Of a stretch of DNA of 64,000 bases, positions 1 through 64,000 are shown in pieces. Positions within the stretch are counted from its first letter, which is position 1. The number at the start of each line of letters is the position of its first letter. The position numbers and the translations under genes are program-made. The notes under the pieces are model-generated. The model had not been told where the DNA came from and did no database searches. It saw nothing but the letters and a program-made list of their open reading frames with translations. Source of the DNA: Persicirhabdus sediminis (GTDB taxonomy: Bacteria > Verrucomicrobiota > Verrucomicrobiia > Verrucomicrobiales > Akkermansiaceae); contig NZ_JAENIM010000039.1 in assembly GCF_016595495.1 (NCBI RefSeq), positions 416,659-480,658 on the forward strand, written 5' to 3'.

Positions 1-1
1 T

Positions 2-169
2 ACTCAAACGACCAGTGAACGAGTTAGCCGGTCGGTTGACTATCAGCTAGCCAAGGAGTTGCTGGGGGAAGCGCTCAGCCGCGGTAATGGCAAGTCGGTG
101 CGGCTCATCGGCCTGAGTGTGAAGTTTGCCGACCAGACACCACAAGCTCAGCTGGAAATGGATTTTTAA
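2..169 (+). CDS. dinB: C-terminal end of a Y-family DNA polymerase (DNA polymerase IV-like), 5' truncated by the window
   Basis: Frame 2 is open from the left edge to a TAA at 167-169, giving the last 55 residues of a protein. The tail contains SVRLIGLSVKF followed by a short linker and ends QLEMDF. This matches the little-finger end of DinB-type polymerases (VRLLGVxVS) plus a C-terminal beta-clamp binding motif of the QLxLF type. The enzyme would do error-prone translesion synthesis. Only the tail is visible, so an ImuB-like or other Y-family member cannot be excluded. Confidence 0.65.
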   Translation, partial: TQTTSERVSRSVDYQLAKELLGEALSRGNGKSVRLIGLSVKFADQTPQAQLEMDF

Positions 170-239
170 GGTGTTTATTGGCAGGTTGATAGATGTTGTT
201 TTTGGTTGTATTAAATTTGTTAGTCAGTAGATATTTGTC

Positions 240-905
240 ATGCATAAACACTTTATCCTAATAGCCGTTTTTCTATCAGCATGTGAAGAGAAACCAGCTA
301 GCATAGCTGAGTCTGGCAGACTAAAAAAAACAAACGCATCTAGCGAAAGCTATCCCTATCTATCACCTGAAGATCTTGGCATTCAAAAAAAACGTCTATC
401 TATCACGCCGCAAAGCGGGCAAGTCGCTGTATTACGATATGTACGCGAGAATAACAAAGAGGAGCACGATCAGTTTATTTACGATCAAATCAAATGGACG
501 AACGGTGAGCAGGTTCATTGGGACGTCATTGAGGCGCCATTGTCATTTTATAATGGCTACCAGGTAGCTAGTGAGTCTAAAGAAGAGCAATTTCGTGATA
601 GCTGGCGACTCAAAGCTGGCTATGTTAGCGAGGAAATTATTGATTATCATTTTCTAGAATCTAGCTGGAGAAGCTCGGAAGTTGAAGTGATAGGCCGCAT
701 GGCCTATAGCAAAAATACGGTGACCAAGAGCGAAGACTTGGTCTGCCATTTTCGACTCTTTGTGCTTAGCCTGGAAGAGGTTAAAAAGTTACACCCTGAG
801 CTGGATGTCGAGCGCGACGAGGGCGTGAGCCAGTGGTCGGCGGCCTTCACATTGACTGCAGAAGAGCTAGCTGAGCGAAGCCAGCTATTGAGCGTCGCCG
901 AGTAG
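240..905 (+). CDS. Hypothetical lipoprotein, 221 aa
   Basis: The product starts MHKHFILIAVFLSACEE. This is a short lipoprotein signal peptide with lipobox LSAC, so the mature protein should begin at Cys15 and be lipid-anchored. The remainder is charged, has no transmembrane segment and contains several aromatic WR/W motifs. I do not recognise a family. It follows the polymerase gene by 70 bp on the same strand and converges on the Ppx/GppA gene. No function is proposed. Confidence 0.6.
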   Translation: MHKHFILIAVFLSACEEKPASIAESGRLKKTNASSESYPYLSPEDLGIQKKRLSITPQSGQVAVLRYVRENNKEEHDQFIYDQIKWTNGEQVHWDVIEAPLSFYNGYQVASESKEEQFRDSWRLKAGYVSEEIIDYHFLESSWRSSEVEVIGRMAYSKNTVTKSEDLVCHFRLFVLSLEEVKKLHPELDVERDEGVSQWSAAFTLTAEELAERSQLLSVAE

Positions 906-940
906 CGACGCTTATTTTGGCAAGGTGGTAAGTGGGGGAG

Positions 941-1834
941 TTAGGCTTCTAGCCGTGAATGATAGACCCAACCTTCACGTAGTCCGCGGCGCAGGACGAT
1001 AGCTTTTTCTGCGTCGACGTGAGCTAGCAATTCTTGGGCGGCGATAGCTGCCGTTGGCAGCACATCCCAACGTTTTGCTTGCGAGGTCGTTAGGGTGTCT
1101 TCAATCTGCGGGTCTCCGTCGATGATGCGCTCGAGAAAGGGCAGCAGGGCTTTGGTATTAAGTCGTAGCGAGCGATTAAGGACAAATGGATAGCCGCTGT
1201 GTTTAGCCATCAGCTGACCAATAGATCGCCAAGTGCCGCCGATGAGATAAGCGTTTTCGTGTTCATCTACCCAGTCTAGCGAGTCGATGTAGCTTTTCAG
1301 CGCGCTGCGTGGATCTGATTTGCCTAGCAGCATGAGGTAACCAAGTGGCGCGCTTGCTGTATGGGTGACGGTGCCGTGTTCTAATCTAGCTATTTCCAAA
1401 CTACCGCCACCAAGGTCGGCAATCAGTCCATTCGCTTCAGGGTTAATAGAAAGTACGGAATGGGCGGAATAGAAGGCTTCTTCTTCACCGCTAAGGATAC
1501 GCACTTTGGATTGCATAATTTCCTCCGTCATGGCGACAATTTCACTTTGATTAGAGGCGTCTCTGGTAGCCGCTGTGGCTAGAATGTCTAGCCGCTGGAC
1601 GGGGAAGTTATCTAATAGTTGGCGGAATTTTACCATCATAGCGCGGGCTCGTTTGAGGGCGGTTGGTCCGACGGCTCCCGTAGCTGAGACATCTTGGGCA
1701 AATTTACAAGATAGCTTGTGGTTATAGAGCGCTTGGTAGCCGTGATCTGAGCCGTCGTAGATTACAAGGCGAAGTGAGTTAGAGCCCATATCCATGACAG
1801 CGTGAAGGTTTTCTGGTGGAAAGACATTTGGCAT
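941..1834 (-). CDS. Exopolyphosphatase / guanosine pentaphosphatase family protein (Ppx/GppA)
   Basis: At 297 aa this is a short Ppx/GppA protein made only of the two actin-like (ASKHA) subdomains. The N-terminal phosphate-binding loop reads MDMGSNSLRLVIYDG around residues 14-28. The second loop, GLIADLGGGSLEIARL, lies near residue 140 and includes the DLGGGS turn. GEEEAFYS between them is the usual family E-E motif. The C-terminal HD-type extension of E. coli Ppx is absent, as in many short bacterial homologues. The likely role is hydrolysis of polyphosphate or pppGpp in the stringent response. It converges on the lipoprotein gene at 240-905. Confidence 0.88.
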   Translation of the reverse strand: MPNVFPPENLHAVMDMGSNSLRLVIYDGSDHGYQALYNHKLSCKFAQDVSATGAVGPTALKRARAMMVKFRQLLDNFPVQRLDILATAATRDASNQSEIVAMTEEIMQSKVRILSGEEEAFYSAHSVLSINPEANGLIADLGGGSLEIARLEHGTVTHTASAPLGYLMLLGKSDPRSALKSYIDSLDWVDEHENAYLIGGTWRSIGQLMAKHSGYPFVLNRSLRLNTKALLPFLERIIDGDPQIEDTLTTSQAKRWDVLPTAAIAAQELLAHVDAEKAIVLRRGLREGWVYHSRLEA

Positions 1835-2084
1835 AACAGTTTAATAATGGCACGAAATCGCTTCGTTTCCAACCTCTTCACTCATAATTCTTAAATGTTG
1901 TTGGATAATTAGAAATCCCAGCTGTCATTGTTAGTGGTTGATTTTCAATGAGCTCGCTGGAGAACGAACGGGTGTAATCATCAGCTGTAAATGTAATAGC
2001 CAGAAATTGGTGTTATTGATAGATTTTGGGCACAGTCGCCCAGCTGGAATCTCTAGCTGGCGGTTGGTCACAAACGATAGAAAA

Positions 2085-2906
2085 ATGAAAAGTATTGTAC
2101 CTGTTATTATTGTTGTTTTTATGGGATTTTGTTTCCTGTTTGTTGGATTTACCAATCCATCTACACCAGCTGGCCATGAAGGTTATGTGAAAGAAAACCC
2201 ACGTGTGTGGGGCAAGGGTGGATTCCGCGGCGCGCTCAAAGGGCCCGCTAACTATGGCGTTTCATTCTGGCGCAATGAGGTGGAAAATGTTGATTTTCGC
2301 CCGCAGACCTATGCGGAGACCTTCCACATCCTAGCGAAAGATGAGCTGAATATTTCATTCCGCTTCCAGACGATTATCAAGGTGAAGCCTGGCTCTATCC
2401 AAGGTGTAGTCGAGGATTACGCCGGTGCGGAGTTTTATCCACGCTACATCAAAGAGCCGCTGCGCGCTATGGTGCGTCGCCATGTGCAGACGCTGGAGAG
2501 CCGTCAGGTCAAAGAGAAGCGCGCTGATATTGCCAAGTCGGTGATGACCGAGCTCGAGCAGTATCTAGCGGATACACCATTCATCGTCGTCTCTGGTGCG
2601 GTGGGCAATATTGATTACCCTAAGGTGGTCACGCAAGCGGTAGAGAAAAAGTTAGCTGCAAAACAGCTGCTAGACGAAAAAGAAACTCAGCGCGAAATTG
2701 CCAAACGTGATGCCGAGATTCGCATTGAAGAAGCCAAGGGGATAGCTGAAGCCCAGCGCATCATCAACTCGACGCTCACCGTGAATTACCTGCAACACGA
2801 GGCTATCAATGCCCAGTTGAAGATGGCGGATTCGCCTAACCATACCACCGTGTACATCCCATCTGGAGAAAACGGTATCCCTATCATTAAAAACGTTGAG
2901 AAATAA
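2085..2906 (+). CDS. Membrane-anchored SPFH/Band 7 (prohibitin/stomatin-like) protein
   Basis: The ATG at 2085 is preferred because it starts directly before a single N-terminal membrane helix (IVPVIIVVFMGFCFLFVGF). The reading frame upstream is open but has no such structure. An SPFH domain follows at about residues 25-200, with the pattern Y-x-E-x-FHILAKDELNISFRFQ. Next comes a charged coiled coil (EKETQREIAKRDAEIRIEEAK, broken here for length) near residues 205-240. It ends with a short tail containing YIPSGENG. Such proteins oligomerise at membranes and scaffold proteases or microdomains. The partner here is unknown. A CAGCTGG hairpin follows the stop. Confidence 0.85.
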   Translation: MKSIVPVIIVVFMGFCFLFVGFTNPSTPAGHEGYVKENPRVWGKGGFRGALKGPANYGVSFWRNEVENVDFRPQTYAETFHILAKDELNISFRFQTIIKVKPGSIQGVVEDYAGAEFYPRYIKEPLRAMVRRHVQTLESRQVKEKRADIAKSVMTELEQYLADTPFIVVSGAVGNIDYPKVVTQAVEKKLAAKQLLDEKETQREIAKRDAEIRIEEAKGIAEAQRIINSTLTVNYLQHEAINAQLKMADSPNHTTVYIPSGENGIPIIKNVEK

Positions 2907-2914
2907 ATTTCTAC

Positions 2915-2941
2915 CAGCTGGCTGGAAATTCTAGCCAGCTG
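2915..2941 (+). terminator. Hairpin after the SPFH gene built on the CAGCTGG motif
   Basis: CAGCTGGCT (2915-2923) pairs perfectly with AGCCAGCTG (2933-2941) around a 9-nt loop. The T-tract downstream is weak (GTTTGTTAGTTTTT), so factor-independent termination is possible but not certain. Confidence 0.45.
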
Positions 2942-2966
2942 AGTTGATGTTTGTTAGTTTTTATTT

Positions 2967-3449
2967 ATGAAACCAAAATACCCGTGTCCGCGTGATGGAG
3001 CTGAGCTGAAATTGCATCAAGCAGCGCATTATGCTGCTCATTTTTGTCCAGTCTGCCAAGGGTGTTTTATTGCTTTGAATCAATCCTCGAGCCCACAGCT
3101 TTGTGCCCTGCGCATCAAGCCGGAGCAACGATTGCGGGTTCCTGCAAGTGAGGATCTCAAGGCGCTCTCGCCAGCCACTGGAAAACCCATGATCCTTTTC
3201 AAATATAAAGGTGTTGAGCTGGACTACTGTTGTGATTCTCAATCATTGTGGGTGGACGCCGGTGAGCTAGATAAGTTGATGGCTGAGAGTGTTAGTAAGC
3301 GGTCGTCTAGCTTGGACTCTGGCCTTGAGGGCGCCGTTGATGTACTTGGTGATTTTTTTGAGCAGCTATCTTTTGATGCCGCCTTTGAGGTGGGGAAGAT
3401 GGTCATTTCTAGCGCCGGCGATGTGATCGACTTTATAGATATTGCTTAG
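2967..3449 (+). CDS. TFIIB-type zinc-ribbon protein, 160 aa
   Basis: The N-terminus carries CPRDGAEL and, 20 residues on, CPVCQGCF. These are two knuckles of a zinc ribbon of the bacterial zf-TFIIB class. A second, partly decayed ribbon (GVELDYCCDSQSLWVDAGEL) at about residues 85-105 shows the family signature CxxCxGxWLDxGEL with altered cysteine spacing. A C-terminal amphipathic region follows. Such small proteins are widespread and mostly uncharacterised. It follows the SPFH gene by 60 bp and may share its transcript if the hairpin between them leaks. Confidence 0.75.
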   Translation: MKPKYPCPRDGAELKLHQAAHYAAHFCPVCQGCFIALNQSSSPQLCALRIKPEQRLRVPASEDLKALSPATGKPMILFKYKGVELDYCCDSQSLWVDAGELDKLMAESVSKRSSSLDSGLEGAVDVLGDFFEQLSFDAAFEVGKMVISSAGDVIDFIDIA

Positions 3450-3515
3450 CTAGATTCGATTAGCTAGTGGCGGCAAATGTGCTAACGCATTGAAGATCAG
3501 TTTTTTATTAGCCGG

Positions 3516-3869
3516 CTAGATGTTTATGGATATAGATCGAACTAACAATATGATCGTGATCAATGTGTAGGTGTTCAGGCCGAATAATACGGGCTTCTTT
3601 GGCCAGAAAAGATAGAGGATAGCTGAGAGCAGGCTCATGGTGAGTGAGCCTGCAATCAAGATGATAGATCCGCCTGAGTTGTCTGGTGAATAGCCAGTTA
3701 GTATCCAGATTTCGTATCCGATGATCAAGCCAGCTAATAGGCTGAATATAGCTGCAATGACAAAATACACGGCTGGGGGAATGGGACGTTTTTCTCCGCT
3801 GCGAAGTGCAGCCATTGGCCGGATCGTGTGATAAATGCTCTTAAGGGTCTGCTTATTTATACATCTCAT
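3516..3869 (-). CDS. Small integral membrane protein of unknown function, 117 aa
   Basis: The sequence shows three hydrophobic helices: YFVIAAIFSLLAGLIIGYEI near residues 35-54, IILIAGSLTMSLLSAILYLF near 69-88, and a C-terminal TYTLITIILLV. A basic N-terminal segment with RSGEKRPIPP precedes them. No family is recognised. It lies 61 bp downstream of another membrane-protein gene on the same strand, so the two may be cotranscribed. Confidence 0.5.
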   Translation of the reverse strand: MRCINKQTLKSIYHTIRPMAALRSGEKRPIPPAVYFVIAAIFSLLAGLIIGYEIWILTGYSPDNSGGSIILIAGSLTMSLLSAILYLFWPKKPVLFGLNTYTLITIILLVRSISINI

Positions 3870-3930
3870 GTGGGCTGAGTATGAGGTGAGGTTTTGGCTG
3901 CATGTTTGCTAGCTAGATGACGTGAGGGTG

Positions 3931-4500
3931 CTAGGTCTGATAGGCGAGAATGGTGCGTTTTTCTTGCAGCTGATAGGGGATGTCTAATCGTTTTGCAAAT
4001 TGCTCTGCTTTGGTCTTGAGGGTGAGTGAGGGTTCACAAAATATTGGGATCTCTCGTTTGGTTTCGATGTTGTAGAGGGCGAGTATTTGGCAGAACTGTC
4101 TGTTGTTTTTGAGATGACGGCTAACCCAGGCTGGGATGAGATGGATTTCTAGCTGAGAGAGTTCTATATCTAGCTGCTGATGCTGAGGGGATGAAAGTTG
4201 TTGGAGGTTTTTATCGAACACCAAGATGCTGGGTTGGCGGTTGGAGGAAATTGATAGAGTCAGAAAGGTGGCTGAGATGATGGTCAAAATCGTTGCTGCC
4301 GCGACTGCGAGGTGGGTTTCGTTAGTGTATTTAAGGATGACGTAAATGATGCCAGCGGTAATGATCAGGCACCATATCATCAGGGCGAGAATGTTGGTCT
4401 TTTTTGCTAGCTGGATGGAAGTTGCATCTTCATTGAGCTGGATGCGCCCAGACAGCCAAGGTTGGCGGCAGATTTGTTCGATGCTTGGGTAGGATGTCAT
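3931..4500 (-). CDS. Hypothetical membrane protein with two transmembrane helices, 189 aa
   Basis: Two adjacent helices occupy about residues 35-85 (LALMIWCLIITAGIIYVIL, then LAVAAATILTIISATFLTL). They are followed by a soluble domain that includes ILVFDKNLQQLSS and LALYNIETKREIPIFCEPS. The two-helix hairpin plus a beta-rich, bacterial PH-like tail resembles many small membrane proteins that report a local conformational state. No specific family can be named. It is probably cotranscribed with the 117-aa membrane protein downstream. Confidence 0.5.
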   Translation of the reverse strand: MTSYPSIEQICRQPWLSGRIQLNEDATSIQLAKKTNILALMIWCLIITAGIIYVILKYTNETHLAVAAATILTIISATFLTLSISSNRQPSILVFDKNLQQLSSPQHQQLDIELSQLEIHLIPAWVSRHLKNNRQFCQILALYNIETKREIPIFCEPSLTLKTKAEQFAKRLDIPYQLQEKRTILAYQT

Positions 4501-4604
4501 GTTGGTTTTTCTATGGCCGTAGTTAGATGTACTAGCTTATTTTCCGTGATGGTGCACGCCACTTTCTAGCCTACTTTCAGCAGGCGTATGGTTGGTGGCA
4601 TTAT

Positions 4605-4655
4605 CCCGGGGCTGAAGCCCCGGGCTTTGTTCTTTGGCGCTTTCAGCGCAGCAGC
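4605..4655. repeat. Dispersed palindromic repeat, copy 1 (GGGGCTGAAGCCCC type)
   Basis: A palindrome CCCGGGGC-TGAA-GCCCCGGG is followed by GGCGCTTTCAGCGC. A second copy with the same order of two hairpins lies at 41029-41080, in another repeat-rich intergenic region. The element is non-coding and REP-like. Confidence 0.6.
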
Positions 4656-4695
4656 ATGATAGTGAGCCGTTCAGGTGTTGAAATGGCAGGAATAG

Positions 4696-4729
4696 AAAAA
4701 GCCAGCTGGGTGGACCAGCTGGCTTTTTT
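4696..4729 (-). terminator. Bidirectional intrinsic terminator after pgi
   Basis: AAAAAGCCAGCTG (4696-4708) pairs perfectly with CAGCTGGCTTTTT (4716-4728). The A and T runs make U-tracts on both strands. It lies about 90 bp beyond the pgi stop, and its stem contains two CCAGCTGG octamers. Confidence 0.8.
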
Positions 4730-4820
4730 GTGGATGATCTAGCTGGGCGCGTTAGGTGCTCTGCTAGAGTGGGCTAGCTGGAGGTTCTCGCGGTGAGAAA
4801 TTTCCAGATAGCTAGATGAA

Positions 4821-6365
4821 TTAGACGGCGAAGCTGTCTTCAGCTGGAGTAGCTCCGGCGTTGAGTTTGGCTTGTCCGTTAGCAGCGAGGTGGCTGAGGC
4901 AGTGGTAGACGTCTTCGATGTCGTCGCCCAGAGTAGCTGCGATTTGCTCAGCTGACTGTGCGTCTGCGCTGAGAGATTCGCGTACTTTGTTGAGCAGAGT
5001 GAGGAAATCACCGGCTGCTTTTTTACCTGCTTCTACACCTGGCTGGTGATAGGCGTTGATGTTTACCAGTAGCGCGTAGTAAGAAACCGCACGCTCGAAG
5101 AGAGCGATGAGGGCGCCGAGGCTGCGTGGTGTCACCTTGTCGATAGAGATGGTGATAGACTTGCGATCTGACTGATAGAGTGCTTTACGAGTTCCGCGGA
5201 GGAAGCCTTGCAGGTAATCAGCTGATGTGAAGTCGTCTTCTACTTTGATGCTCTGACCGTCGCGGCCTTCGCGTACTTCGATGAAGGTGACAAAGAAGTT
5301 GTGCACACCGTCACGCAGCTGCTGAACGTAGGCGTGTTGGTCAGTGGATCCTTTGTTACCGTATACGGCGATGCCCTGATGGACAACGTTGCCGTCGAGG
5401 TCGAGCTCTTTACCGAGTGACTCCATAACAAGCTGTTGGAGGTACTTGGAGAAGAGAACGAGTGAATCTTTGTATGGCAGAACAACCATGTCCTTTTCAC
5501 CTTTGCCGTTGCCAGCGTGGTGCCATGCTGCAGCCAGCTGGATGCCGGCGTTTTTAGCGAAGTCGTCTACGCGAGTGAGTGCGTCCATGTCGGCAGCACC
5601 TTGAAGGAATTCGTCGATGTCGATGCCCTGAAGCGCAGCTGGTACAAGACCAACAGTAGACATCACAGAAGTACGACCGCCGACCCAGTCATCCATTGGG
5701 AACATGGCGATGAAGCCATTTGCCTTGGAGTAGTCGTCGAGCTTAGAGCCGATGCCAGTGATAGCTACGGTGTGCTTGCCGAAGTCGCAGCCAGCTGCCT
5801 CATAGGCGGCTTTGGCTTCGAGCATGGCGTTGCGAGTCTCAGCAGTACCGCCAGACTTAGAAACAACAAGTGATAGAGTTTTGCTGAGTCCACAGCCGAT
5901 TTTAGCAACGGTAGTATCGATGCCAGCTGGGTCTGTATTGTCGAAGAAGAATGTCTTCAGTGGTGATTTTGCACCGAGTGCATCGTAGACCAGCTGAGGT
6001 CCGAGAGCGGAACCACCGATGCCGATAACAAGCAGGTTTTCGAACTTCTCACCATTTTCTGCGACGATCTCACCAGCGAGCACTTTAGCTGCGAAGGCTT
6101 TGAGGTCTGCGAGTGGGCCTGTGATGTCGGCCTTGAGCTCAGCAGTAGGTGCCAGCTCTGCATTGCGCAGCCAGTAGTGGCCAACCATGCGGCCTTCGTC
6201 TGGGTTGCAGATGTCACCTTTTTCGATGGCTTTGATACCTGCAAATGCTTTGTCTAGTTCGAGCCCAGCTGCGTAATCCGCAGGGATATCCATGAGAGAA
6301 GTGTCGATGGAGAAACCCAATTCTGGGTAGCGAATGATTGATTGATTATATTCTGTCCAAGACAT
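4821..6365 (-). CDS. pgi: Glucose-6-phosphate isomerase
   Basis: The enzyme interconverts glucose 6-phosphate and fructose 6-phosphate in glycolysis and gluconeogenesis. Family marks are GIGGSALGPQLVYDAL (about residue 115), the phosphate-binding SKSGGTAETRNA, and the signature QGIAVYGNKGSTDQHAYVQQ. The catalytic Glu/His/Lys region is present. The ATG at 6365 gives 514 aa beginning MSWTEYNQSI. A TTG nine bases upstream is closer to a GAGGAG motif and could be used instead. The gene is divergent from aqpZ and ends at a strong bidirectional terminator. Confidence 0.95.
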   Translation of the reverse strand: MSWTEYNQSIIRYPELGFSIDTSLMDIPADYAAGLELDKAFAGIKAIEKGDICNPDEGRMVGHYWLRNAELAPTAELKADITGPLADLKAFAAKVLAGEIVAENGEKFENLLVIGIGGSALGPQLVYDALGAKSPLKTFFFDNTDPAGIDTTVAKIGCGLSKTLSLVVSKSGGTAETRNAMLEAKAAYEAAGCDFGKHTVAITGIGSKLDDYSKANGFIAMFPMDDWVGGRTSVMSTVGLVPAALQGIDIDEFLQGAADMDALTRVDDFAKNAGIQLAAAWHHAGNGKGEKDMVVLPYKDSLVLFSKYLQQLVMESLGKELDLDGNVVHQGIAVYGNKGSTDQHAYVQQLRDGVHNFFVTFIEVREGRDGQSIKVEDDFTSADYLQGFLRGTRKALYQSDRKSITISIDKVTPRSLGALIALFERAVSYYALLVNINAYHQPGVEAGKKAAGDFLTLLNKVRESLSADAQSAEQIAATLGDDIEDVYHCLSHLAANGQAKLNAGATPAEDSFAV

Positions 6366-6496
6366 GCCGCGCAAGATGCACGCTTATCTCCTCGCTGTGA
6401 AGAAGAATCATGTCTTGATTTTAAATATTTTTGTCATTAGATAATGTTATCTCTAGCAAACGTATAGCTGGAATCACGAACAATATACAAACATCT

Positions 6497-7195
6497 ATGA
6501 AAAAACTCGCTGCAGAATTTATTGGCACCTTTTGGTTGGTGCTTGGGGGGTGCGGAAGCGCCATGCTTGCCGCAGGAATTCCTGAACTTGGCATTGGTTA
6601 TATGGGCGTGGCTTTTGCCTTCGGTCTCACCGTGCTAACAATGGCCTTTGCGATTGGTCACATTTCTGGCTGTCACCTAAATCCAGCGGTTTCCGTTGGT
6701 TTGTTAATTGGTGGTCGATTCCCAGCTAAAGACCTGTTGCCATACATCGTGTCACAGGTGCTCGGTGGTATTGCCGGTGCGGGTGTGCTCTATCTGATCT
6801 GCTCTGGCCAAGACGGATTTGCCATCGATCCAAAATCAGCAGGTGCCTTTGCTTCTAATGGTTACGGCGACTTTTCTCCACATGGTTATAATTTAACCTC
6901 TGCCTTCATTACTGAGGTGGTGATGACCTTTATGTTCCTGATTATCATTTTGGGTGCTACTGACGAGCGTGCTCCAGCTGGGCTGGCGCCTATTGCTATT
7001 GGCCTCGGGCTCACCTTGATCCACTTGATCAGCATTCCGGTGACAAATACTTCAGTAAACCCAGCTCGCAGTCTATCACAGGCATTGTTTGTGGGTGGCC
7101 AGCCGCTGGCTCAAGTATGGATGTTCTGGGTGGCTCCAGTGATCGGTGCAATTCTAGCTGGCGTGACATATAAGTGGTTAGGTAGCGGAAAATAA
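6497..7195 (+). CDS. aqpZ: Aquaporin Z-type water channel
   Basis: The ATG at 6497 gives 232 aa starting [18 protein letters not shown], the usual AqpZ start and length. Six membrane helices are evident. The two half-helix pore motifs are HLNPAVSVG (NPA at about residues 62-64) and [15 protein letters not shown]. The region before the first NPA reads [11 protein letters not shown]. The family norm is GHISGGH, so Cys59 replaces a glycine at the pore entrance. The gene stands alone, is divergent from pgi, and has a strong terminator after the stop. Confidence 0.93.
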
Positions 7196-7218
7196 GTTTT
7201 TGTTATAAATTTACCTTT

Positions 7219-7249
7219 GGGCGTCTGCATATTTTGCAGGCGTCCATTT
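7219..7249 (+). terminator. Intrinsic terminator of aqpZ
   Basis: GGGCGTCTGC (about 7219-7228) pairs with GCAGGCGTCC, including two G-T pairs. An A and eight T residues follow. Confidence 0.85.
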
Positions 7250-7417
7250 TTTTTGCCCTTATTTGTAGGATGGATAATGTGTGATAGATTTGCACGTGAG
7301 TCTACTAAGTAAGCCGCCTGCAGTGATTTGCTAGTGTTTGAAATCAAACAAGTAGCAGGATTAGCTGGGGAGTTAGAGTTGCGCGACCAGCGCAGAATCA
7401 TGATCATGCGACTGTTT

Positions 7418-9439
7418 ATGCGGTTTTGGGATATTGAAATAGTTTCGAAAAAATCAATCATATTGGTTTTGGGATTAGTGTGTTTATCGCCATCAGCATG
7501 GTCACAGGCTAGTTATAAAATTGGTGATTTCGAAACTGAGGTAGTGCGGCTGAATAATGGGCAGCCTATCATCTCGCGAGCTACCTTTACGGCTGCTGGG
7601 TTAGAAGTTGACAATACTGATGCAGGGAAACATGTGGGTGGCTATAACATCAATGGACCTAGCTTGATTCGTGTGCCGAGCTGGCTGGCTGATGATGAGA
7701 AGGCGGATCCAACAGCCGAGTATTATCTGTATTTCGCCGGTCACTATGGTCGTAGCATACGCATGGCTTGGGCGGCTAACATTGAGGGCCCCTATACATT
7801 ATTTAATAATGAAGCTGGCGATGATGATGGTTATCCTGGTTACGGTGTGCTGGACGTTAATAGCAACATTGACTTAGTTGATGATAACCAGCTGAAGGCT
7901 AGCGATTGCGCTAGTCCTGATGTGATCGTGGATGAGGAAAACGAGCAGTTGTTGTTATTTTTTCATGTCAATTCGAGTACTGGTGATGAATCGGCGTTAG
8001 GCAATAACTATTTTAATACTGGTGGACAAACTAGCTGGGTGGCGACATCGCGCACGGGGCTGAATTTCAATGGTGGCGATGATGTGGAGTCGGACACCTA
8101 TGGTGATGGCGAGCCTGGGCACGGAATCAAGGCGCAGCGTCTAGCAAATGCCTACATGCGTGTTTTCACAGACCCTAATGGCCACTATCATGCATTCACT
8201 AACTACGGGCCAATATGGAAGGCGCCAGCTGAAGGGATTTGGTCAGCAGCCTGGGAGCATGAAAAATGGGCGATCAATTCAGGTACAACTGGCAGCACTG
8301 CCGATGCGCAAGTGACTGGCGGAGGAAACCCTGTGTGGATGAACCTTTATAACAATTATCTAATCAACGGACTAACGACCGAGCGCGGTTACGCTGGATT
8401 TAGTGGGGATAGCGGGCTTTATAATCAGAATGCGCCACGTACCGGAGCTCCGCGCCACTTTGCCACGCGCCAGCTCAATGATGGCGTGACTCTTGAGGTT
8501 TATTATACCTGCCGCGGTGAAAAACCTGAAAGCGTTTATAAAACGACGATGGACATGAGCACTGGTGATTACACCAGCTGGACGACTGATGTCACTGGCG
8601 ATAGCTGGGTGCACGAGCGCGTTCTTTTTCCAGAAGAGGAATGGGAGGGGGCGATACGCTCGCTGGCGTATTCCAAAAATGGTGGTGAAGCTAACAAGCG
8701 CGCTATTCGCGACCCCGATGTGTTCACTGACGTCGACGGTAAAACTTACCTGTTATACTCAGCTGGGCCGGAAGAGGGCATTGGCATTGCGAGCTTAAAT
8801 AACAAACCGGTTGCTGTGGCAACTATCAGCTCGTTAGAAGTGGAGGGCGGAGAATTGGTCTATTTTGATGCTAGCGAGTCCTACGATACCGATGGCTCTA
8901 TTGTCAGCTATCAATGGGATTTTGCGGATGCAAGTCGGCCTTCACAGCGTATTGCCCACACCCATGCGTTCCAGCTGGCTGGTGTGTATCCTGTTATGCT
9001 CACAGTGATAGATGACCTTGGTGGAGAAAACTCGCTTGTGGTCAATGTGACGGTCAACAGCTCAGTGCAGCATAGTGATGGAGATATCATGCCTGATAGC
9101 TGGGAGTTGGCAAATGGCTCAGACCTTAACGCTGCGGATGGTCAGCTGGATAATAACGGCAATGGTTATACTAACGAAGATGAGTATATTTTAGGTATGC
9201 AGGCTAAGGCTTCTAGCGCGGTGTTTTTTGTACAGTCACAGATTGACGACGGTAAGAAGGTAACCGTCAGCTGGCCAAGCATACACGATAGATTTTATGC
9301 CATTTATAAATCGACTGACTTGTTAAATTGGCAGCTGGTGGCTGAGGATATTGAGCCAACGGTGCCTGTGAACCAGATAGAGTTTGACCTACAAGATGAG
9401 GATAAAGTTTTCATCCGCGTGGAGGCGAGCATGCCCTAG
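7418..9439 (+). CDS. Secreted beta-propeller/PKD protein, paralogue 1 of a tandem triplet (glycoside hydrolase-like)
   Basis: The ATG at 7418 gives a signal peptide ending SAWSQA and aligns the start with both paralogues downstream. The frame is open further upstream. Residues about 35-450 form repeated beta-propeller blades. Recurrent phrases are YYLYFAGHYGRSIRMAWAA, ASPDVIVDEEN and RDPDVFTDVDGKTYLLYS, which resemble five-bladed GH43/GH117-like folds. A PKD domain follows (about 465-550), then an EF-hand-like DGDIMPDSWE...DNNGNGYTNEDE stretch, and a C-terminal module VSWPSIHDRFYAIYKSTDL. The likely role is extracellular binding or cleavage of a polysaccharide. The catalytic residues and substrate cannot be assigned from sequence alone. 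Confidence 0.75.
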   Translation: MRFWDIEIVSKKSIILVLGLVCLSPSAWSQASYKIGDFETEVVRLNNGQPIISRATFTAAGLEVDNTDAGKHVGGYNINGPSLIRVPSWLADDEKADPTAEYYLYFAGHYGRSIRMAWAANIEGPYTLFNNEAGDDDGYPGYGVLDVNSNIDLVDDNQLKASDCASPDVIVDEENEQLLLFFHVNSSTGDESALGNNYFNTGGQTSWVATSRTGLNFNGGDDVESDTYGDGEPGHGIKAQRLANAYMRVFTDPNGHYHAFTNYGPIWKAPAEGIWSAAWEHEKWAINSGTTGSTADAQVTGGGNPVWMNLYNNYLINGLTTERGYAGFSGDSGLYNQNAPRTGAPRHFATRQLNDGVTLEVYYTCRGEKPESVYKTTMDMSTGDYTSWTTDVTGDSWVHERVLFPEEEWEGAIRSLAYSKNGGEANKRAIRDPDVFTDVDGKTYLLYSAGPEEGIGIASLNNKPVAVATISSLEVEGGELVYFDASESYDTDGSIVSYQWDFADASRPSQRIAHTHAFQLAGVYPVMLTVIDDLGGENSLVVNVTVNSSVQHSDGDIMPDSWELANGSDLNAADGQLDNNGNGYTNEDEYILGMQAKASSAVFFVQSQIDDGKKVTVSWPSIHDRFYAIYKSTDLLNWQLVAEDIEPTVPVNQIEFDLQDEDKVFIRVEASMP

Positions 9440-9471
9440 CCAATTGGGGTGTACTCTCCGATAATTCATTC

Positions 9472-9504
9472 CGCTCTGAGCCGCGCAGCTCAGGGCGATT
9501 TTTT
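9472..9504 (+). terminator. Intrinsic terminator after paralogue 1
   Basis: CGCTCTGAGC (9472-9481) pairs with GCTCAGGGCG (9488-9497) and is followed by a run of seven T. Each of the three paralogues therefore probably has its own transcript. Confidence 0.8.
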
Positions 9505-9775
9505 TGGCCTTTTGGGCTGTTAGTTTTGTGGCTGATTTGACCCAGTTTTGGCGTTGGATGTGGGCAAAATCTGCATTTCTTGCTCGTCTGGTTCATTATT
9601 GAAACAGCGATCTATCAGGAAAGACAATTTTTTTTACACCGTGTTTATTGGATTAAGTCGACAAACTCAACGCATTTAGCGTCCTATTTGTGTCATGCGA
9701 TTTGACCCTTATAGATTTGGGGTAAGTCGATTATGTTTGCTCTGGTGATTTTCATTTATCAAAATTTATCTCAAT

Positions 9776-11869
9776 ATGAATTTCACAATGCTAAATAAGA
9801 GAGGAGCAGGTTTGTTCGCATTGTCGATGGGGGTAGGTCTGGCATCGCCAGCGCTCTATGCACAAGGAACGCATTCGATTGACGCTTTTGAAACAGAGGT
9901 GGTGCGACTGAACGATGGTCAGCCGATTATTAGTGCAGAAAATTTTAAAGATGTGACAAGTGATGATGGCCACAGCATTAATGGGCCGAGCATGATTCGC
10001 ATCCCAGATTGGATTGCGGAAGAGGATAGGTTAGATCCATCAGCTAAGTATTACCTGTATTTTGGTGACCATAGTGGTAGCTACATTCGCTTGGCATGGG
10101 CTGCCGACATCACGGGCCCGTACACACTTTACAACGCAGATAATGACGGTGTGTTAGGTTTGTCTGCGGTGAATACTGTATTTAAGAATGCCTCGAATAC
10201 CATTAATAGTGACCATATTTCTTCCCCTGATGTGATGGTGGAAGATGGGCGCATTATTATGTTTTTTCATATTAAGAAGAAGTCTAACTTTAGTGCGACA
10301 GACAGCACGGATTCGTGGTTTGATACAGGGAATCAGCAAACCGTTTGTGCGGTGTCGACCGACGGGTTGAATTTTACCACTCAGCCAAAATTGATAGGTA
10401 ATGCCTACTTCCGCAGCTTTAAGCATAACAATAACTGGTACGCATTCACTAACTACGGACCAATTTGGAAAGGACCTAGTACTGATTCTGATCCTTGGGA
10501 TGTGTTATGGGACCATGTGGCTTGGGCGGGAAATAATGCAACGACTTCATCTAGCGGTAATGGTGAGTTGACTGGTGGCGGCAATCCTATTTGGGATAAC
10601 TTGATGGCTAACTACGCTGCTAACGGGCTGACTGATGAACGTGGTTACGCTGGTTTCAATGGTAACAAAGGTTTTGCTAACCAGAATGCTCCTCGAACAG
10701 GTGCGCCGCGTCACTTTGCCACTCGCTTGCTCAATGACGGCACGACTTTAGAAGTTTATTATACCTGCCGTGGTGAGATGCCAGAGAGTATTTACAAAAC
10801 CACCATGGACATGAGTTCAGGTGACTATGATAGCTGGACGACTGATGTGACAGGGGATGCATGGGTACATGAAAGAATCTTGTACCCTGAGTATAGCTGG
10901 GAGGGTTCTGATCTCACCCCTGCATATTCGCTTAATGGAGCAGAGACCGATGTCAATGCGCTGCGCGACCCGTATGTCTTTACCGATACTGATGGCAAAA
11001 GTTACCTGCTTTATAGTGGTAATCCAGAAAGTGCGATTGGCATTGCTAGTATCAACAATAAACCTGTGGCGATAGCTTCTGCTAGTGTGCAAACTGCCGA
11101 AGTGGGTGAATCAATCAGCTTTAGTGCTAATGCTTCTTACGATACTGATGGGAGCCTAACTAACTATAACTGGGATCTAGATGATGGCAGGACTGCTAGC
11201 GGTAAAAATAGGAGTCGTAGTTTCTCTGCACCAGGAACATACAATGTCGAACTGGTAGTGACGGATAATTTAGGTAGCACCTCTGCTGTTGATACCGTGC
11301 AAGTAGTGGTTACCGCGGCGTCTAATTCAGCTCCGGTGATTACAGAAGGTGATTCTGTTACCGTCAATATGAGCCAAGACTCTAACCCAACTGCCTTCAG
11401 CCTAAAATTGCATGCAACGGATGCTGATGGTGACGCCATCTCATGGAGCATTGTGTCGTCAGCTAGCAATGGTAACTCAAGCCTAGTTTCTGGTACAGGA
11501 ACAACAAAGACAGTGCGCTATACTCCGAATACAGGTTTTTATGGTTCAGATAGTTTTGAAGTAAAAGCGAGTGATTCTAATGGAGGCGAAGATACCGTCA
11601 CGGTGAATGTCAATGTGGAGCGTGCTCCGATTGAAGTTCCACCTAATTACGAGATCGATCTAAGTAAATCTGAGAACGGTAATCTGACCATTTCTTGGCC
11701 AACAGAAGCTGGTGTACTCTACTCTATCTATCAGTCTAGTGACTTAGAGAATTGGGATCTCTATAGAGGGGATATTGCGCCAGTACCTCCTAGCAATGAG
11801 TTAGTGATTCCAGTTGGAGATTACGACAAACTTTTCATCCGTGTGGAAATGAAATACGACGACGAGTAA
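9776..11869 (+). CDS. Secreted beta-propeller/PKD protein, paralogue 2 of the tandem triplet
   Basis: The 697-aa product has a signal peptide ending PALYAQ. The propeller region (about 35-425) shares long identical phrases with its neighbours: YYLYFGDHSGSYIRLAWAA, PRTGAPRHFATR and TLEVYYTCRGE. A PKD domain (about 430-515) contains SYDTDGSLTNYNWDLDDGR. An additional Ig/cadherin-like domain (about 518-616) ends TPNTGFYGSDSFEVKASD, and paralogue 1 lacks it. The terminal module LTISWPTEAGVLYSIYQSSD matches that of paralogue 1. It is probably exported to the cell surface or medium. The 336 bp upstream contain a terminator but no gene. Confidence 0.75.
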   Translation: MNFTMLNKRGAGLFALSMGVGLASPALYAQGTHSIDAFETEVVRLNDGQPIISAENFKDVTSDDGHSINGPSMIRIPDWIAEEDRLDPSAKYYLYFGDHSGSYIRLAWAADITGPYTLYNADNDGVLGLSAVNTVFKNASNTINSDHISSPDVMVEDGRIIMFFHIKKKSNFSATDSTDSWFDTGNQQTVCAVSTDGLNFTTQPKLIGNAYFRSFKHNNNWYAFTNYGPIWKGPSTDSDPWDVLWDHVAWAGNNATTSSSGNGELTGGGNPIWDNLMANYAANGLTDERGYAGFNGNKGFANQNAPRTGAPRHFATRLLNDGTTLEVYYTCRGEMPESIYKTTMDMSSGDYDSWTTDVTGDAWVHERILYPEYSWEGSDLTPAYSLNGAETDVNALRDPYVFTDTDGKSYLLYSGNPESAIGIASINNKPVAIASASVQTAEVGESISFSANASYDTDGSLTNYNWDLDDGRTASGKNRSRSFSAPGTYNVELVVTDNLGSTSAVDTVQVVVTAASNSAPVITEGDSVTVNMSQDSNPTAFSLKLHATDADGDAISWSIVSSASNGNSSLVSGTGTTKTVRYTPNTGFYGSDSFEVKASDSNGGEDTVTVNVNVERAPIEVPPNYEIDLSKSENGNLTISWPTEAGVLYSIYQSSDLENWDLYRGDIAPVPPSNELVIPVGDYDKLFIRVEMKYDDE

Positions 11870-11894
11870 GTAGTAGCAGTTACTTCTCTGAAGG

Positions 11895-11932
11895 TCGCCT
11901 CGTTAGTTGTTTGCTAGCGGGGCGATTTTTTT
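11895..11932 (+). terminator. Intrinsic terminator after paralogue 2
   Basis: TCGCCTCGTTAG (11895-11906) pairs with CTAGCGGGGCGA (11914-11925), with minor G-T pairing. A run of seven T follows. Confidence 0.8.
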
Positions 11933-12105
11933 CACTCAATATCTCATCAAGGGGACGTGCGTGTAGTTTGATAGAACGAGCTAATCTATAAATTGTTGGG
12001 AAATTTTCTCGGCTTACTCGATTAAACAATTGGTTGTATGTCTTTATGATTGAGGTGAAATTTTTTAATGGCTAGATAGTTAAACACACAATTAACACAC
12101 ACTTA

Positions 12106-15100
12106 ATGAATAAAATAACGAAAGGCATAGGCATGCCGTCAATTAGCTGGGCCAGTGTATGCGCTGGCGTGCTCATAAGCCCCGGAATAATTCACGCTCA
12201 GGCGTATAAAGTTGGAGATAGTCCTACCGAGGTGGTGCGATTGAATGGTAATCAGCCTATTATTAGTCAGGCTACATTTGATGTCGTCGATGCCTCTGAT
12301 GATGGTCACAGCATTAACGGGCCAAGTTTGGTTCGTGTTCCAGATTGGCTTCCATTGGCTGATCGTCCGGATCCTAGCGCAAAATATTACCTATATTTTG
12401 GTGACCACAGCGGTAGCTATATTCGCATGGCGTGGGCAGCGGAGGTGACTGGTCCCTATACGCTTTATAACGTGGGCATCAATGATGAAGCTGACGGTGA
12501 TGGTGTGCTAGACCTCGGAGGTTCATCTATTGTATTCACCAATGGGAAGCAGATTAGTAACAATCATATCAGTAGTCCTGACGTCATCGTTGATGATGAA
12601 AATCAACAGTTTTTGATGTTTTTCCATACTGGGAAATCCACTAATAGTCAGGTAAATGGTGATTCATGGTTTGATACCGGTGTGCAAGTGACGCATGTGG
12701 CTACTTCAGCGACAGGTTTGAATTTCAATGGCGGTGACGAAGTAAAGAGCTCAGCAGTTAGTGGTGAGGCTGGTCATGGTGTGAAGATGCAGCCATTGGG
12801 TAATGCGTATTATAGGACCTTCCAACACAATAACAATTGGTATGCATTTACCAACTACGGTCCGATTTGGAAAGGGCCTAGCACTGATAGTACCCCTTGG
12901 GAGTCCGCATGGAGCCACATCAAATGGGCTGGGAATAGCTCAACAACAACTGCTAGTAACGACGGTGTAGTTTCTGGTGGCGGTAATCCTATCTGGGAAA
13001 ACCTAATGGCCAACTATGCAGCTAACGGACTAACTGCAGAACGTGGTTATGCTGGATTTAATGGCAACAAGGGCGTGTACAACCAAAACGCGCCGCGTAC
13101 TGGAGCTCCACGACATTTTGCGACGCGTTTGCTGAATGACGGCACGACTTTGGAAGTCTATTATACCTGCCGCGGCGAGAAGCCAGAGAGCATTTACAAA
13201 ACCACTATGGACATGAGCAGTGGTGATTATGATAGCTGGACGACAGATGTCACCGACGACGCTTGGGTGCATGAGCGTGTTCTCTATCCTGAATTTAGTT
13301 GGGAGGGATCTGACCTCACAGCTGCTTATTCGAAGAATGGCGCTGAGACTAACGTCAATGCTTTGCGTGACCCTAACGTGTTCACAGATGTTGACGGTAA
13401 AACCTACCTGCTCTATGCAGGGAACCCAGAAAGTGCCATTGGCATTGCTAGCCTAAATAACAAACCAATCGCGGTGGCCTCAGCAGACAAGTATGAGGCC
13501 GTAGTAGGGGAGACCATTCAGTTCTCATCAGCAGGGAGCTACGATAGTGATGGCGAAATTTCCTCTTATTCATGGAACCTTGGCGATGGGCGTACGCTTT
13601 CGGCTGCTAATCCAGCTCAGTCATTCAGCCAGCCAGGTGAGTACTTAGTTAGTCTGTCTGTGATTGATAATATGGGCAGTGAAAACGTGTCCAGCTTCAC
13701 CATTGAAGTGTTGGCTCCTGATGTTGCGCCTCCTAGTGGTGGTTCTCTAGCATCTGGCAGCTTGGACCTATCAGGAAACTCCGGTGATGTAGTAGGTACG
13801 GTGACTGTAGTTGGTGGAACGGCTGGGGTAGATTACCAGTTTGAGCTGATCAACGACCTCAATGGTGCGGTGGCAATTGACCCAAATTCGGGTGAAATTC
13901 GCATTGTTGATCTGTCGCTGTTGGGCGCGCCTGAGTTGATTGCAGTGAGCGTGAAAATTTCTGACCCATACGGCAACGTTGTCACCACAGACATTGAGTT
14001 GGCTGTTGCTAACAAGCAGGCGTTTCCAGCTGGCTCTGGTCAGGGGAAAATTGCCCGTGATGTTTGGCATGATGTGCAAGGTAGCTCAGTTGCGGATCTA
14101 ACTAGCTTGGATGCCTATCCAAATGAACCTGACGAAATGACCGCGCTGACTAAGTTTGAAGCGCCAAGTAATATCTCTGATTATTATGGTCAGCGAGTTT
14201 ATGGTCACCTTGTTCCACCAGTTAGTGGTTACTACCAATTCTCTATGGTAGCAGACGATCATGCTCAGTTGTGGTTGAGTACAGATGAAGATCCTGCGAA
14301 TGCGGAGCTCATCGCCTATCTCAATGGCTGGACGAAAAATAACCAGTGGACTAAGTTTGCTAGCCAGAAATCAGCTTACATTTACCTCGAAGCTGGACAG
14401 TCTTATTATATTGAGGCACTTCACAAAGAAGGCAACGGTAGTGACCGTTTGCGTGTTGCTTGGGAAACTTCAGTGCATGGATTTTCTATCATCCAGGGTG
14501 AATACCTGAGCGAGATTGAGGAAAGTGTGCCATTTGCGCCAGTTGCTCCTAGCGAGCTAGCTGCCACGGTGGTTTCAAATGCATCTATCGCGCTCAGCTG
14601 GAATGATCTAGCTGATAATGAATCTTCTTATCTCGTTGAGTATCGTGAACCAGCTGGCAGCTGGAGTGAGCTGGCTACGATCGAGGCAGATTCGACAGCG
14701 TTAGAGATTGGTGGCTTGGACGCGTCAACAGCCTATGAGTTCCGCATTTCAGCGGTTAACGCTGGGGGTTCTAGCGATTCGCTAGTCGTTGCGGCAACAA
14801 CTGCGCCGCTCGATGGCAATGTTACTATATCAGCTAGCATTCTATCTTTCTCAGGCGAGCAGGATGGCAATCCTGTGACTAAGATGATTGATGGCATCTC
14901 TGGTGATGATGATAACCGCTGGTCCATTGAGATGCGCTATCCAGTAGTTGAGCTCGACCTTGGTCAAGCATACCAGCTAGCTGGATTTGAGTTTGATGCC
15001 TATCTCAATCGCGCCTATCAATATACCGTTGAGGGCAGCGCTGATGGTGGTGATTATAACTTGATCTTAGATCGCTCTGGGAACCAAGAGGCGTCACCTA

Positions 15101-15222
15101 TCCTGGATCTTGTGGAGCCGCAAAGTGTGCGTTATATCCGCCTCAGTATTGTTGGGGCCTATGGATATACTGGCAAATGGGTTTCTGTCAGAGAGTTCAG
15201 CGCGCTCACTGTAGTTGAGTAA
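12106..15222 (+). CDS. Secreted beta-propeller/PKD/PA14/FN3/discoidin protein, paralogue 3 of the tandem triplet
   Basis: At 1038 aa this is the longest of the three. A signal peptide ends GIIHAQ. The propeller (about 35-450) is closest to paralogue 2. The PKD domain lies at about 453-538, and a cadherin-like domain at about 543-635 includes DPNSGEIRIVDLSLL. A PA14-like sugar-binding domain (about 645-802) has YGHLVPPVSGYYQFSMVADD and YYIEALHKEGNGSDRLRVAW. A fibronectin III domain spans about 811-898. An F5/8-type discoidin domain (about 903-1038) contains RYIRLSIVGAYGYTGKWVSV. PA14 and F5/8 are typical carbohydrate-binding appendages, which supports a glycan-directed extracellular role. The short C-terminal module of the other two paralogues is replaced by these domains. 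Confidence 0.78.
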   Translation: MNKITKGIGMPSISWASVCAGVLISPGIIHAQAYKVGDSPTEVVRLNGNQPIISQATFDVVDASDDGHSINGPSLVRVPDWLPLADRPDPSAKYYLYFGDHSGSYIRMAWAAEVTGPYTLYNVGINDEADGDGVLDLGGSSIVFTNGKQISNNHISSPDVIVDDENQQFLMFFHTGKSTNSQVNGDSWFDTGVQVTHVATSATGLNFNGGDEVKSSAVSGEAGHGVKMQPLGNAYYRTFQHNNNWYAFTNYGPIWKGPSTDSTPWESAWSHIKWAGNSSTTTASNDGVVSGGGNPIWENLMANYAANGLTAERGYAGFNGNKGVYNQNAPRTGAPRHFATRLLNDGTTLEVYYTCRGEKPESIYKTTMDMSSGDYDSWTTDVTDDAWVHERVLYPEFSWEGSDLTAAYSKNGAETNVNALRDPNVFTDVDGKTYLLYAGNPESAIGIASLNNKPIAVASADKYEAVVGETIQFSSAGSYDSDGEISSYSWNLGDGRTLSAANPAQSFSQPGEYLVSLSVIDNMGSENVSSFTIEVLAPDVAPPSGGSLASGSLDLSGNSGDVVGTVTVVGGTAGVDYQFELINDLNGAVAIDPNSGEIRIVDLSLLGAPELIAVSVKISDPYGNVVTTDIELAVANKQAFPAGSGQGKIARDVWHDVQGSSVADLTSLDAYPNEPDEMTALTKFEAPSNISDYYGQRVYGHLVPPVSGYYQFSMVADDHAQLWLSTDEDPANAELIAYLNGWTKNNQWTKFASQKSAYIYLEAGQSYYIEALHKEGNGSDRLRVAWETSVHGFSIIQGEYLSEIEESVPFAPVAPSELAATVVSNASIALSWNDLADNESSYLVEYREPAGSWSELATIEADSTALEIGGLDASTAYEFRISAVNAGGSSDSLVVAATTAPLDGNVTISASILSFSGEQDGNPVTKMIDGISGDDDNRWSIEMRYPVVELDLGQAYQLAGFEFDAYLNRAYQYTVEGSADGGDYNLILDRSGNQEASPILDLVEPQSVRYIRLSIVGAYGYTGKWVSVREFSALTVVE

Positions 15223-15237
15223 TCCACTTTAAAAAAT

Positions 15238-15276
15238 AAGCGCCCTATCCATGGATCATGGATAGGGCGCTTTTGT
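15238..15276. terminator. Bidirectional terminator between paralogue 3 and the RND gene
   Basis: AAGCGCCCTATCCATG (15238-15253) pairs perfectly with CATGGATAGGGCGCTT, separated by GAT. T-runs occur in both directions. It serves the two converging genes. Confidence 0.88.
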
Positions 15277-15299
15277 TTATAGAGTTTTATCAGTCCAAT

Positions 15300-18200
15300 C
15301 TAGCGAGGTCTTCTAACGCGGTAGAGAATTGCGTAGAATACTGGCACCAGTACGGTAGTTAGGACGGTAGCTACTAGCAGACCAAAGACGATAGTTACCG
15401 CCATGGAGGCAAAGAAGCTATCAAAGAACAATGGCAGCATGCCGAGGGCTGTGGTAGATGCCGCCATGGCTACTGGGAGGAGACGGCTCGCAGCTGAATT
15501 GATGATGGCATCGTAGCGGTCAGATCCTTTTTCTAGCTGAGCATTGAGCTCGTCTAGCATAACGATGGCATTTTTGATCAACATGCCTGATAGGCTGAGG
15601 AATCCAAGAATCGCCATGAAGCTGAATGGCTCGTCGAAGATCAGCAGGCCAGCAGCCACACCAATCAATGAGAGCGGCACACACAGCCAGATGACAAGCG
15701 GTTGTCTCACGGAGTTGAACAGCGCCACGGTGGTCAAAATCATCAGCAGGAAGAACATTGGGATACCTTGTGCGAGACTCTCTTGAGCTTCTCTGGAATC
15801 TTTATATTCACCTTGCCAGCTCAATGTGTAGCCGTCCGGCAGCGGGATGGCTTCGACGTCTTCTTTGAGCTCCATCAGTAGACTGTTAGCGGTGCCGTCA
15901 ATCGGGTCGCAGAATGCAGTAATGACCTGCTTGCGATCGAGGCGCATCATGATTTCATCGTCGTGGACGATTTCCATGCCGCTGATGACTTGGCTGAGCG
16001 GGATGCGTTGGTTAGCTACTGGGCTCCAGATGTGCACTTGCTCTAGCTGGCTGGCGCGCGATCTATCATCAGCTTCAGCTTGGATGACGATAGGCAGAAG
16101 CAGGTCTCCCTCGCGGTAGATGCCAACTTGCTGGCCTTCGAAACTAGCTTTGATAGCGCTGGCGATTTCTTTTTTATCAATGCCTAGCAAGATGGCGCGT
16201 TCGTCAGCCAGTTGCGGTCGCAGTAGTTTGACTCGCTCGCGCCAGTCTGTGTAGATGGCTTTGCTGTTTGGGTGCGCTTCAAACACCGCGGATGCTTGTT
16301 GGGCGAGGTCTCTGAGAACGTTAGGGTCGGAGCCAGAAAACTGTGCTTGGATTTTTCCTTTGCCACCAGGTCCCAGCTCAAAGCGCACGCCGAAGGCATG
16401 GGCATCGGGGAATTTCTCGAGGAAATGCGCATCGCCACGTTCGATGAGGTCGGTGATGTAGTCACTATCCTCGACGTCGACAAAGATCTGCGCGTAGGAG
16501 GTATTAGGCATTTCTGGCGCATAGCTGAGCATGAAGCGCAGCGCACCTTGGCCAATCACTGAGCTGACGTTGGTGACGCCTTCTTGCTCCATGAGCCATT
16601 TTTCGGCCTCAGTGACCTGCTTGCTGGTCTCGTTGATATGGGTGCCTTGGGGTAACCAGAAGTCCACCATGTACTGAGGTCTGGTTGATGGCGGGAAGAA
16701 GGATTGTTTGACTGAGCCAAAGCCTATGAGGGCAACCACAAAGGCTGCAAAGGCGAGGCCAGCGGTGACAAATTTGAAGCGAATGCAAAGTTTGAGCAAT
16801 CCCTTGTAGAGTTTGTAGAATCCATTGCTGAATGGCTCAGCTTCTTCTTTGTCACCTTCTTTAGCCTCTTTCTTTTTGCCAAAGAACATGACGGCCAAGA
16901 GCGGCGTGACGGTGATCGCGGTGACCCAGCTGAGGGAAAGTGAAACGCAGATCACGGTGAAGAGTGAGCGGCAGAATTCACCCGCATTGTTGTCGGTGGT
17001 GCCGATCGCAGCGAAGGCGAAAATAGCAATAGCGGTAGCGCCAAGCAGTGGGGTGGCGGATTGTTTGACGGTATCAATAGCTGATTGATAGGCGCTGCGG
17101 CCACGTTTCATGCCCACTAAGATGCCGTCGACAACAACGATGGCATTATCCACCAGCATACCCAGAGCAATGATGAGCGCGCCCAGTGAAATACGTTCTA
17201 GGGCGACGCCGAGTGGCTCGAGCACGATGAAGCTGCCCATGATGGTGAGGACCAGAATGAAACCAATGAGGAGTCCACTGCGCAGTCCCATGAATAACAT
17301 CAACACGGCAATTACAATCACCAGCGCGAGGATGAGACTTTCGGTGAAACCTGAAATCGCCGTGGTTACTGAGGAGGCTTGGTGGGAAATCGTTCCCAGC
17401 TCCATGCCCAGTGGAATGTCTGCACGTAGCTCATCGAGTCTTTCGTCAATCGCTTCGCCCATGTGGACGACGTTGCCGCCAGTTACCGTAGAGATGCCGA
17501 TGGCGACCCCTCTGTGGCCATTGTAACGCACCATTTCACTTGGTGGGTCGACGTAGCCACGACGGATGTGGGCGATGTCGCGCAGTCGAAACTGGCGACC
17601 ATTGCTGGAAAATGTCAGCGTTTCAAAATCAGCCACGCTGCTGATCTCTCCAGTAGGATCGATGGCAATGTACTCGGAGTTGACTTGAATGCGGCCAGAA
17701 TTGCGTACGAGGTTTTGCTGGCTAAGACGTGCAATGATCTGGTCAGTAGAGAGGCCAATCTTGGCCATCACTGCCCATTTTGGCTCGATGTAAATGGCTT
17801 CGGAAATGTTACCGTGGATGTCGATTTTGGCGACATCATCAACCAGTAGAAGCTCCTTGCGCAGCATATCGGCGACTTCTTTGAGTTCGGCGTAGGAATA
17901 ATCATCACCGTAGAGAACAAAGTAGACACCGTAAACGTCACCAAAGTCGTCTTGTACAATGGAGCCAGCGGCTCCAGGGGGCAGCTGTGACTGCGCGTCT
18001 GAGACTTTATTGCGCAGTTCATCCCAGACCTGTTTGAGGTCGTCTTGTTTGTACTGGTCTTTAATGTGGACCGTGATGGTGGAAAGTCCGCGCTCAGATT
18101 TACTTTCAATCTCTTTGAGCTGAGCCATCTGCTGCAGCGCTGTTTCTAGTCTGTCAGTGACCTCCTCCTGTACTTCGCCAGCTGAGGCTCCAGGGTAGGG

Positions 18201-18347
18201 GGTGATGACAAGCGCCTGCTTGATGGTGAATTCTGGATCCTCCAGACGGCTCATGTCTTGAAAACTGACATAGCCGCCAATTAGCATGACGAAGGTGAGA
18301 ACCAGCGTCAGTACTTTGCGTTTGATGCAAAAATCGGCAATATTCAT
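15300..18347 (-). CDS. RND-family efflux pump inner-membrane permease
   Basis: The 1015-aa protein has the AcrB/HAE1 plan: an N-terminal helix (CIKRKVLTLVLTFVMLIGGY), two large periplasmic loops and 12 predicted helices. The helix-4 proton-relay region reads LGMLVDNAIVVVDGILVGMK. The second-half equivalent is LSGMLIKNAIVMLDELNAQL. It would export drugs or other toxic compounds by proton antiport. Its start overlaps the stop of the adaptor gene by four bases (ATGA), so the two are translationally coupled. No outer-membrane channel gene is present in the window. The substrate cannot be predicted. Confidence 0.93.
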   Translation of the reverse strand: MNIADFCIKRKVLTLVLTFVMLIGGYVSFQDMSRLEDPEFTIKQALVITPYPGASAGEVQEEVTDRLETALQQMAQLKEIESKSERGLSTITVHIKDQYKQDDLKQVWDELRNKVSDAQSQLPPGAAGSIVQDDFGDVYGVYFVLYGDDYSYAELKEVADMLRKELLLVDDVAKIDIHGNISEAIYIEPKWAVMAKIGLSTDQIIARLSQQNLVRNSGRIQVNSEYIAIDPTGEISSVADFETLTFSSNGRQFRLRDIAHIRRGYVDPPSEMVRYNGHRGVAIGISTVTGGNVVHMGEAIDERLDELRADIPLGMELGTISHQASSVTTAISGFTESLILALVIVIAVLMLFMGLRSGLLIGFILVLTIMGSFIVLEPLGVALERISLGALIIALGMLVDNAIVVVDGILVGMKRGRSAYQSAIDTVKQSATPLLGATAIAIFAFAAIGTTDNNAGEFCRSLFTVICVSLSLSWVTAITVTPLLAVMFFGKKKEAKEGDKEEAEPFSNGFYKLYKGLLKLCIRFKFVTAGLAFAAFVVALIGFGSVKQSFFPPSTRPQYMVDFWLPQGTHINETSKQVTEAEKWLMEQEGVTNVSSVIGQGALRFMLSYAPEMPNTSYAQIFVDVEDSDYITDLIERGDAHFLEKFPDAHAFGVRFELGPGGKGKIQAQFSGSDPNVLRDLAQQASAVFEAHPNSKAIYTDWRERVKLLRPQLADERAILLGIDKKEIASAIKASFEGQQVGIYREGDLLLPIVIQAEADDRSRASQLEQVHIWSPVANQRIPLSQVISGMEIVHDDEIMMRLDRKQVITAFCDPIDGTANSLLMELKEDVEAIPLPDGYTLSWQGEYKDSREAQESLAQGIPMFFLLMILTTVALFNSVRQPLVIWLCVPLSLIGVAAGLLIFDEPFSFMAILGFLSLSGMLIKNAIVMLDELNAQLEKGSDRYDAIINSAASRLLPVAMAASTTALGMLPLFFDSFFASMAVTIVFGLLVATVLTTVLVPVFYAILYRVRRPR

Positions 18348-19471
18348 TGCTTCAGGGTGTTGAGCTCAGTTTTGTTTTGCCAAATTCTCACCGACTGATT
18401 TTCGGTTAAAAATCCAGTGCCGGTGGTGGCAAGCAGGTCGCCTTGTTTGAGGTCGCCTTCAATGGCAATGAGTCCGCTGTCAGCGGCTCCCAATGTGACG
18501 GTAACTGAGCTGACTTTCATGTCCTCAGTGATTTTCCATACATTAGCTGCGCCGTCGTTATTGAAAAATACCGCAGAGCTTGGCACGCCGAATCCAGCTG
18601 TTTTAAGCAGTTTGCTTGGTGGAATATTGGCGATCACCTTGGCAGTCATGCCTGATTTCACTGGAGATCCATTTTCTGGAGTGAATTGCAGCCTGATCGT
18701 GTAGGTGCGGGTGGCTGGATCTGGGGAGGTGCTGGCTTCACGGAATACCAGCGGGATGGACAAGTCTGGCAGATTGCTCATGACCATACGCGGCTGGCTA
18801 TTGTTGACCTTTTCAGCGGCGGTATTTCCCTCAATAGGAATCATCAATGCGGACTCAGGAACCTCGATGGCAATCACCAGCTCAGAGTCATCCTGAATGA
18901 TCAGGACGTCCTGCTTGGCTGCCACGTTGGCAAAGTCATCAGTGAGCACTTTGGCTACTTTGCCGGAAAAGTCGGCGTACATCTTGGTATCGTCGAGCGC
19001 CTTTTGCGCGCGGTGCATAGCGGCGGTGGCGGTGCGCACATCTCGCTGTGCCAGCTCGAGTTCTTGTTTAGAAATGGCGCCAGATTGGCGTTCATTGATG
19101 GTCTTGATGCGGTTGACCACGCTGATGGCTGACTCATAAACCGCGGTGGCGGATTCTAGATCGGCCTCGTAGTCACGTGGGTCCAGCTCTGCAAGTAGCT
19201 GTCCTTTGGTGATGGTTTCACCGTCGCGCACGTGGGTGCGGATGATGCGGCCTGGTACCTCAAATGCCTTGCGGCTCTCGTAAACCGGCTCGATTTGCCC
19301 AGCAAATTCAATTTGTCTACTAAGCCCTTGGCTATCTAGGGAAAAGGCTTTCACCAGTCGCGGTTTATTATCCCTGACGACTGGGGAATCTTTTTTACAA
19401 GAGCTCAGTGTGCTCAAGCTCAGCCCGCAAGTGATCAATAGGGCTGTTGAGTTGAATGGTGTGTATTTCAT
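18344..19471 (-). CDS. RND efflux periplasmic adaptor (membrane fusion protein), lipoprotein
   Basis: The N-terminus ends in the lipobox LSSC (Cys near residue 25), so the adaptor is probably lipid-anchored. The lipoyl/biotinyl-like half-motif FEVPGRIIRTHVRDGETI comes next. An alpha-helical hairpin (about 105-165) and a second lipoyl half (KMYADFSGKVAKVL) follow, then the beta-barrel domains. It bridges the RND permease to an outer-membrane channel. It is the first gene of the two-gene operon and is divergent from a TetR regulator, which probably controls it. Confidence 0.92.
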   Translation of the reverse strand: MKYTPFNSTALLITCGLSLSTLSSCKKDSPVVRDNKPRLVKAFSLDSQGLSRQIEFAGQIEPVYESRKAFEVPGRIIRTHVRDGETITKGQLLAELDPRDYEADLESATAVYESAISVVNRIKTINERQSGAISKQELELAQRDVRTATAAMHRAQKALDDTKMYADFSGKVAKVLTDDFANVAAKQDVLIIQDDSELVIAIEVPESALMIPIEGNTAAEKVNNSQPRMVMSNLPDLSIPLVFREASTSPDPATRTYTIRLQFTPENGSPVKSGMTAKVIANIPPSKLLKTAGFGVPSSAVFFNNDGAANVWKITEDMKVSSVTVTLGAADSGLIAIEGDLKQGDLLATTGTGFLTENQSVRIWQNKTELNTLKQ

Positions 19472-19551
19472 TTAGTTGGCAATCCTAAGATTGAGTTAAT
19501 TTAGTGCCTATTGGCGATCTTGCAATGGTGTGGCGCGCGCAATATTACACC

Positions 19552-19576
19552 CTGACAAAATTTGTCAAATTGTCAG
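19552..19576. promoter_or_regulatory. Candidate TetR operator in the divergent RND/tetR promoter region
   Basis: TGACAAA-A-TTTGTCA (19553-19567) is a perfect 7+1+7 inverted repeat. A second, overlapping one pairs CTGACAA (19552-19558) with TTGTCAG (19570-19576). The site lies between the adaptor start (19471) and the tetR start (19609). That is where an autoregulating TetR repressor normally binds. Confidence 0.65.
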
Positions 19577-19608
19577 TTCAAATTCTTGCATTGTGAAAAA
19601 TATTTGCC

Positions 19609-20196
19609 ATGGTGCAGGAAATCATGCAGCAGGAAGACAAACGAAAGAAGGTATTGGAGTCGGCGATAGACGTCTTCATCCGTCACGGTTACAAGCGAAC
19701 CACAATGACGGATTTGGCTGAAGCTGCAGAGATGTCTAGGCCAGCCGTTTATTTACTTTTCCGTAACAAAGAGGATATCTTCAAAGCCTCCTTGTCTTGG
19801 TACATCGATTGCATCCGCGATCGGACGGCAGCTCGCTTGCTGGATTGTCCGGCTGAGTTGGAGGTTGGCCTGCGCACCATTCTCGATGAATGGGTGATTA
19901 AGTCATTTGAGCACCGCATGCAAAGCCCTTACGTTCAGGAGCTCATGGCGTGTAAGTTTACCTTTGCTGTCGACGAGTCGCGTTACTGGCTGGAAGGATT
20001 TCAATCTCAGCTATTCGAGTGGATTGAGCCGTTTTGGCGTGAAGAATGCGCAGGCAGAGTTGCCGATTGTAGTCAGCTCGCGCGCTGCACCGTATTTTGT
20101 TTTTACGGCGCTGGTGATGTTGTTACCGACGTCGATGATCTACGTGGTCTGGTTGATACCGTAGTTCGCCAGATGGTGATCGCTTTTGATATTTAA
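19609..20196 (+). CDS. TetR/AcrR-family transcriptional regulator
   Basis: The 195-aa protein has an N-terminal helix-turn-helix of the TetR class: AIDVFIRHGYKRTTMTDLAE, then EMSRPAVYLLFRNKEDIFKA, at about residues 20-60. A helical ligand-binding domain without recognisable specificity follows. An alternative start at 19624 would remove five residues. Its position, 137 bp from the divergent RND operon and next to an inverted repeat, indicates a local repressor of the pump and of itself. Confidence 0.9.
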   Translation: MVQEIMQQEDKRKKVLESAIDVFIRHGYKRTTMTDLAEAAEMSRPAVYLLFRNKEDIFKASLSWYIDCIRDRTAARLLDCPAELEVGLRTILDEWVIKSFEHRMQSPYVQELMACKFTFAVDESRYWLEGFQSQLFEWIEPFWREECAGRVADCSQLARCTVFCFYGAGDVVTDVDDLRGLVDTVVRQMVIAFDI

Positions 20197-20250
20197 GGGG
20201 GTTTTCCAGCTGGTGTGAGTTAAAAAAGTAACTGCCAGCTGGAAATAAAA

Positions 20251-20278
20251 AACGCCCTCCAGCTAGCTGGAGAGCGTT
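20251..20278 (-). terminator. Intrinsic terminator of glnB
   Basis: AACGCCCTCCAGCT pairs with AGCTGGAGAGCGTT with one mismatch. On the minus strand a run of T follows. Two CCAGCTGG octamers lie just outside it, at about 20205 and 20234. Confidence 0.8.
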
Positions 20279-20307
20279 CACATAAATCTATTTGCGAGAA
20301 ATAAGTA

Positions 20308-20953
<646 letters not shown>

Positions 20954-22117
20954 TTAGCGGATTGTTTGATAGTGGCCGCCGGGTAGTTTTTTGATCAATG
21001 ATTTGATTTCTAGTTTGATCAAGCTGCTGGCAATCAGTGAGCTGCTTAGCTGGGTTTTTTCAACGAGGTGGTCGATGCTGAGTTCGTCATCAGCCAGGCA
21101 TTGGTAGATGCTTTTTTCATCGTCGTTCAGCGCGTCAATGGTGGCGGTGAGGGCTGAGCTTGCGGAATCGCTAGCTTCGGCATTTTTTTGTGAGCCGCTT
21201 GCTTGTGCTGCAGCTGGCTGGCTGAGTCGGCTCAGGTCGATGGGTAGCATGGACATGTCATCGATGATATCTTGGCCGTCGGTGACCAATGTGGCGCCTT
21301 CGCGAATGAGTTCGTTGCAGCCAGCTGAGCTGGGTCTATCGATGGGGCCTGGGATGGCAAAGATGGATTTGCCGAGGTCGCTGGCCATATTGGCTGTGAT
21401 GCGCGCACCCGACCAGCTCGGACATTCAGCGACTAAGAGTGCCTGAACCCAGCTGGCGACAATGCGGTTGCGCATAGGGAATGATTTTTTGCTAGGTGGT
21501 GTGTGGAGCGGAAATTCTGAAATCACCGCGCCGTGGCCATGGGCAATTTTCTCTGCCAACGCCATATTTTCCGGCGGGTAAAGCTGGGCGAGGCCGGAGC
21601 CAATGATGGCGATGGTTTGTCCTTGAGCAGCTACAGCGCCTTCGTGGGCAGATGTGTCGATGCCGCGCGCTAGTCCAGAGACGATGGTGAATCCTGCCGA
21701 AGCTAGCTGGAAGGCCATTTTTTTGGCCTGCTGGGTGCCGTACATGGTGGTGCGCCTGGAGCCGACGATGGCAATGCTGTGCTGGTGAATTTCCTTCAGC
21801 TCGCCCCAGACATATAAAACCAGCGGTGGATCGTGGCTGGAGAGTAGCTGTTGCGGGTAGCTGGGGTCATCCTGAGTGATGATTTGAATGCCGCGCTGTG
21901 CGGCTTCCTCGAGCTCTTTTTCGAGGTCAATTTGCTCCTGCCAGCTGGCGATGTGATTGCCGAGTTGTGGGCCAATGCCCTGCACTTGGGTGAGCTGGCT
22001 AGCTGATGAGTTGAGGATTTTAGCGGCGTTGCCAAAGTGGCTCATGAGCGCGCGAACGCGAACTGGGCCGATGCCAGGCAACATATTGAGAGAGATGATC
22101 GCTTCGCGCTGGGTCAC
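20954..22117 (-). CDS. dprA: DNA-processing protein DprA
   Basis: The 387-aa product has an N-terminal helix-hairpin-helix region (LNMLPGIGPVRVRALMSHFG). The Rossmann-like core includes IAIVGSRRTTMYGTQQAKKM, VSGLARGIDTSAHEGAVAA, TIAIIGSGLAQLYPPEN and FPMRNRIVASWVQALLVAEC, with PGPIDRPSSAGCNELI near the end. A C-terminal winged-helix (DML1-like) segment ends LIKKLPGGHYQ. DprA loads RecA onto incoming single-stranded DNA during natural transformation. No other competence gene is visible here. Confidence 0.95.
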   Translation of the reverse strand: MTQREAIISLNMLPGIGPVRVRALMSHFGNAAKILNSSASQLTQVQGIGPQLGNHIASWQEQIDLEKELEEAAQRGIQIITQDDPSYPQQLLSSHDPPLVLYVWGELKEIHQHSIAIVGSRRTTMYGTQQAKKMAFQLASAGFTIVSGLARGIDTSAHEGAVAAQGQTIAIIGSGLAQLYPPENMALAEKIAHGHGAVISEFPLHTPPSKKSFPMRNRIVASWVQALLVAECPSWSGARITANMASDLGKSIFAIPGPIDRPSSAGCNELIREGATLVTDGQDIIDDMSMLPIDLSRLSQPAAAQASGSQKNAEASDSASSALTATIDALNDDEKSIYQCLADDELSIDHLVEKTQLSSSLIASSLIKLEIKSLIKKLPGGHYQTIR

Positions 22118-22173
22118 AAGCAGCTATTTGACCACAAATACAGGTCTCGCGACAGCTAAATCAGCCAGTTGAG

Positions 22174-22764
22174 CTAAAATGCCCGCGTTAAATAATAATG
22201 ATGCAGCAGGTAGAACTCGCGAAAGATGAAATCGCCCTTGGTTTCCGCCGACTGGTAGCGCGAGCTGGTGGTGGCGGACTGTGAGTTGGGGATATTGAGG
22301 TCGCTGGCCATCAGGCAGGCGCGCTTGAGGTGCCACGGGTCGCTGACTATGAGCGCGTCTCTGAGAGCATTTTTCTCCATCAGCGTTTTCGCTTGCTCAA
22401 GGTTCTGCTGAGTGGTGCGTGATTTGGTTTCAATCAAGATGTCGCCAGCTGGAATGCCGGCTTTTAGGCAGTAGTCGCGCGCCACTTCAGATTCGGCAAA
22501 TGGAGCATTGGTGCCGCGGCCGCCAGTGAGGATGAGTTTTTTTACCCGCTTGTCGCGGTAGAGCCCGATGGCGTGGTCAAGGCGGGCGATAAATACTGGT
22601 GACGGTTTGTTGTGCCAAGCGGCTGAGCCGAGAACAATCGCACAGTCGGCTGAAGTGCCGTCGTCAGTGTGGCCAAATGCGTCAATGTGCCATGCTTGCC
22701 AGCCACAGTAAGCGATTGCGCTGACTAGGCATAGAAGGATGAGGCGCTTGACGAGCCGTTTCAT
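22174..22764 (-). CDS. SanA/YdcF/ElyC-family (DUF218) membrane-anchored protein
   Basis: The protein has an N-terminal helix (RLILLCLVSAIAYCGWQAW) and a periplasmic DUF218 domain. Family motifs are CAIVLGSAAWHNKPSPVF, LTGGRGTNAPFAESEVARDY and ETKSRTTQQNLEQAK. VSDPWHLKRACLMASDLN carries the conserved His. E. coli relatives affect envelope barrier function and precursor lipid carriers. The exact chemistry is unsettled. It lies 56 bp downstream of rpmE on the same strand, beyond a terminator, and 57 bp upstream of dprA, with which it may be cotranscribed. Confidence 0.85.
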   Translation of the reverse strand: MKRLVKRLILLCLVSAIAYCGWQAWHIDAFGHTDDGTSADCAIVLGSAAWHNKPSPVFIARLDHAIGLYRDKRVKKLILTGGRGTNAPFAESEVARDYCLKAGIPAGDILIETKSRTTQQNLEQAKTLMEKNALRDALIVSDPWHLKRACLMASDLNIPNSQSATTSSRYQSAETKGDFIFREFYLLHHYYLTRAF

Positions 22765-22792
22765 GGGGAGTGGGGAACTAGGGGAAAATAAA

Positions 22793-22818
22793 AGAGCCCT
22801 TCGTTAAGGAAGGGCTCT
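22793..22818 (-). terminator. Intrinsic terminator of rpmE
   Basis: AGAGCCCTTC (22793-22802) pairs perfectly with GAAGGGCTCT (22809-22818). Read on the minus strand, a T-rich run (TTTTATTTTCC) follows. Confidence 0.85.
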
Positions 22819-22845
22819 CGGAAATTAATTTTTTTGATCGGACAA

Positions 22846-23118
22846 TTAAGCTTTGAGCTTTGGCTTGCCTGCACGACGTACAGAACCGAAACGCTGCTGG
22901 AACTTGTCAATACGACCAGCTGTATCAACGAATGTACGCTGACCAGTGAAGAATGGGTGTGAATCAGATGTTACACCAACTGAGATGATGTAGTACTCAA
23001 CACCGTCGATCTCTTCAACTTTGTCTGATTTTGCAGTTGAGCGAGTGATGAAGCGCTTTCCAGTTGTCATGTCTTGGAAGGCTACGTTGTTGTATTGTGG
23101 ATGAATGTCGTTTTTCAT
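22846..23118 (-). CDS. rpmE: Ribosomal protein bL31, type B (zinc-independent)
   Basis: The ATG at 23118 gives 90 aa starting MKNDIHPQYNNVAFQDMTTG. The body contains SVGVTSDSHPFFTGQRTFVD and AGRIDKFQQRFG. The cysteine pairs of the zinc-binding type A protein are absent, and the insertion typical of type B (ykgM-like) is present. In many bacteria the Zn-free form replaces the Zn form when zinc is scarce. Whether a type A copy exists elsewhere in this genome is not known. Its own terminator follows. Confidence 0.95.
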   Translation of the reverse strand: MKNDIHPQYNNVAFQDMTTGKRFITRSTAKSDKVEEIDGVEYYIISVGVTSDSHPFFTGQRTFVDTAGRIDKFQQRFGSVRRAGKPKLKA

Positions 23119-23591
23119 ATCTTTTCTTGGGTTCACTACGTTTCCGTCGCAGCGCAGGCGCAAGATGCATTTTTAGCTGTAAATGTCAAGTAGTCTGCTC
23201 GTTAAAATCAAACTTTTTGCATGGTCATGTTAAATCACTTTGCCGTGAGCGGGCGAGATAATGTGTAAAATGATACAAAATTTATCTCTCAATTTTGCCG
23301 ATTTGCGCGACTTGTAGACGGGATATTTGTCGATCCGTTACAGTTCGGGCAAATTTATTTTCCCCTAGAGCTGAACCAGTTTGGTACGATTTCAAAATAC
23401 AAACTTTTGCAAAGAATTGTCTCTAGCAAAACGTGTCTGTTACCTCAGGTGTTTGAAATTTCGCAAGTGATTGGTCACCAAAAAAGGGTTGCCATGTCGC
23501 TATGGATTACGTAGAACTTGGGTGAGGTTTTGTTGCTATTTGTTTACATTCAACAGGTTGCGACAATTCGCCTCCCCGTAACACACTAATT
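23119..23591. other. 470-bp intergenic region, divergent promoters, no gene recognised
   Basis: The region between rpmE (minus) and the 3D-domain lipoprotein (plus) has no supported reading frame on either strand. It should hold both promoters. I could not identify a tRNA, riboswitch or Zur-type box with confidence. Confidence 0.4.
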
Positions 23592-24254
23592 ATGAATTTT
23601 CCTAAAGCGATTTTCAAAGGACTTGGAGTACTAGCCATGGGCGTGATGACAAGCTGCGGTGAGCAGTTGGTAATTCTCGACCTGGACAATGAAGAGCACG
23701 CTAAGCTCGTCAAGATGACTCGTCGTTCCGATGTGAGCCCAAAGGTTCTCTCTAAGGCCGCTGTGCTACCAAAAGACAAACATGGCATGCCAACATACAG
23801 CTCCGGCAAACACGACAAGCGTCTTGTGCGTATGACGGCCTATTCTCATTACGAGGCAGATCACATTGCTTATGGCAAAAAGAGCGCCGCGGGAAGTAAG
23901 CTGAAGTTTGGCGAAAACGAGCGCAGTGCTGCGGCGGATTGGTCAGTTTACCCGCTGGGGACAAGATTTCAAATCAAAGGCTCACCATATGTGTACATCG
24001 TAGACGACTACGGTTCAGCGCTAGTTGGCACCAATACCATCGATATTTACAAGCCTAGCATGGGTCGCATGAATCAGTGGGGCACTAAGCACGAGGAAAT
24101 CAAGATTCTCGAGTGGGGTTCATTTGAAGAGAGCGAGCGCATCCTGCGTGGCCGCCGTGGATATAAACACTGCCGCAAGATGCATGATGGTATCCTTCAT
24201 CATCTCGCGCAAAATGAGCCGACTAATAAAGCGCTCAATGGCCGCAGCCTATAA
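23592..24254 (+). CDS. 3D-domain (double-psi barrel) lipoprotein
   Basis: The 220-aa protein has a lipobox at MGVMTSCGEQ (Cys near residue 23). The middle region RMTAYSHYEADHIAYGKKSA is followed by YPLGTRFQIKGSPYVYIVDD and then VGTNTIDIYKPSMGRM. This is the 3D domain named for three aspartates and shared with MltA-type lytic transglycosylases. Relatives act on or bind peptidoglycan. The protein is probably anchored in the outer membrane and faces the wall. An imperfect inverted repeat with a T-rich tail lies 57 bp downstream and overlaps the start of nth. Confidence 0.78.
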   Translation: MNFPKAIFKGLGVLAMGVMTSCGEQLVILDLDNEEHAKLVKMTRRSDVSPKVLSKAAVLPKDKHGMPTYSSGKHDKRLVRMTAYSHYEADHIAYGKKSAAGSKLKFGENERSAAADWSVYPLGTRFQIKGSPYVYIVDDYGSALVGTNTIDIYKPSMGRMNQWGTKHEEIKILEWGSFEESERILRGRRGYKHCRKMHDGILHHLAQNEPTNKALNGRSL

Positions 24255-24310
24255 GCTGACAGCTTATTCTAATAAGAAACTGCCTACGCAGTATTGACAA
24301 ATTTTTATAA

Positions 24311-24360
24311 TCGGCACGTTCTTGCTTTGTGAAAAAGAAAGAACGTGCCGATTTTATTTT
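24311..24360 (+). terminator. Terminator-like hairpin overlapping the start codon of nth
   Basis: TCGGCACGTTCTT (24311-24323) pairs perfectly with AAGAACGTGCCGA (24339-24351). Four further pairs continue inside (CTTT with AAAG) after one mismatch. TTTTATTTT follows at once. The 5-nt loop contains the GTG start of nth at 24329. The element could end the upstream transcript, or block or time nth translation. Confidence 0.6.
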
Positions 24361-24955
24361 GCATCGACTTGAGGAACTCTACCCGGAGACACCTATTCCT
24401 CTCGATCACCAGGATCCATACACCTTGCTCATCGCGGTTTTGCTTTCCGCTCAGTGTACGGATGCGCGGGTGAATACTGTCACCCCGGCATTGTTCCAGC
24501 TGGCATCCACACCAGAGGAAATGCAGAACGTTGACGTGGAGGCGATCAAAGAAATCATTCGCCCGTGTGGGCTGTCGCCGCGCAAATCCAAAGCCATCTC
24601 TGAGTTATCTAAGATACTTGTTGAGCAGCATGGCGGTCAGGTGCCACAGGATTTTGCCGCCCTTGAGGCTCTGCCTGGGGTGGGGCATAAAACCGCTTCC
24701 GTGGTCATGGCGCAGGCATTTGGAGTGCCCGCATTTCCTGTAGATACCCATATTCATCGGCTCGCCAAGCGGTGGAAATTGTCCGAAGGGAAAAATGTGG
24801 TGCAAGTTGAGCGCGACCTCAAACGGCAATTTCCCGAGGAAAAGTGGAACAAACTGCACTTGCAGATCATTTTTTACGGTCGCGAATTCTGCAGTGCGCG
24901 TGGCTGTGATGGCAAAACTTGTGAGATCTGCGCGCGTGTCCGGCTGCCATTATAA
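24329..24955 (+). CDS. nth: Endonuclease III (DNA glycosylase/AP lyase)
   Basis: The enzyme removes oxidised pyrimidines and nicks abasic sites. The 208-aa product has the helix-hairpin-helix LPGVGHKTASVVM with its catalytic Lys. The catalytic Asp is in FPVDTHIHRLAKRW, and LLIAVLLSAQCTDARVN marks the N-terminal domain. The C-terminus has four cysteines spaced C-x4-C-x4-C-x2-C (FCSARGCDGKTCEIC). The classical 4Fe-4S spacing is C-x6-C-x2-C-x5-C, so cluster binding is uncertain. The GTG at 24329 aligns with other Nth starts but lies in a hairpin loop. No ribosome binding site is accessible in that fold. Confidence 0.92.
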   Translation: MKKKERADFILHRLEELYPETPIPLDHQDPYTLLIAVLLSAQCTDARVNTVTPALFQLASTPEEMQNVDVEAIKEIIRPCGLSPRKSKAISELSKILVEQHGGQVPQDFAALEALPGVGHKTASVVMAQAFGVPAFPVDTHIHRLAKRWKLSEGKNVVQVERDLKRQFPEEKWNKLHLQIIFYGREFCSARGCDGKTCEICARVRLPL

Positions 24956-25102
24956 ACCCATTGAGTTGGATTTGTTTGGTTAAGAAAAGATCAAATATAC
25001 AGAAATATGAACGAATTTCTGAGACTAGCTTGACTTGAGCATGGAACTCATGAAAGCTGTCGGTGTGCTGTATTCAGCGACAATCACATAATAGGTCCCA
25101 AG

Positions 25103-25531
25103 ATGAATTTTTCAGTCAAATCAATGCTTTTGCCAGTGGCGGCGTGCAGCGTGATCGCCGCATGTACCCCACCATATCCTCGTGACTATCGTGAGGGCAC
25201 CAAGCCAATCGGCGCGCCAGTAGATCAGGGTGTAAACGACCCAAATCAACAGACAATCACAGATAATACGCAGACTCTGCAAACTCCGCAGGATCAAGCA
25301 AATGATCAGCTGGCTGGCCCGTTGGGTAATCCACTGCCACCAGTGACGGCTCCTCCAGTCAACAATACCGCCAAGCCAAACTATCCAACCGCATCACCAG
25401 TTCCTGGTAAAGATGGTTTTGTATTCAACCCATACACACACAACGTTGTAGATGTGCGTGGTATCGGCAGCGGCAAGCTTGTACGTGATCCAGAAGATCC
25501 GGATACAGGTCACAAATTCCGCGTACCATAG
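25103..25531 (+). CDS. Small proline/asparagine-rich lipoprotein of unknown function
   Basis: The 142-aa product has a signal ending VIAAC, a lipobox with Cys near residue 21. A low-complexity region follows, rich in Q, N, T and P. It ends in a conserved-looking block FVFNPYTHNVVDVRGIGSGK and DPDTGHKFRVP. Similar small lipoproteins with a terminal 'DVxGxPxGxxVxDP' block occur in related bacteria, but I cannot name a family. A strong terminator follows. Confidence 0.6.
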   Translation: MNFSVKSMLLPVAACSVIAACTPPYPRDYREGTKPIGAPVDQGVNDPNQQTITDNTQTLQTPQDQANDQLAGPLGNPLPPVTAPPVNNTAKPNYPTASPVPGKDGFVFNPYTHNVVDVRGIGSGKLVRDPEDPDTGHKFRVP

Positions 25532-25560
25532 TTCGCGGTAATGTAATTTACAAAGATTTC

Positions 25561-25588
25561 AGCCGGGTCTTTTTAGACCTGGCTTTTT
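25561..25588 (+). terminator. Intrinsic terminator before tyrA
   Basis: AGCCGGGTCT pairs with AGACCTGGCT around TTTT. A run of six T follows. It separates the lipoprotein transcript from the tyrA-cmk-plsC cluster. Confidence 0.85.
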
Positions 25589-25600
25589 TATGATATTAAG

Positions 25601-26443
25601 ATGAGGCATGTTTCAGTTATCGGCTGTGGGCTGCTAGGCGGGTCAATCGCGCTAGCTGCGGCGAAGTATTTCCCCAAAGTTTCTCTCTGGGGGCGTCGCC
25701 AAGAAGGGGTAGATCAGGCATTGGCAAAAGGGATCGCCGGGGCCACCACAGATCTAGCCGCCGCCATTGCTGAGGCGGACTTGATCATCCTCGCCACACC
25801 AGTGGGTGCCATGCCCACCGTGCTGGGGCAAATTTTAGCCATCCAGCCGGATCTGGCCTGTCTGCTCACCGATGTGGGCAGCGTGAAAGGATGCCCTCAC
25901 GAGCTTCTGCCACCATTGCTGGCTGGCTCGCAGATAGAATTTATTGGCAGCCATCCGATGGCTGGCTCAGAAAAAGCAGGTGTGGAAGCATCGCGCCACG
26001 ATCTGTTTGATGGCGCCGCCTGTGTCATCACTAACGACGAAGGCGTCGCTCAGGACAAAGTCGACCAGCTGGTAGATTTTTGGCAAAAACTCGGCTGTCG
26101 ATGCTCCGAGCTCGGCGCGTCATGTCACGACGAAGTGATTGCTCGTGTCAGCCACATGCCACATGTGATTGCCTCAGTAGGTGCCACGGTTGGCTTAAAA
26201 AATCCAGCTGACGGTCAGCTAGCTGGCTCCGGTTTGCGTGATACCACACGTGTCGCCTCTGGCGATGCCAGCATGTGGGCAGAGATTTTATTGGAAAATA
26301 GACTGGCTCTTAAGGCACCTTTGCAGGATTGCCGAGACGAGTTAGATCGTGTTTTGGAAATGCTCGAGCGGGGTGATCGCTCAGCATTAGAGCAGTGGCT
26401 GGCAGCGGCTAAAGATAAGCGCGACCAGCTAGCCACTAGCTAG
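25601..26443 (+). CDS. tyrA: Prephenate dehydrogenase
   Basis: The enzyme oxidatively decarboxylates prephenate to 4-hydroxyphenylpyruvate for tyrosine synthesis. The 280-aa product has the nucleotide-binding motif VIGCGLLGGSIALAAAKYFP at residues 4-23. The prephenate-site block is GSHPMAGSEKAGVEASRHDL. The helical C-terminal domain has SHMPHVIASVGATVGL and GSGLRDTTRVASGDASMWAE. There is no ACT domain and no fused chorismate mutase. It is followed within 25 bp by cmk, a common arrangement with aroA-tyrA-cmk neighbourhoods. Confidence 0.93.
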   Translation: MRHVSVIGCGLLGGSIALAAAKYFPKVSLWGRRQEGVDQALAKGIAGATTDLAAAIAEADLIILATPVGAMPTVLGQILAIQPDLACLLTDVGSVKGCPHELLPPLLAGSQIEFIGSHPMAGSEKAGVEASRHDLFDGAACVITNDEGVAQDKVDQLVDFWQKLGCRCSELGASCHDEVIARVSHMPHVIASVGATVGLKNPADGQLAGSGLRDTTRVASGDASMWAEILLENRLALKAPLQDCRDELDRVLEMLERGDRSALEQWLAAAKDKRDQLATS

Positions 26444-26468
26444 AAATAGTTATAGCGAATTGATAGAT

Positions 26469-27140
26469 ATGAACGGACAACAACATATTGCAGTAGCCAT
26501 TGACGGCCCAGCTGCCTCAGGAAAAAGCACGGTCGCCAAAAAGTTAGCCAAATTGCTAGGATTAAACATGGTGAACACAGGCGCCATGTATCGCGCCGTC
26601 GTCTGGGGTGCTCTGCAGAAAAATGTTTCTCCTAACGATCCAGCTGCTGTTGTTGCCATGCTCAGTGATTTTGACTTCGAGTGCAAAATCAACCAAGGAA
26701 GCTCAGAAGTGTGGGTGGACGGCCAGCTGCTAGAAAGCGAGCTGCGCTCTGATGCGGTGAATGCCAATGTTTCCGCTATCGCCGCTATTGTTGAAGTTCG
26801 CGAGCTGCTCGTAGCCAAACAACGTGGCCTGCTACAGTACGGTAGCGTGATCATGGAAGGTCGCGATATCGGCTCAGTGGTTTTCCCTGATACACCTTAC
26901 AAGCTCTACATCGACGCCAGCGAAGAAGTTCGCGCCGCGCGCCGTGCCGCAGATGGTGAAGTGGATGCCGTTGGTAAGCGCGACGCGCAAGATTCCAAAC
27001 GCAAAGTTTCACCGCTCATCGTTGCCGATGGTGCTACTGTGATTGATAGCTCAGAGATGACTCTTGAGGAAGTGATAGAAGCTGCCGTTGCCGCTCTCAC
27101 AGCTCAAGGATTGGATCAGAGCTTTTTAGATAGAAATTAG
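26469..27140 (+). CDS. cmk: Cytidylate kinase
   Basis: The enzyme phosphorylates CMP and dCMP. The ATG at 26469 gives 223 aa. The P-loop IDGPAASGKSTVAKKLAK is at about residues 9-26, and NTGAMYRAVVWGAL follows. The substrate block is IMEGRDIGSVVFPDTPYKLY, and the LID region is RAARRAADGEVDAV. A TTG nine bases upstream is in frame but less likely. The gene sits between tyrA and plsC in a tight same-strand cluster with gaps of 25 and 20 bp. Confidence 0.95.
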   Translation: MNGQQHIAVAIDGPAASGKSTVAKKLAKLLGLNMVNTGAMYRAVVWGALQKNVSPNDPAAVVAMLSDFDFECKINQGSSEVWVDGQLLESELRSDAVNANVSAIAAIVEVRELLVAKQRGLLQYGSVIMEGRDIGSVVFPDTPYKLYIDASEEVRAARRAADGEVDAVGKRDAQDSKRKVSPLIVADGATVIDSSEMTLEEVIEAAVAALTAQGLDQSFLDRN

Positions 27141-27160
27141 AACTCATCCCATTTATCGAC

Positions 27161-27769
27161 ATGAAACTTGTTTACTGGTTAGGCCAACGGTTTTTTCGTG
27201 CGTTTTCTCGTTCATTTTTCTCCTACCGTGTTGTCAACAAGGAGAAGATGGTAGAGGACGGTTCAGTATTGATTGCCTGTAACCACGAGAGTTTTCTCGA
27301 CCCTCCATTCATCGCCGCCGCCTACGATAAAGAAAATTATTACGTCGCTCGCCATACTTTATTCCGTGGTCTGGGTGCCTGGCTATACCCGCGCTGGAAT
27401 GCATTTCCGGTGCGCCAGGGTGAGGCCGACCTCAGCAGCGTGAAAAAAATGATCAGCCTGCTCAAACAGGGCAACCGTGTGGTCATCTTTCCCGAGGGGG
27501 CGAGAACATTAGATGGCAAAATCCAAGAAGCGCAAGCTGGTACCGGCATGGTGGCCGTGCGCTCAAAAGCACTCATCCAGCCAATCAGAATCGTTGGCGC
27601 CTTTGATGCGCTGCCTCGTGGCTCTGGCCGCATGCGCCGCCATCCTATCAAGCTCATTGTTGGTGATCCATTCTACCTCACCGAAGACGAGCTGAAAACC
27701 AAAGGCAGCGACGGCTACAAAAAAATCGCCCAAAAGATCCTCGATAAAGTCAGCGAACTCGAAGAGTAA
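27161..27769 (+). CDS. plsC: 1-acyl-sn-glycerol-3-phosphate acyltransferase
   Basis: The 202-aa protein has the four acyltransferase blocks. NHESFLDPPF carries the HX4D catalytic pair, followed by RHTLFRGLGAWLYPRWNAFP. FPEGARTLDG is the phosphate-binding block and ALIQPIRIVG the last. It makes phosphatidic acid by acylating lysophosphatidic acid at the inner membrane. It is the last gene of the tyrA-cmk-plsC cluster. The cmk-plsC adjacency is widespread in bacteria. A 1-kb gene-free, repeat-rich region follows. Confidence 0.92.
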   Translation: MKLVYWLGQRFFRAFSRSFFSYRVVNKEKMVEDGSVLIACNHESFLDPPFIAAAYDKENYYVARHTLFRGLGAWLYPRWNAFPVRQGEADLSSVKKMISLLKQGNRVVIFPEGARTLDGKIQEAQAGTGMVAVRSKALIQPIRIVGAFDALPRGSGRMRRHPIKLIVGDPFYLTEDELKTKGSDGYKKIAQKILDKVSELEE

Positions 27770-27788
27770 GCCAGCTTCGACGAAGGGT

Positions 27789-28010
27789 ATTCTAGCTAGA
27801 CAATGACAGTTCTAGCTAGAGATTTAGCAGCCAGCTTCAGCTGAAATCCTAACTGCTTAGCTGAGTCTAGCAGGTTGGCAGATTTCACCAGCTGGAAATA
27901 TTAACTAGTTCGTCAAGACTAGCTAGTTGGAAGTTCTAGCCAGTAGGGGAGTCTAGCTAGCTAGAAATCTTATCTAGTTAGGAGAATTTAGCCAGCTGTC
28001 GAATCTAGTC
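27789..28010. repeat. Degenerate ~35-bp tandem repeats with CTAGCTAG cores
   Basis: Units beginning GAAATCYTA or GAAGTTCTA start near 27843, 27895, 27930, 27964 and 28001, giving spacings of about 35 bp or 35+17. Each unit ends in CTAGCTAG or AGCTG-type cores. A related unit recurs at about 28210-28290. The copies are diverged throughout and lack conserved repeats between unique spacers, so this is not a CRISPR array. Confidence 0.55.
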
Positions 28011-28027
28011 GGCGACGAGTTCTATTC

Positions 28028-28195
28028 GTCCGCATTCATCCACTTATCGGCATCGATCACGACCTATCGCTCGCCATAAAAATAGGTCCGAAGGACCGAG
28101 AAACTACAGCCCAGACCAAGGCAGGGCTGAAAGCCCAACGAAGGTCTGGGTAAACGCCCCAAAAGAACATGAGCCCCAAAGGGGCGAGAGAAAGC
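28028..28195 (+). repeat. 167-bp dispersed repeat, copy A
   Basis: The element starts GTCCGCRTKCATCCACTTAT and ends GGGGCGAGAGAAAGC. It contains three short palindromes: AGGTCC-GAA-GGACC, CCCAGACC/GGTCTGGG and GCCCC-AAA-GGGGC. Copy B at 28301-28467 has the same order with scattered substitutions. Confidence 0.75.
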
Positions 28196-28300
28196 GAGAC
28201 GTTTGAAATCGAGCTAGCCAGAAATCCTAACAGTCGACTAAGTTTGCCCGTAGCATGGCCTAGCCAGTTGGAGGTTCTAGCTAATAGGGGAATCCAACCC

Positions 28301-28467
28301 GTCCGCGTGCATCCACTTATCGGCATCGATCACGATGGATCGCTCGCTATAAAAATAGGTCCAAAGGACCGAGAAATTACAGCCCAGACCAAGACAGGGC
28401 TGAAAGCCCAACGCAGGTCTGGGTAAGGCCCCAAGATGACATGAGCCCCAAAGGGGCGAGAGAAAGC
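28301..28467 (+). repeat. 167-bp dispersed repeat, copy B
   Basis: This is a direct repeat of copy A at 28028-28195, in the same orientation and offset by 273 bp. The compensated changes in its hairpins (for example GAAGGACC to AAAGGACC in the loop) suggest that the fold is kept. Confidence 0.75.
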
Positions 28468-28584
28468 TATCTAGCTAACTGCGTTATTAGACCTAATGAT
28501 TAGACGAATTGAACTTTTCTCACCAGCAGCGGGAATTAATCTTGCCGCTGTGCCTCATAAAGCTAACATTCGTTAACCTTATCC

Positions 28585-28679
28585 GGAGAGTGATGTGTGC
28601 CTGGTGGTCGCCGCGGTTTTCAAAACCGTTGAAGGGCTGTAATGGTCTTTGCTTGGTTCGATTCCTTGCCTCTCCGCCA
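28585..28679 (+). tRNA. selC: Selenocysteine tRNA-like gene (anticodon TCA), possibly degenerate
   Basis: The 95-nt element begins GGAGAG and ends CTCTCCGCCA with an encoded CCA. The anticodon stem GCGGT/ACCGT encloses TTTCAAA, anticodon TCA. A TGGT D-loop, a long variable arm and a TTCGATT T-loop complete the tRNA-Sec outline. The acceptor stem has six firm pairs. T91/C69 and G92/G68 (last two digits of positions 285xx/286xx) do not pair, and the T-stem has two T-T mismatches. Bacterial tRNA-Sec normally has an 8+5 acceptor/T helix, so this copy may be decayed or unusual. It directly precedes the defence island, and selC is a common integration site. Confidence 0.7.
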
Positions 28680-28865
28680 TAGCTTGTAATTACCCGTATT
28701 TAAAGGGTTTGAGGTTGCACGAAGGGTTCATTTCTAGCGACAAGTGAAAGAGCCAGTCGTGCCAGTTTGCCCCAAATATGGGGTGATATTGTGTAATTTC
28801 TGTGTAAGCTGCTTAAGTTTGATAATGAATTAGTTAGATTGGGCTGTGTTGGTATTCTCTGAGTT

Positions 28866-29867
28866 TTAAGGATGGTTGATCTCAGTTTCTAGCTTTCCTA
28901 ACGATGTAATAATTTCGTCAAAAGTAGGTCGATAGTCGCCGAAAATCATCTCTTGCATCGCGTCATAATCTTTTTGCATGGCGGTGAGGACATGCACCGG
29001 GGGTACGAGTTTAAGTGACCCCGTAACGGCGTCATCATAGTTAGCCCAGTTACGCGGGTAGAATTTCTTCTTAAAGAGCACGACATCATTAAGGAGCTCT
29101 AGCTTTCTTAATGCAGACGCTTTTAGCGATGCATCGGCAGCCATCATAAAGAGATCGTAATAGTGGCGTGAGTAACGTGTGGGGGTAGGGGAGTCTTCGG
29201 GGCGGTTAGCTTCCTGATGAAGGATGGTAGCTTTTTCCCAAAAAGTGCGCTCTGCATCAATGGCCTGAACCATGCTATGAGGTTCATTAAATAGCTGCGG
29301 AAAATGCTCTGCTGCGTATGGCGTCACCTTATGCTTCGAATGCGGTAACCATGAGGCTAACGGGCCGATTTCAAGTTGGATGTATGGTAGTATGCCTATA
29401 GGGTTTTCTATCTTGGGGTATCTGACCCGTACAACGTGACCTTGATCTTTCTCATCAGCTTTGATATCTAGCTCACAATGGGAGCCAAGCGCTTTCTTTA
29501 GCCATGGCATCATCGTTTCAGCAATGTAAGTGATGGCGTTGTCGTTGAGGGTTTCGTTGATCTTGCTTTGCTGTCTCTTTGAGCGATCATCCATTGGGTT
29601 ATGGTCCCGAGTCACTTGTCTCCAATCAAGAACGAGGTCGACGTCTTCTGAGAAGCGAGTGATCAAGCCAAAGACTTTTGATAGACTGGTTCCGCCTTTA
29701 AAGATAAGTAGTTTGGAGAGTTTGTTGTGCTCGAAGAGCTGTTTCAGCGTCCAGCAAACCCAAAAATCTTTCTCGATAATAGCCACTGAGCCTATACCCA
29801 TGTGCGCCGCAGTCATGGAGAAGAGTTCATGGCGTTCCTGCGCGGAAAATGCGGCCACTCGGTTCAT
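28866..29867 (-). CDS. AbiEii-family nucleotidyltransferase toxin
   Basis: The 333-aa protein has the AbiEii/AbiGii nucleotidyltransferase core. FKGGTSLSKVFGLI (about residues 57-70) is the GS-type motif, and FSEDVDLVLD (72-81) carries the paired aspartates that bind metal. Relatives cause growth arrest, some by modifying tRNA 3' ends, and abort phage infection. Its start overlaps the end of the upstream AbiEi-like gene by four bases (ATGA), as in toxin-antitoxin pairs. It is the last gene of the island and lies next to the selC-like gene. Confidence 0.85.
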   Translation of the reverse strand: MNRVAAFSAQERHELFSMTAAHMGIGSVAIIEKDFWVCWTLKQLFEHNKLSKLLIFKGGTSLSKVFGLITRFSEDVDLVLDWRQVTRDHNPMDDRSKRQQSKINETLNDNAITYIAETMMPWLKKALGSHCELDIKADEKDQGHVVRVRYPKIENPIGILPYIQLEIGPLASWLPHSKHKVTPYAAEHFPQLFNEPHSMVQAIDAERTFWEKATILHQEANRPEDSPTPTRYSRHYYDLFMMAADASLKASALRKLELLNDVVLFKKKFYPRNWANYDDAVTGSLKLVPPVHVLTAMQKDYDAMQEMIFGDYRPTFDEIITSLGKLETEINHP

Positions 29868-30475
29868 GATTCTGTGCGCTTTGAGATTTGTAGGATGAGG
29901 TCACTGACCCAGCCAGGGGCTGTTTTGGTGTCACGCAGGATTTTCTTCCACATTATTGGCGACCACTTCGCCGCTAGCTTTTGCTGAATTTCTTCATCGA
30001 TGCGTGCTTGCCCTAATGCTTTGAGAGATTGAACCACCAGCTCACTTTCCTTGTGCTTGAATACTGATTCTTTGAGTGTTCTTTTTTTGAAGGTGAGCTC
30101 AAGATTTCCGATCTCATACGTTTTACTGGGTCCGTCGGAGAGGTAGACGCTTTGCGCGGGAACTTGGCTTGATAGTCCTAGGAGATTGAGTGCGGTATTT
30201 TCTGAAGGCTGAATACGCCAACCAGACCTGCGGGCCAGGGCGCGTGCGAGTTGATCAAGGTCTGGCCCCATCTCTGTGTTGAGCAGCTTGCTGATGCGTG
30301 GGTAGTCGTAGACCCCTCGCAAAACCCTACGAATGGTTCCTTTTGCCGCCAATTCAGATAGAGCTTTGCGTATGTCGGCATCACTGCCCAGATCTAAAAA
30401 GTCAATCTTGGAAAACGCCCAACCCCTATGGTTGCCGTATATCCTTGCAGATGTCTTTTTTTCAATAGATTGCAT
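29864..30475 (-). CDS. AbiEi-like (DUF6088-type) antitoxin/transcriptional regulator
   Basis: The 203-aa protein opens with a winged helix: FSKIDFLDLGSDADIRKALS then LAAKGTIRRVLRGVYDYPRI. This is the N-terminal DNA-binding domain of AbiEi-like antitoxins. The C-terminal part includes SVYLSDGPSKTYEIGNLELT. AbiEi proteins repress their own operon and counter the AbiEii toxin. The four-base overlap with the AbiEii gene supports pairing. The gene is about 140 bp downstream of hsdR, beyond a short 7-bp-repeat tract, and may have its own promoter. Confidence 0.8.
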   Translation of the reverse strand: MQSIEKKTSARIYGNHRGWAFSKIDFLDLGSDADIRKALSELAAKGTIRRVLRGVYDYPRISKLLNTEMGPDLDQLARALARRSGWRIQPSENTALNLLGLSSQVPAQSVYLSDGPSKTYEIGNLELTFKKRTLKESVFKHKESELVVQSLKALGQARIDEEIQQKLAAKWSPIMWKKILRDTKTAPGWVSDLILQISKRTES

Positions 30476-30569
30476 GCCTTTGTGATAACATTTTTTTTCA
30501 CAAGTTGAAGGGCGTTTTTGTGAAATTTAGTCGAGATCGGCGGCAGCCTCGCTGAATTTACCGCCTTTG

Positions 30570-30606
30570 GCGAATGATGAATATTGAGGGCTGAATGGTG
30601 ATGCGA
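30570..30606. repeat. Degenerate heptanucleotide repeat between hsdR and the AbiE pair
   Basis: GCGAATGATGAATATTGAG and GGCTGAATGGTGATG follow the same 7-bp phase as the tracts at 34215-34245, 35325-35365, 38998-39050 and inside hsdM. The shared entry sequence is (G)CGAATGATGAAT. Confidence 0.5.
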
Positions 30607-30615
30607 CTTGGCTGG

Positions 30616-33600
30616 CTAGCGGCTTTCCTGATACTTCTTAAAATTCTCCGCCTGCTCAAAGATCTCTTTATAGACTTCGTCGCGGTCGATCATTGGTGGG
30701 TAGCCCTTATCGGCTAGAGCCATGATGAGATCTACTTTCAGCTCGGCCTTGATATCAGCGCGCTGGCTCCAGTCGGTGTATTTGGTTTTGTCGTCGACGA
30801 TGGACTTTACTTTCTCCGATAGAGGAATGAGTTTTTCCTCTGGGTAGTCGAACTTGTATTTGATCGCTAGAGCCTTGAGTATGTCGTAGAAGGCTTTCAC
30901 TTCCATATCGGCAATGCCATCTGGCATATCGCCTTGGTTGTATTCTTTGGCCAGCTCATGGAACATTGCCAGCATCTCTTCTGCGAGGTCGTCGATGCCT
31001 TCAGCTGTCCAGGCTTCGCTTTCTTTGCGCTCGTTGTATTTCTCGACGAGTTTATTGAATTTTTCGGAGAAATCCACGCCCTTCATTTTGTTCACCTTTT
31101 TGAGCTCAGAGATCGCTTTTTTGAGAAGTTGCTGGAGCAGCTTTGCCTTGGTATTTGGCAGCTGGATATTGGAGATCTTGGTGAGGTAGTCTTCATTAAA
31201 GAGGTCGATCTGGCTGGCTTGGTCATCGCCGAGCTTGAAGATCTCTTCAACGCCGTCGCTCTTGATGGCTTCGTCTATCATTTCCCGCACCTTGGCATTC
31301 ATCTGGGCGGTGTCCGGAGCATCGCCTTTGGTGAGCTTTGCAATGATCGAGCGGATCGCTAAGTAGAAGTGGATTTGGTCGCGCTCTGCTTCGGTGATTT
31401 CTTCCGCACCACAGCAGACATCGTAGGCGGCTTTCAGGCGCTTCACTAGTTGCATGAAGCGGTGTTCGATCTTGTCGGTGAGCTGGACGAACTCGGAGGC
31501 TCGGTTGAGGCAGTCTAGCTGGGCGACGGCATCACCAGCGAAATACGCGGTGCTGTCGAATACGTGAAACATCCTCGCCAGTAGGTCGAGGTGGTTGCGG
31601 ACTTCGGTAATCGAGAGCTGAACGTCCTCGAAGTTGGTGGCATCCGTTTTTGAATACATAGCCAGCGCTTGATTCATGGCTGACTTGATACCGAAGTAGT
31701 CAACCACCAGCCCCTTGTCTTTGCCTTCGAACTTGCGGTTCACGCGGGAGATGGTTTGGATCAAGTTGTGCTTCTGCACGGGTTTGTCGATGTAGATGGT
31801 ATCGAGGAATGGCACATCAAAGCCGGTCAGCCACATGTCCACTACGATGGCGATTTTAAAGTTCGACTGTGGATTCTTAAATTGGCCGTCGAGCATCTTG
31901 CGATATTCCGAGGAGCCGAGCACATCGTAGAGCTCCTTCGTGTCATCCTTGCCGCGAGTCATCACCATCTTGATGCGCTCCATCGGTTTGATTTGTTTCT
32001 TCTGCTGGTCGCTCAGTTCCACGCCTTCGGCGGCGACTCGCACCTCTGCCCATTCTGGGCGGAGTTTGATCACTTCCTTGTAGAAATCGTAGGCAATCTC
32101 ACGGCTGGAGCTGACGAACATCGCTTTCCCCATAATGGTGGAGCCCTCTTCGATACGAGTCTCGTAGTGGGTGACAAAATCCTTAGCCAGTGCTGCCAGC
32201 CTATCTTTGTCGCCGAGGATGCTCTTCATGCTCGCCATGACCTTTTTGCTTTGCTCCACAGCGTAGTCGCTAGAGCCAGCCTCCATGCACCGCTGGTAGT
32301 AGGCTTCGATCTCCTTGAGTTTCGAGTTGTCAGCCAGCACTTTGGCGGCGCGTCCTTCGTAGACCAGGCGTACGGTGATCTCATCCTTCACCGACTCCGC
32401 CATGGTATAGGAGTCGACCACTTGGCCAAACACATCCAGAGTGGCATCAATTGGGGTGCCCGTGAAGCCAACGTAGGTCGCGTTTGGTAAGGAGTTGTGC
32501 AGGTGCCAGGCAAAGCCATAGGATTTCTTCACCTCGCTATCGGTGATGGTTAGCTTCTGGTCGAGATTGACCTGGCTGCGGTGGGCCTCGTCGGAAATAC
32601 AGATCACGTTGCAGCGATCGGTGAGCAACTCGGCATCTTCATTAAATTTATGAACTGTAGTGAGAAATACGCCGCCACTCTTGCGGCCTTTGAGTTTCTT
32701 TCTCAGGTCACTGCGGCTCTGCACACTCTCAATATCCGCGTCGCCAATGTAGCCTTTAGCATTAGAAAATTGGTCAGAGAGCTGGGAATCGAGATCGGTG
32801 CGGTCGGTGATGAGCACGATGGTAGGGGAGGAGAACTCCACGCTCTTCATCAGCAGCCGAGCCAGAAAGAGCATGGTGAAGCTTTTGCCACAGCCGGTTG
32901 CGCCAAAGTAGGTGCCACCCTTACCATCACCTTCAGGTTTACGGTGAGCCGCTATGTTGGCAAACAGCTTGCGGGCGGCGTAGTACTGTGGGTAGCGGCA
33001 GACAATTTTTTCCTCGGTGCGTGAGACATCGGGCAGGTAGACAAAGTTGCGGATCACATCGATCAAGCGGCGTTTATCGAACAGGCCATTGATCATCGTG
33101 TGCAGCGAGTTGATGCCATCTTTTTCAATCACTTCATCGCCTGTGACCTTGCGCCATGGATAGAAGAAATCGTATTTGGCGAAGATGCTGCCAACCTTGT
33201 TATTCACGCCATCAGAGATCACGCAGAAGGCATGGTACTTCATCAGCTCGGGGATGTCGCGGGCGTAGCGGGTGGCCAGTTGCACGTAAGCATCGTGAAT
33301 CGTCGCCTCTTCGCGGATCGCGCTCTTGAATTCAAAGACCACCAGCGGCAGGCCATTGATGTAGAGAATGCCATCCGGAATGCGTGTCTCGTGGCCGACG
33401 ATCTCCAGCTGGTTGACGATCTTGAAAATATTCAGTCCACCGTGGAATTTTGCCGGCTCCTCAGCCACGATGGAGGGCACTTCACCGGGCTTCGGTTCCC
33501 AGAATGCCTCTAGCTCCGCGTAATCTATCAGCTGGACGTACAGGTCCTTCTGGCTGCGATCCTCCCGCTTCAGCAGGAAACCATCACACACCAGCTTCAT

Positions 33601-33858
33601 GATCGCCTTGTTGCTGGCGTAGAGGTCGGCAGCCGAGTACGCATCCAGCTGCTTGATCACAGATTCTATTTCACCCGCCGTAATCTCATCATCGGCGTAT
33701 TTTCTTGCGAGGAAGGACCGCAAGTCAGACTTGATCAAGACCTCTTCAGGAGCACGCGTGATCGCGGATCCCAGTACGTGAGGGAACCCTTGCTCGCCGA
33801 GGAGGCTGATGATGGCGGATTCTAGGGCAGCTTCGCTGAATTTTGAATGCTGAGTCAT
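30616..33858 (-). CDS. hsdR: Type I restriction enzyme, R subunit (HsdR)
   Basis: The ATG at 33858 gives 1080 aa. Residues 162-178 hold the nuclease motif PDGILYINGLPLVVFEFK (D...ExK). The SF2 translocase follows, with Walker A GATGCGKS (319-326), DEAH (423-426) and TYVGFTGTP. The helical C-terminal part binds the methylase. It cleaves DNA lacking the HsdM/S methylation after ATP-driven translocation. The first residues MTQHS derive from a 7-bp repeat tract and are fused to KFSEAALESA. The latter looks like the true family start, seen upstream as two truncated fragments (MKxTEAQL). hsdR is separated from hsdS by seven kilobases... more exactly 3.7 kb of accessory genes. Confidence 0.95.
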   Translation of the reverse strand: MTQHSKFSEAALESAIISLLGEQGFPHVLGSAITRAPEEVLIKSDLRSFLARKYADDEITAGEIESVIKQLDAYSAADLYASNKAIMKLVCDGFLLKREDRSQKDLYVQLIDYAELEAFWEPKPGEVPSIVAEEPAKFHGGLNIFKIVNQLEIVGHETRIPDGILYINGLPLVVFEFKSAIREEATIHDAYVQLATRYARDIPELMKYHAFCVISDGVNNKVGSIFAKYDFFYPWRKVTGDEVIEKDGINSLHTMINGLFDKRRLIDVIRNFVYLPDVSRTEEKIVCRYPQYYAARKLFANIAAHRKPEGDGKGGTYFGATGCGKSFTMLFLARLLMKSVEFSSPTIVLITDRTDLDSQLSDQFSNAKGYIGDADIESVQSRSDLRKKLKGRKSGGVFLTTVHKFNEDAELLTDRCNVICISDEAHRSQVNLDQKLTITDSEVKKSYGFAWHLHNSLPNATYVGFTGTPIDATLDVFGQVVDSYTMAESVKDEITVRLVYEGRAAKVLADNSKLKEIEAYYQRCMEAGSSDYAVEQSKKVMASMKSILGDKDRLAALAKDFVTHYETRIEEGSTIMGKAMFVSSSREIAYDFYKEVIKLRPEWAEVRVAAEGVELSDQQKKQIKPMERIKMVMTRGKDDTKELYDVLGSSEYRKMLDGQFKNPQSNFKIAIVVDMWLTGFDVPFLDTIYIDKPVQKHNLIQTISRVNRKFEGKDKGLVVDYFGIKSAMNQALAMYSKTDATNFEDVQLSITEVRNHLDLLARMFHVFDSTAYFAGDAVAQLDCLNRASEFVQLTDKIEHRFMQLVKRLKAAYDVCCGAEEITEAERDQIHFYLAIRSIIAKLTKGDAPDTAQMNAKVREMIDEAIKSDGVEEIFKLGDDQASQIDLFNEDYLTKISNIQLPNTKAKLLQQLLKKAISELKKVNKMKGVDFSEKFNKLVEKYNERKESEAWTAEGIDDLAEEMLAMFHELAKEYNQGDMPDGIADMEVKAFYDILKALAIKYKFDYPEEKLIPLSEKVKSIVDDKTKYTDWSQRADIKAELKVDLIMALADKGYPPMIDRDEVYKEIFEQAENFKKYQESR

Positions 33859-33868
33859 GAATGCTGAA

Positions 33869-34231
33869 TTATTTTCGTTGTTGGGCTGTTTTGACGATGC
33901 TTGTGAGTATACGCACGACCTCATCGGCTTCGGTTTTAAGACCTTCAATTTTATCGGAAGTTACAAGCTCGGTAGCCTCCAAGAGCTTGATCCAATAAAG
34001 TGTTTCTCGGGCTTCTTTCCGTGAGATTGACATTTTCGCGATGAAATCCGCTTTGCTCTGGCCTGCTTGAGCTTCTTCAATGTTAGCTCCAATTGAAGTC
34101 CCTGAGCGAAGTAATTGGTTGGCTAATGTGCGAGGAACACCACTCTGCTTTTCAAGAAATTGGCAGAGCTTCACTATTCGCACGGCGAAATCAAAACTAC
34201 GTTGGCTTATGTCAAATTCAGCATTCATCAT
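33869..34231 (-). CDS. Four-helix bundle protein (S23 rRNA-intervening-sequence family)
   Basis: The 120-aa protein is all helical. Its typical motifs are FDFAVRIVKLCQFL, LANQLLRSGTSIGANIEEAQ, and KADFIAKMSISRKEARETLY. Members are small cytoplasmic proteins of unknown function that often sit as passengers in restriction-modification loci or rRNA intervening sequences. Two adjacent ATG codons (34231 and 34228) lie inside a 7-bp repeat tract, so the start codon itself comes from the repeat. The gene follows directly on a 20-codon remnant of an hsdR-like start. Confidence 0.88.
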   Translation of the reverse strand: MMNAEFDISQRSFDFAVRIVKLCQFLEKQSGVPRTLANQLLRSGTSIGANIEEAQAGQSKADFIAKMSISRKEARETLYWIKLLEATELVTSDKIEGLKTEADEVVRILTSIVKTAQQRK

Positions 34232-34294
34232 TTATAATTCATCATTCGCCCCATGGGCGCCGGCTGATTTGAGTTGGGCTTCGGTGAATTTCAT
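34232..34294 (-). pseudogene. 20-codon remnant resembling the start of hsdR (copy B)
   Basis: The frame encodes MKFTEAQLKSAGAHGANDEL and a stop. Its ATG overlaps the rhuM stop by one base (TGATG), and GGAAGGAG lies upstream, so it looks like a coupled start of a former downstream gene. MKFTEAQL resembles KFSEAAL at the intact hsdR start. It runs into the 7-bp repeat (GCGAATGATGAATTAT) and stops just before the four-helix gene. Confidence 0.55.
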
Positions 34295-35337
34295 CACTTT
34301 GAATCTCCTTCCTTACTGAGATCTTCGAGGGTTTTGATGGAGTCAGAAGCGCCTCGTTCTTCCATCGAGATTCGTCTTCGTTCGGCGAATTGATCGTATT
34401 GCGTTTTGGCAGCCTCGTCGGCATCTTTCTTGGTCACTTTACCTCCGTGGGTGAGGACATCGCGGTCATTGAACTTGAGAAATTCGTCGAGCTTGGTTTG
34501 CCAGTCTTGCAGGAAGATCTGCTTGCGCCGTTTTGCCTGGTCGAAGGCAAAGTCCAGCCACATCACGACGATGCGGTTCAGCTCGTCGATTTCGTCTTCC
34601 TGCAGGTAGTTCTTGGCCACGGTCACATCGCCTTTGCGAACGATCTCTCCCTTCCAGACCGTCAACCCCATGTTCGGCAGGGAAGCGTCGGCGCGCTCGG
34701 CGATGAGTTCTGCGGCGGTGTGGCCGGTCGCGGCGAAGTGGAGCTTGTTCTGGATGATCTGGAAGAATTTGACCGAATCTTTTCGCGACGGCTCGTAGTC
34801 GGCGGCGAGGGCGAAGATTTCCCGGACTCGGAGATACACACGTCGCTCGCTGGCCCGAATGTCCTGAATACGGGCGAGAAGCTCATCGAAGTAGTCTGGG
34901 ACGGCCGAGCTGCCTGAGATGTCGGGATTCTTGAGCCGCTCGTCGTCCATCGTGAAGCCCTTGACGAGGTATTCCTGTAGGCGGGTATTTGCCCAGCGGC
35001 GGAACTGAGTGCCACGGGGGGATTTTACCCGGAAACCGACGGCAAGAATGGCTTCCAGATTGTAGTGTTCAATCTCCCGTTTGACTTCTCGAGAGCCCTC
35101 CAATCGAACTATCCGGAATTTCCGGATAGTTGCTTCTGACGCGAGTTCCCCCTCCTCATAGAGATTTTTCAGGTGCTCGTTGATCGTGCGCACATCTCGA
35201 TCAAAGAGTTCTCCCATCAAGGCCTGTGAGAGCCAGATCGTCTCGTTCTCGAATCGGCACTCGACCCGCGATTTACCGTCCTCGGTCGTGTAGAGGAGGA
35301 ATTCGCCGGCTGGTGTGTCTGGTAATTCATCATTCAT
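34294..35337 (-). CDS. RhuM-family protein
   Basis: The 347-aa protein matches the RhuM family by FLLYTTEDGKSRVECRFENE, TIWLSQALMGELFDRDVRTI, EHYNLEAILAVGFRVKSPRG and TQFRRWANTRLQEYLVKGF. The family's biochemical role is unknown. Members are frequent passengers inside type I restriction-modification operons. Its first residues, MNDEL, are encoded by a 7-bp repeat tract. A short hsdR-like remnant lies three bases upstream. The local DNA is GC-rich compared with the CBASS genes just upstream. Confidence 0.88.
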   Translation of the reverse strand: MNDELPDTPAGEFLLYTTEDGKSRVECRFENETIWLSQALMGELFDRDVRTINEHLKNLYEEGELASEATIRKFRIVRLEGSREVKREIEHYNLEAILAVGFRVKSPRGTQFRRWANTRLQEYLVKGFTMDDERLKNPDISGSSAVPDYFDELLARIQDIRASERRVYLRVREIFALAADYEPSRKDSVKFFQIIQNKLHFAATGHTAAELIAERADASLPNMGLTVWKGEIVRKGDVTVAKNYLQEDEIDELNRIVVMWLDFAFDQAKRRKQIFLQDWQTKLDEFLKFNDRDVLTHGGKVTKKDADEAAKTQYDQFAERRRISMEERGASDSIKTLEDLSKEGDSK

Positions 35338-35340
35338 AAC

Positions 35341-35403
35341 TTAGCATTCATCATTCGAACCCTTGAGTTCGCCTGCTTCGAGTTGGGCTTCGGTTAACTT
35401 CAT
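35341..35403 (-). pseudogene. 20-codon remnant resembling the start of hsdR (copy A)
   Basis: The frame encodes MKLTEAQLEAGELKGSNDEC and a stop. It starts nine bases after the stop of the E2-like gene and ends three bases before rhuM. The first eight codons are nearly the same as in copy B at 34232-34294 and resemble the intact hsdR start. The fragment then runs into GCGAATGATGAAT-like heptads. Confidence 0.55.
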
Positions 35404-35411
35404 GCTGATTA

Positions 35412-36035
35412 TTAGGGAATTCGGAGTTTAAGAGGGATTTTTCTCAAAAGAGCTAAGTCTCTACTTTTACAGCAAACCTTGTATTTTTTTCCTGAATCAC
35501 ATGGGCAGAGCTTATTTGAATATCTGCCTTTTAATACTTTTGAAGGTACCATGCTCATAGCTTGTATAAGACCAGGATGGCCATGTGCGAAACCATGCCA
35601 CGGTGGTTCTCCATGATGTTGTAGAAAAGAATACCAGTAGAAGAATGGGATGACTTTTTCATAAAGAAAGTTGGTCACTCCATTCCACTGATATTCTGGG
35701 AAAATGCCCAGGCAGCAGCTCCCATCAGATGTATCAATATGGCGCTTGCTGTCATCAATTTCTCCCGCCTTAAGACTCGTAGCTATGCGTTCTGATTCTT
35801 CATAAACGACCGGGAAGCCAAAAGTATCCCTATTACTGAAATCAATTTTGATTTCATAGCTGTCCTCGATGTAAGATTCGCCGCAGTTAGAATAGATGAT
35901 CTTCTGGTCTTTGCGGTCACAGCTACATGCGAAGGATAGTGTCCCCCAAATGCAGTTTCGTGCACGGCTAAAATTTAGACCGGGAAACTCCAGGTCGAGC
36001 GCCTGTAGATCACTCTGTTCTACTGTGAACGCCAT
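35412..36035 (-). CDS. CBASS E2-like protein with C-terminal SEC-C zinc motif
   Basis: The 207-aa protein has an N-terminal beta-meander followed by RHIDTSDGSCCLGIF. Here H99 and C107/C108 fit the His and catalytic Cys of bacterial E2-like proteins of short type II CBASS. A helical segment with FLYEKVIPFFYWYSFLQHHG comes next. It ends in a SEC-C motif LCPCDSGKKYKVCCK (Cys 177, 179, 188, 189), which binds zinc. No E1 or JAB gene accompanies it. The start overlaps the end of the cyclase gene by 16 bp. By family knowledge, such E2 proteins prime the cyclase by a ubiquitin-like conjugation. That role here is inferred. Confidence 0.7.
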   Translation of the reverse strand: MAFTVEQSDLQALDLEFPGLNFSRARNCIWGTLSFACSCDRKDQKIIYSNCGESYIEDSYEIKIDFSNRDTFGFPVVYEESERIATSLKAGEIDDSKRHIDTSDGSCCLGIFPEYQWNGVTNFLYEKVIPFFYWYSFLQHHGEPPWHGFAHGHPGLIQAMSMVPSKVLKGRYSNKLCPCDSGKKYKVCCKSRDLALLRKIPLKLRIP

Positions 36036-37003
36036 GGGTTCGATGCTGCGACCGCCTTGTTAGAGTGGTTTGCTGATTTTGTTTCTTCTTCTTTTTTTAG
36101 CCCCAGAGGGAACCTATCTCCTAGCGATTTTCTCCACATTAGAGACGCCTCATACTCGCAATCTTCGTTTTTAGCTAGGTCAGCTTGGTTTAGAAGCTTC
36201 GTAAACTCATCTTTTACATTATCGGCCTTGTATCCGGACAGTAAGTCTTCGTGGCAAGGTGTGGTAGGTCTGTAGCAGCAGAAAAATCTATCTAACTCTT
36301 CCTTGATGGCCCTCACAGTCTCGCGTAGTGCTGCATCATCATTCGAGTTTGAAACGTAGTTGTTGCATGCAAGAATAGTGAGAATAAATCCGGAAGGTAG
36401 TTTAAGACTACTATTTTGTGTTTCTCTGTGATCCTTCCAAGCCTTCAGGTAACGTATAATTCTACGCAGTTGTCCCACTTCGCTTGAATCAGATATTTTC
36501 TGGTCTACCCAGTTCTTAAACTCTCTCGGGTCGCTATCTGTGTAGCCCTGAGACTTGTGTGCTAGCTGCGGAGTGTCATCGTCATTTTCCATCCAGTAAG
36601 AAGGCAAATCGATATGGTGCCCATCGGCATATGTGACCCTTACGCATGTTGATTTATCTATCACTGGCTGGTCAGTATGACCTTCGACAGCCGCCTTTAT
36701 ACGGTCATGATATGTTTCGGGGTTTTTTCTATCAGCCTCCTTACAGATGAAATACACGCCATCATCGAGATCGTACTCTTCGGTAGGGTCTCCATTTACA
36801 TCCTCACCCTTTATAGGGTTCAAGTTTGTATCAAGAGGGTAAGAACCTTGAGAGTGGAACTTAGGATCGCTCCAATCCTTTTCTTCGAAATAGTCACGAA
36901 TTTTCTGTCTTAATGCATCTCGGTTTGATTCCAGTTTCTTCTTCTTAGAATCTGTGAGCTTAATTTTTTTATTAAAGCTAATGAATAGGTTGTGGGTGTT
37001 CAT
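36020..37003 (-). CDS. CBASS cyclic-oligonucleotide synthase (CD-NTase)
   Basis: The 327-aa protein has the nucleotidyltransferase site of DncV/cGAS-like enzymes: GSYPLDT (GS at residues 53-54), EYDLDDGVYF (Asp78 and Asp80) and the third carboxylate in GHHIDLPSYW (Asp132). It would make a cyclic di- or trinucleotide when phage infection is sensed, activating the effector encoded upstream. The C-terminus ends SNPWRSQ and not in a Gly or Ala, the usual acceptor end in CBASS conjugation systems. The gene starts two bases after the effector stop and overlaps the E2-like gene. Confidence 0.9.
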   Translation of the reverse strand: MNTHNLFISFNKKIKLTDSKKKKLESNRDALRQKIRDYFEEKDWSDPKFHSQGSYPLDTNLNPIKGEDVNGDPTEEYDLDDGVYFICKEADRKNPETYHDRIKAAVEGHTDQPVIDKSTCVRVTYADGHHIDLPSYWMENDDDTPQLAHKSQGYTDSDPREFKNWVDQKISDSSEVGQLRRIIRYLKAWKDHRETQNSSLKLPSGFILTILACNNYVSNSNDDAALRETVRAIKEELDRFFCCYRPTTPCHEDLLSGYKADNVKDEFTKLLNQADLAKNEDCEYEASLMWRKSLGDRFPLGLKKEEETKSANHSNKAVAASNPWRSQ

Positions 37004-37005
37004 GT

Positions 37006-37605
37006 TTATGAGGTTTGTTTTGTAGCTGTCATGCAGCCTTTTGTTTGAGGGTCTCTATTCGTAAAATAGTAACCATCTAAAGTGGTGAGAGTATCGGTTT
37101 GATCTATATGCAGAACATTCATTCCATCGTGTGGATTTAAAGTATCTCCATTGAGACAGGAGCCAGGGTTGTGATAGTAAAAATATAGTGAATGGTCTCC
37201 AACTTCATCTGTGCTAATGAAAGCCTCTAAGCTTGTTGATTTAGTGGGAGGCTCTTCGGTTTCCTTTTTGGGAAATGCAGTCGTTACCTTGATTTTTGAG
37301 CACGTTTGCTTGATAAATAATGAACATTCACGGCTTTCCCTAGTGCCTGTCCTATTGAACTGTATATTGCCTATATATGTGCCGTTTAAGTCTGGGACTG
37401 TATTGAGTTTGTCGAGCCAGGGGATGTTCCACAGGTAATTGTCGTAAAGCCACAAAAGGAGACCAACTCCAACGCTCGGGCCAATTCCCAAAAGTATGTC
37501 GTTGTCCCACGCATACCTTTTTAAAATTAAAGCTAAACCAGCCCATGTGAGAGCAATTAATGAAACTAAAGGGCCAGATTTATAGTATCTAAAATTGATA
37601 TTCAT
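37006..37605 (-). CDS. Cap15-like CBASS effector (2TM plus beta-barrel)
   Basis: The ATG at 37605 gives 199 aa. Two membrane helices, LVSLIALTWAGLALILK and ILLGIGPSVGVGLLLWLYD, lie within the first 60 residues. The rest is beta-rich and starts PDLNGTYIGNIQF, followed by CSLFIKQTCSKIKVTTAF. This is the pattern of the SMODS-associated 2TM beta-barrel effectors (Cap15). On binding the cyclic nucleotide such effectors disrupt the inner membrane and kill the infected cell. Its ATG overlaps the hsdS stop (ATGA), so it is translationally coupled to the restriction-modification operon. Confidence 0.82.
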   Translation of the reverse strand: MNINFRYYKSGPLVSLIALTWAGLALILKRYAWDNDILLGIGPSVGVGLLLWLYDNYLWNIPWLDKLNTVPDLNGTYIGNIQFNRTGTRESRECSLFIKQTCSKIKVTTAFPKKETEEPPTKSTSLEAFISTDEVGDHSLYFYYHNPGSCLNGDTLNPHDGMNVLHIDQTDTLTTLDGYYFTNRDPQTKGCMTATKQTS

Positions 37606-38984
37606 AATACCAGTAACGGTTTGCATTCGGGGATGCGGAGTTCTCTAGAGATGAGTTTGGGAAGAAGAGTGTCGCGGAGTTTAGTGAGGGTTTCGGTTGA
37701 AGCGTCCAGCTGCAGTTGCTTCTCCTGCGTTGATTTTAGGACTTTGTCTGTAAAGAGTTCGACTAGCTCTAGGTTAGGCGGCAAAGCCACCTGAATCCCA
37801 GCGAGGACATCGAAAGTGATTTGCGGGAAGGTTCCTGACCGAGACTCTGCTAGCATTTGCAGGTGATCGATTGTGGAATCCTGTTTTAGAATCAAATAGG
37901 CGAACAATGAGCTAATCTCGCTGGTTGCCCTAAGGACCATTAGTTTCGTGGAGACTACATGTTGGGCGCCATCGATATGAACGTAAGCAAAGCGTCGGTT
38001 TCTGGGACGAATCTCGCTGTAAAGAATGTCGTGTTTCTGAATCGATTTCTTCGCCTGCCCGGGAAGCCCAGCTGTTGCCGAGTAGTCTGCGTGTAGGAAC
38101 CTTCCATCTAGAATGTCGCCTGTATTGAGGAAGATGATCTCATCGACAGTCTTCAATGGGTAAGTGTCAGAAACTGAGCGCAACATTTGCCCCATTTGTT
38201 TCGCCGCCCAACCCTCAGGAATCCAGCCTAGTTCTTCGGTGAATTGGAAGGCGGCGGGGAAGGCTTTGGCGGCTTCGCGGTTCGCGGTGCCGTTGGCGAG
38301 TGCTTTCTTGCGGACTTCGGCGCGGGGGGCGAGTTCGTCGGGGATGGGGTTGCCGGCGGCGAGGGCATTGTCGATCACCGGGTCAAAGTCCACAAACCAG
38401 CTTTTGAAGAGCGCCTGCGCCATCCCTTCCAGCGTCGCATTCATCCGCCGATTCAACTCAATCTTGTCATCGAAGGAGTCTAGGATGTCAGTGATTTTTC
38501 TTATCTCATCGTCCGGAGGGCACCTAAAATAAAAATCCTCGATCGCATCTTTTGTTATCATGCGAACGGTTGTGCCTTTTGAACACGACAAGATCCGATT
38601 CCTGTATTCAGCCCCTCGCAGCAACCAATACAAAAAGCGATTCGGGATATCGGAGTGATTGGTGAGCTTATAGAGGTTAGTGGCGACGATTACATCGCGA
38701 CCTTCCAAGTATTCAGGGATAATCGCAGGGAATCCGAGGATGGGGAGGTTGTCGGACTGTTGTCTTGTCGCGATGACAATGTCGCCTGGTTTCAATCTGT
38801 GGGTCTCGGGGAATTCTCCACCATAGTTTCTACAGCCGTTGTCGAGAAAGCGTTCTGAGAACGAAACGCATCCCATTCCTACAAGTTTTGAGTCACCCTT
38901 GCCGATGAAGCTACCTTTGTAAGAGAAACCTCCTCGGATCTCGATCAGATCGCCCAGCCGGACGGTTTCCCAACTATTTCCCAT
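37602..38984 (-). CDS. hsdS: Type I restriction-modification specificity subunit (HsdS)
   Basis: The 460-aa protein has two target-recognition domains. The first runs from WETVRLGDLIEIRGG to about residue 165, and the second from LGWIPEGWAAKQMGQML to about 400. Each is followed by a conserved helix: DDEIRKITDILDSFDDKIEL and LVELFTDKVLKSTQEKQL. The end, KLRDTLLPKLISRELRIP, is typical. It determines the bipartite recognition site for HsdM and HsdR. A 7-bp repeat tract separates it from hsdM, and its stop codon overlaps the start of the CBASS effector. Confidence 0.93.
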   Translation of the reverse strand: MGNSWETVRLGDLIEIRGGFSYKGSFIGKGDSKLVGMGCVSFSERFLDNGCRNYGGEFPETHRLKPGDIVIATRQQSDNLPILGFPAIIPEYLEGRDVIVATNLYKLTNHSDIPNRFLYWLLRGAEYRNRILSCSKGTTVRMITKDAIEDFYFRCPPDDEIRKITDILDSFDDKIELNRRMNATLEGMAQALFKSWFVDFDPVIDNALAAGNPIPDELAPRAEVRKKALANGTANREAAKAFPAAFQFTEELGWIPEGWAAKQMGQMLRSVSDTYPLKTVDEIIFLNTGDILDGRFLHADYSATAGLPGQAKKSIQKHDILYSEIRPRNRRFAYVHIDGAQHVVSTKLMVLRATSEISSLFAYLILKQDSTIDHLQMLAESRSGTFPQITFDVLAGIQVALPPNLELVELFTDKVLKSTQEKQLQLDASTETLTKLRDTLLPKLISRELRIPECKPLLVL

Positions 38985-38997
38985 ACCCCAAGCCCTC

Positions 38998-39050
38998 CGG
39001 TGCGCCTGCGGCGAATGATGAATGATGAGTTATGAATGTTGAATTATTCT
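38998..39050. repeat. Degenerate heptanucleotide repeat between hsdM and hsdS
   Basis: The plus strand reads GGCGAATGATGAATGATGAG then TTATGAATGTTGAATTATTC, in phase with a 7-bp period. The same entry sequence GCGAATGATGAAT opens the other tracts of the island. It overlaps the last codons of hsdM. Confidence 0.6.
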
Positions 39051-40735
39051 TCATAGCCGAGGGATTTGAGGTTTTGGCGGATCGTTTGGTCTAGTGCGGT
39101 CGCTTCCTTCATCTGAGAAAAGAGAGTGGCGCTGAGGTCCTTCATTTTTGTTTCGAATGGAATCCCATCGTCTTCGAGCGCGGCTGCGCCGACATAGCGG
39201 CCGGGGGTGAGGACGTAGTCGTGAAGTCGGATATGTTCGAGAGTGGCGGATTTGCAGTAGCCGGGGACGTCTTCGTAGGTGGAATGATGAGTGCTGAGTT
39301 CTGAATGCTGAGTTTTCAATTCATCACTCATCATTGATAATTCATCATTCGCGCACGTGCTCGCTCTCCACGAGTGATAGGTCTCGGCAATCTGCGCAAT
39401 ATCTTCCACCGACAATTCCTTTTGCGTGCGCGAGATCATGGAGCCGATCTTGCGGGCATCAATGAAGAGGGTCTCGCCCTCGCGATTGCGGTAGTCGCGC
39501 TCGCTGTCGGCCTTTTTGTTTTTGGTCAGGAACCAGAGGCAGACGGGGATCTGGGTGGTGTAGAAGAGTTGGCCGGGCAGGGCGATCATGCAGTCGACGA
39601 GGTCGTTCTCGACGAGCTTTTGGCGGATCTCGCCTTCGCCCTTGTTGCTAGTGGACATGGAGCCGTTGGCGAGGACGAAGCCAGCGACGCCGTTTTCGGA
39701 GAGTTTGCTCACCATGTGGAGAATCCAGGCGTAGTTGGCATTGCCGGTGGGCGGGGTCTCGTAGCCGTTCCAGCGTCCGTCGTTGACGAGTTCGTCGGGC
39801 CCGCGCCAGTCTTTCAGGTTGAAGGGGGGATTGGCCATGATGTAGTCGGCCTTGAGGTCGGGGTGTTGATCCTTGAAGAAGGTGTCGGCGGGGACTTCGC
39901 CGAGGTTGGCGGAGAGCCCGCGCACGGCGAGGTTCATCTTGGCCAGCTTGTAGGTGGTGGCGGTGAACTCCTGCCCGTAGACGGAGATGTCCTTCTTGTT
40001 GCCGTGGTGGCTTTCGACAAACTTGATGGACTGGACGAACATGCCACCGGAGCCACAGCAGGGGTCGTAGATTTTGCCGCGGTAGGGCTCGATCATTTCG
40101 GCGATGAGATTGACCACGCACTTCGGGGTGTAGAACTCGCCACCGAGCTTGCCCTCGGAGGCGGCGAATTTGCCGAGGAAGTATTCGTAGACGCGACCGA
40201 CGGTGTCCTCCTCCTTGTCCTCGACGGTGTCGATGTTGTTGATGGCATCAATGAGGGCGGAGAGCTTGCTGCCATCGAGCCCGAGACGAGAGAAGTAGTT
40301 GTCGGGCAAGGCGCCCTTGAGCGAGGCATTGCTCTTCTCGACGTCGGTGAGGGCGGAGTCGATCTTGATGGCGATGTCGCCCTGCTTAGCATGCTGCTGG
40401 ATGTAGGACCAGCGGGAGGTCTCTGGCAGATAGAAAACGTTCCGCATGGTGTAGAACTCGACCATGTCAAGGTAGTCCTGCTTGCCCTCGGCCACGAGCT
40501 CGGCGCGGCGCTCCTCGAACTTGTCGGAGACGAACTTGAGGAAGATCAGCGAGAGCACGACGTGTTTGTATTCCGACGATTCAACGGAGCCGCGCAGCTT
40601 GGTGGCGGTGTCCCAGAGAGATTCCTCGAAGGATTTATTCACGACTTTCTTAGCGGCTTTTTTGGCCGTCTTCTTTTTAACCGCTTTTTTTGCGGCTTTG
40701 GTGGCCACCTTGCGGGCGGATTTCTTGGCTGGCAT
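39044..40735 (-). CDS. hsdM: Type I restriction-modification methyltransferase (HsdM) with H1-like tail and a repeat insertion
   Basis: The 563-aa protein methylates adenine at the HsdS-defined site. It has DPCCGSGGMFVQSIKFV (AdoMet motif I) and the catalytic NPPF in YIMANPPFNLKDW. Two features are unusual. Residues 1-34 are a lysine/alanine tail (KKAVKKKTAKKAAKK) like histone H1-type proteins. Residues about 459-486 (from STCANDEL to HHST) are a run encoded by 7-bp repeats, placed in frame before the conserved YEDVPGYCKSATL. It is the first gene of the operon, so its promoter should lie at 40736-41000. Its DNA is GC-rich compared with the CBASS genes. Confidence 0.93.
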   Translation of the reverse strand: MPAKKSARKVATKAAKKAVKKKTAKKAAKKVVNKSFEESLWDTATKLRGSVESSEYKHVVLSLIFLKFVSDKFEERRAELVAEGKQDYLDMVEFYTMRNVFYLPETSRWSYIQQHAKQGDIAIKIDSALTDVEKSNASLKGALPDNYFSRLGLDGSKLSALIDAINNIDTVEDKEEDTVGRVYEYFLGKFAASEGKLGGEFYTPKCVVNLIAEMIEPYRGKIYDPCCGSGGMFVQSIKFVESHHGNKKDISVYGQEFTATTYKLAKMNLAVRGLSANLGEVPADTFFKDQHPDLKADYIMANPPFNLKDWRGPDELVNDGRWNGYETPPTGNANYAWILHMVSKLSENGVAGFVLANGSMSTSNKGEGEIRQKLVENDLVDCMIALPGQLFYTTQIPVCLWFLTKNKKADSERDYRNREGETLFIDARKIGSMISRTQKELSVEDIAQIAETYHSWRASTCANDELSMMSDELKTQHSELSTHHSTYEDVPGYCKSATLEHIRLHDYVLTPGRYVGAAALEDDGIPFETKMKDLSATLFSQMKEATALDQTIRQNLKSLGYEE

Positions 40736-41028
40736 GTATGTGAAGTGAGTTTAGTGACTCTGGGTCAGTGGATTGTGTGAATCGTTGCCCGCGTCAGGTG
40801 ATAGATGGGGGTAACAAGTTTTATTGATAACAGATAATGTGCTAAATCGAAGCTGATAGGGGAAGAAGAAAATTGTAGGATTTGTTGTGTGATAGAATTG
40901 CGAGATCTGGCAATCCTTGAGGTTGAAGTGTGGAGTGAAAGAATGAGTTTTGTTAGATTGGATCTAACTAGCTGGCGGAGTGGTGTTTTCTGGCGTCCCT
41001 TCAGGACGCGTTAGGGGGCTGAGTATTC
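40736..41028. other. Upstream region of the restriction-modification operon
   Basis: Nearly 300 bp without a gene. It should contain the hsdM promoter on the minus strand. GCGTCC-CTTCA-GGACGC (about 40994-41010) is a small hairpin. I see no integrase, no copy of the selC 3' end, and no regulator gene here. Confidence 0.4.
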
Positions 41029-41080
41029 TCGGGGCTGAAGCCCCGAGCTTTGTTCTTGAGCGCTTTCAGCGCAGTGGCGC
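41029..41080. repeat. Dispersed palindromic repeat, copy 2 (GGGGCTGAAGCCCC type)
   Basis: GGGGCTGAAGCCCC, GAGCTTTGTTCTTGAG and GCGCTTTCAGCGC follow the same order as the copy at 4605-4655. It abuts the 75-bp tandem array. Confidence 0.6.
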
Positions 41081-41320
41081 AATCCCTACGGGATTGAAGA
41101 GAGAAGGGTGAGGAGAGAAGAGTGAATTCCTGCACGATGAAACCTGGCTGGCGGCAATCCCTGCGGGGTTGAAGAGAGAAGGGTGAGGAGAGAGGAGTGA
41201 ATTCCTGCACGATGAAGCCTAGCCTGTGGCAATCCCTACGGGATTGAAGAGAGAAGGGTGAGGAGAGAAGAGTGAATTCCTGCACGATGAAGCCTAGCAG
41301 GCGGCAATCCCTGCGGGGTT
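41077..41320. repeat. 75-bp tandem repeat, about 3.2 copies
   Basis: AATCCCTRCGGGRTTGAAGA recurs at 41081, 41156, 41231 and 41306, exactly 75 bp apart. Each unit holds the palindrome CAATCCC-TAC-GGGATTG, a purine-rich stretch GAGAAGGGTGAGGAGAG and GAATTCCTGCACGATGAA. Because 75 is divisible by 3, a spurious frame runs through it. The whole unit is conserved, so it is not CRISPR. Confidence 0.85.
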
Positions 41321-41358
41321 GGTGGAGGGGGCTATTGTAAGGTCTTGTTAGCTAGGAG

Positions 41359-42036
41359 CTAAGCGCGGTCCGATTTTTTAGATGTTAGCCAGTCTGCGAC
41401 TGCGGCTACGTCTGGAAACTCGGGTATCCAGTTGAGTTCTGCGGGCAGGTCGCTGGTGAACTCGCAGCGCAGGCGAACCGGGTGGGCGCCGGAGTCGATC
41501 GCTGCACATTGGTTGTAGATGCGATCGTCTACCAGAATCGTTTCTTCTGGCTTGAGATCGTATTTTTCATAGGCCTTCCGAAGGCTGTCGGCTTTGGCGG
41601 TATCCTGCATGAATTCACCATGTTGCACGCATTCTATGGTGAGGAAATCGGTGACCGGGGCTAGCACCTCGTTGAGGTAAGCCGTTTTGGCTACGACATC
41701 GAAGGTGGCCGACATGGTGAACTGACGGTAGCCAGCTGCGTCAAGGCGTTTGAGGGTTTCGATCACGCCTGGGTAAAGCGGACGGTTGCGGAAAAAAGAT
41801 TGGTCTGCGCAGAAGTCACGGTCCATCTCCACTCCGAGCTCAGGGTGGGTTTTGAGTTCGAGTGCGCCGTATTCGGGCAGGATAGGCAGAACCTCCGGCA
41901 GTTGCTCCCACTTCAATCCTGCATAGCGGTCGCGGTAGTTCGGGTGCTTGGTTAGAAAGTGGAAGTACGCGTAGTTGAGGTCGGCTAAGACACCGTCGAC
42001 GTCCCAGAAGATGTTTTTGATTTGAGATGGATTCAT
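41359..42036 (-). CDS. HAD-superfamily phosphatase
   Basis: The 225-aa protein has the HAD nucleophile motif FWDVDGVLADLNYAY at residues 9-23 (DxDG). A threonine/serine motif lies around FTMSATF, then a conserved Lys region and the acidic motif ILVDDRIYNQCAA. The helical cap lies between motifs I and II, as in phosphoglycolate phosphatase-like enzymes. It acts on an unknown small phosphorylated metabolite in the cytoplasm. The gene is isolated between two arrays containing the same 75-bp repeat family. Confidence 0.8.
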   Translation of the reverse strand: MNPSQIKNIFWDVDGVLADLNYAYFHFLTKHPNYRDRYAGLKWEQLPEVLPILPEYGALELKTHPELGVEMDRDFCADQSFFRNRPLYPGVIETLKRLDAAGYRQFTMSATFDVVAKTAYLNEVLAPVTDFLTIECVQHGEFMQDTAKADSLRKAYEKYDLKPEETILVDDRIYNQCAAIDSGAHPVRLRCEFTSDLPAELNWIPEFPDVAAVADWLTSKKSDRA

Positions 42037-42178
42037 GAGTTAGGTGAGGTTCTCGCGCTGCGACTCCTTCATAAAGGTTATCCAGCTAGGGCGGGTGACC
42101 AAGCTGGATGGCATCGCATATGGAGTTAGCTATTTATACCCCGTAGCTAGCAAGAATATATTTTCAATGATCGGTGAT

Positions 42179-42290
42179 TGAAGAGAGAAGAGTGAGTTTC
42201 CAGCACGATGAAGCAATCCCTGCGGGCTTGAAGAGAGAATGGTGAGGAGAGAGGTGTGAATTCCAGCACGATGAAACCTAGCTGAAGGTT
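42179..42290. repeat. Diverged copies of the 75-bp repeat
   Basis: GAAGAGAGAAGAGTGAGTTTCC and AGCACGATGAAGCAATCCCTG are followed by a second, fuller unit ending CCAGCACGATGAAACC. These match parts of the array at 41077-41320. The HAD gene is therefore bracketed by the same repeat family. Confidence 0.7.
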
Positions 42291-42350
42291 CTGGCTGCAT
42301 TGGTGAAGGGGGGCGATTAGGTGATCGTGTTAGCTTGGGGCCAAGAGTTG

Positions 42351-42375
42351 GTATTGATCAACTGTTGATCAATAC
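42351..42375. promoter_or_regulatory. Perfect 25-bp palindrome
   Basis: GTATTGATCAAC-T-GTTGATCAATAC has 12-bp arms around a single T. It could bind a dimeric protein or form a hairpin. The nearest genes are the HAD gene (start 42036, minus) and the unknown gene ending at 42680. The target is unknown. Confidence 0.45.
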
Positions 42376-42449
42376 ATACCAGATCGTAGATCGCGCTGTC
42401 ATGTTAGCTTTGAGCCAAGAGCGGTGCTAAAGCACACGCAGTCTAGATG

Positions 42450-42690
42450 CCGTACCTTCATCCCGCGTCTGCGGGAGAACCTTAGGCCGCAGGCCGTACT
42501 TTAAGCATAGCGAACCTTAGGCAAAGCCGTACTTTCAGCGTAGCGCACCTTAGGTGAAGCCGTACCTTCATCCCGCGTCTGCGGGAGAACCTTAGGCCGC
42601 AGGCCGTACTTGCAGTGTAACGAACCTTAGGTGAAGCCGTACCTTCATCCCGCGACCGCGGGAGGACCTTAGGCGAAGCCTAACTTTTTA
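42450..42690. repeat. Array of alternating 33- and 44-bp palindromic units
   Basis: CCGTAC starts at 42450, 42494, 42527, 42560, 42604 and 42637, giving spacings of 44, 33, 33, 44 and 33 bp, all multiples of 11. The 44-bp units carry the hairpin CCCGCGTCTGCGGG. The 33-bp units carry TTTCAGCGTAGCGCACCTTA or close variants. All end in a CCTTAGG-type segment. The array runs up to and over the last codons of the gene at 42680-43456. Confidence 0.75.
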
Positions 42691-43456
42691 ACCCTGGGTG
42701 GTAGTCGGCGAGCTGGATGACGTTGCTTGGTAGATCTCGCTGTTGGATTTGTTGTTCAGCTGGATCGACCAGTTGGGTGAGCTCGTGTGACTGGTGGAGG
42801 AATTGGTTGAGCTGGCTGGCGGAGACGTCGGTATATTTGCCGATGAAGTCGCTAAAGAATTCGTCCTGCGGCATGAACAGGTCTTGTTTTGCTTTTGTGC
42901 TGCGCGGGATTTCGTTGAGTTCGCTGTCGATTTCTGATGCGTCATCGAAGTCTTGTGGCCAGTCGAGTTCATCGCTGAGGATAGAATCGAGAGATAGTTT
43001 AAGGCTGTTGAGTGTGCCGATGACTGAGCTGTTGGAGCGTTTGATGATCAATGCTGACTCGTGGCGGTCGAAATAACGGTCTTCTAGCTGGCTGAAGTTG
43101 TTGCCATTGTCGTCTATCAGTTTTGCTGTGGTGGCTTGCTTGAACATGTTGTTGAGCAGGCGCATATAAAACTCGTCGAGAAACCCTTCGAAGTCACCTT
43201 TTTTGAGATTGGTGAAGCACATGCTATAACGTGTTTTATGGTGCATGGCGACCAGCACATTCTTGCGCTGGAATTTCAAAACATGCACTGCCCACTGGCT
43301 GATAAATGGCTGTGGGCTGCCGTCTGGCTGGGGGAGAAGGACTGAGTCTAACTCGGGGTCTTTATTGTCGTAAGGGACTACGGCGCTTCGTTTTTCTCCC
43401 TTGCGCACGACGGTGAAAAAGTCGCAGGCGGCTTTTGATGCGTTAAATACGATCAT
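42680..43456 (-). CDS. Protein of unknown function, 258 aa (possibly DUF6933-like)
   Basis: The N-terminal half has ISQWAVHVLKFQRKNVLVAM and YSMCFTNLKKGDFEGFLDEF. This resembles the DUF6933 pattern of a short beta strand 'viFtn' block and a long helix, but I hold that loosely. The second half is acidic (DWPQDFDDASEIDSELNE). It ends near LPSNVIQLADYHPGLKS, whose last codons reach into the repeat array. It starts five bases after the stop of the gene at 43462-44448, so the two form a pair. Confidence 0.5.
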   Translation of the reverse strand: MIVFNASKAACDFFTVVRKGEKRSAVVPYDNKDPELDSVLLPQPDGSPQPFISQWAVHVLKFQRKNVLVAMHHKTRYSMCFTNLKKGDFEGFLDEFYMRLLNNMFKQATTAKLIDDNGNNFSQLEDRYFDRHESALIIKRSNSSVIGTLNSLKLSLDSILSDELDWPQDFDDASEIDSELNEIPRSTKAKQDLFMPQDEFFSDFIGKYTDVSASQLNQFLHQSHELTQLVDPAEQQIQQRDLPSNVIQLADYHPGLKS

Positions 43457-43461
43457 TCAGG

Positions 43462-44448
43462 TTAGAGCTCGATGGTGAAGTCGCTATAGCTTTTGATTTC
43501 GCCCGATAGAGAGCAGTCTGTTAGCCAGTCGATGAGCAAGTTGACCTCTGAGCTATCGCCTTGGATAGATTCTAAGGCAGGCCAGTCGATGTGTGATTTT
43601 GGTTTGGACGAAGTGATGCGGCTGATGTCTAACCTTTCCATCAATGCTTCTGTCTCACGCGGGTGAGCATTGAGGATGTTAGCTGGACGGGGGAGTTCGT
43701 CTAGCGCCTCAGCGGTGAGGCCAAATGTGGTGATGCCGATGCCGAAGGTGGAGCTGAGCTTACGCATGGATTCAGCTAGTGCTTCGTCTTCAATAGGTGC
43801 GGCGTAGAAGAGCTCGCCACTCTGCGACCACTGGGCGGCGCTGAGTGTTTGATAGAAATCTTCGCGGAAAGTATCGTGAGTAGGCTGGATGCGCAGGCGC
43901 AGGGCGCTGAGGCGGAATGGCGGCAAGCCGAGGTGGCTTTTCAACCGCAGTACGGACGATGGGTTGTCGATGTTAGCAGTTTCCCAGTCAACCATCACCA
44001 GCTCGGGAAATTTCCACAGGTTGCCTAATGGGGCGACGCTAGAAAATGGCTCGCGGAAGATGAATGGGAAGCGACCATTGATTTCACACCAACGAGTCAC
44101 CACTGCGCGGAATTTTTTGATCCGCATGAGCACGTGGTCGACGGTGCCAGAATCTGACATCAGGTCGTCTAACCGTCCTTGTGAGAATGAGAGCAGCTCT
44201 TGGGCGCCAGCTAGAGCTGGTACCGGAGCGGTGCGGCGGTAGTACCCTTGGCCTTTTTCTACCTTAGCAATCGGCGAGGTAGGATCGCACGACATGATAG
44301 AAAAGTGATAGCGCAGCGATGCATCTGAGTAATGGCCGTCCAGCTTCATGCGTACCAGGCGAATCAGCTCAGTCCCTTTGATGGCTTCTTTAGGGTGGGC
44401 TGGGAGTAAATTTGGCAGGGTGTCGTTTAATTGCTGGCGAAGGCTCAT
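43462..44448 (-). CDS. Protein of unknown function, 328 aa, with a winged-helix-like N-terminus
   Basis: The start region KEAIKGTELIRLVRMKLDGH and SDASLRYHFSIMSCDPTSPI, followed by KVEKGQGYYRR, reads like a winged-helix domain with a beta hairpin. The middle (WKFPELVMVDWETANIDNPS) and the segment RPANILNAHPRETEALMERL are not recognised. It is the first gene of a two-gene unit with the 258-aa protein. The pair could be a regulator with an effector, but the sequence does not show which. Confidence 0.5.
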   Translation of the reverse strand: MSLRQQLNDTLPNLLPAHPKEAIKGTELIRLVRMKLDGHYSDASLRYHFSIMSCDPTSPIAKVEKGQGYYRRTAPVPALAGAQELLSFSQGRLDDLMSDSGTVDHVLMRIKKFRAVVTRWCEINGRFPFIFREPFSSVAPLGNLWKFPELVMVDWETANIDNPSSVLRLKSHLGLPPFRLSALRLRIQPTHDTFREDFYQTLSAAQWSQSGELFYAAPIEDEALAESMRKLSSTFGIGITTFGLTAEALDELPRPANILNAHPRETEALMERLDISRITSSKPKSHIDWPALESIQGDSSEVNLLIDWLTDCSLSGEIKSYSDFTIEL

Positions 44449-44613
44449 GGTCGTTATGAATGCGTCGTCTCTGTGGGCGAGTGCTCAGTGCAGCAGAAAT
44501 CAGGATGTGGTTTCGCTCAAGGATGTTTTTAAAAAATCAGCAAAAATCGGCATTTTGTGAATAAGTTTTTGAAACTAGTTGTCTCACTGAGCATGACGTG
44601 TTTATTTATGCCC

Positions 44614-45351
44614 ATGAAGTTAGTACGTGTTATTTGTGTAATTTCAGCCTTAGCCGGCTGGCTGACGTTGACGAGCCAGCCGCTTCGTGCGGAGGCGGAT
44701 GCTTTTGCTGACCAGCTACTTGATGGTGTTAGGCTTTCTACCGTTCTGCAGGGAGACAAAGACATGCAGGGGCGATTGTCGAAGAAAGGTAAAAATACCC
44801 GTGTGAGCCTGTTCATGCGTGGCAAAGATATCCAGTTCCAGTACGAAGACAAAGTTTGGCACAAATTCCACATGCGCCTCAGAGATGATAAAGCCGAGCT
44901 GTTCACGCTGGACGAAGCTGGCAAAACCAAGAGGTTTGATGATAAACGACTGGCTGAGCCAGTGGCTGGTACGGATCTAACCTATGAAGATCTATCATTC
45001 CGTTTTCTCTACTGGCCAAATGCTAAAGTGATAGGCCGCGATAAGATCAAAGGCCAATGGTGCCACAAGCTGAGTGTGCAGAATCCAGACCGCAAAGGGG
45101 CTTACGCGCTGTGCCATATTTGGATCGATGAAAAACACAATGCGATGATGCAGGTGGTTGGTTTTGATAGCAAGGGACGTCCATTAAAGCGCTTTAAAGT
45201 CGACTCTATCATGAAGGTTGGCAAAGCCTACACGCTCAAGGAGATGCATGTGGAAACCGTGGATCCAGCTACTAACCGTGTCACCGGCATGACCAAGCTG
45301 CGCTTCAATGAGGCTAAGGAGGTTAAGCCAGCTGGGCGTGGCGGTTTGTAA
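44614..45351 (+). CDS. LolA-like outer-membrane lipoprotein-sorting protein
   Basis: The ATG at 44614 gives a clean signal peptide (MKLVRVICVISALAGWLTLT, ending near SQPLRA). Other in-frame starts lie at 44557, 44593 and 44608. The mature part has the unclosed-barrel pattern of LolA/LolB-like proteins: GRLSKKGKNTRVSLFMRG, DLTYEDLSFRFLYWPNAKVI and GQWCHKLSVQNPDRKGAY. TLKEMHVETVDPATNRVTGM lies near the end. It probably binds lipid or lipoprotein in the periplasm. It stands alone with its own terminator. Confidence 0.8.
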   Translation: MKLVRVICVISALAGWLTLTSQPLRAEADAFADQLLDGVRLSTVLQGDKDMQGRLSKKGKNTRVSLFMRGKDIQFQYEDKVWHKFHMRLRDDKAELFTLDEAGKTKRFDDKRLAEPVAGTDLTYEDLSFRFLYWPNAKVIGRDKIKGQWCHKLSVQNPDRKGAYALCHIWIDEKHNAMMQVVGFDSKGRPLKRFKVDSIMKVGKAYTLKEMHVETVDPATNRVTGMTKLRFNEAKEVKPAGRGGL

Positions 45352-45380
45352 ATCTATCACAACAAGCTGATTTTTTTCTA

Positions 45381-45417
45381 ATGACCGCGGGGGGAGACCC
45401 TCGCGGTCATTTCTTTT
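45381..45417 (+). terminator. Intrinsic terminator after the LolA-like gene
   Basis: ATGACCGCG (45381-45389) pairs with CGCGGTCAT (45402-45410). Inner GGG/CCC pairing extends the stem, and TTCTTTT follows. Confidence 0.8.
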
Positions 45418-45593
45418 ATGCGCTTACAGTTAGTGTGTTAGCGTTGAGTTCGGCTGTGATTTTCCAGCTGGAATACGACTAACTGCAGACGTTAGTTTAT
45501 TGAGCAATATATGCGTTGCTTCTGTATAAATCAGGGTTGATGAATAGAAAAAATGTGTTCAGCTTCCCGAGTCATCCAGCACCCGCTGGATAG

Positions 45594-45720
45594 ACATTTC
45601 ATAGGACGCTCGTGGCACGAGCAGGAAATAGATGGGGAAGCCAGTGAAATTCTGGCACGGTAGCGCCACTGTGATGAATGAGCCAGCTCGTTCAAGTCAG
45701 ACATCCAGCCTGTGAAATGG
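45594..45720 (+). promoter_or_regulatory. Cobalamin (B12) riboswitch
   Basis: The core reads GGGGAAGCCAGTGAAATTCT then GGCACGGTAGCGCCACTGTGA, the conserved cobalamin-riboswitch segment. A B12-box-like CAAGTCAGACATCCAGCC follows. P1 is CATTTCA (45595-45601) with TGAAATG (45713-45719), and a GCTCGTGGCACGAGC stem lies between. A further hairpin GTCCG/CGGAC (45730-45747) just before the TonB gene may be the expression platform. Binding of adenosylcobalamin should switch off the receptor gene downstream. Confidence 0.88.
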
Positions 45721-45762
45721 AGTTTTAGGGTCCGCGCATTTACGGACAACTGGACACAAAAC

Positions 45763-47688
45763 ATGATAAAAACAAATGACGCACCTGTATCAGGTGCAGG
45801 ACAGTTGGGCTTTGCTACTTCAGGCAAAGCGAAGGGAGTAGTTTGCACATTCGGCCTCAGCGCTGTGATGGTGATGGCTGGATTAGCCGAAGAACAAGCT
45901 GCTAACGAATCTGTATTAGCCGAAACAACAATCTTGGCTAACAAGGTGGAAATGGAACTCGCCAAAGTCGGCAGCCAGACCACCGTGCTCGACGTCGAGC
46001 AACTCGACGAACAAGGAATCCGCACACTGCAAGACGCCCTGCAATTTGTACCGGGTGTGATTTCTACTTCTACTTCAGGCCCTAAAGGTCAACCAAGTAG
46101 CATTTTTCTGCGAGGAACGAATACGTCCTATACTCAGCTGAGAGTCGACGGAATGCGTCTGAATGATGCTAACGGCTTTAGTTCTAACTTCCTGAGTGCG
46201 GCTGGTATGGCTGACTTGCCATATGTGGAAATTTTACGTGGTCCTCAAGGCGCGCTTTATGGTGCTGACGCTATCGGTGGTGTTGTTGGAGTGAATACTC
46301 GTCAGGGTCAAGGTGAGCCAAGTGCTAGAGTTCGCGCTGAGCTTGGATCATTCGATTCATTTTTAGGTCAGGCTCAGGCGCAAGGCCAAGAAGGAAACCT
46401 TTCATATAATGCAGCGATTGGTTATCAGACGACTGATAACGATAATCCAAACGGAGATGCGCGTTCAAATGCAGCGACCTACAGCTTGCGCTTAGATCAC
46501 ATCGGCGATAATGGCTTGCACCTAGGTGCCACAGTTAGGGGAGCAAATAGTGAGTACTATATTCCTGAAGAAGCCCCGCCAGGTGAGTCACAGGTAAATG
46601 AATTAGATTACGTTTTAGGTACAGTGTTTGCCCAAGCTCAAATCAATGAGCTGTGGCACAGTAAGTTGACATTTGGTCTTTATAAAGAAGATCATGACAG
46701 TGACAAAGGTATCTGGGGGGCTAACTCCTCAAACTATCAGCGTCACGCTGCATACTGGGATAATACATTAACTTGGAACGAAAATCATACGACAGTAGCA
46801 GGTGCCGTCTATGAAAGAAGCCGTAACGAGACATCCTACTTCGGTAAGCAGGCTACTGATCAGTTTGGTGGCTACGTGAACCATGTTTGGCAGGCAACTG
46901 ACGCGCTTAGTCTAACTGGTGGTTTGCGCTGGGAAGATTACGATACTTACGGTGATGAATTCACTTGGAGATTAGCTGGAGCTTATGTGATTGAGCAAAC
47001 TGGCACCATCGTGCGCTCAAGTGTGGGCACGGGTTATAAGCCGCCTAGTGAGTACGCAGTGATTCACGCTAAAGATGGCAGAAGCTTGAGTGCGGAGAGT
47101 TCCATCGGCTGGGACTTTGGTATCGAGCAGGCATTTTGTGATAGAAAATATGTGGCTTCAGTAACTTACTTTGATACACGCATTGATGATGCTGTGGTGG
47201 ATGATGGTTATTTCGATTACGATACCTACGAGTCAGTTAGTGAGTACGTAAACCTGAGTGATCGCCAGCAAGCGAATGGTATTGAGGCTGCATTTAATGC
47301 CAAATTCCTCAATGATAGAATCTTGGCTCAGCTGACATATACATGGCTCGATAACAATATTGCGGGAAAATCTTCTCAGGGGCAGCCGAGAAATTCAGGT
47401 TCAGCTAGACTGCACGGTGTCATCACTGATGAGCTGGGCGCTGGTTTTACTGTCAATTACTACGGTTCACGTGATTGGGGATTTAGTGACCCTTTGAGTG
47501 CTTACACATTGGTCGGCCTGTATGCTAACTACGAGCTTACTGAAAACGTCACACTTAATGCACGTGTTGAGAACCTTTTTGACGAAGATTACGAATACGC
47601 TGCGCACGGCTATAACTACTTACGCGGCGATCAGGTGATCTCAGGAAATGGTCGTGGGATTTACGGTGGCGTGACTGTCACTTGGTAA
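45763..47688 (+). CDS. TonB-dependent outer-membrane receptor, probably for cobalamin (BtuB-like)
   Basis: The ATG at 45763 gives 641 aa. The plug domain includes GSQTTVLDVEQLDEQGIRTL, ALQFVPGVISTSTSG, SIFLRGTNTSYTQLRVDGMR and EILRGPQGALYGADAIGGVV. A 22-strand-type barrel follows, ending with an aromatic residue (YGGVTVTW). The size and the vitamin B12 riboswitch just upstream support cobalamin or a cobinamide as cargo. The leader peptide is unusually long, with MIKTNDAPVSGAG preceding the hydrophobic stretch. A BtuF-like binding protein is encoded 0.3 kb downstream. Confidence 0.9.
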   Translation: MIKTNDAPVSGAGQLGFATSGKAKGVVCTFGLSAVMVMAGLAEEQAANESVLAETTILANKVEMELAKVGSQTTVLDVEQLDEQGIRTLQDALQFVPGVISTSTSGPKGQPSSIFLRGTNTSYTQLRVDGMRLNDANGFSSNFLSAAGMADLPYVEILRGPQGALYGADAIGGVVGVNTRQGQGEPSARVRAELGSFDSFLGQAQAQGQEGNLSYNAAIGYQTTDNDNPNGDARSNAATYSLRLDHIGDNGLHLGATVRGANSEYYIPEEAPPGESQVNELDYVLGTVFAQAQINELWHSKLTFGLYKEDHDSDKGIWGANSSNYQRHAAYWDNTLTWNENHTTVAGAVYERSRNETSYFGKQATDQFGGYVNHVWQATDALSLTGGLRWEDYDTYGDEFTWRLAGAYVIEQTGTIVRSSVGTGYKPPSEYAVIHAKDGRSLSAESSIGWDFGIEQAFCDRKYVASVTYFDTRIDDAVVDDGYFDYDTYESVSEYVNLSDRQQANGIEAAFNAKFLNDRILAQLTYTWLDNNIAGKSSQGQPRNSGSARLHGVITDELGAGFTVNYYGSRDWGFSDPLSAYTLVGLYANYELTENVTLNARVENLFDEDYEYAAHGYNYLRGDQVISGNGRGIYGGVTVTW

Positions 47689-47733
47689 GTTTAGACTGTC
47701 CATTGATATAGCTTTTACCTTCGGGTAATCATA

Positions 47734-47775
47734 GGTTGAAAGGTTGCTCACCGGACGCAGAGTAGCCTTTCAGCC
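47734..47775 (+). terminator. Long hairpin after the TonB receptor gene
   Basis: GGTTGAAAGGTTGCT (47734-47748) pairs over 15 positions with AGTAGCCTTTCAGCC (47761-47775), using several G-T pairs. There is no good T-run. It may protect the 3' end of the transcript or help end it. A small UUCG-type hairpin (ACCTTCGGGT) lies just upstream. Confidence 0.5.
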
Positions 47776-48005
47776 TTAATACCAACCTCCCAGTTAACTA
47801 GTCGGAATGGTTTTGATTTTAGGCTGTGAAAATAGGCTAGTTTAATAAGCTGAGTTTATTATAAAAACCTCCTGTCTTTTCCATTAGGCCTGTGTTTATC
47901 GGTGATCGAGTAGATGTGCTACACGACAGCCTCTCGCCTTGGCTTAAAGGAAAACCCAGTTCGCCATTACGACAATTTAACTGCTCAAATGGTATAACTT
48001 TTTTT

Positions 48006-48809
48006 ATGAGAACGATACATTGCGAGTACCTGGACCATCGATTCCAGCTGGAAAAATCACCTATGCGGGTGGTTAGTTTATTGTCTTCAGCCACGGAGGC
48101 GATGGATAAGATGGGTTTGCTAGATCGCATTGTTGGAGTGTCTGAGTATTGCGACCGCTATGTGCAGACGGATGCGCCGGTAGTGGGGCAGTATCTAAAT
48201 TGCGACATCGAGCAGATTAAGGCGCTGAAGCCTGATTTGGTAATCTTGACTACGGGCATTCAACGTAAGCTTGGCATGAAGTTAGCGGCGGCTGGCTTGC
48301 CAGTTTACGCGCTGAATTTGCCACAAAGTTTTTATGGTATCCTAGAAAACCAGCGCATTCTGGGTGGTTTGCTAGATGAGATGCAGCTGGCTAACGACCT
48401 CAATGCAAAGATGCTAGACCAGCGAGCTGAGCTAAAACTTCATCATCCAGCGGAAAAACCACGCGTGTACGTCGAGCTATGGTTAGGCAAACACGAGCGT
48501 GCTGTTGGTGGGTTGAGTTTTATTTCTGATTTGGTAGAAATGGCTGGCGGTATTTCTATCTACGCGGATCGAGCGGAGGCTTACATGCGCACTGATTACG
48601 ATGAGATTGCGGCGCTCAATCCGGACGTTTATATTTGTTTTTATGAACCCGAATTTGTGGTGAATGGTGAAGAGCTGAGCCGCCAGCGTGGCTGGTCGCC
48701 AGAGATTAAGGTGATTCACTCTATTGTCGATTGTGGCCAGAATGTGATTCAAGAAGGACCTAGCTTGCTAGACACCGCTAAGTGGCTACAAAAGCAGCTG
48801 TTGGCTTAA
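48006..48809 (+). CDS. BtuF-like helical-backbone metal/cobalamin-binding protein without a signal peptide
   Basis: The ATG at 48006 gives 267 aa. RVVSLLSSATEAMDKMGLLD, VVGQYLNCDIEQIKALKPDL and VILTTGIQRKLGMKLAAAGL follow the BtuF/FhuD fold. KPRVYVELWLGKHERAVGG and VIQEGPSLLDTAKWLQKQ close the second lobe. No secretion signal precedes it, even in the open frame further upstream. A periplasmic role therefore needs an unseen signal, or the protein acts in the cytoplasm. Its nearness to a B12-riboswitch-controlled receptor suggests corrinoid handling. Confidence 0.78.
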   Translation: MRTIHCEYLDHRFQLEKSPMRVVSLLSSATEAMDKMGLLDRIVGVSEYCDRYVQTDAPVVGQYLNCDIEQIKALKPDLVILTTGIQRKLGMKLAAAGLPVYALNLPQSFYGILENQRILGGLLDEMQLANDLNAKMLDQRAELKLHHPAEKPRVYVELWLGKHERAVGGLSFISDLVEMAGGISIYADRAEAYMRTDYDEIAALNPDVYICFYEPEFVVNGEELSRQRGWSPEIKVIHSIVDCGQNVIQEGPSLLDTAKWLQKQLLA

Positions 48810-48911
48810 TCGGTCAGCTATTGCGCGGCAGGAATGATGATATAAACAGCTGTCTTTAAATGGATTGTTAATATTATTTGATGATTCCAGAATCTGAATT
48901 ATTTAATCTTC

Positions 48912-49715
48912 ATGCAATTTAACGAGTACCGTTTTGCAGCAAGCATGCTGCTAGTAGGCGTGGTGACCACATCTGGCGCCTTGGCTAACTACGATCCTTC
49001 AAACCCAGCAAGTACAGGCAGCCAAATTTCGGCGACGCTTGGCTATCGTGACTTCAAACAAGGTGAGGCGATGACCGAGATGCGTATGAATTGGGGGCTG
49101 ACTGCTAGCCCTAACGATGTGCTGAATTTCGACTTTGGTTACGGCTGGCACGACGGCAATGCTAGAGGGAAAACGGACTCAGGTCTGACTACAACGCATT
49201 TCAGCTGGATCCATGATTTTGGCATGGATACGTACATGAGCGAAGGCTATCAGGGGTTAGCGTCGGCATTCGAGTTAGATCTAGCTGGACGCGTGCGCGG
49301 TACTGGTGGTCAGAATGTTTTGAGCTTCAGCATGATCCCTGGATTTGGCATGGCTGATGGCGTTTCTGCCTACATGGGGCTCGGTCTAACGAGTTCATGG
49401 GATAAAGATTTTGCACGACACAACGGCTTAGGTTTTGATATTGCACCAAGTTTGATTTTCCGTCCTTACCAGATGTGGCAGGGTGGTTACGTTGAGGTGG
49501 TTCCGCGCTTTAAGTCATTTTTCACCGGCAATCTGAGCGGCGAAACAGCAACTACATTAGAGATCAATACTGGCGGAAATATTACCCAAACCTTCATGTG
49601 GACATGTGGATTCCAAAAGAATTTCAATGTTGATTTGGAAACCTATCGCCACGGTCGTTATACCAGCCCGAAAAACGATTGGCGCCTGAATCTCGGCCTC
49701 ACTAAGAGTTTTTAA
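48912..49715 (+). CDS. Outer-membrane beta-barrel-like protein of unknown function
   Basis: The 267-aa product has a signal peptide ending SGALA and alternating amphipathic strands such as QISATLGYRDFKQGEAMTEM and FDFGYGWHDGNARGK. It ends in LNLGLTKSF, the C-terminal phenylalanine signature read by the BAM complex. About 10-12 strands seem likely. No transport substrate can be deduced. It follows the BtuF-like gene by 100 bp and is closed by a strong terminator. Confidence 0.65.
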   Translation: MQFNEYRFAASMLLVGVVTTSGALANYDPSNPASTGSQISATLGYRDFKQGEAMTEMRMNWGLTASPNDVLNFDFGYGWHDGNARGKTDSGLTTTHFSWIHDFGMDTYMSEGYQGLASAFELDLAGRVRGTGGQNVLSFSMIPGFGMADGVSAYMGLGLTSSWDKDFARHNGLGFDIAPSLIFRPYQMWQGGYVEVVPRFKSFFTGNLSGETATTLEINTGGNITQTFMWTCGFQKNFNVDLETYRHGRYTSPKNDWRLNLGLTKSF

Positions 49716-49749
49716 TTTACTGACGTCGCCGCTCTGGCGATGGCATGAG

Positions 49750-49784
49750 AAGCGACTTTTCCAGCTGGATGAGTCGCTTTTTTA
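49750..49784 (+). terminator. Intrinsic terminator with a CCAGCTGG apical stem
   Basis: AAGCGACT (49750-49757) pairs with AGTCGCTT (49772-49779), with TCCAGCTGGA at the top. A run of six T follows. Confidence 0.85.
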
Positions 49785-49987
49785 TGATTTCTTAATAGTT
49801 GGTATTTTAGCTAAATGTCGCTTAATTGACCTAATTAGCTAAAATAATAACTATTAAAGTTTGTTTGTATTGTTGACAGTGTGAAATTTTCACCTCCAGC
49901 TGGTCATTTTTAGCTGGCTGGGCGAGTGGTGCATGAATTGTGAATTAATAGATGGTATTTTGTCCATAATGCGTTACTTTGACAATT

Positions 49988-50311
49988 ATGGCTAATATAC
50001 CACCCTTTACCTTCAAAAACCCAGATAAGGTTTTGCGCCAGCTGGGTGAACGATTGCGTATTCATCGTTTGGCTCGTGGCTTGACCCAGGTTGAGCTAGC
50101 TGAGCGAGCGGGTTTGAGTTTGTCGACATTAAAGCTGCTAGAAAGCAAGGGCATGGGGTCCTTGCAGCGATTGCTGAAGGTGGCGATGGTGCTGGATTTG
50201 GATGTTGAGTTGGCGAATTTATTTCAGGCAGATCCTGTATTTAAGGATTTGCAGGCGGTGGAGCGCTCACAGGGCCAACGTGCTCCGCGAAGAAAACCAA
50301 GAGAAGTATAA
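49988..50311 (+). CDS. hipB: HipB-type helix-turn-helix antitoxin
   Basis: The 107-aa protein has an XRE helix-turn-helix: LGERLRIHRLARGLTQVELA, then ERAGLSLSTLKLLESKG. A basic tail (RAPRRKPREV) follows. The ATG at 49988 is preferred over a TTG nine bases upstream. The TAA overlaps the ATG of the kinase gene (TAATG), so the two are translationally coupled. HipB-type proteins repress the operon and hold the kinase inactive. The 270-bp upstream region is AT-rich and should contain the promoter and operators. Confidence 0.85.
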   Translation: MANIPPFTFKNPDKVLRQLGERLRIHRLARGLTQVELAERAGLSLSTLKLLESKGMGSLQRLLKVAMVLDLDVELANLFQADPVFKDLQAVERSQGQRAPRRKPREV

Positions 50312-51561
50312 TGAGACTGGATGTTTATTACTGCGGTGCTGGCGAGCATCAATTAGTTGGCGAGTTGTTGGAAACAGCGACTGGCCAGATCTATTTTGAA
50401 TATGCGGTCGATTGGCGCGAGGGTGCCAGAGAGTTGTCGCCGGTGCATTTGCCTAACGCCACGAATTTTGCGGTGACAACAAAGCATGCTGGCTTTAGCC
50501 CCTTGCATGGTTTGTTTGCAGATAGTTTGCCTGATTGGTGGGGCGAGCAGCTGATGCGGCGGAAATTTGAGCTGGCTGGCATTCCGTGGCGGCGAGTGAC
50601 AGCATTGCAGAAATTGGCCTGTCAGGGAGCGCGCAGTATTGGTGCGCTGAGTTACGAGCCTAGTTTGGCGGATGATTCATTTCGCAGCTCACTAACGGTA
50701 GATGTTAGCGAGATGGTGAAGTCGGCCCAACAGGTAGTTTTTGGTCAGCTGGATGACATTGCTCCAGCCTTGTTGCGCGGTGGTATTTCTCCTGGTGGCG
50801 CGCAGCCGAAGGTATTGATTTCACTGCGTGAGAGTGATCTAGCTGAGCGCATCGATGGGCATCTGGAAGTTCACGCTTTGGGTGATTCATTAGAAGCTGG
50901 ATTTGTGCCGTATTTGTTGAAGTTTGATCTCGACGACGAGCTCGGTTTGGGTCGTGAGGAATTTGCCTATGCCATGATGGCGCGTGCCGCGGGAATTGAT
51001 ATGGCGCCGTGTAGTCTGCTAGAAACTAGCGATGGTAGAGCGCACTTTTTGACTCAACGTTTTGACTGGGGGGCGGGCGGTCGCCGCCATCTGCACAGCT
51101 ATTCTGGCCTGATGCATACGGCGGTGCGCGACGGCTTGGATTACTCGGATTTGATGGATCTAGCTAGAGGGCTAACACGCGACGAGCGCGATGTGGAAAA
51201 GTTATTTCGCCGAGCAGTTTTTAATATGCTGGCTGGCAATGATGACGACCATGGAAAAAACCATGCCTTTATCATGGAGGCCGATGGTAGCTGGAAGCTT
51301 AGCCCTGCTTACGATCTAACGCGTGCGACTAACCCACTGGTTTCTGGTGTGCGCGCGGCGGCGGTGAATGGTAAGAGGTGTGACCTGTCACGCGGTGATT
51401 TGATCAAGCTGGCTGGTGAGCAGGGGGTAAGGCGAGCGGGCGATGTGATAGATGAAGTTCAAGAAGTGGTGCGCAGCTGGCCAGAGTTTGCCCAGCAAGC
51501 TGGCTTGCCAGCGCATCTTACTAGTCAGGTGGCTGATGAGATTGGCGAATTCTCCAGCTAG
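50311..51561 (+). CDS. hipA: HipA-family serine/threonine kinase toxin
   Basis: The 416-aa protein has LFADSLPDWWGEQLMRRKFE and the ATP-site loop GGISPGGAQPKVLISLRE. The catalytic and metal region is NMLAGNDDDHGKNHAFIMEA, followed by WKLSPAYDLTRAT. HipA kinases phosphorylate targets such as glutamyl-tRNA synthetase and cause growth arrest and persistence. Here the ATP-loop serine that is autophosphorylated in E. coli lies in SPGGAQPK. The gene is coupled to the HipB gene by TAATG. The target is unknown for this member. Confidence 0.9.
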   Translation: MRLDVYYCGAGEHQLVGELLETATGQIYFEYAVDWREGARELSPVHLPNATNFAVTTKHAGFSPLHGLFADSLPDWWGEQLMRRKFELAGIPWRRVTALQKLACQGARSIGALSYEPSLADDSFRSSLTVDVSEMVKSAQQVVFGQLDDIAPALLRGGISPGGAQPKVLISLRESDLAERIDGHLEVHALGDSLEAGFVPYLLKFDLDDELGLGREEFAYAMMARAAGIDMAPCSLLETSDGRAHFLTQRFDWGAGGRRHLHSYSGLMHTAVRDGLDYSDLMDLARGLTRDERDVEKLFRRAVFNMLAGNDDDHGKNHAFIMEADGSWKLSPAYDLTRATNPLVSGVRAAAVNGKRCDLSRGDLIKLAGEQGVRRAGDVIDEVQEVVRSWPEFAQQAGLPAHLTSQVADEIGEFSS

Positions 51562-51594
51562 CTGGTTGGCATGGATTTGGGTGATAGAAAATGT

Positions 51595-52203
51595 CTAAGC
51601 CCTGAGCTGGTGCCAGCTGCGCGTATCGGGAAACATGAGCAAACCGAGCTCGCTGTCGGCTAGGTCAAATTCGGCGATGAGAAATTCTAAAATAACCAAT
51701 GATGCGATGGCGTCGTAGAGCGCGTCGTGCCATTGGCGGTTAGGGCATAGTTGGTCGACTTTTTCGCTCAGTTTGAAGTGGTCGCAGATGTCGCCTAGGG
51801 CGTGTGACTCTAGCTCGGGCCAGGCGGCGCGAGCCAGCTGCAGGGTATCAATCCACGGGCCAAACCCGTGCATGGGAAAGGCGTGGAGAAAACGTTTTTC
51901 GGTGCCGTGGCCGTGTGCCACTACTGGCTGGTGAGCCAGATAGCTTTTAAATTTTGGCCAGAGCATCATCATGGCGGGGGCATCTAGCAGGTCGTCTGTG
52001 GTGATGCCGTGAACTTTCTGTGCGGACCATTTTATCTCCTGCTCGCATTTGATGAATGAGACAAATGGCTGGTTGTGGCCAGCTGATAGCGACCACTGCG
52101 CCATGCCTACTTGCACGGGTTGGTCGGTTTTGCCTTTGCTGGCGCCAGCTGACTCGAAATCGATGGCTGAGAAACTGAGCTGGGAGATGGTGGTGTGCTG
52201 CAT
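51595..52203 (-). CDS. DEDD-family 3'-5' exonuclease (DnaQ-like)
   Basis: The ATG at 52203 gives 202 aa. Exo I is AIDFESAG with the D-x-E pair. Exo III is WHDALYDAIASLVI with the H-x4-D arrangement of DEDDh enzymes. The Exo II region VAHGHGTEKRFLHAFP is atypical, because the usual HNxxFD aspartate is replaced by Glu. It probably trims DNA or RNA ends in repair or turnover. It converges on hipA with a 33-bp gap. Confidence 0.8.
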   Translation of the reverse strand: MQHTTISQLSFSAIDFESAGASKGKTDQPVQVGMAQWSLSAGHNQPFVSFIKCEQEIKWSAQKVHGITTDDLLDAPAMMMLWPKFKSYLAHQPVVAHGHGTEKRFLHAFPMHGFGPWIDTLQLARAAWPELESHALGDICDHFKLSEKVDQLCPNRQWHDALYDAIASLVILEFLIAEFDLADSELGLLMFPDTRSWHQLRA

Positions 52204-52224
52204 GTGTAAGGATGATTGGGGCAA

Positions 52225-52580
52225 TTAGCTGGCGGGTCGAGTGAATTTTTGTGTGTATGATGAGTCGCCCTCAATCCATCTGGTGGCTTTGGTTTATCGG
52301 TGTTATGTGTTAGCTTTTGTGCGTTCTTACACAAGCTCTGGTGGTTGATATGTGGCGTTACACAAATAGTTGTAATATCAGCCGAACAATTGTTTACGCG
52401 CTAGATGGTTGTCCCTGCTATATTTACGGGTCTATCAAGAAATTACGACGTGAGATTAGATTTTCCAGACTTGTATGCAGTGGCCACAAGAGTATGAAAG
52501 TGCGAGCTTTGGGTGAGCCTGTCATACTATTTTCCGAGTGGTGTGAATGATGGTGGATTTACCCATTCTGAATATGGCAA
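52225..52580. other. 355-bp intergenic region without a supported gene
   Basis: A 77-codon frame at 52317-52550 exists on the plus strand, but it lacks a ribosome binding site and recognisable features. The region should contain divergent promoters for the exonuclease and for the pair at 52581-53564. Confidence 0.35.
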
Positions 52581-52868
52581 ATGATCATGCAGGCAATTGA
52601 ACGTATAGACGAGAATGTTGTTAGTAAAGCGACGGTGCGGGCCAATGAGGCTTTTCGCGCGGAAGCTCAATTTGTTCGATATTACACCAATAAGTTAGAG
52701 GATGCTTTAAGTTTGGGTGATGTAAAAACAGCCCTGTTGATTGAGTCGGATCATACGGTAGCCGTCGACTTTGGAGATGTTACTGTGGAAAAGACTGAGC
52801 GTGAGTATAGCGGTTTTATTTCAGGTAAAAGTAAGCCTTTGGATCAAGCATTGAAAAGTCTGAGCTAG
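52581..52868 (+). CDS. Small protein of unknown function, 95 aa
   Basis: The product begins MIMQAIERIDENVVSKATVR and contains KLEDALSLGDVKTALLIESD and VEKTEREYSGFISGKSKP. It looks soluble, mixed alpha/beta and acidic. No family is recognised. A second ATG lies two codons in. The gene ends nine bases before the next ATG and is probably cotranscribed with it. Confidence 0.5.
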   Translation: MIMQAIERIDENVVSKATVRANEAFRAEAQFVRYYTNKLEDALSLGDVKTALLIESDHTVAVDFGDVTVEKTEREYSGFISGKSKPLDQALKSLS

Positions 52869-52877
52869 TAGAAATTG

Positions 52878-53564
52878 ATGAGTAAGGAAAATTGGGAGTT
52901 TGATTTTCAGATCGCGGCGGTCATTTCTGAAGCCTGTGAGAAGAGCGGAGCATGCAGCGGCTGGATTCAGCGTGCAGATGAGGTGTTAGAATGTACCTGT
53001 ATCAAGTCTGATGATGGTGTGCAACTGGCGGCGGAATGCATTTTTGAAATGTTATCGTCGTGCCGCACAGTTGATCGCAAGTTGAATCATCTGCTTTTAA
53101 ATTTCCAAACGAACACCTTGTTAGTGGTCTTTTTATCAGACAATGCGATGGTGTTATGTTTCCAGCCAGATTTTGCGGGCAGTTATGATGCTGCTGTGGA
53201 AGTGGCGCGTTTGTCATTGATTGAGCTTGGTGCCAGCGAAGATGCCGATGAAGCGGATCTACCAGCTAGCCGACAAGTGGCTGCAAAAGCTGAGAAAGTG
53301 GCTGCACCAGCTAGCCGACCGATGAAGGCGTCGCCAGCTGAGAAAGTGGCTGCAGCACCAGTGGCTCTGACTGATCCAGCCGCTCCAGTGGCACCAAGTG
53401 CACCAGCCGCACCGGTGGGGCGCCCTGAGCCAGTGGTGGCGGGACCGCCCAAGGCGATGGCACCAGTGGCCATCGATTCAAGTGCCTTTGGCCAGGGGGC
53501 ATTTGGTCTTGAATCTGACCTAATGGAGGTGCCCAAAAATAAAACTTTGCCGCCGCTGAATTAG
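52878..53564 (+). CDS. Protein of unknown function with a Pro/Ala-rich tail, 228 aa
   Basis: Residues about 1-110 form a mixed alpha/beta domain with CFQPDFAGSYDAAVEVARLS preceded by LLLNFQTNTLLVVFLSDNAM. The latter loosely recalls roadblock/LC7 domains. Residues about 125-200 are a low-complexity A/P/V linker with the repeats AEKVA and PAAPVAP. A short conserved-looking end GAFGLESDLMEVPKNKTLPP follows. The layout suggests a cytoplasmic domain tethered by a flexible linker to a terminal peptide that docks elsewhere. This is inference only. Confidence 0.5.
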   Translation: MSKENWEFDFQIAAVISEACEKSGACSGWIQRADEVLECTCIKSDDGVQLAAECIFEMLSSCRTVDRKLNHLLLNFQTNTLLVVFLSDNAMVLCFQPDFAGSYDAAVEVARLSLIELGASEDADEADLPASRQVAAKAEKVAAPASRPMKASPAEKVAAAPVALTDPAAPVAPSAPAAPVGRPEPVVAGPPKAMAPVAIDSSAFGQGAFGLESDLMEVPKNKTLPPLN

Positions 53565-53646
53565 CGAGGCGGCGATCAGGTGAGTCATTGCTTGCCTGCA
53601 GCTGGGAAGTCATTCCCAGCTGAGTGGAAAATTTAGCGACAAAAAA

Positions 53647-53674
53647 AGCCCACTGTCTGAGTGGGCTTTTTTGT
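53647..53674. terminator. Bidirectional intrinsic terminator
   Basis: AGCCCACT (53647-53654) pairs with AGTGGGCT (53660-53667), flanked by A and T runs on both sides. It serves the 228-aa protein gene and der, which converge here. Confidence 0.9.
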
Positions 53675-53697
53675 TGAATGAAATATTATCCGAGCTT

Positions 53698-55068
53698 TTA
53701 GCGGCTAGGTTTGTTGTTACGTGAGCGCACGGAGAATGTGACGGGCACGCCTGGTGTGTCGAAGTGCTCGCGAATGCGGTTGGCGAGGTATTGCTCGTAG
53801 CTTTCAGCCAGCAGTCGCTTATCATTAACAAACAGCACGTAGGTAGGTACTGGGATGGCTGTGTAGTGATCGTTGACGGCTGTGGTGGCGTAGAGCAGCT
53901 TCATGCGCTTCTGACCCTTCTTTGCTTGAGGCGGGTACTTTTGCATGGAGTCTTGCAGCAGTCGGTTCAGCTGACCGGTGCCGATGACGTTTTGCGCCTG
54001 CTTGCGGATGTAGGTGATTTGTTCAAAAACGAGGCCAACGGATTGGCGATTTTTTGCAGAAACCGCAACAAATGGTGCGTAGGCGAGGAAAAAGAGCTCT
54101 TTGCGAACGTGTTCTTCGGCTTCTTCAAGTCGTGCTGAGCGGTTGCCATCCGGATGGTAGAGGTCAAATTTGTTGAGCACGATGACACATGGTTTTTTCT
54201 CAGCGAGAACCATGCGGGCAATTTTACGGTCCTGAGCGGTCACGCCAGCGGCGACGTCGATGACCAGCAGGCAGATGTCTGCACGGCGAATCGAGCGCTC
54301 TGCACGCATGGATGAGAAAACTTCAACCGATGAATCCATCTTGGTGCGGCGGCGGATGCCAGCTGTATCAATGATGGTGTGTTGTTCGCCAAGGCGCTCG
54401 TATGGGATATCGATGGAGTCGCGAGTCGTTCCAGCTACTTCGGAAACGATGGTGCGGTCATCTTTGAGGATGGCATTGGTGAGTGATGATTTGCCGGCAT
54501 TCGGGCGTCCGATGATGGCAATTTTCAATCCTTCGCGGGAAACTTTTTCTTCTGCATCTTCACGCTCTTGCTCGAGGTGGGCAACATGGCCGTCGATGGT
54601 GTCAGCGAGCTGTTGCATGCCTTTGCCGTGAGCGGCGGAGACGGGCAGGCCTGCGCCAAATCCCATGCGGGCAAAGTCACCAATAACGGCATCAGCCTCG
54701 GCATTGTCAGCTTTGTTGACGATGAGCTGCACCTTGCCTTTGGCTTTGCGCATGCGCTGAGCTAGTGATTGGTCGATGGTGGTGAGGCCATCTTGAGCGT
54801 CGACAACAAACAAAATGAGGTCGGCAGTGCTCATGGCAATATCAGCCTCGGTGGTGACTTGCGCGCCAAATCCATCATCGAGCATGGCGCCAATACCTCC
54901 TGTATCAACGATGGTGCAGGCTGTCTTGGTCAGCTGTGATGGTGCGGCGATGCGGTCGCGTGTCACGCCCGGCATGTCGTGAACAATAGCTATGCGACGA
55001 CCGACTAGGCGGTTAAATAAAGCTGATTTGCCGACATTTGGTCGGCCTACGATGGCGATTTCAGGCAT
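53698..55068 (-). CDS. der: Ribosome-assembly GTPase Der
   Basis: The 456-aa protein has the tandem GTPase domains unique to Der/EngA. G1 motifs are GRPNVGKSALFNRLVG and GRPNAGKSSLTNAILK. G3 motifs are DTGGIGAM and DTAGIRRR, and G4 motifs are NKAD and NKFD. A KH-like domain ends the protein (TAIPVPTYVLFVNDKRLLAE). It is essential for 50S subunit maturation in bacteria. The gene stands alone. Confidence 0.97.
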   Translation of the reverse strand: MPEIAIVGRPNVGKSALFNRLVGRRIAIVHDMPGVTRDRIAAPSQLTKTACTIVDTGGIGAMLDDGFGAQVTTEADIAMSTADLILFVVDAQDGLTTIDQSLAQRMRKAKGKVQLIVNKADNAEADAVIGDFARMGFGAGLPVSAAHGKGMQQLADTIDGHVAHLEQEREDAEEKVSREGLKIAIIGRPNAGKSSLTNAILKDDRTIVSEVAGTTRDSIDIPYERLGEQHTIIDTAGIRRRTKMDSSVEVFSSMRAERSIRRADICLLVIDVAAGVTAQDRKIARMVLAEKKPCVIVLNKFDLYHPDGNRSARLEEAEEHVRKELFFLAYAPFVAVSAKNRQSVGLVFEQITYIRKQAQNVIGTGQLNRLLQDSMQKYPPQAKKGQKRMKLLYATTAVNDHYTAIPVPTYVLFVNDKRLLAESYEQYLANRIREHFDTPGVPVTFSVRSRNNKPSR

Positions 55069-55370
55069 GATGAGATGAGTTGCTACTTATTTTGACCACG
55101 ACAAATTCCGCAATGGCTGGAAGTTTGTGGTGACTTTGTATTCCAATGATCTGCGGCCAAACTGAAGTAATGGCAGAAAAGGGATAAGGCGTACAGCCTG
55201 CATGCCAATTTGCGTTGGTCATGTCTATTGCCAGATGGCATCTGCCAGCTCGGCAGGTATTCATTTTCTGCAACCATCACGTGTATTCATAGAGGTCGCC
55301 TAAAGGCGGTGTCTCTTATTAATGTGTAATATTCAAGCCAATCCGCAAAGAAATGATGAATCGCGGGAAA
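55069..55370. other. 300-bp spacer between der and pgsA
   Basis: Two overlapping minus-strand frames of 65-70 codons run through it. One ends HCGICRGQNK and the other begins MNTCRAGRCHL. Neither has a clear ribosome binding site or a known family, so no gene is called. A weak hairpin AGGTCGCCT/AGGCGGTGT lies near 55293-55313, beyond the pgsA stop. Confidence 0.35.
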
Positions 55371-55946
55371 TTATTTTGCTTTCGGGCGCATCTGGATACC
55401 CATTTTTACATAAATCACACCAGAGACGAGGGTGAAAAATGCGGCCAGCAGTGCGGGGTAGATGGGTGAGATGGGGATGATTTTTAGCATCACCCAGGCG
55501 AGCAGAAACATCTGCGTCACCGTGCAAACTTTGCCTACCCAGTGTGGGCTCATGGGCACGTAACCATTGAGGATTTTCAGCACGCTGATGCCGGCAATCA
55601 TGATGATGTCGCGTCCAACGATGATGGCGAGAAACCACAGCGGGATGTTCCATTCGTCACGGCCCCACGGGAAAAAGGTCAAAACCACCACGCCTGTGAG
55701 TAGCAAGGTCTTGTCAGCCAGCGGGTCCATGAAGGCGCCGAGTTTGCTGCGCTGGTTGAATTTTCGTGCGATGTAGCCGTCGAGTCCGTCGCCAAGCGCA
55801 GCGGTGATGAAGGTGGCCATGGCGAGGTAGCGCCAAATTTCAGCTGGCTGGCTGCTGGTCACCGATAGACTATAGGCGATGGCAAAGGCGGCAAACACCG
55901 GCACCAAGGCTAGCCTAGCAAATGTGATTTTTGTGGCTGTGGTCAT
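55371..55946 (-). CDS. pgsA: CDP-diacylglycerol-glycerol-3-phosphate 3-phosphatidyltransferase
   Basis: The 191-aa integral membrane enzyme has the CDP-alcohol phosphotransferase signature DGLDGYIARKFNQRSKLGAF followed by MDPLADK (the D(x)2DG(x)2AR(x)8G(x)3D(x)3D pattern). Five to six helices are evident. It makes phosphatidylglycerol phosphate, the committed step to phosphatidylglycerol and cardiolipin. Related CDP-OH transferases share the motif, but the size and N-terminus (ITFARLALVPVFAAF) fit PgsA best. Confidence 0.88.
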   Translation of the reverse strand: MTTATKITFARLALVPVFAAFAIAYSLSVTSSQPAEIWRYLAMATFITAALGDGLDGYIARKFNQRSKLGAFMDPLADKTLLLTGVVVLTFFPWGRDEWNIPLWFLAIIVGRDIIMIAGISVLKILNGYVPMSPHWVGKVCTVTQMFLLAWVMLKIIPISPIYPALLAAFFTLVSGVIYVKMGIQMRPKAK

Positions 55947-56107
55947 GATGTTGGGTGTGTGGGAAAGCTCAGGGGGATGACTGCAAGTTAGTGATGCTGG
56001 CTAGCTGTGCAAAGCAAAATTTCTTAGCCTAGCTGATTGTTATTTTTTCTCAGTGATTGGCCATTGTAGCATTGGCAATGCTTGGTCGCCTGATATCTTG
56101 CCGCCAC

Positions 56108-56578
56108 ATGAAACCTGAAATTGGAAATCAAGCACCCACATTTTCCGCTCGTGCTGTGGGGGGCGCGTATGGTGACGGAGCCGAAGTCAATTCTAGCGAG
56201 CTAGCTGGCAAACCAATCGTCTTAGTATTTTACCCTAGAGATAATACTCCTGGCTGCACCAAGCAAGCCTGCGCGATGCGCGACAACTGGAGCCAGCTGG
56301 ATGGCTTGGCACATGTCTTTGGCATCAGCGCAGATGACGAGCTGAGTCATAAAAAATTCATCGAAAAACAATCATTGCCATATCCATTGCTGGTGGATGT
56401 CGAACGCGAGATCATCGACGCTTACGCCGTGTGGAAGGAGAAATCCATGTACGGTAAGAAATTCTGGGGAATCGAGCGCAGCACATTTATCATCGATGCT
56501 GATGGCAAGCTGACCCATGAGTTCCGTAAAGTTTCTCCAGCTAAGCACTTGGATTTGATCCTCGAGGCGCTCAAATAA
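56108..56578 (+). CDS. bcp: Thiol peroxidase of the Bcp/PrxQ type
   Basis: The ATG at 56108 gives 156 aa beginning MKPEIGNQAPTFSARAVGG. The peroxidatic motif FYPRDNTPGCTKQACAMRDN holds Cys residues in a PGC-x4-C arrangement, as in PrxQ proteins that form an intramolecular disulphide. FWGIERSTFIIDADGKLTHE is typical of the C-terminal half. It reduces hydrogen peroxide and organic peroxides using thioredoxin. It stands alone. Confidence 0.93.
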   Translation: MKPEIGNQAPTFSARAVGGAYGDGAEVNSSELAGKPIVLVFYPRDNTPGCTKQACAMRDNWSQLDGLAHVFGISADDELSHKKFIEKQSLPYPLLVDVEREIIDAYAVWKEKSMYGKKFWGIERSTFIIDADGKLTHEFRKVSPAKHLDLILEALK

Positions 56579-57024
56579 ACCATCATAGCGGCTGGCTAGC
56601 AGTATGAGGTGACGCAGCTGCATTGAGCATAAGTCATCTAGCCAGCTGCAATTAAAAACTAATGTATGATATTCTCTTGACTCGCTGGACGATCTAGAGA
56701 TGATGATCTTTCTCACATCCCGAAGGCTAAGGGATTTCATGTTTTGGGAACTGCAGCGCAATCATGCTGAGTTGGCATGAAGGTTGCTTGAAAGACGTTG
56801 AGTTCATCATTCGTATGATTATGAACTTTCAGGTGATCTCCCATATCGCGGGTAGTTCAATGTGACGTAAACGTTACTACCTGTTTGTTGTCTGATTGGA
56901 GAATAAGCTCTAATTAGTTATGTGATCGCAATGATCCGTGCTGTGAATCAGCGAGGGAAAACTTGCGACAAGAAGAAAAGAGATCTCAAGGTGAGATTTC
57001 TGCAGATAGAAAGGAAACGATATT
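56579..57024. other. Long leader region upstream of a short peptide gene
   Basis: 446 bp contain no convincing gene. GTGACGT-AA-ACGTTAC (56862-56877) is a near-perfect inverted repeat and a possible operator. AGATCTCA-AGG-TGAGATTTCT lies near 56982-57003, just before the ribosome binding site of the 31-codon frame, and could be a leader hairpin. Confidence 0.4.
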
Positions 57025-57120
57025 ATGAATAACAACAAATTAAGTGCTCTGGCCGCCATCGATTACGATGTGATGCTAGGTAGTGTTGTAAGTGATAACT
57101 CGCCGGTAAAGGTGAGTTAG
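57025..57120 (+). CDS. Candidate 31-aa peptide gene with its own terminator
   Basis: ATG at 57025 is preceded by AAAGGAAACGATATT, a good ribosome binding site with normal spacing. The frame encodes MNNNKLSALAAIDYDVMLGS and then VVSDNSPVKVS before TAG. A strong terminator lies 70 bp further on. The peptide has a hydrophobic middle and no cysteines. It has no recognised family. A leader peptide, a signalling peptide or a small regulatory RNA with an incidental frame are all possible. Confidence 0.5.
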   Translation: MNNNKLSALAAIDYDVMLGSVVSDNSPVKVS

Positions 57121-57189
57121 TAAGCAGAGTTGCCGCACTTCATCGTGTGTGCTTGACGAGCAAGTAAGCGCTTGCTCATACCATAAGGG

Positions 57190-57226
57190 TAGGGGAGTTC
57201 ATTAACTTGAACCCCCCTATTTTTTT
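57190..57226 (+). terminator. Intrinsic terminator after the 31-aa peptide frame
   Basis: TAGGGG-A-GTTCA (57190-57201) pairs with TGAAC-C-CCCCTA (57208-57219) with one internal mismatch. Seven T follow. Confidence 0.88.
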
Positions 57227-57299
57227 GACCTAATTGATGGCTTTTTGATAATTAAGCACGCTATTGACAAGATTTATCGATAAAGTGATTCGTAATTGA

Positions 57300-57507
57300 A
57301 ACTTACGTGTAAATCGACTTGCTTTTGCCGGCTAGTGAGGGTATCAATCACATGTCTCTGGCAGGTTATTGTGCTAATGCCTATTAGAGATGTCGGTCTA
57401 ATCGACCGAGTGTGAATATGAGATTCAGGTACTTTTTATTAAGTTCTGGTCTTACGTTTTCATTTATTGGTTTCCTCGGTCGTCCATTGGGCGGCCGAGG
57501 TTTTTTA
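57300..57507 (+). ncRNA. Candidate structured non-coding RNA ending at an intrinsic terminator
   Basis: A TTGACA lies near 57273. The segment 57340-57421 can form several stems: ACA..TCTCT (350-359) with AGAGATGT (386-393), CGGTC (394-398) with GACCG (404-408), and TCA (344-346) with TGA (419-421) closing them (positions are 57xxx). A perfect-quality terminator ends the unit at 57506. No reading frame fits. No known RNA family is recognised. Confidence 0.35.
57474..57506 (+). terminator. Strong intrinsic terminator of an orphan transcript
   Basis: CCTCGGTCGTCC (57474-57485) pairs with GGGCGGCCGAGG (57489-57500), including G-T pairs, around ATT. Six T follow. No protein gene upstream on this strand explains it. 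Confidence 0.9.
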
Positions 57508-57539
57508 TGCCCTAATGGTCTAATAGCTAGCTAACAAAA

Positions 57540-57567
57540 AACCACCACTCTGGTATGAGCGGTGGTT
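57540..57567 (-). terminator. Intrinsic terminator of the H1-like gene
   Basis: AACCACCACTC (57540-57550) pairs with GAGCGGTGGTT (57557-57567) with one mismatch. On the minus strand a T-run (TTTTTGTT) follows. Confidence 0.85.
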
Positions 57568-57601
57568 AATTATTGTTTGGTTTATGAGTTTTGCTAGCTG
57601 A

Positions 57602-57892
57602 TTAGCTGAGCGCTTTAATGGCCTCCTGCCAGTCGGTGTGTTGGTTGCCCTCGCGGCCCGAGCTCGTGCGCTCGAGGTAGATAAGGTAGGCTTGTTGGGA
57701 GATTTCCTCGTGGCTTGGGGTGCTTGATACTGTAGCTGCTGGAGTAGTCGCTTTTTTAGCGGCTTTTTTGGCCACCTTCTTAGCGGCTTTTTTAGCAGTT
57801 GATTTTTTAGTAGCTTTTTTAGCGGCTACTTTTTTGGTGGTTTTTTTCGCAGCTTTTTTTGCGGATTTTTTTGTCGTTTTTTTAGCGGCCAT
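57602..57892 (-). CDS. Histone H1-like lysine/alanine-rich protein with DUF2934 domain
   Basis: Residues 1-49 are almost only K, A and T in a KKxAKKxxKK pattern, like the C-terminal tail of histone H1 and of chlamydial Hc proteins. This should bind DNA or RNA non-specifically. Residues about 60-96, SHEEISQQAYLIYLERTSSG then HTDWQEAIKALS, match the small DUF2934 domain. The codons AAA/GCT/GTT repeat densely, so the gene is a slippage-prone tract. A similar tail is found on HsdM in this window. Confidence 0.85.
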   Translation of the reverse strand: MAAKKTTKKSAKKAAKKTTKKVAAKKATKKSTAKKAAKKVAKKAAKKATTPAATVSSTPSHEEISQQAYLIYLERTSSGREGNQHTDWQEAIKALS

Positions 57893-58090
57893 AGTATGGA
57901 TAGGTTAGGCTAATAGCCAAGAGGCTTAGGGAGGGTTAGTTACAATGCAATGAAGCAAATGTTGGACCAGATCTATCTATTGTTGTGTCAATTTTGTCAA
58001 TAGCTAGTATGTGTTATAAATGTAACAATCTATCAGAGTGTTAGCATTTGTTAACCTGTTGCTGATTCGTTTAACCTAAACGACCAAAAA

Positions 58091-58122
58091 AATGACCCCA
58101 GCTGCAAGCAGCTGAGGTCATT
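58091..58122 (-). terminator. Intrinsic terminator of purA
   Basis: AATGACCCCAGCTGC pairs with GCAGCTGAGGTCATT around AA with one mismatch. On the minus strand it is followed by a run of seven T. Confidence 0.85.
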
Positions 58123-58143
58123 AGAAGTTAGTTTCGCTAGATG

Positions 58144-59427
<1,284 letters not shown>

Positions 59428-59433
59428 TTAAGC

Positions 59434-60588
59434 TTAGGCGTTAGTTTGCGCCTTCGTTGCGTCGATGAGATCTGCGAATTCCTTAAAGAAGTAGGCGGCA
59501 TCATTAGGTCCTGGAGCTGCCTCCGGGTGATACTGCACGCTGAAGATAGGGTACTTCTTATGGCGAATGCCTTCGCAGGTATTGTCGTTGAGGTTGATAT
59601 GAGTAACCTCAATGTCTTCGGGAAGTGTCTCTTGGTCGGTAGCAAATCCATGGTTCTGTGACGTGATGGAAATTCTGCCGGTGCGGAGGTCCTTAACTGG
59701 CTGGTTGCCGCCGCGGTGACCAAATTTGAGTTTGAATGTTTTGCCGCCAAATGCGTGAGTAAGAATTTGGTGACCGAGGCAGATGCCAAAGATTGGCTTC
59801 TTGCCGATGAGTTTTTTGACTTCAGCGTGGATGTAGTCGAGCGCTGCTGGATCTCCTGGTCCGTTGGATAGGAAGATGCCGTCAGGATTTTTTGCTAGTA
59901 CGTCTTCTGCTGAGGTGCGTGAATTTACCACTTCAACTTCAAAGCCATTCTGACGCAGTGAGCGCAGGATGTTGTGTTTTACCCCAAAGTCGTAAGCGAC
60001 GATTTTGTGGCGCACAGGAGGAAGTTCGATGTAGTTGCCTACTTGGCCGGTGCTGGCATTAGGAATGGTCCACTGACGTGATTCTTCTTCCCAGAGGTAG
60101 CCGTCTTCGGTGGAGACTTCTTTTACAAAGTCAGATCCTTCCATGCTTGGCGCATCTTGAGCGGCCTTGATGGCTTCTTCAGTGCTAAGCTCGGTGGTGA
60201 GGCATGCGCGCATGGCACCAGCTGATCGCAGGTGTTTGGTAAGTGCACGTGTATCGATGCCTTCGATACCGATGATGTTGTGCTCAGCGAAGTAATCCTC
60301 GAGAGCTTGGTTTGAGCGCCAGTTGGATGCGCGTTTACAAAGTTCACCGATTACAAATCCTCTTACGTGTGGCCCTTTGGACTCGCTATCTTCTGGAGCG
60401 ATGCCGTAGTTACCAATCAATGGGTAAGTCATGGTGACGATTTGGCCACGATAGGATGGGTCGGTGATAACTTCTTGATATCCTGTCATGGAGGTATTGA
60501 AACAGGCTTCGCCTGTTGTGGTACCTGTGTGTCCAAAGGATTCACCTTCAAATGTACGTCCGTCTTCTAGAGCGAGAATGGCTTTCAT
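59434..60588 (-). CDS. carA: Carbamoyl-phosphate synthase small (glutaminase) subunit
   Basis: The ATG at 60588 gives 384 aa starting MKAILALEDGRTFEGESFG. The class I amidotransferase domain has IFGICLGHQILTHAFGGKTF with the nucleophilic Cys, and SVQYHPEAAPGPND with the His/Glu pair. It releases ammonia from glutamine for the CarB subunit, which is not in this window. The carbamoyl phosphate feeds pyrimidine and arginine synthesis. It is followed closely by purA. Confidence 0.96.
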   Translation of the reverse strand: MKAILALEDGRTFEGESFGHTGTTTGEACFNTSMTGYQEVITDPSYRGQIVTMTYPLIGNYGIAPEDSESKGPHVRGFVIGELCKRASNWRSNQALEDYFAEHNIIGIEGIDTRALTKHLRSAGAMRACLTTELSTEEAIKAAQDAPSMEGSDFVKEVSTEDGYLWEEESRQWTIPNASTGQVGNYIELPPVRHKIVAYDFGVKHNILRSLRQNGFEVEVVNSRTSAEDVLAKNPDGIFLSNGPGDPAALDYIHAEVKKLIGKKPIFGICLGHQILTHAFGGKTFKLKFGHRGGNQPVKDLRTGRISITSQNHGFATDQETLPEDIEVTHINLNDNTCEGIRHKKYPIFSVQYHPEAAPGPNDAAYFFKEFADLIDATKAQTNA

Positions 60589-60804
60589 AGCTGCGACGGG
60601 GGACACTAAGGAGATTCTTCCCAGATGCAAGCTTTGTACGCAAATTATCATCGAATTTCCGTGTTTTTTGAGTTTTTGTTTGGTCAAGCGTCGGAATATA
60701 TATACTTCAAAGAAAGATTGGACTTGATTGTTGGTTGAGATTATGATCTTTCTGCGCGACCCGAAAGTTACTTCGGGTTATAAAATTTTCATTATATTGA
60801 TTGT

Positions 60805-61080
60805 ATGGACGCCAACTCTGAACCCTCAAACGTGATTCCTTTTGAGCAGCCAGAGCCAGCTCCCGAATATCCAGCCACATCCATGAAAAGTCATCTTGTC
60901 GAAAAAGCAGCTGAAGTGATCGAAGATCCACAGATTCTCGTAAATCTCGTATCGAAGCGTGTAGCCCAGCTTAATTCTGGTCGTTCACCATTGATTGATA
61001 CCTTGCCTAGCATGGGAGCAGCTGACATTGCTCTCACTGAGATTATTGAAGGTAAGATCAAGATTGCCGAGAAGAAGTAA
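60805..61080 (+). CDS. rpoZ: RNA polymerase omega subunit
   Basis: The 91-aa product has the omega core LVNLVSKRVAQLNSGRSPLI followed by GAADIALTEIIEGKIKI. A short Pro/Glu-rich N-terminal extension precedes it. Omega helps RNA polymerase assembly and ppGpp response. smpB starts 40 bp downstream on the same strand, and the region is divergent from carA. Confidence 0.9.
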   Translation: MDANSEPSNVIPFEQPEPAPEYPATSMKSHLVEKAAEVIEDPQILVNLVSKRVAQLNSGRSPLIDTLPSMGAADIALTEIIEGKIKIAEKK

Positions 61081-61120
61081 GCTCATTGGCTTTCTTTTCG
61101 TGATTCTAAATTAATCCACC

Positions 61121-61579
61121 ATGAGTTCTGAAATATCGACAAACCGCAAGGCGCGTCGTGATTACCATATCGGCGACACTTACGAGTGTGGCATCGAGCT
61201 GAAAGGAACTGAGGTGAAGTCAATCCGCGCTGGTAAAGTAAACATCGCGGATTCTTTTGTGCGCATTGAGCGCGGCCAGGCATTTTTGTATGGTTGTCAT
61301 ATTCAGCCGTGGGAAACTGCGGGTGAGTGGTTTCAGCACGCCGTGACGCGTCCGCGTCGTTTGCTGTTGCACAAAAAAGAGATTCTCAAGCTCGACCAAG
61401 AGCAGGCGCAAAAAGGCTGTACGCTGCCGTGTCTGCAAATGTACTGGAGTGGCCGTCACGTCAAAGTGAAGGTAGGTGTGGGTAAAGGAAAAACCCACAG
61501 TGACCAGCGTCACGACCTGAAAGCGCGCACTGAGTTGCGCGAAGCGCAGCGTGAGATGTCACGATTTAACCAGCGCTAA
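61121..61579 (+). CDS. smpB: SsrA (tmRNA)-binding protein SmpB
   Basis: The 152-aa protein has NRKARRDYHIGDTYECGIEL, KGTEVKSIRAGKVNIADSFV and FLYGCHIQPW. The basic tail KGKTHSDQRHDLKARTELRE is needed to place tmRNA on stalled ribosomes. It acts in trans-translation. The ssrA RNA gene is not seen in the window. A terminator follows the gene. Confidence 0.97.
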   Translation: MSSEISTNRKARRDYHIGDTYECGIELKGTEVKSIRAGKVNIADSFVRIERGQAFLYGCHIQPWETAGEWFQHAVTRPRRLLLHKKEILKLDQEQAQKGCTLPCLQMYWSGRHVKVKVGVGKGKTHSDQRHDLKARTELREAQREMSRFNQR

Positions 61580-61604
61580 TCTCTCCAGCTAGAAATATTA
61601 TTTC

Positions 61605-61637
61605 GCCTTCTGCTTCGCTGCAGGAGGCATTTTTTTG
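61605..61637 (+). terminator. Intrinsic terminator of smpB
   Basis: GCCTTCTGC (61605-61613) pairs with GCAGGAGGC (61620-61628) with one G-T pair. A seven-T run follows. Confidence 0.85.
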
Positions 61638-61768
61638 TTTGTTGTCCGCGATGTTGAGGATGTAGGGGAAATTTAATTGATTCGATTTTCCTGACTTATC
61701 TGAGCTAGAATATTATCTTCTTTTATCTGCGAGATAGGCGCTGGTATGGTAGGTTTATCCTTTTACAT

Positions 61769-62335
61769 ATGAATACACAAACAATGAAATCATGGGCGTC
61801 CCTCATCGCGGTAACAATGGGCGCGCTAATTATGAGCTCCTGCTCGGGGTCCGTAACGGCAGATCCGCCATCCAGCAAAGAGGCCGCCATTGCCAACGAG
61901 CTCTTTGGCATGGTGAATGCCAAACGCCAAGCTGCTGGGCTGAATAAACTAAAACCTAATGGCACGCTGAATAATCAGTCGCGCAAGCATACCAAGTGGA
62001 TGATGGAGAATCGCGCCAAATTCCGCTCTGAGGGGCGCGTGAGCCAGCTGCATAATTATGGATCGCACAGCCGCAGTTATTACGCCACCCAGCAGCTGCG
62101 AGTGGAGACTGTTTCTGAAAATGTCATTGCTGGCTGGAGGTTGAAAGGTGACATCGCGCAGGGCATCTTTGATGGCTGGGTGAGGAATAAACGTCAGCGT
62201 GAGCAAATGATGGACGACTATTATTATACTGGCATTGGTGTTGACATCGACGACGAGGGTTACGTTTTTGCGGTGCAGATGTTTACTTCGGCGCCGCGCC
62301 CACGTGGCCGTAGTCTCAACCCAAATGTGCAATAA
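61769..62335 (+). CDS. CAP/SCP-domain lipoprotein
   Basis: The signal ends MSSC (lipobox IMSSC, Cys near residue 25). The 130-residue CAP domain has NELFGMVNAKRQAAGLNKLK, SRKHTKWMMENRAKF, SENVIAG and DGWVRNKRQREQMMDDYYYT. GIGVDIDDEGYVFAVQMF closes it. The conserved histidines of the CAP cavity are only partly kept: HTKWM is present but the second His is unclear. Bacterial CAP proteins are envelope proteins of mostly unknown role. A small hairpin TCGCCTGACTGAGGCGA follows the stop. Confidence 0.82.
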   Translation: MNTQTMKSWASLIAVTMGALIMSSCSGSVTADPPSSKEAAIANELFGMVNAKRQAAGLNKLKPNGTLNNQSRKHTKWMMENRAKFRSEGRVSQLHNYGSHSRSYYATQQLRVETVSENVIAGWRLKGDIAQGIFDGWVRNKRQREQMMDDYYYTGIGVDIDDEGYVFAVQMFTSAPRPRGRSLNPNVQ

Positions 62336-62410
62336 TTAGAATCGCCTGACTGAGGCGAATTCATTCGACTTGAGGTTGGCTGCGTGTATCAACACGTAGC
62401 CAATTTTAAG

Positions 62411-63025
62411 ATGCCTGATTTAAGTTACGAAAAAAAATGCCAGTCAGCTGGATATAAGTCTGTTGCTGGTGTGGATGAAGCGGGCCGTGGTCCGCTAGCT
62501 GGGCCGGTTTCAGCGGCTGCGGTGATTTTGCCAGCTGGCTACAAAAATGACCTGCTGGATGACTCCAAAAAACTCAGCGAAAAAAAGCGCGAGCTTCTGT
62601 ATGACGAAATCATGGCTGACGAGCGCATCATTTGGTCGCTGTCATTTGCCGAGCCAGCTGAGATTGATGAAATCAACATCCTCAAGGCGACTCATGCTGC
62701 AATGGCGCGCGCGGTTGATGGTTTGGCTGCGCAGGTGGATTATTGCCTGATCGACGGCTTGCCTGTTCCCGCATTTCCCTACGAGCACGAGGGGATTGTC
62801 AAAGGGGACTCGAAGAGCTTGTCTATCGCTGCGGCGAGTATCATTGCTAAAGTTTCCCGCGATCGCAAGATGCTCGAGTATGCTGAGCTTTACCCTGAGT
62901 ACGGATTTGAAAAACACAAAGGATACGGCACCAAGCAGCACCGCGCTGCGCTGGATAAACATGGACCGTGTCCGATTCACCGGCATTCATTTAGCCCGGT
63001 GGCTCAGTTGAGTCTGGGGATTTAG
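62411..63025 (+). CDS. rnhB: Ribonuclease HII
   Basis: The ATG at 62411 gives 204 aa starting MPDLSYEKKCQSAGYKSVAG. The active site has GVDEAGRGPLAGPVSAAAVI (Asp-Glu), DDSKKLSEKKRELLYDEI, and YCLIDG with the third Asp. SIAAASIIAKVSRDR and GYGTKQHRAALDKHGPCPIH complete the signature. It removes ribonucleotides from RNA/DNA hybrids. A GTG at 62384 would extend it by nine residues. It converges on pyrD. Confidence 0.95.
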   Translation: MPDLSYEKKCQSAGYKSVAGVDEAGRGPLAGPVSAAAVILPAGYKNDLLDDSKKLSEKKRELLYDEIMADERIIWSLSFAEPAEIDEINILKATHAAMARAVDGLAAQVDYCLIDGLPVPAFPYEHEGIVKGDSKSLSIAAASIIAKVSRDRKMLEYAELYPEYGFEKHKGYGTKQHRAALDKHGPCPIHRHSFSPVAQLSLGI

Positions 63026-63038
63026 CTTTAAAACAAAA

Positions 63039-63071
63039 TCAGCCAGCTGGATGGGATTTCCAGCTGGCTGA
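63039..63071. terminator. Hairpin between rnhB and pyrD made of two CCAGCTGG copies
   Basis: TCAGCCAGCTGG (63039-63050) pairs perfectly with CCAGCTGGCTGA (63060-63071) around a 9-nt loop. The minus-strand side is followed by TTTTGTTTTAAAG, which suits termination of pyrD. Confidence 0.75.
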
Positions 63072-63089
63072 AATTATTGAGAAAATGGA

Positions 63090-64000
63090 TTACTTCAGCG
63101 ACTTGAGGATGTCGTGAACGAGTGGTGGGCCGTGGTAGATGAAGCCAGTGTAAAGCTGCACAAGCTTGGCGCCCGCCGCAAATTTATCTTTAGCATCGTC
63201 GGCTGACATGATGCCGCCCACGCCGATGATTGGGATCTGCTCGCCAAGGTGGGAGTGGAATGCCTTGATCACTTCGGTGGATTTCTGAGTGACTGGTGCG
63301 CCAGAGAGGCCGCCAGCTTCATTCGCATGTGGTTTGCCTTTGACGGCTTCGCGGCTGATGGTCGTATTGGTGGCGATGAGGCCGTCGAGCCCTTCATCGA
63401 GGAATACTTTGGCGAGATCTTCGATGTGTTGTGGCTCGAGATCCGGAGCGACTTTGAGTGCGATTGGGCAATATTTACCAGTCTCTTTGGCCAGCTTGGC
63501 TTGCTCTTTTTTCAGCGTCGCAATGAGCTTGGCTGTGGAATCGGCGGCTTGCAGGTCGCGCAGGCCAGGGGTATTTGGAGAGGAAAGGTTGACGGCAATG
63601 TAGTCAGCTACTTGCCACGCTTCGCGCAGGCAGATGAGGTAGTCGTCGATGGCATTGTCATTAGGGGTGTCCTTATTTTTGCCAATGTTGAAGCCCTTGA
63701 TTCCAGTGAATGATTTTGACTGCTCGACGTTGTGTACGCCTTGCTGAATGCCCACATTGTTGAAGCCCATGCGGTTGATGATGGCTTCATTTTCGATGAT
63801 GCGAAATAGTCTTGGCAGTGGGTTTCCTGGCTGCGGGCGTGGCGTGATGGTGCCCATTTCTACAAAACCAAAGCCGAGGCGACCGAGGGCATCAATAGTG
63901 GTGCCTTCTTTGTCCAGTCCAGCTGCTAGGCCCACTGGGTTAGGGAATGTTAATCCCATGCATTCTACAGGCTCAGCCTTAGGAGCTTTTCCAGCTACCG
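63090..64000 (-). CDS. pyrD: Dihydroorotate dehydrogenase (quinone), 5' end beyond the window
   Basis: The frame stays open to the window edge. VECMGLTFPNPVGLAAGLDK aligns with the interior of class 2 PyrD, so some 45 N-terminal residues lie outside. FVEMGTITPRPQPGNPLPRL, INRMGFNNVG, VNLSSPNTPGLRDLQ and ATNTTISREAVKG are FMN/substrate motifs of the membrane-bound enzyme. The catalytic base is the serine in NLSSPNTPG. It passes electrons from dihydroorotate to quinone in pyrimidine synthesis. Confidence 0.95.
   Translation of the reverse strand, partial: VAGKAPKAEPVECMGLTFPNPVGLAAGLDKEGTTIDALGRLGFGFVEMGTITPRPQPGNPLPRLFRIIENEAIINRMGFNNVGIQQGVHNVEQSKSFTGIKGFNIGKNKDTPNDNAIDDYLICLREAWQVADYIAVNLSSPNTPGLRDLQAADSTAKLIATLKKEQAKLAKETGKYCPIALKVAPDLEPQHIEDLAKVFLDEGLDGLIATNTTISREAVKGKPHANEAGGLSGAPVTQKSTEVIKAFHSHLGEQIPIIGVGGIMSADDAKDKFAAGAKLVQLYTGFIYHGPPLVHDILKSLK

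Follow-up and report, generated by a model that had tools for sequence, protein, structure and literature searches.

Truncated hsdR starts as probable scars of stepwise gene capture in a type I restriction locus of Persicirhabdus sediminis

A type I restriction locus of Persicirhabdus sediminis carries two truncated hsdR starts upstream of its intact hsdR, each followed by an accessory gene, and a third hsdR fragment downstream. These fragments are probably the scars of stepwise gene capture, in which accessory genes come joined to an hsdR, with homologous recombination in hsdR and an illegitimate joint upstream. Scars upstream of an intact hsdR, with an accessory gene between, recur in several bacterial groups. 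Defence genes inside type I restriction operons are already known. Stranded hsdR starts can be read as strata, which give the order of system additions and a candidate homology-anchor gene, and which predict that hsdR alleles move together with adjacent genes.

Architecture of the locus

The window, meaning the whole stretch of DNA analysed, comprises 64,000 nt (assembly GCF_016595495.1, contig NZ_JAENIM010000039.1, positions 416,659–480,658 of the forward strand). The genes and remnants described here lie on its reverse strand, as do the repeat arrays that follow remnants 1 and 2; the other arrays are given without strand. The genes hsdM (39044–40735), hsdS (37602–38984) and hsdR (30616–33858, beginning MTQHSKFSEAALESA) form one operon, with N6_Mtase, Methylase_S, HSDR_N and T1R above the Pfam cut-off, and the cluster is, from its open frames, a predicted type I restriction–modification locus.

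Downstream of hsdS lies a CBASS system, assigned from a cyclase and an effector in one operon (SMODS and Cap15; PADLOC cyclase, 2TM effector and E2 models). It comprises a Cap15-type 2TM effector (37006–37626; PF18153; PADLOC Effector 2TM), a SMODS/DncV-like oligonucleotide cyclase (36020–37003; Pfam and PADLOC) and an E2-like protein with a SEC-C tail (35412–36035; PADLOC E2 6.3e-21; SEC-C). Remnant 1, hsdR codons 1–10 (MKLTEAQLEA, 35372–35403), follows, and its frame stays open on to 35341 within a G+C-rich short palindrome and heptad array (35325–35371) that holds the start codon of rhuM (34294–35337; PF13310; PADLOC candidate PDC-S05). Remnant 2, hsdR codons 1–11 (MKFTEAQLKSA, 34260–34294), overlaps the rhuM stop by one base (TGATG) and runs on to 34232. 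It enters a short palindrome and heptad array (34215–34260) that forms the left arm of an IVP unit and holds the start codon of a four-helix IVP gene (33869–34231; 23S_rRNA_IVP, PF05635, 7.6e-26). The right arm of this unit, an inverted heptad array (33838–33872), supplies the hsdR start. Downstream of hsdR, a short heptad array (30571–30601) is followed by remnant 3, AAATTCAGCGAGGCTGCC (30542–30559; hsdR codons 2–7, KFSEAA), ahead of an AbiEi-like antitoxin (DUF6088, 29864–30475) and an AbiEii toxin (28866–29867), both identified by Pfam and PADLOC. The DNA upstream of the AbiEi-like gene is shared with the Rubritalea profundi locus (L048).

Truncated hsdR starts in the window

The frames at 35341–35403 and 34232–34294 translate to MKLTEAQLEAGELKGSNDEC and MKFTEAQLKSAGAHGANDEL, each ending at a stop codon, and HsdR of relatives begins MKFTEAQLESAII or similar. 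A pattern covering both remnant starts matches twice in the window and in none of 100 shuffles; since it was derived from the two fragments themselves, a profile is the better test. The profile, built from 13 HsdR starts (12 of relatives and the intact one of the window), scores the two remnants at 13.1 and 17.6 bits, and reversed sequences gave no match of at least 12 bits with any of four profiles. The window fragments are thus truncated hsdR starts. The hsdR-derived stretch is confined to codons 1–10 or 1–11, with G+C-rich DNA and repeat making up the remainder of each frame.

A reading of the short frames as functional leader peptides, which would couple translation into the accessory genes and hsdR, accords with an ATG close behind, or in remnant 2 overlapping, the previous stop. 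It is highly improbable, however: the copy in locus L015 has ATA for ATG, that in L026 contains a nonsense codon, that in genome G303 has three stops, and lengths and 3′ parts are unrelated.

All three remnants adjoin 7-bp repeats. Arrays of GAATGAT, GAATTAT and GAATGCT stand at both upstream remnant junctions, at the hsdR start, in the hsdM–hsdS interval (39011–39047) and, in frame, within hsdM (39282–39350). The sequence CGAATGATGAAT, with at most one mismatch, has seven matches in the window, where chance predicts 0.44; six fall in this cluster and one, at 56802, is a stray. The start codons of RhuM (MNDEL) and of the four-helix protein (MMNAEF) lie inside arrays, and the hsdR start MTQHS is itself repeat-derived and identical in R. 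profundi. These features agree with the first-pass annotation, which had described the two frames as hsdR-like starts running into repeats in which the next gene begins, and had derived the intact hsdR start from the same repeat. Both arrays contain stops and starts in all three reading frames, and may therefore end and restart translation in any phase. Within the 4.17-Mb genome, exact three-word arrays of the GAATGAT type are confined to this locus (nine overlapping matches), and the host words GAAGGGT and GAAGAGT occur elsewhere (52 exact overlapping matches, 86 with one mismatch); the locus therefore looks imported.

Scars in related loci

Of 45 related loci with 1 kb or more of upstream sequence, nine (L007, L008, L010, L015, L023, L026, L048, L050 and L056) carry a truncated hsdR start upstream of the hsdR start, as do four further genomes (G240, G093, G320 and G786). 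Each of these 13 scars has the orientation of the hsdR that it precedes, and the reversed control gave none. The earlier proposal that the window remnants mark successive insertions ahead of hsdR is supported. Genes between scar and intact hsdR include RhuM, IVP, AlbA_2/HATPase, Fic and AbiE, among others, and in the loci read the genes upstream and downstream of the scar differ. Uninterrupted hsdR starts, which the first-pass annotation had proposed looking for, are also present in relatives: in L092, whose contig ends inside hsdR, rhuM and an intact hsdR start overlap by four bases.

The scars range from about 8 to 145 codons. The 18-codon scar of L050 continues in frame into HATPase_c_4, entering it at profile position 33, and that of L056 is joined to VLTKLRDTLLPKFIPGELRA, a sequence that by eye is similar to, yet distinct from, the tail of the locus's own HsdS, VLTKLRDTLLPKLISGELETK; HSDR_N is the only Pfam domain reported in the L056 frame. 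In L015 the order is an AAA_13 gene, scar, AlbA_2 and hsdR, and in L045, L052, L054, L013 and L046 other genes directly precede the same AlbA_2–hsdR pair, as judged by eye from length and sequence. A Fic–hsdR unit is common to L026 and L048, and the shared sequence begins a few bases from the end of the L026 scar.

For the window, a dedicated cassette system had been suggested, in which genes enter at the hsdR start and a start codon is made anew. Both window scars end at codon 10–11 and enter the same palindrome–heptad form. In the window, L048 and G278, heptad arrays join hsdR at Lys2, and a fragment beginning at Lys2 also follows the array at 30571. The two window scars stop within about one codon of each other, a regularity beyond that expected from free illegitimate joining. 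None of seven palindromes ahead of arrays is individually significant (best p 0.075). The repeats do supply start codons, as that suggestion held, but a fixed insertion point is not supported: scar ends spread over about 8–145 codons, and incoming DNA begins mid-gene in L050 and in an HsdS-like tail in L056. At the nine scar joints of the related loci, GAATGAT-type words, the only words searched, stand at one (L010) and are missing at eight. IVP units, moreover, lack a general target duplication. A cassette system is accordingly an unlikely source of these joints, and the constant insertion point and constant ends of a site-specific gene cassette are not seen. With their varied ends, mostly without GAATGAT-type words, and with entry in mid-gene or in an HsdS-like tail, the scars speak for homologous capture on one side rather than for site-specific insertion.

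Shorter matches were sorted separately. Among 12 short 5′ hsdR matches in the G genomes, those of G322, G048 and G287 are internal deletions, that of G028 is apparently an hsdR that has diverged or suffered a frameshift, and G046, G303, G271, G084 and G186 have no same-family hsdR downstream within the fetched piece; the sorted set leaves out G770 and G392:C43. An internal match of the long N-terminal profile in L092 (842–916, 12.1 bits) is probably due to chance.

Scars of the 3′ end exist and are rarer than those of the 5′ end. Among 39 loci with 1 kb or more of downstream sequence, hsdR 3′ remnants follow the intact hsdR in L032, L036 and L048, and a match in L038 is weak (15 residues). The C-terminal profile also finds 3′ fragments in G216, G227, G047 and G001, with no further same-family hsdR in the fetched piece; the short 3′ matches of G320:C505 and G121 lie outside the inspected set. 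As a control, hsdM gave four short 5′ fragments among the 150 hsdM matches listed, including a frameshifted copy (G186) and one at a contig end (G020), and hsdR gave 12 of 46 (Fisher p 7e-6 against the hsdM matches listed), of which sorting left 8 (p 0.001 in the same comparison).

Kinship of scars and mosaic HsdR

Half of the scars (7 of 14) are nearer to the hsdR of another locus than to their own. The own hsdR ranks 47th of 52 for remnant 1, 25th of 52 for remnant 2, 18th for L015 (22 bases only), 7th for L026, 5th for both L090 and L092, and 2nd, in a near tie, for L008. For the other seven scars (L007, L010, L023, L048, L050, L056 and L091) the own hsdR is nearest, a result that local duplication would also give. 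Simple tandem or target-site duplication of the same hsdR could likewise account for remnant 3, which shares 17 of its 18 bases with the intact start. As a general source of the scars it is nevertheless quite improbable, given the low ranks of remnants 1 and 2, the different genes on either side of the scars and the varying scar lengths.

The window HsdR is a mosaic: comparison with two partners places breaks at 151 and 129, at p about 0.0005. Its identity to L048 HsdR is 63–67% at residues 1–120 and 95% at residues 181–240, and the break position depends on the partner (75, 129, 151 or 694). Mosaicism is general in HsdR (14 of 17 triplets at p<0.05) and extends to L051, where the break is near the 3′ end and no scar was found.

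Under stepwise capture, each accessory gene would have come on DNA that also bore an hsdR. The incoming DNA would pair downstream with the resident hsdR by homology, and its other end would join illegitimately, anywhere in or before the 5′ end of the resident gene. The scar would be what is left of the resident start, and a full reading frame would persist in the hybrid hsdR. In operon order, the strata would begin with hsdS, followed by CBASS, which would once have stood beside an hsdR (remnant 1), and by rhuM, which would once have overlapped one (remnant 2). The IVP unit and the intact hsdR would come next, and last the AbiE module behind a third hsdR start. The heptad arrays at the joints in this lineage may offer short homology. 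Scars and a mosaic hsdR are what is seen of this one-sided homology; no donor with near-identical DNA was found for any junction, so that we infer the homologous and illegitimate ends.

The window joints might instead stem from recombination between dispersed heptad arrays, or from movement of a heptad-bounded IVP unit, rather than from hsdR homology. Arrays stand at every joint ahead of hsdR, the IVP arms are inverted, the same IVP form occurs in L092 and G278, IVP genes elsewhere have inverted 7-bp arms, and the L010 joint also has GAATGAT-type words. We consider this reading rather unlikely, as it leaves unexplained both the stranding of an hsdR start each time and the relatives' scars that lack such words (8 of 9).

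Relation to known systems

Extra genes in the hsdS–hsdR and hsdM–hsdS intervals, with extensive rearrangement, are known from the rlo genes (2005 study cited in PMC5183652). The likeness to the window, open reading frames between hsdS and hsdR, is one of gene position, and the passage on the rlo genes, unlike the window, contains no mention of stranded hsdR starts or joint repeats (PMC5183652). In the RptR-hsdMS-darTG2-hsdR island of Escherichia coli E2348/69, a defence system is embedded between hsdS and hsdR as in the window, at a site that its authors term a potential recombination hotspot; mechanism and scars, as read in the window, do not figure in that passage (PMC12255303). Homology-facilitated illegitimate recombination, with homology at one end and usually a joint of 3–10 bp microhomology at the other, similarly adds foreign genes beside a shared gene; it is known from experiments on three transformable species and on conjugation in E. 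coli, whereas the window is known from sequence alone (PMC3240628). Direct 7-bp repeats that end beside start codons, as in the window, are found in Beggiatoaceae as TAACTGA heptanucleotides, with one inverted repeat in 170 sets; the word differs, and the passage mentions no IVP or hsd link (PMC4679880). Neither hsdR-start scars nor IVP genes in inverted 7-bp arrays were found described in the open-licence PMC literature.

The IVP unit

The arms of the window IVP unit form an inverted repeat of 33 nt with 79% complementarity, and they pair in the predicted RNA fold, which is no better than shuffles (z −0.73). The sole PDB sequence match of the IVP protein is 2RLD. Inverted repeats also mark the ends of rRNA intervening sequences. 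The window unit has an IVP open reading frame and inverted end repeats, but it is not classed as an intervening sequence because it sits between rhuM and hsdR and not in a 23S rRNA gene. An IVP gene within an inserted unit is common to both (PF05635; PMC11270868). The window unit differs in its protein-operon setting and in arms made of 7-bp words that differ between elements.

The unit is flanked by 30-bp hsdR copies, alike at 22 of 30 bases, which suggested a target-site duplication. Among 95 IVP loci, six have a same-strand flank match of at least 25 bits, where 0.12 would be expected. Those of L121, L166 and L175 are repeat arrays, and that of L213 looks like neighbouring paralogues; only L124, with an HsdM-like tail, and perhaps L148, with a prepilin-like start, look like real gene duplications, the names being given by eye. 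Target-site duplication as a general feature of IVP units was therefore rejected.

Tentatively, and with more doubt than confidence, IVP genes could be the core of a widespread, unrecognised mobile unit, a single small gene between inverted 7-bp arrays of element-specific word. The arrays would act as a frame-blind stop/start adaptor, with which the unit could enter an operon without silencing the gene behind, and units and array remnants would serve as joints at which defence genes are added or swapped in restriction loci.

Four-helix IVP genes (PF05635) elsewhere are often flanked by inverted 7-bp arrays, with a varying word, and this places a large family of no known function in a genomic context; L092 and G278 carry a unit of the same form as the window. 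An IVP gene is present in 182 of 387 genomes of the window's phylum.

Truncated hsdR starts in the operon

The operon lies on the minus strand of the window in the order hsdM, hsdS, a CBASS trio (a Cap15-type effector, a cyclase and an E2-like protein), rhuM, the four-helix IVP gene (PF05635), hsdR, an AbiEi-like gene and AbiEii. Our translations of the short frames at 35341-35403 and 34232-34294 (remnants 1 and 2) agree with those of the first-pass annotation, and codons 1 to approximately 10-11 of both are HsdR sequence. HsdR starts in related loci read MKFTEAQLESAIIELLG, with close variants; a profile built from them, used with a cut-off of 12 bits, scores the two remnants at 13.1 and 17.6 bits, with 0 matches in a control of the same sequences reversed. 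Remnant 1 starts 8 bases past the stop of the E2-like gene, and the start of remnant 2 overlaps the rhuM stop by one base. Because these starts adjoin or overlap the preceding stops, each remnant looks like the former next gene of the operon. Remnant 3 (30542-30559), comprising hsdR codons 2-7, is located between the array of 7-bp words (heptad array) behind hsdR and AbiEi; in the related locus L048, a truncated hsdR is followed by DNA akin to the stretch before the window's AbiEi. RhuM (34294-35337) matches the PADLOC candidate defence family PDC-S05 (5e-160).

Recurrence in related genomes

A scan for HsdR returned 53 loci, of which 48 were kept, 45 of them with at least 1 kb upstream; the five left out (L022, L047, L055, L057 and L058) have a missing hsdR start or a partial match. 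A second, truncated hsdR start, or scar, is present upstream on the same strand in nine of the 45 (L007, L008, L010, L015, L023, L026, L048, L050 and L056), that of L015 comprising seven residues only (14.5 bits). Among 387 genomes of the window's phylum, the N-terminal HsdR profile gave 46 rows, with 12 short 5′ matches. An hsdR start stands behind the scar in G240, G093 and G320 (the G320 contig ends within that hsdR), and no hsdR of this family was found within the fetched pieces of G046, G303, G271, G084 and G186. The matches of G322, G048 and G287 are internal deletions, and that of G028 appears to come from an hsdR that is divergent or frameshifted. The same search with the hsdM start, as a control, gave 4 short 5′ fragments among the 150 matches listed; such fragments are commoner for hsdR (8 of 46 after sorting, versus 4 of the 150 hsdM matches listed; p 0.001). 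For the phylum to which L013 belongs (395 genomes), the profile gave 29 rows, including a scar 0.85 kb ahead of an intact hsdR in G786 and further short 5′ matches in G770 and G392. The first-pass annotation was right in observing hsdR-start fragments, and these are more general than it could know.

Genes between scar and hsdR

Pfam matches place AlbA_2/HATPase_c_4 proteins between scar and hsdR in L007, L010, L015, L023, L056, G240, G320 and, partly, L050, AbiEi/AbiEii in L008, Fic in L026, L048 and G093, and RhuM in G320. By blast, G320 also has two IVP genes in this position, and G240 the first 107 residues of rhuM. The intervening gene of G786 has no Pfam match and resembles, by eye, a small transposase. 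In G240, which belongs to the window's own family, the order is an ATPase-like gene (by eye), a 56-codon hsdR scar, the rhuM start, AlbA_2 and hsdR; it is a second stratigraphy, with one joint inside rhuM. In G278, rhuM is cut at approximately residue 115, an IVP unit (the gene with its flanking arrays) lies between inverted arrays, and hsdR is joined to the array at Lys2.

The G320 locus (L092, 2346-8389) has a 203-bp heptad array of 29 units ahead of an IVP gene; upstream of the scar it encodes a protein of 1223 aa in which RVT_1, a reverse-transcriptase domain, matches at 6e-9. In G271 (L095, 4676-7918), two copies of a 179-aa gene flank a segment with rhuM, approximately 54 codons of an hsdR start and an AbiEi gene.

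Origin of the scars

Genes have been captured one after another, and the hsdR-start fragments are the scars. We infer with moderate confidence, from joints known on the recipient side only, that an accessory gene would be captured together with hsdR, rather than inserted as a bare cassette. Five lines of evidence favour this. The scar of L056 is fused to an HsdS-like tail (by eye) that is similar, not identical, to the locus's own, suggesting that the incoming DNA derived from an hsd locus. In L050, the scar continues without a frame change into a HATPase_c_4 gene, entering it midway; since this joint falls inside the gene, the incoming end is arbitrary. L015 has the order AAA_13 gene, scar, AlbA_2, hsdR, and in five relatives the same AlbA_2-hsdR pair has other genes upstream. 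For seven of 14 scars the nearest hsdR is that of another locus, and for the remaining seven it is their own; for the window remnants, the own hsdR has similarity rank 47 and 25 of 52.

The fifth line is that HsdR proteins are mosaic. The window HsdR is 63-67% identical to that of L048 at residues 1-120 and 95% at 181-240. Of four partners tried, two place the mosaic break at 151 and 129 (p ~0.0005), and the other two place it at 75 and 694 (p 0.001 and 0.0015). Mosaicism alone is not specific, because 14 of 17 triplets gave p <0.05, among them that of L051, a locus in which no scar was found and whose break lies close to the 3′ end.

Homology-facilitated illegitimate recombination, as described in PMC3240628, is a known process having these properties. 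The precise cassette proposed earlier, with genes inserted at the hsdR start and a start codon regenerated, fails on both the scar ends and the incoming ends. GAATGAT-type words occur at the joint in one of the nine scarred loci (L010), and one window joint may be due to a heptad-bounded IVP unit.

Heptad arrays and origin of the locus

The arrays before rhuM and the IVP gene (E3 and E4) both contain stop and start codons: E3 has at least one ATG and at least one stop in each of three frames, and E4 has both in two of three frames, the first having stops only. Exact three-word arrays of the GAATGAT type (GAATGAT/GAATTAT/GAATGCT) are found in the 4.17-Mb genome at this locus only (9 overlapping matches, 3 arrays), and matches to other repeat patterns searched genome-wide are again confined to it. 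Outside the locus, the repeats are built of GAAGGGT/GAAGAGT words (52 exact overlapping matches, 86 with at most one mismatch, on six contigs), and HsdR of this family is single-copy. As the host words differ from those of the locus and there is one HsdR of the family, the hsd locus was apparently acquired from a genome that uses a different repeat dialect. The hsd locus of G320, whose own 203-bp array has GAATGAT-type words, shows that such loci exist.

Within hsdM (39282-39350), heptad arrays in both orientations are in frame (...NDELSMMSDELKTQHSELSTHHS...) and therefore belong to the methyltransferase reading frame. A 75-bp tandem repeat of host words (GAAGAGA GAAGGGT ...) adjoins a short palindrome at 41001-41321, and a further repeat block lies at 42449-42674.

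IVP units

An IVP gene is present in 182 of the 387 genomes (E ≤1e-10). We sampled 70 loci (30 returned, the window's included, and 40 from down the ranked list), 69 with enough flank. Inverted matches average 18.7 when a gene's two flanks are paired with each other and 8.6 when flanks of separate genes are paired. A flank's own partner ranks best of 69 in 32 loci (approximately 1 expected), and the 99th percentile for mismatched pairs is attained by 29 of 69 loci in inverted and by 5 in direct orientation. For IVP flanks, the lag-7 and lag-14 identities are 0.416 and 0.389; the 74 flanks taken around other frames give 0.290 and 0.278. In a second sample (28 loci, 24 usable; 11 of 27 other genomes), the inverted match is 14.5 versus 8.6, the own partner is best in 8 and the lag-7 identity is 0.384. 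By these counts, approximately half of the units do not stand out in the inverted-flank test; some loci (L140, L156 and L166 among others) have direct arrays instead. The host's second IVP gene has GAAGAGT-type arms, a word unlike that of the window unit (by eye). Members of the family have been described in rRNA intervening sequences (PMC11270868); a search of open-licence PMC literature turned up no publication describing arrays that flank IVP genes in other contexts. In G375 (L124), an IVP unit lies at the 3′ end of an hsdM-like gene (by eye), with a second HsdM-like tail (SAKLEAAIRANLKGL) behind it.

HsdR variants in relatives

In L043, L044, L056 and L091 (from G093), hsdR has an in-frame insert of approximately 460-590 bases after residue ~236. 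The inserts of L056 and L091 open with a repeat-coded peptide (HNPHPQPLSQGEKG...) and resemble, by eye, a small endonuclease, perhaps of the DUF559 family. HsdR of L048 (6001-10002) is interrupted by in-frame inserts; the repeat-coded peptide GSNGAPAPLN(D/N)S(H/N)KDAAGATS occurs in two of them, and the truncated copy upstream also carries one. In L006, the HsdR frame extends approximately 165 residues beyond the usual C terminus, into other sequence.
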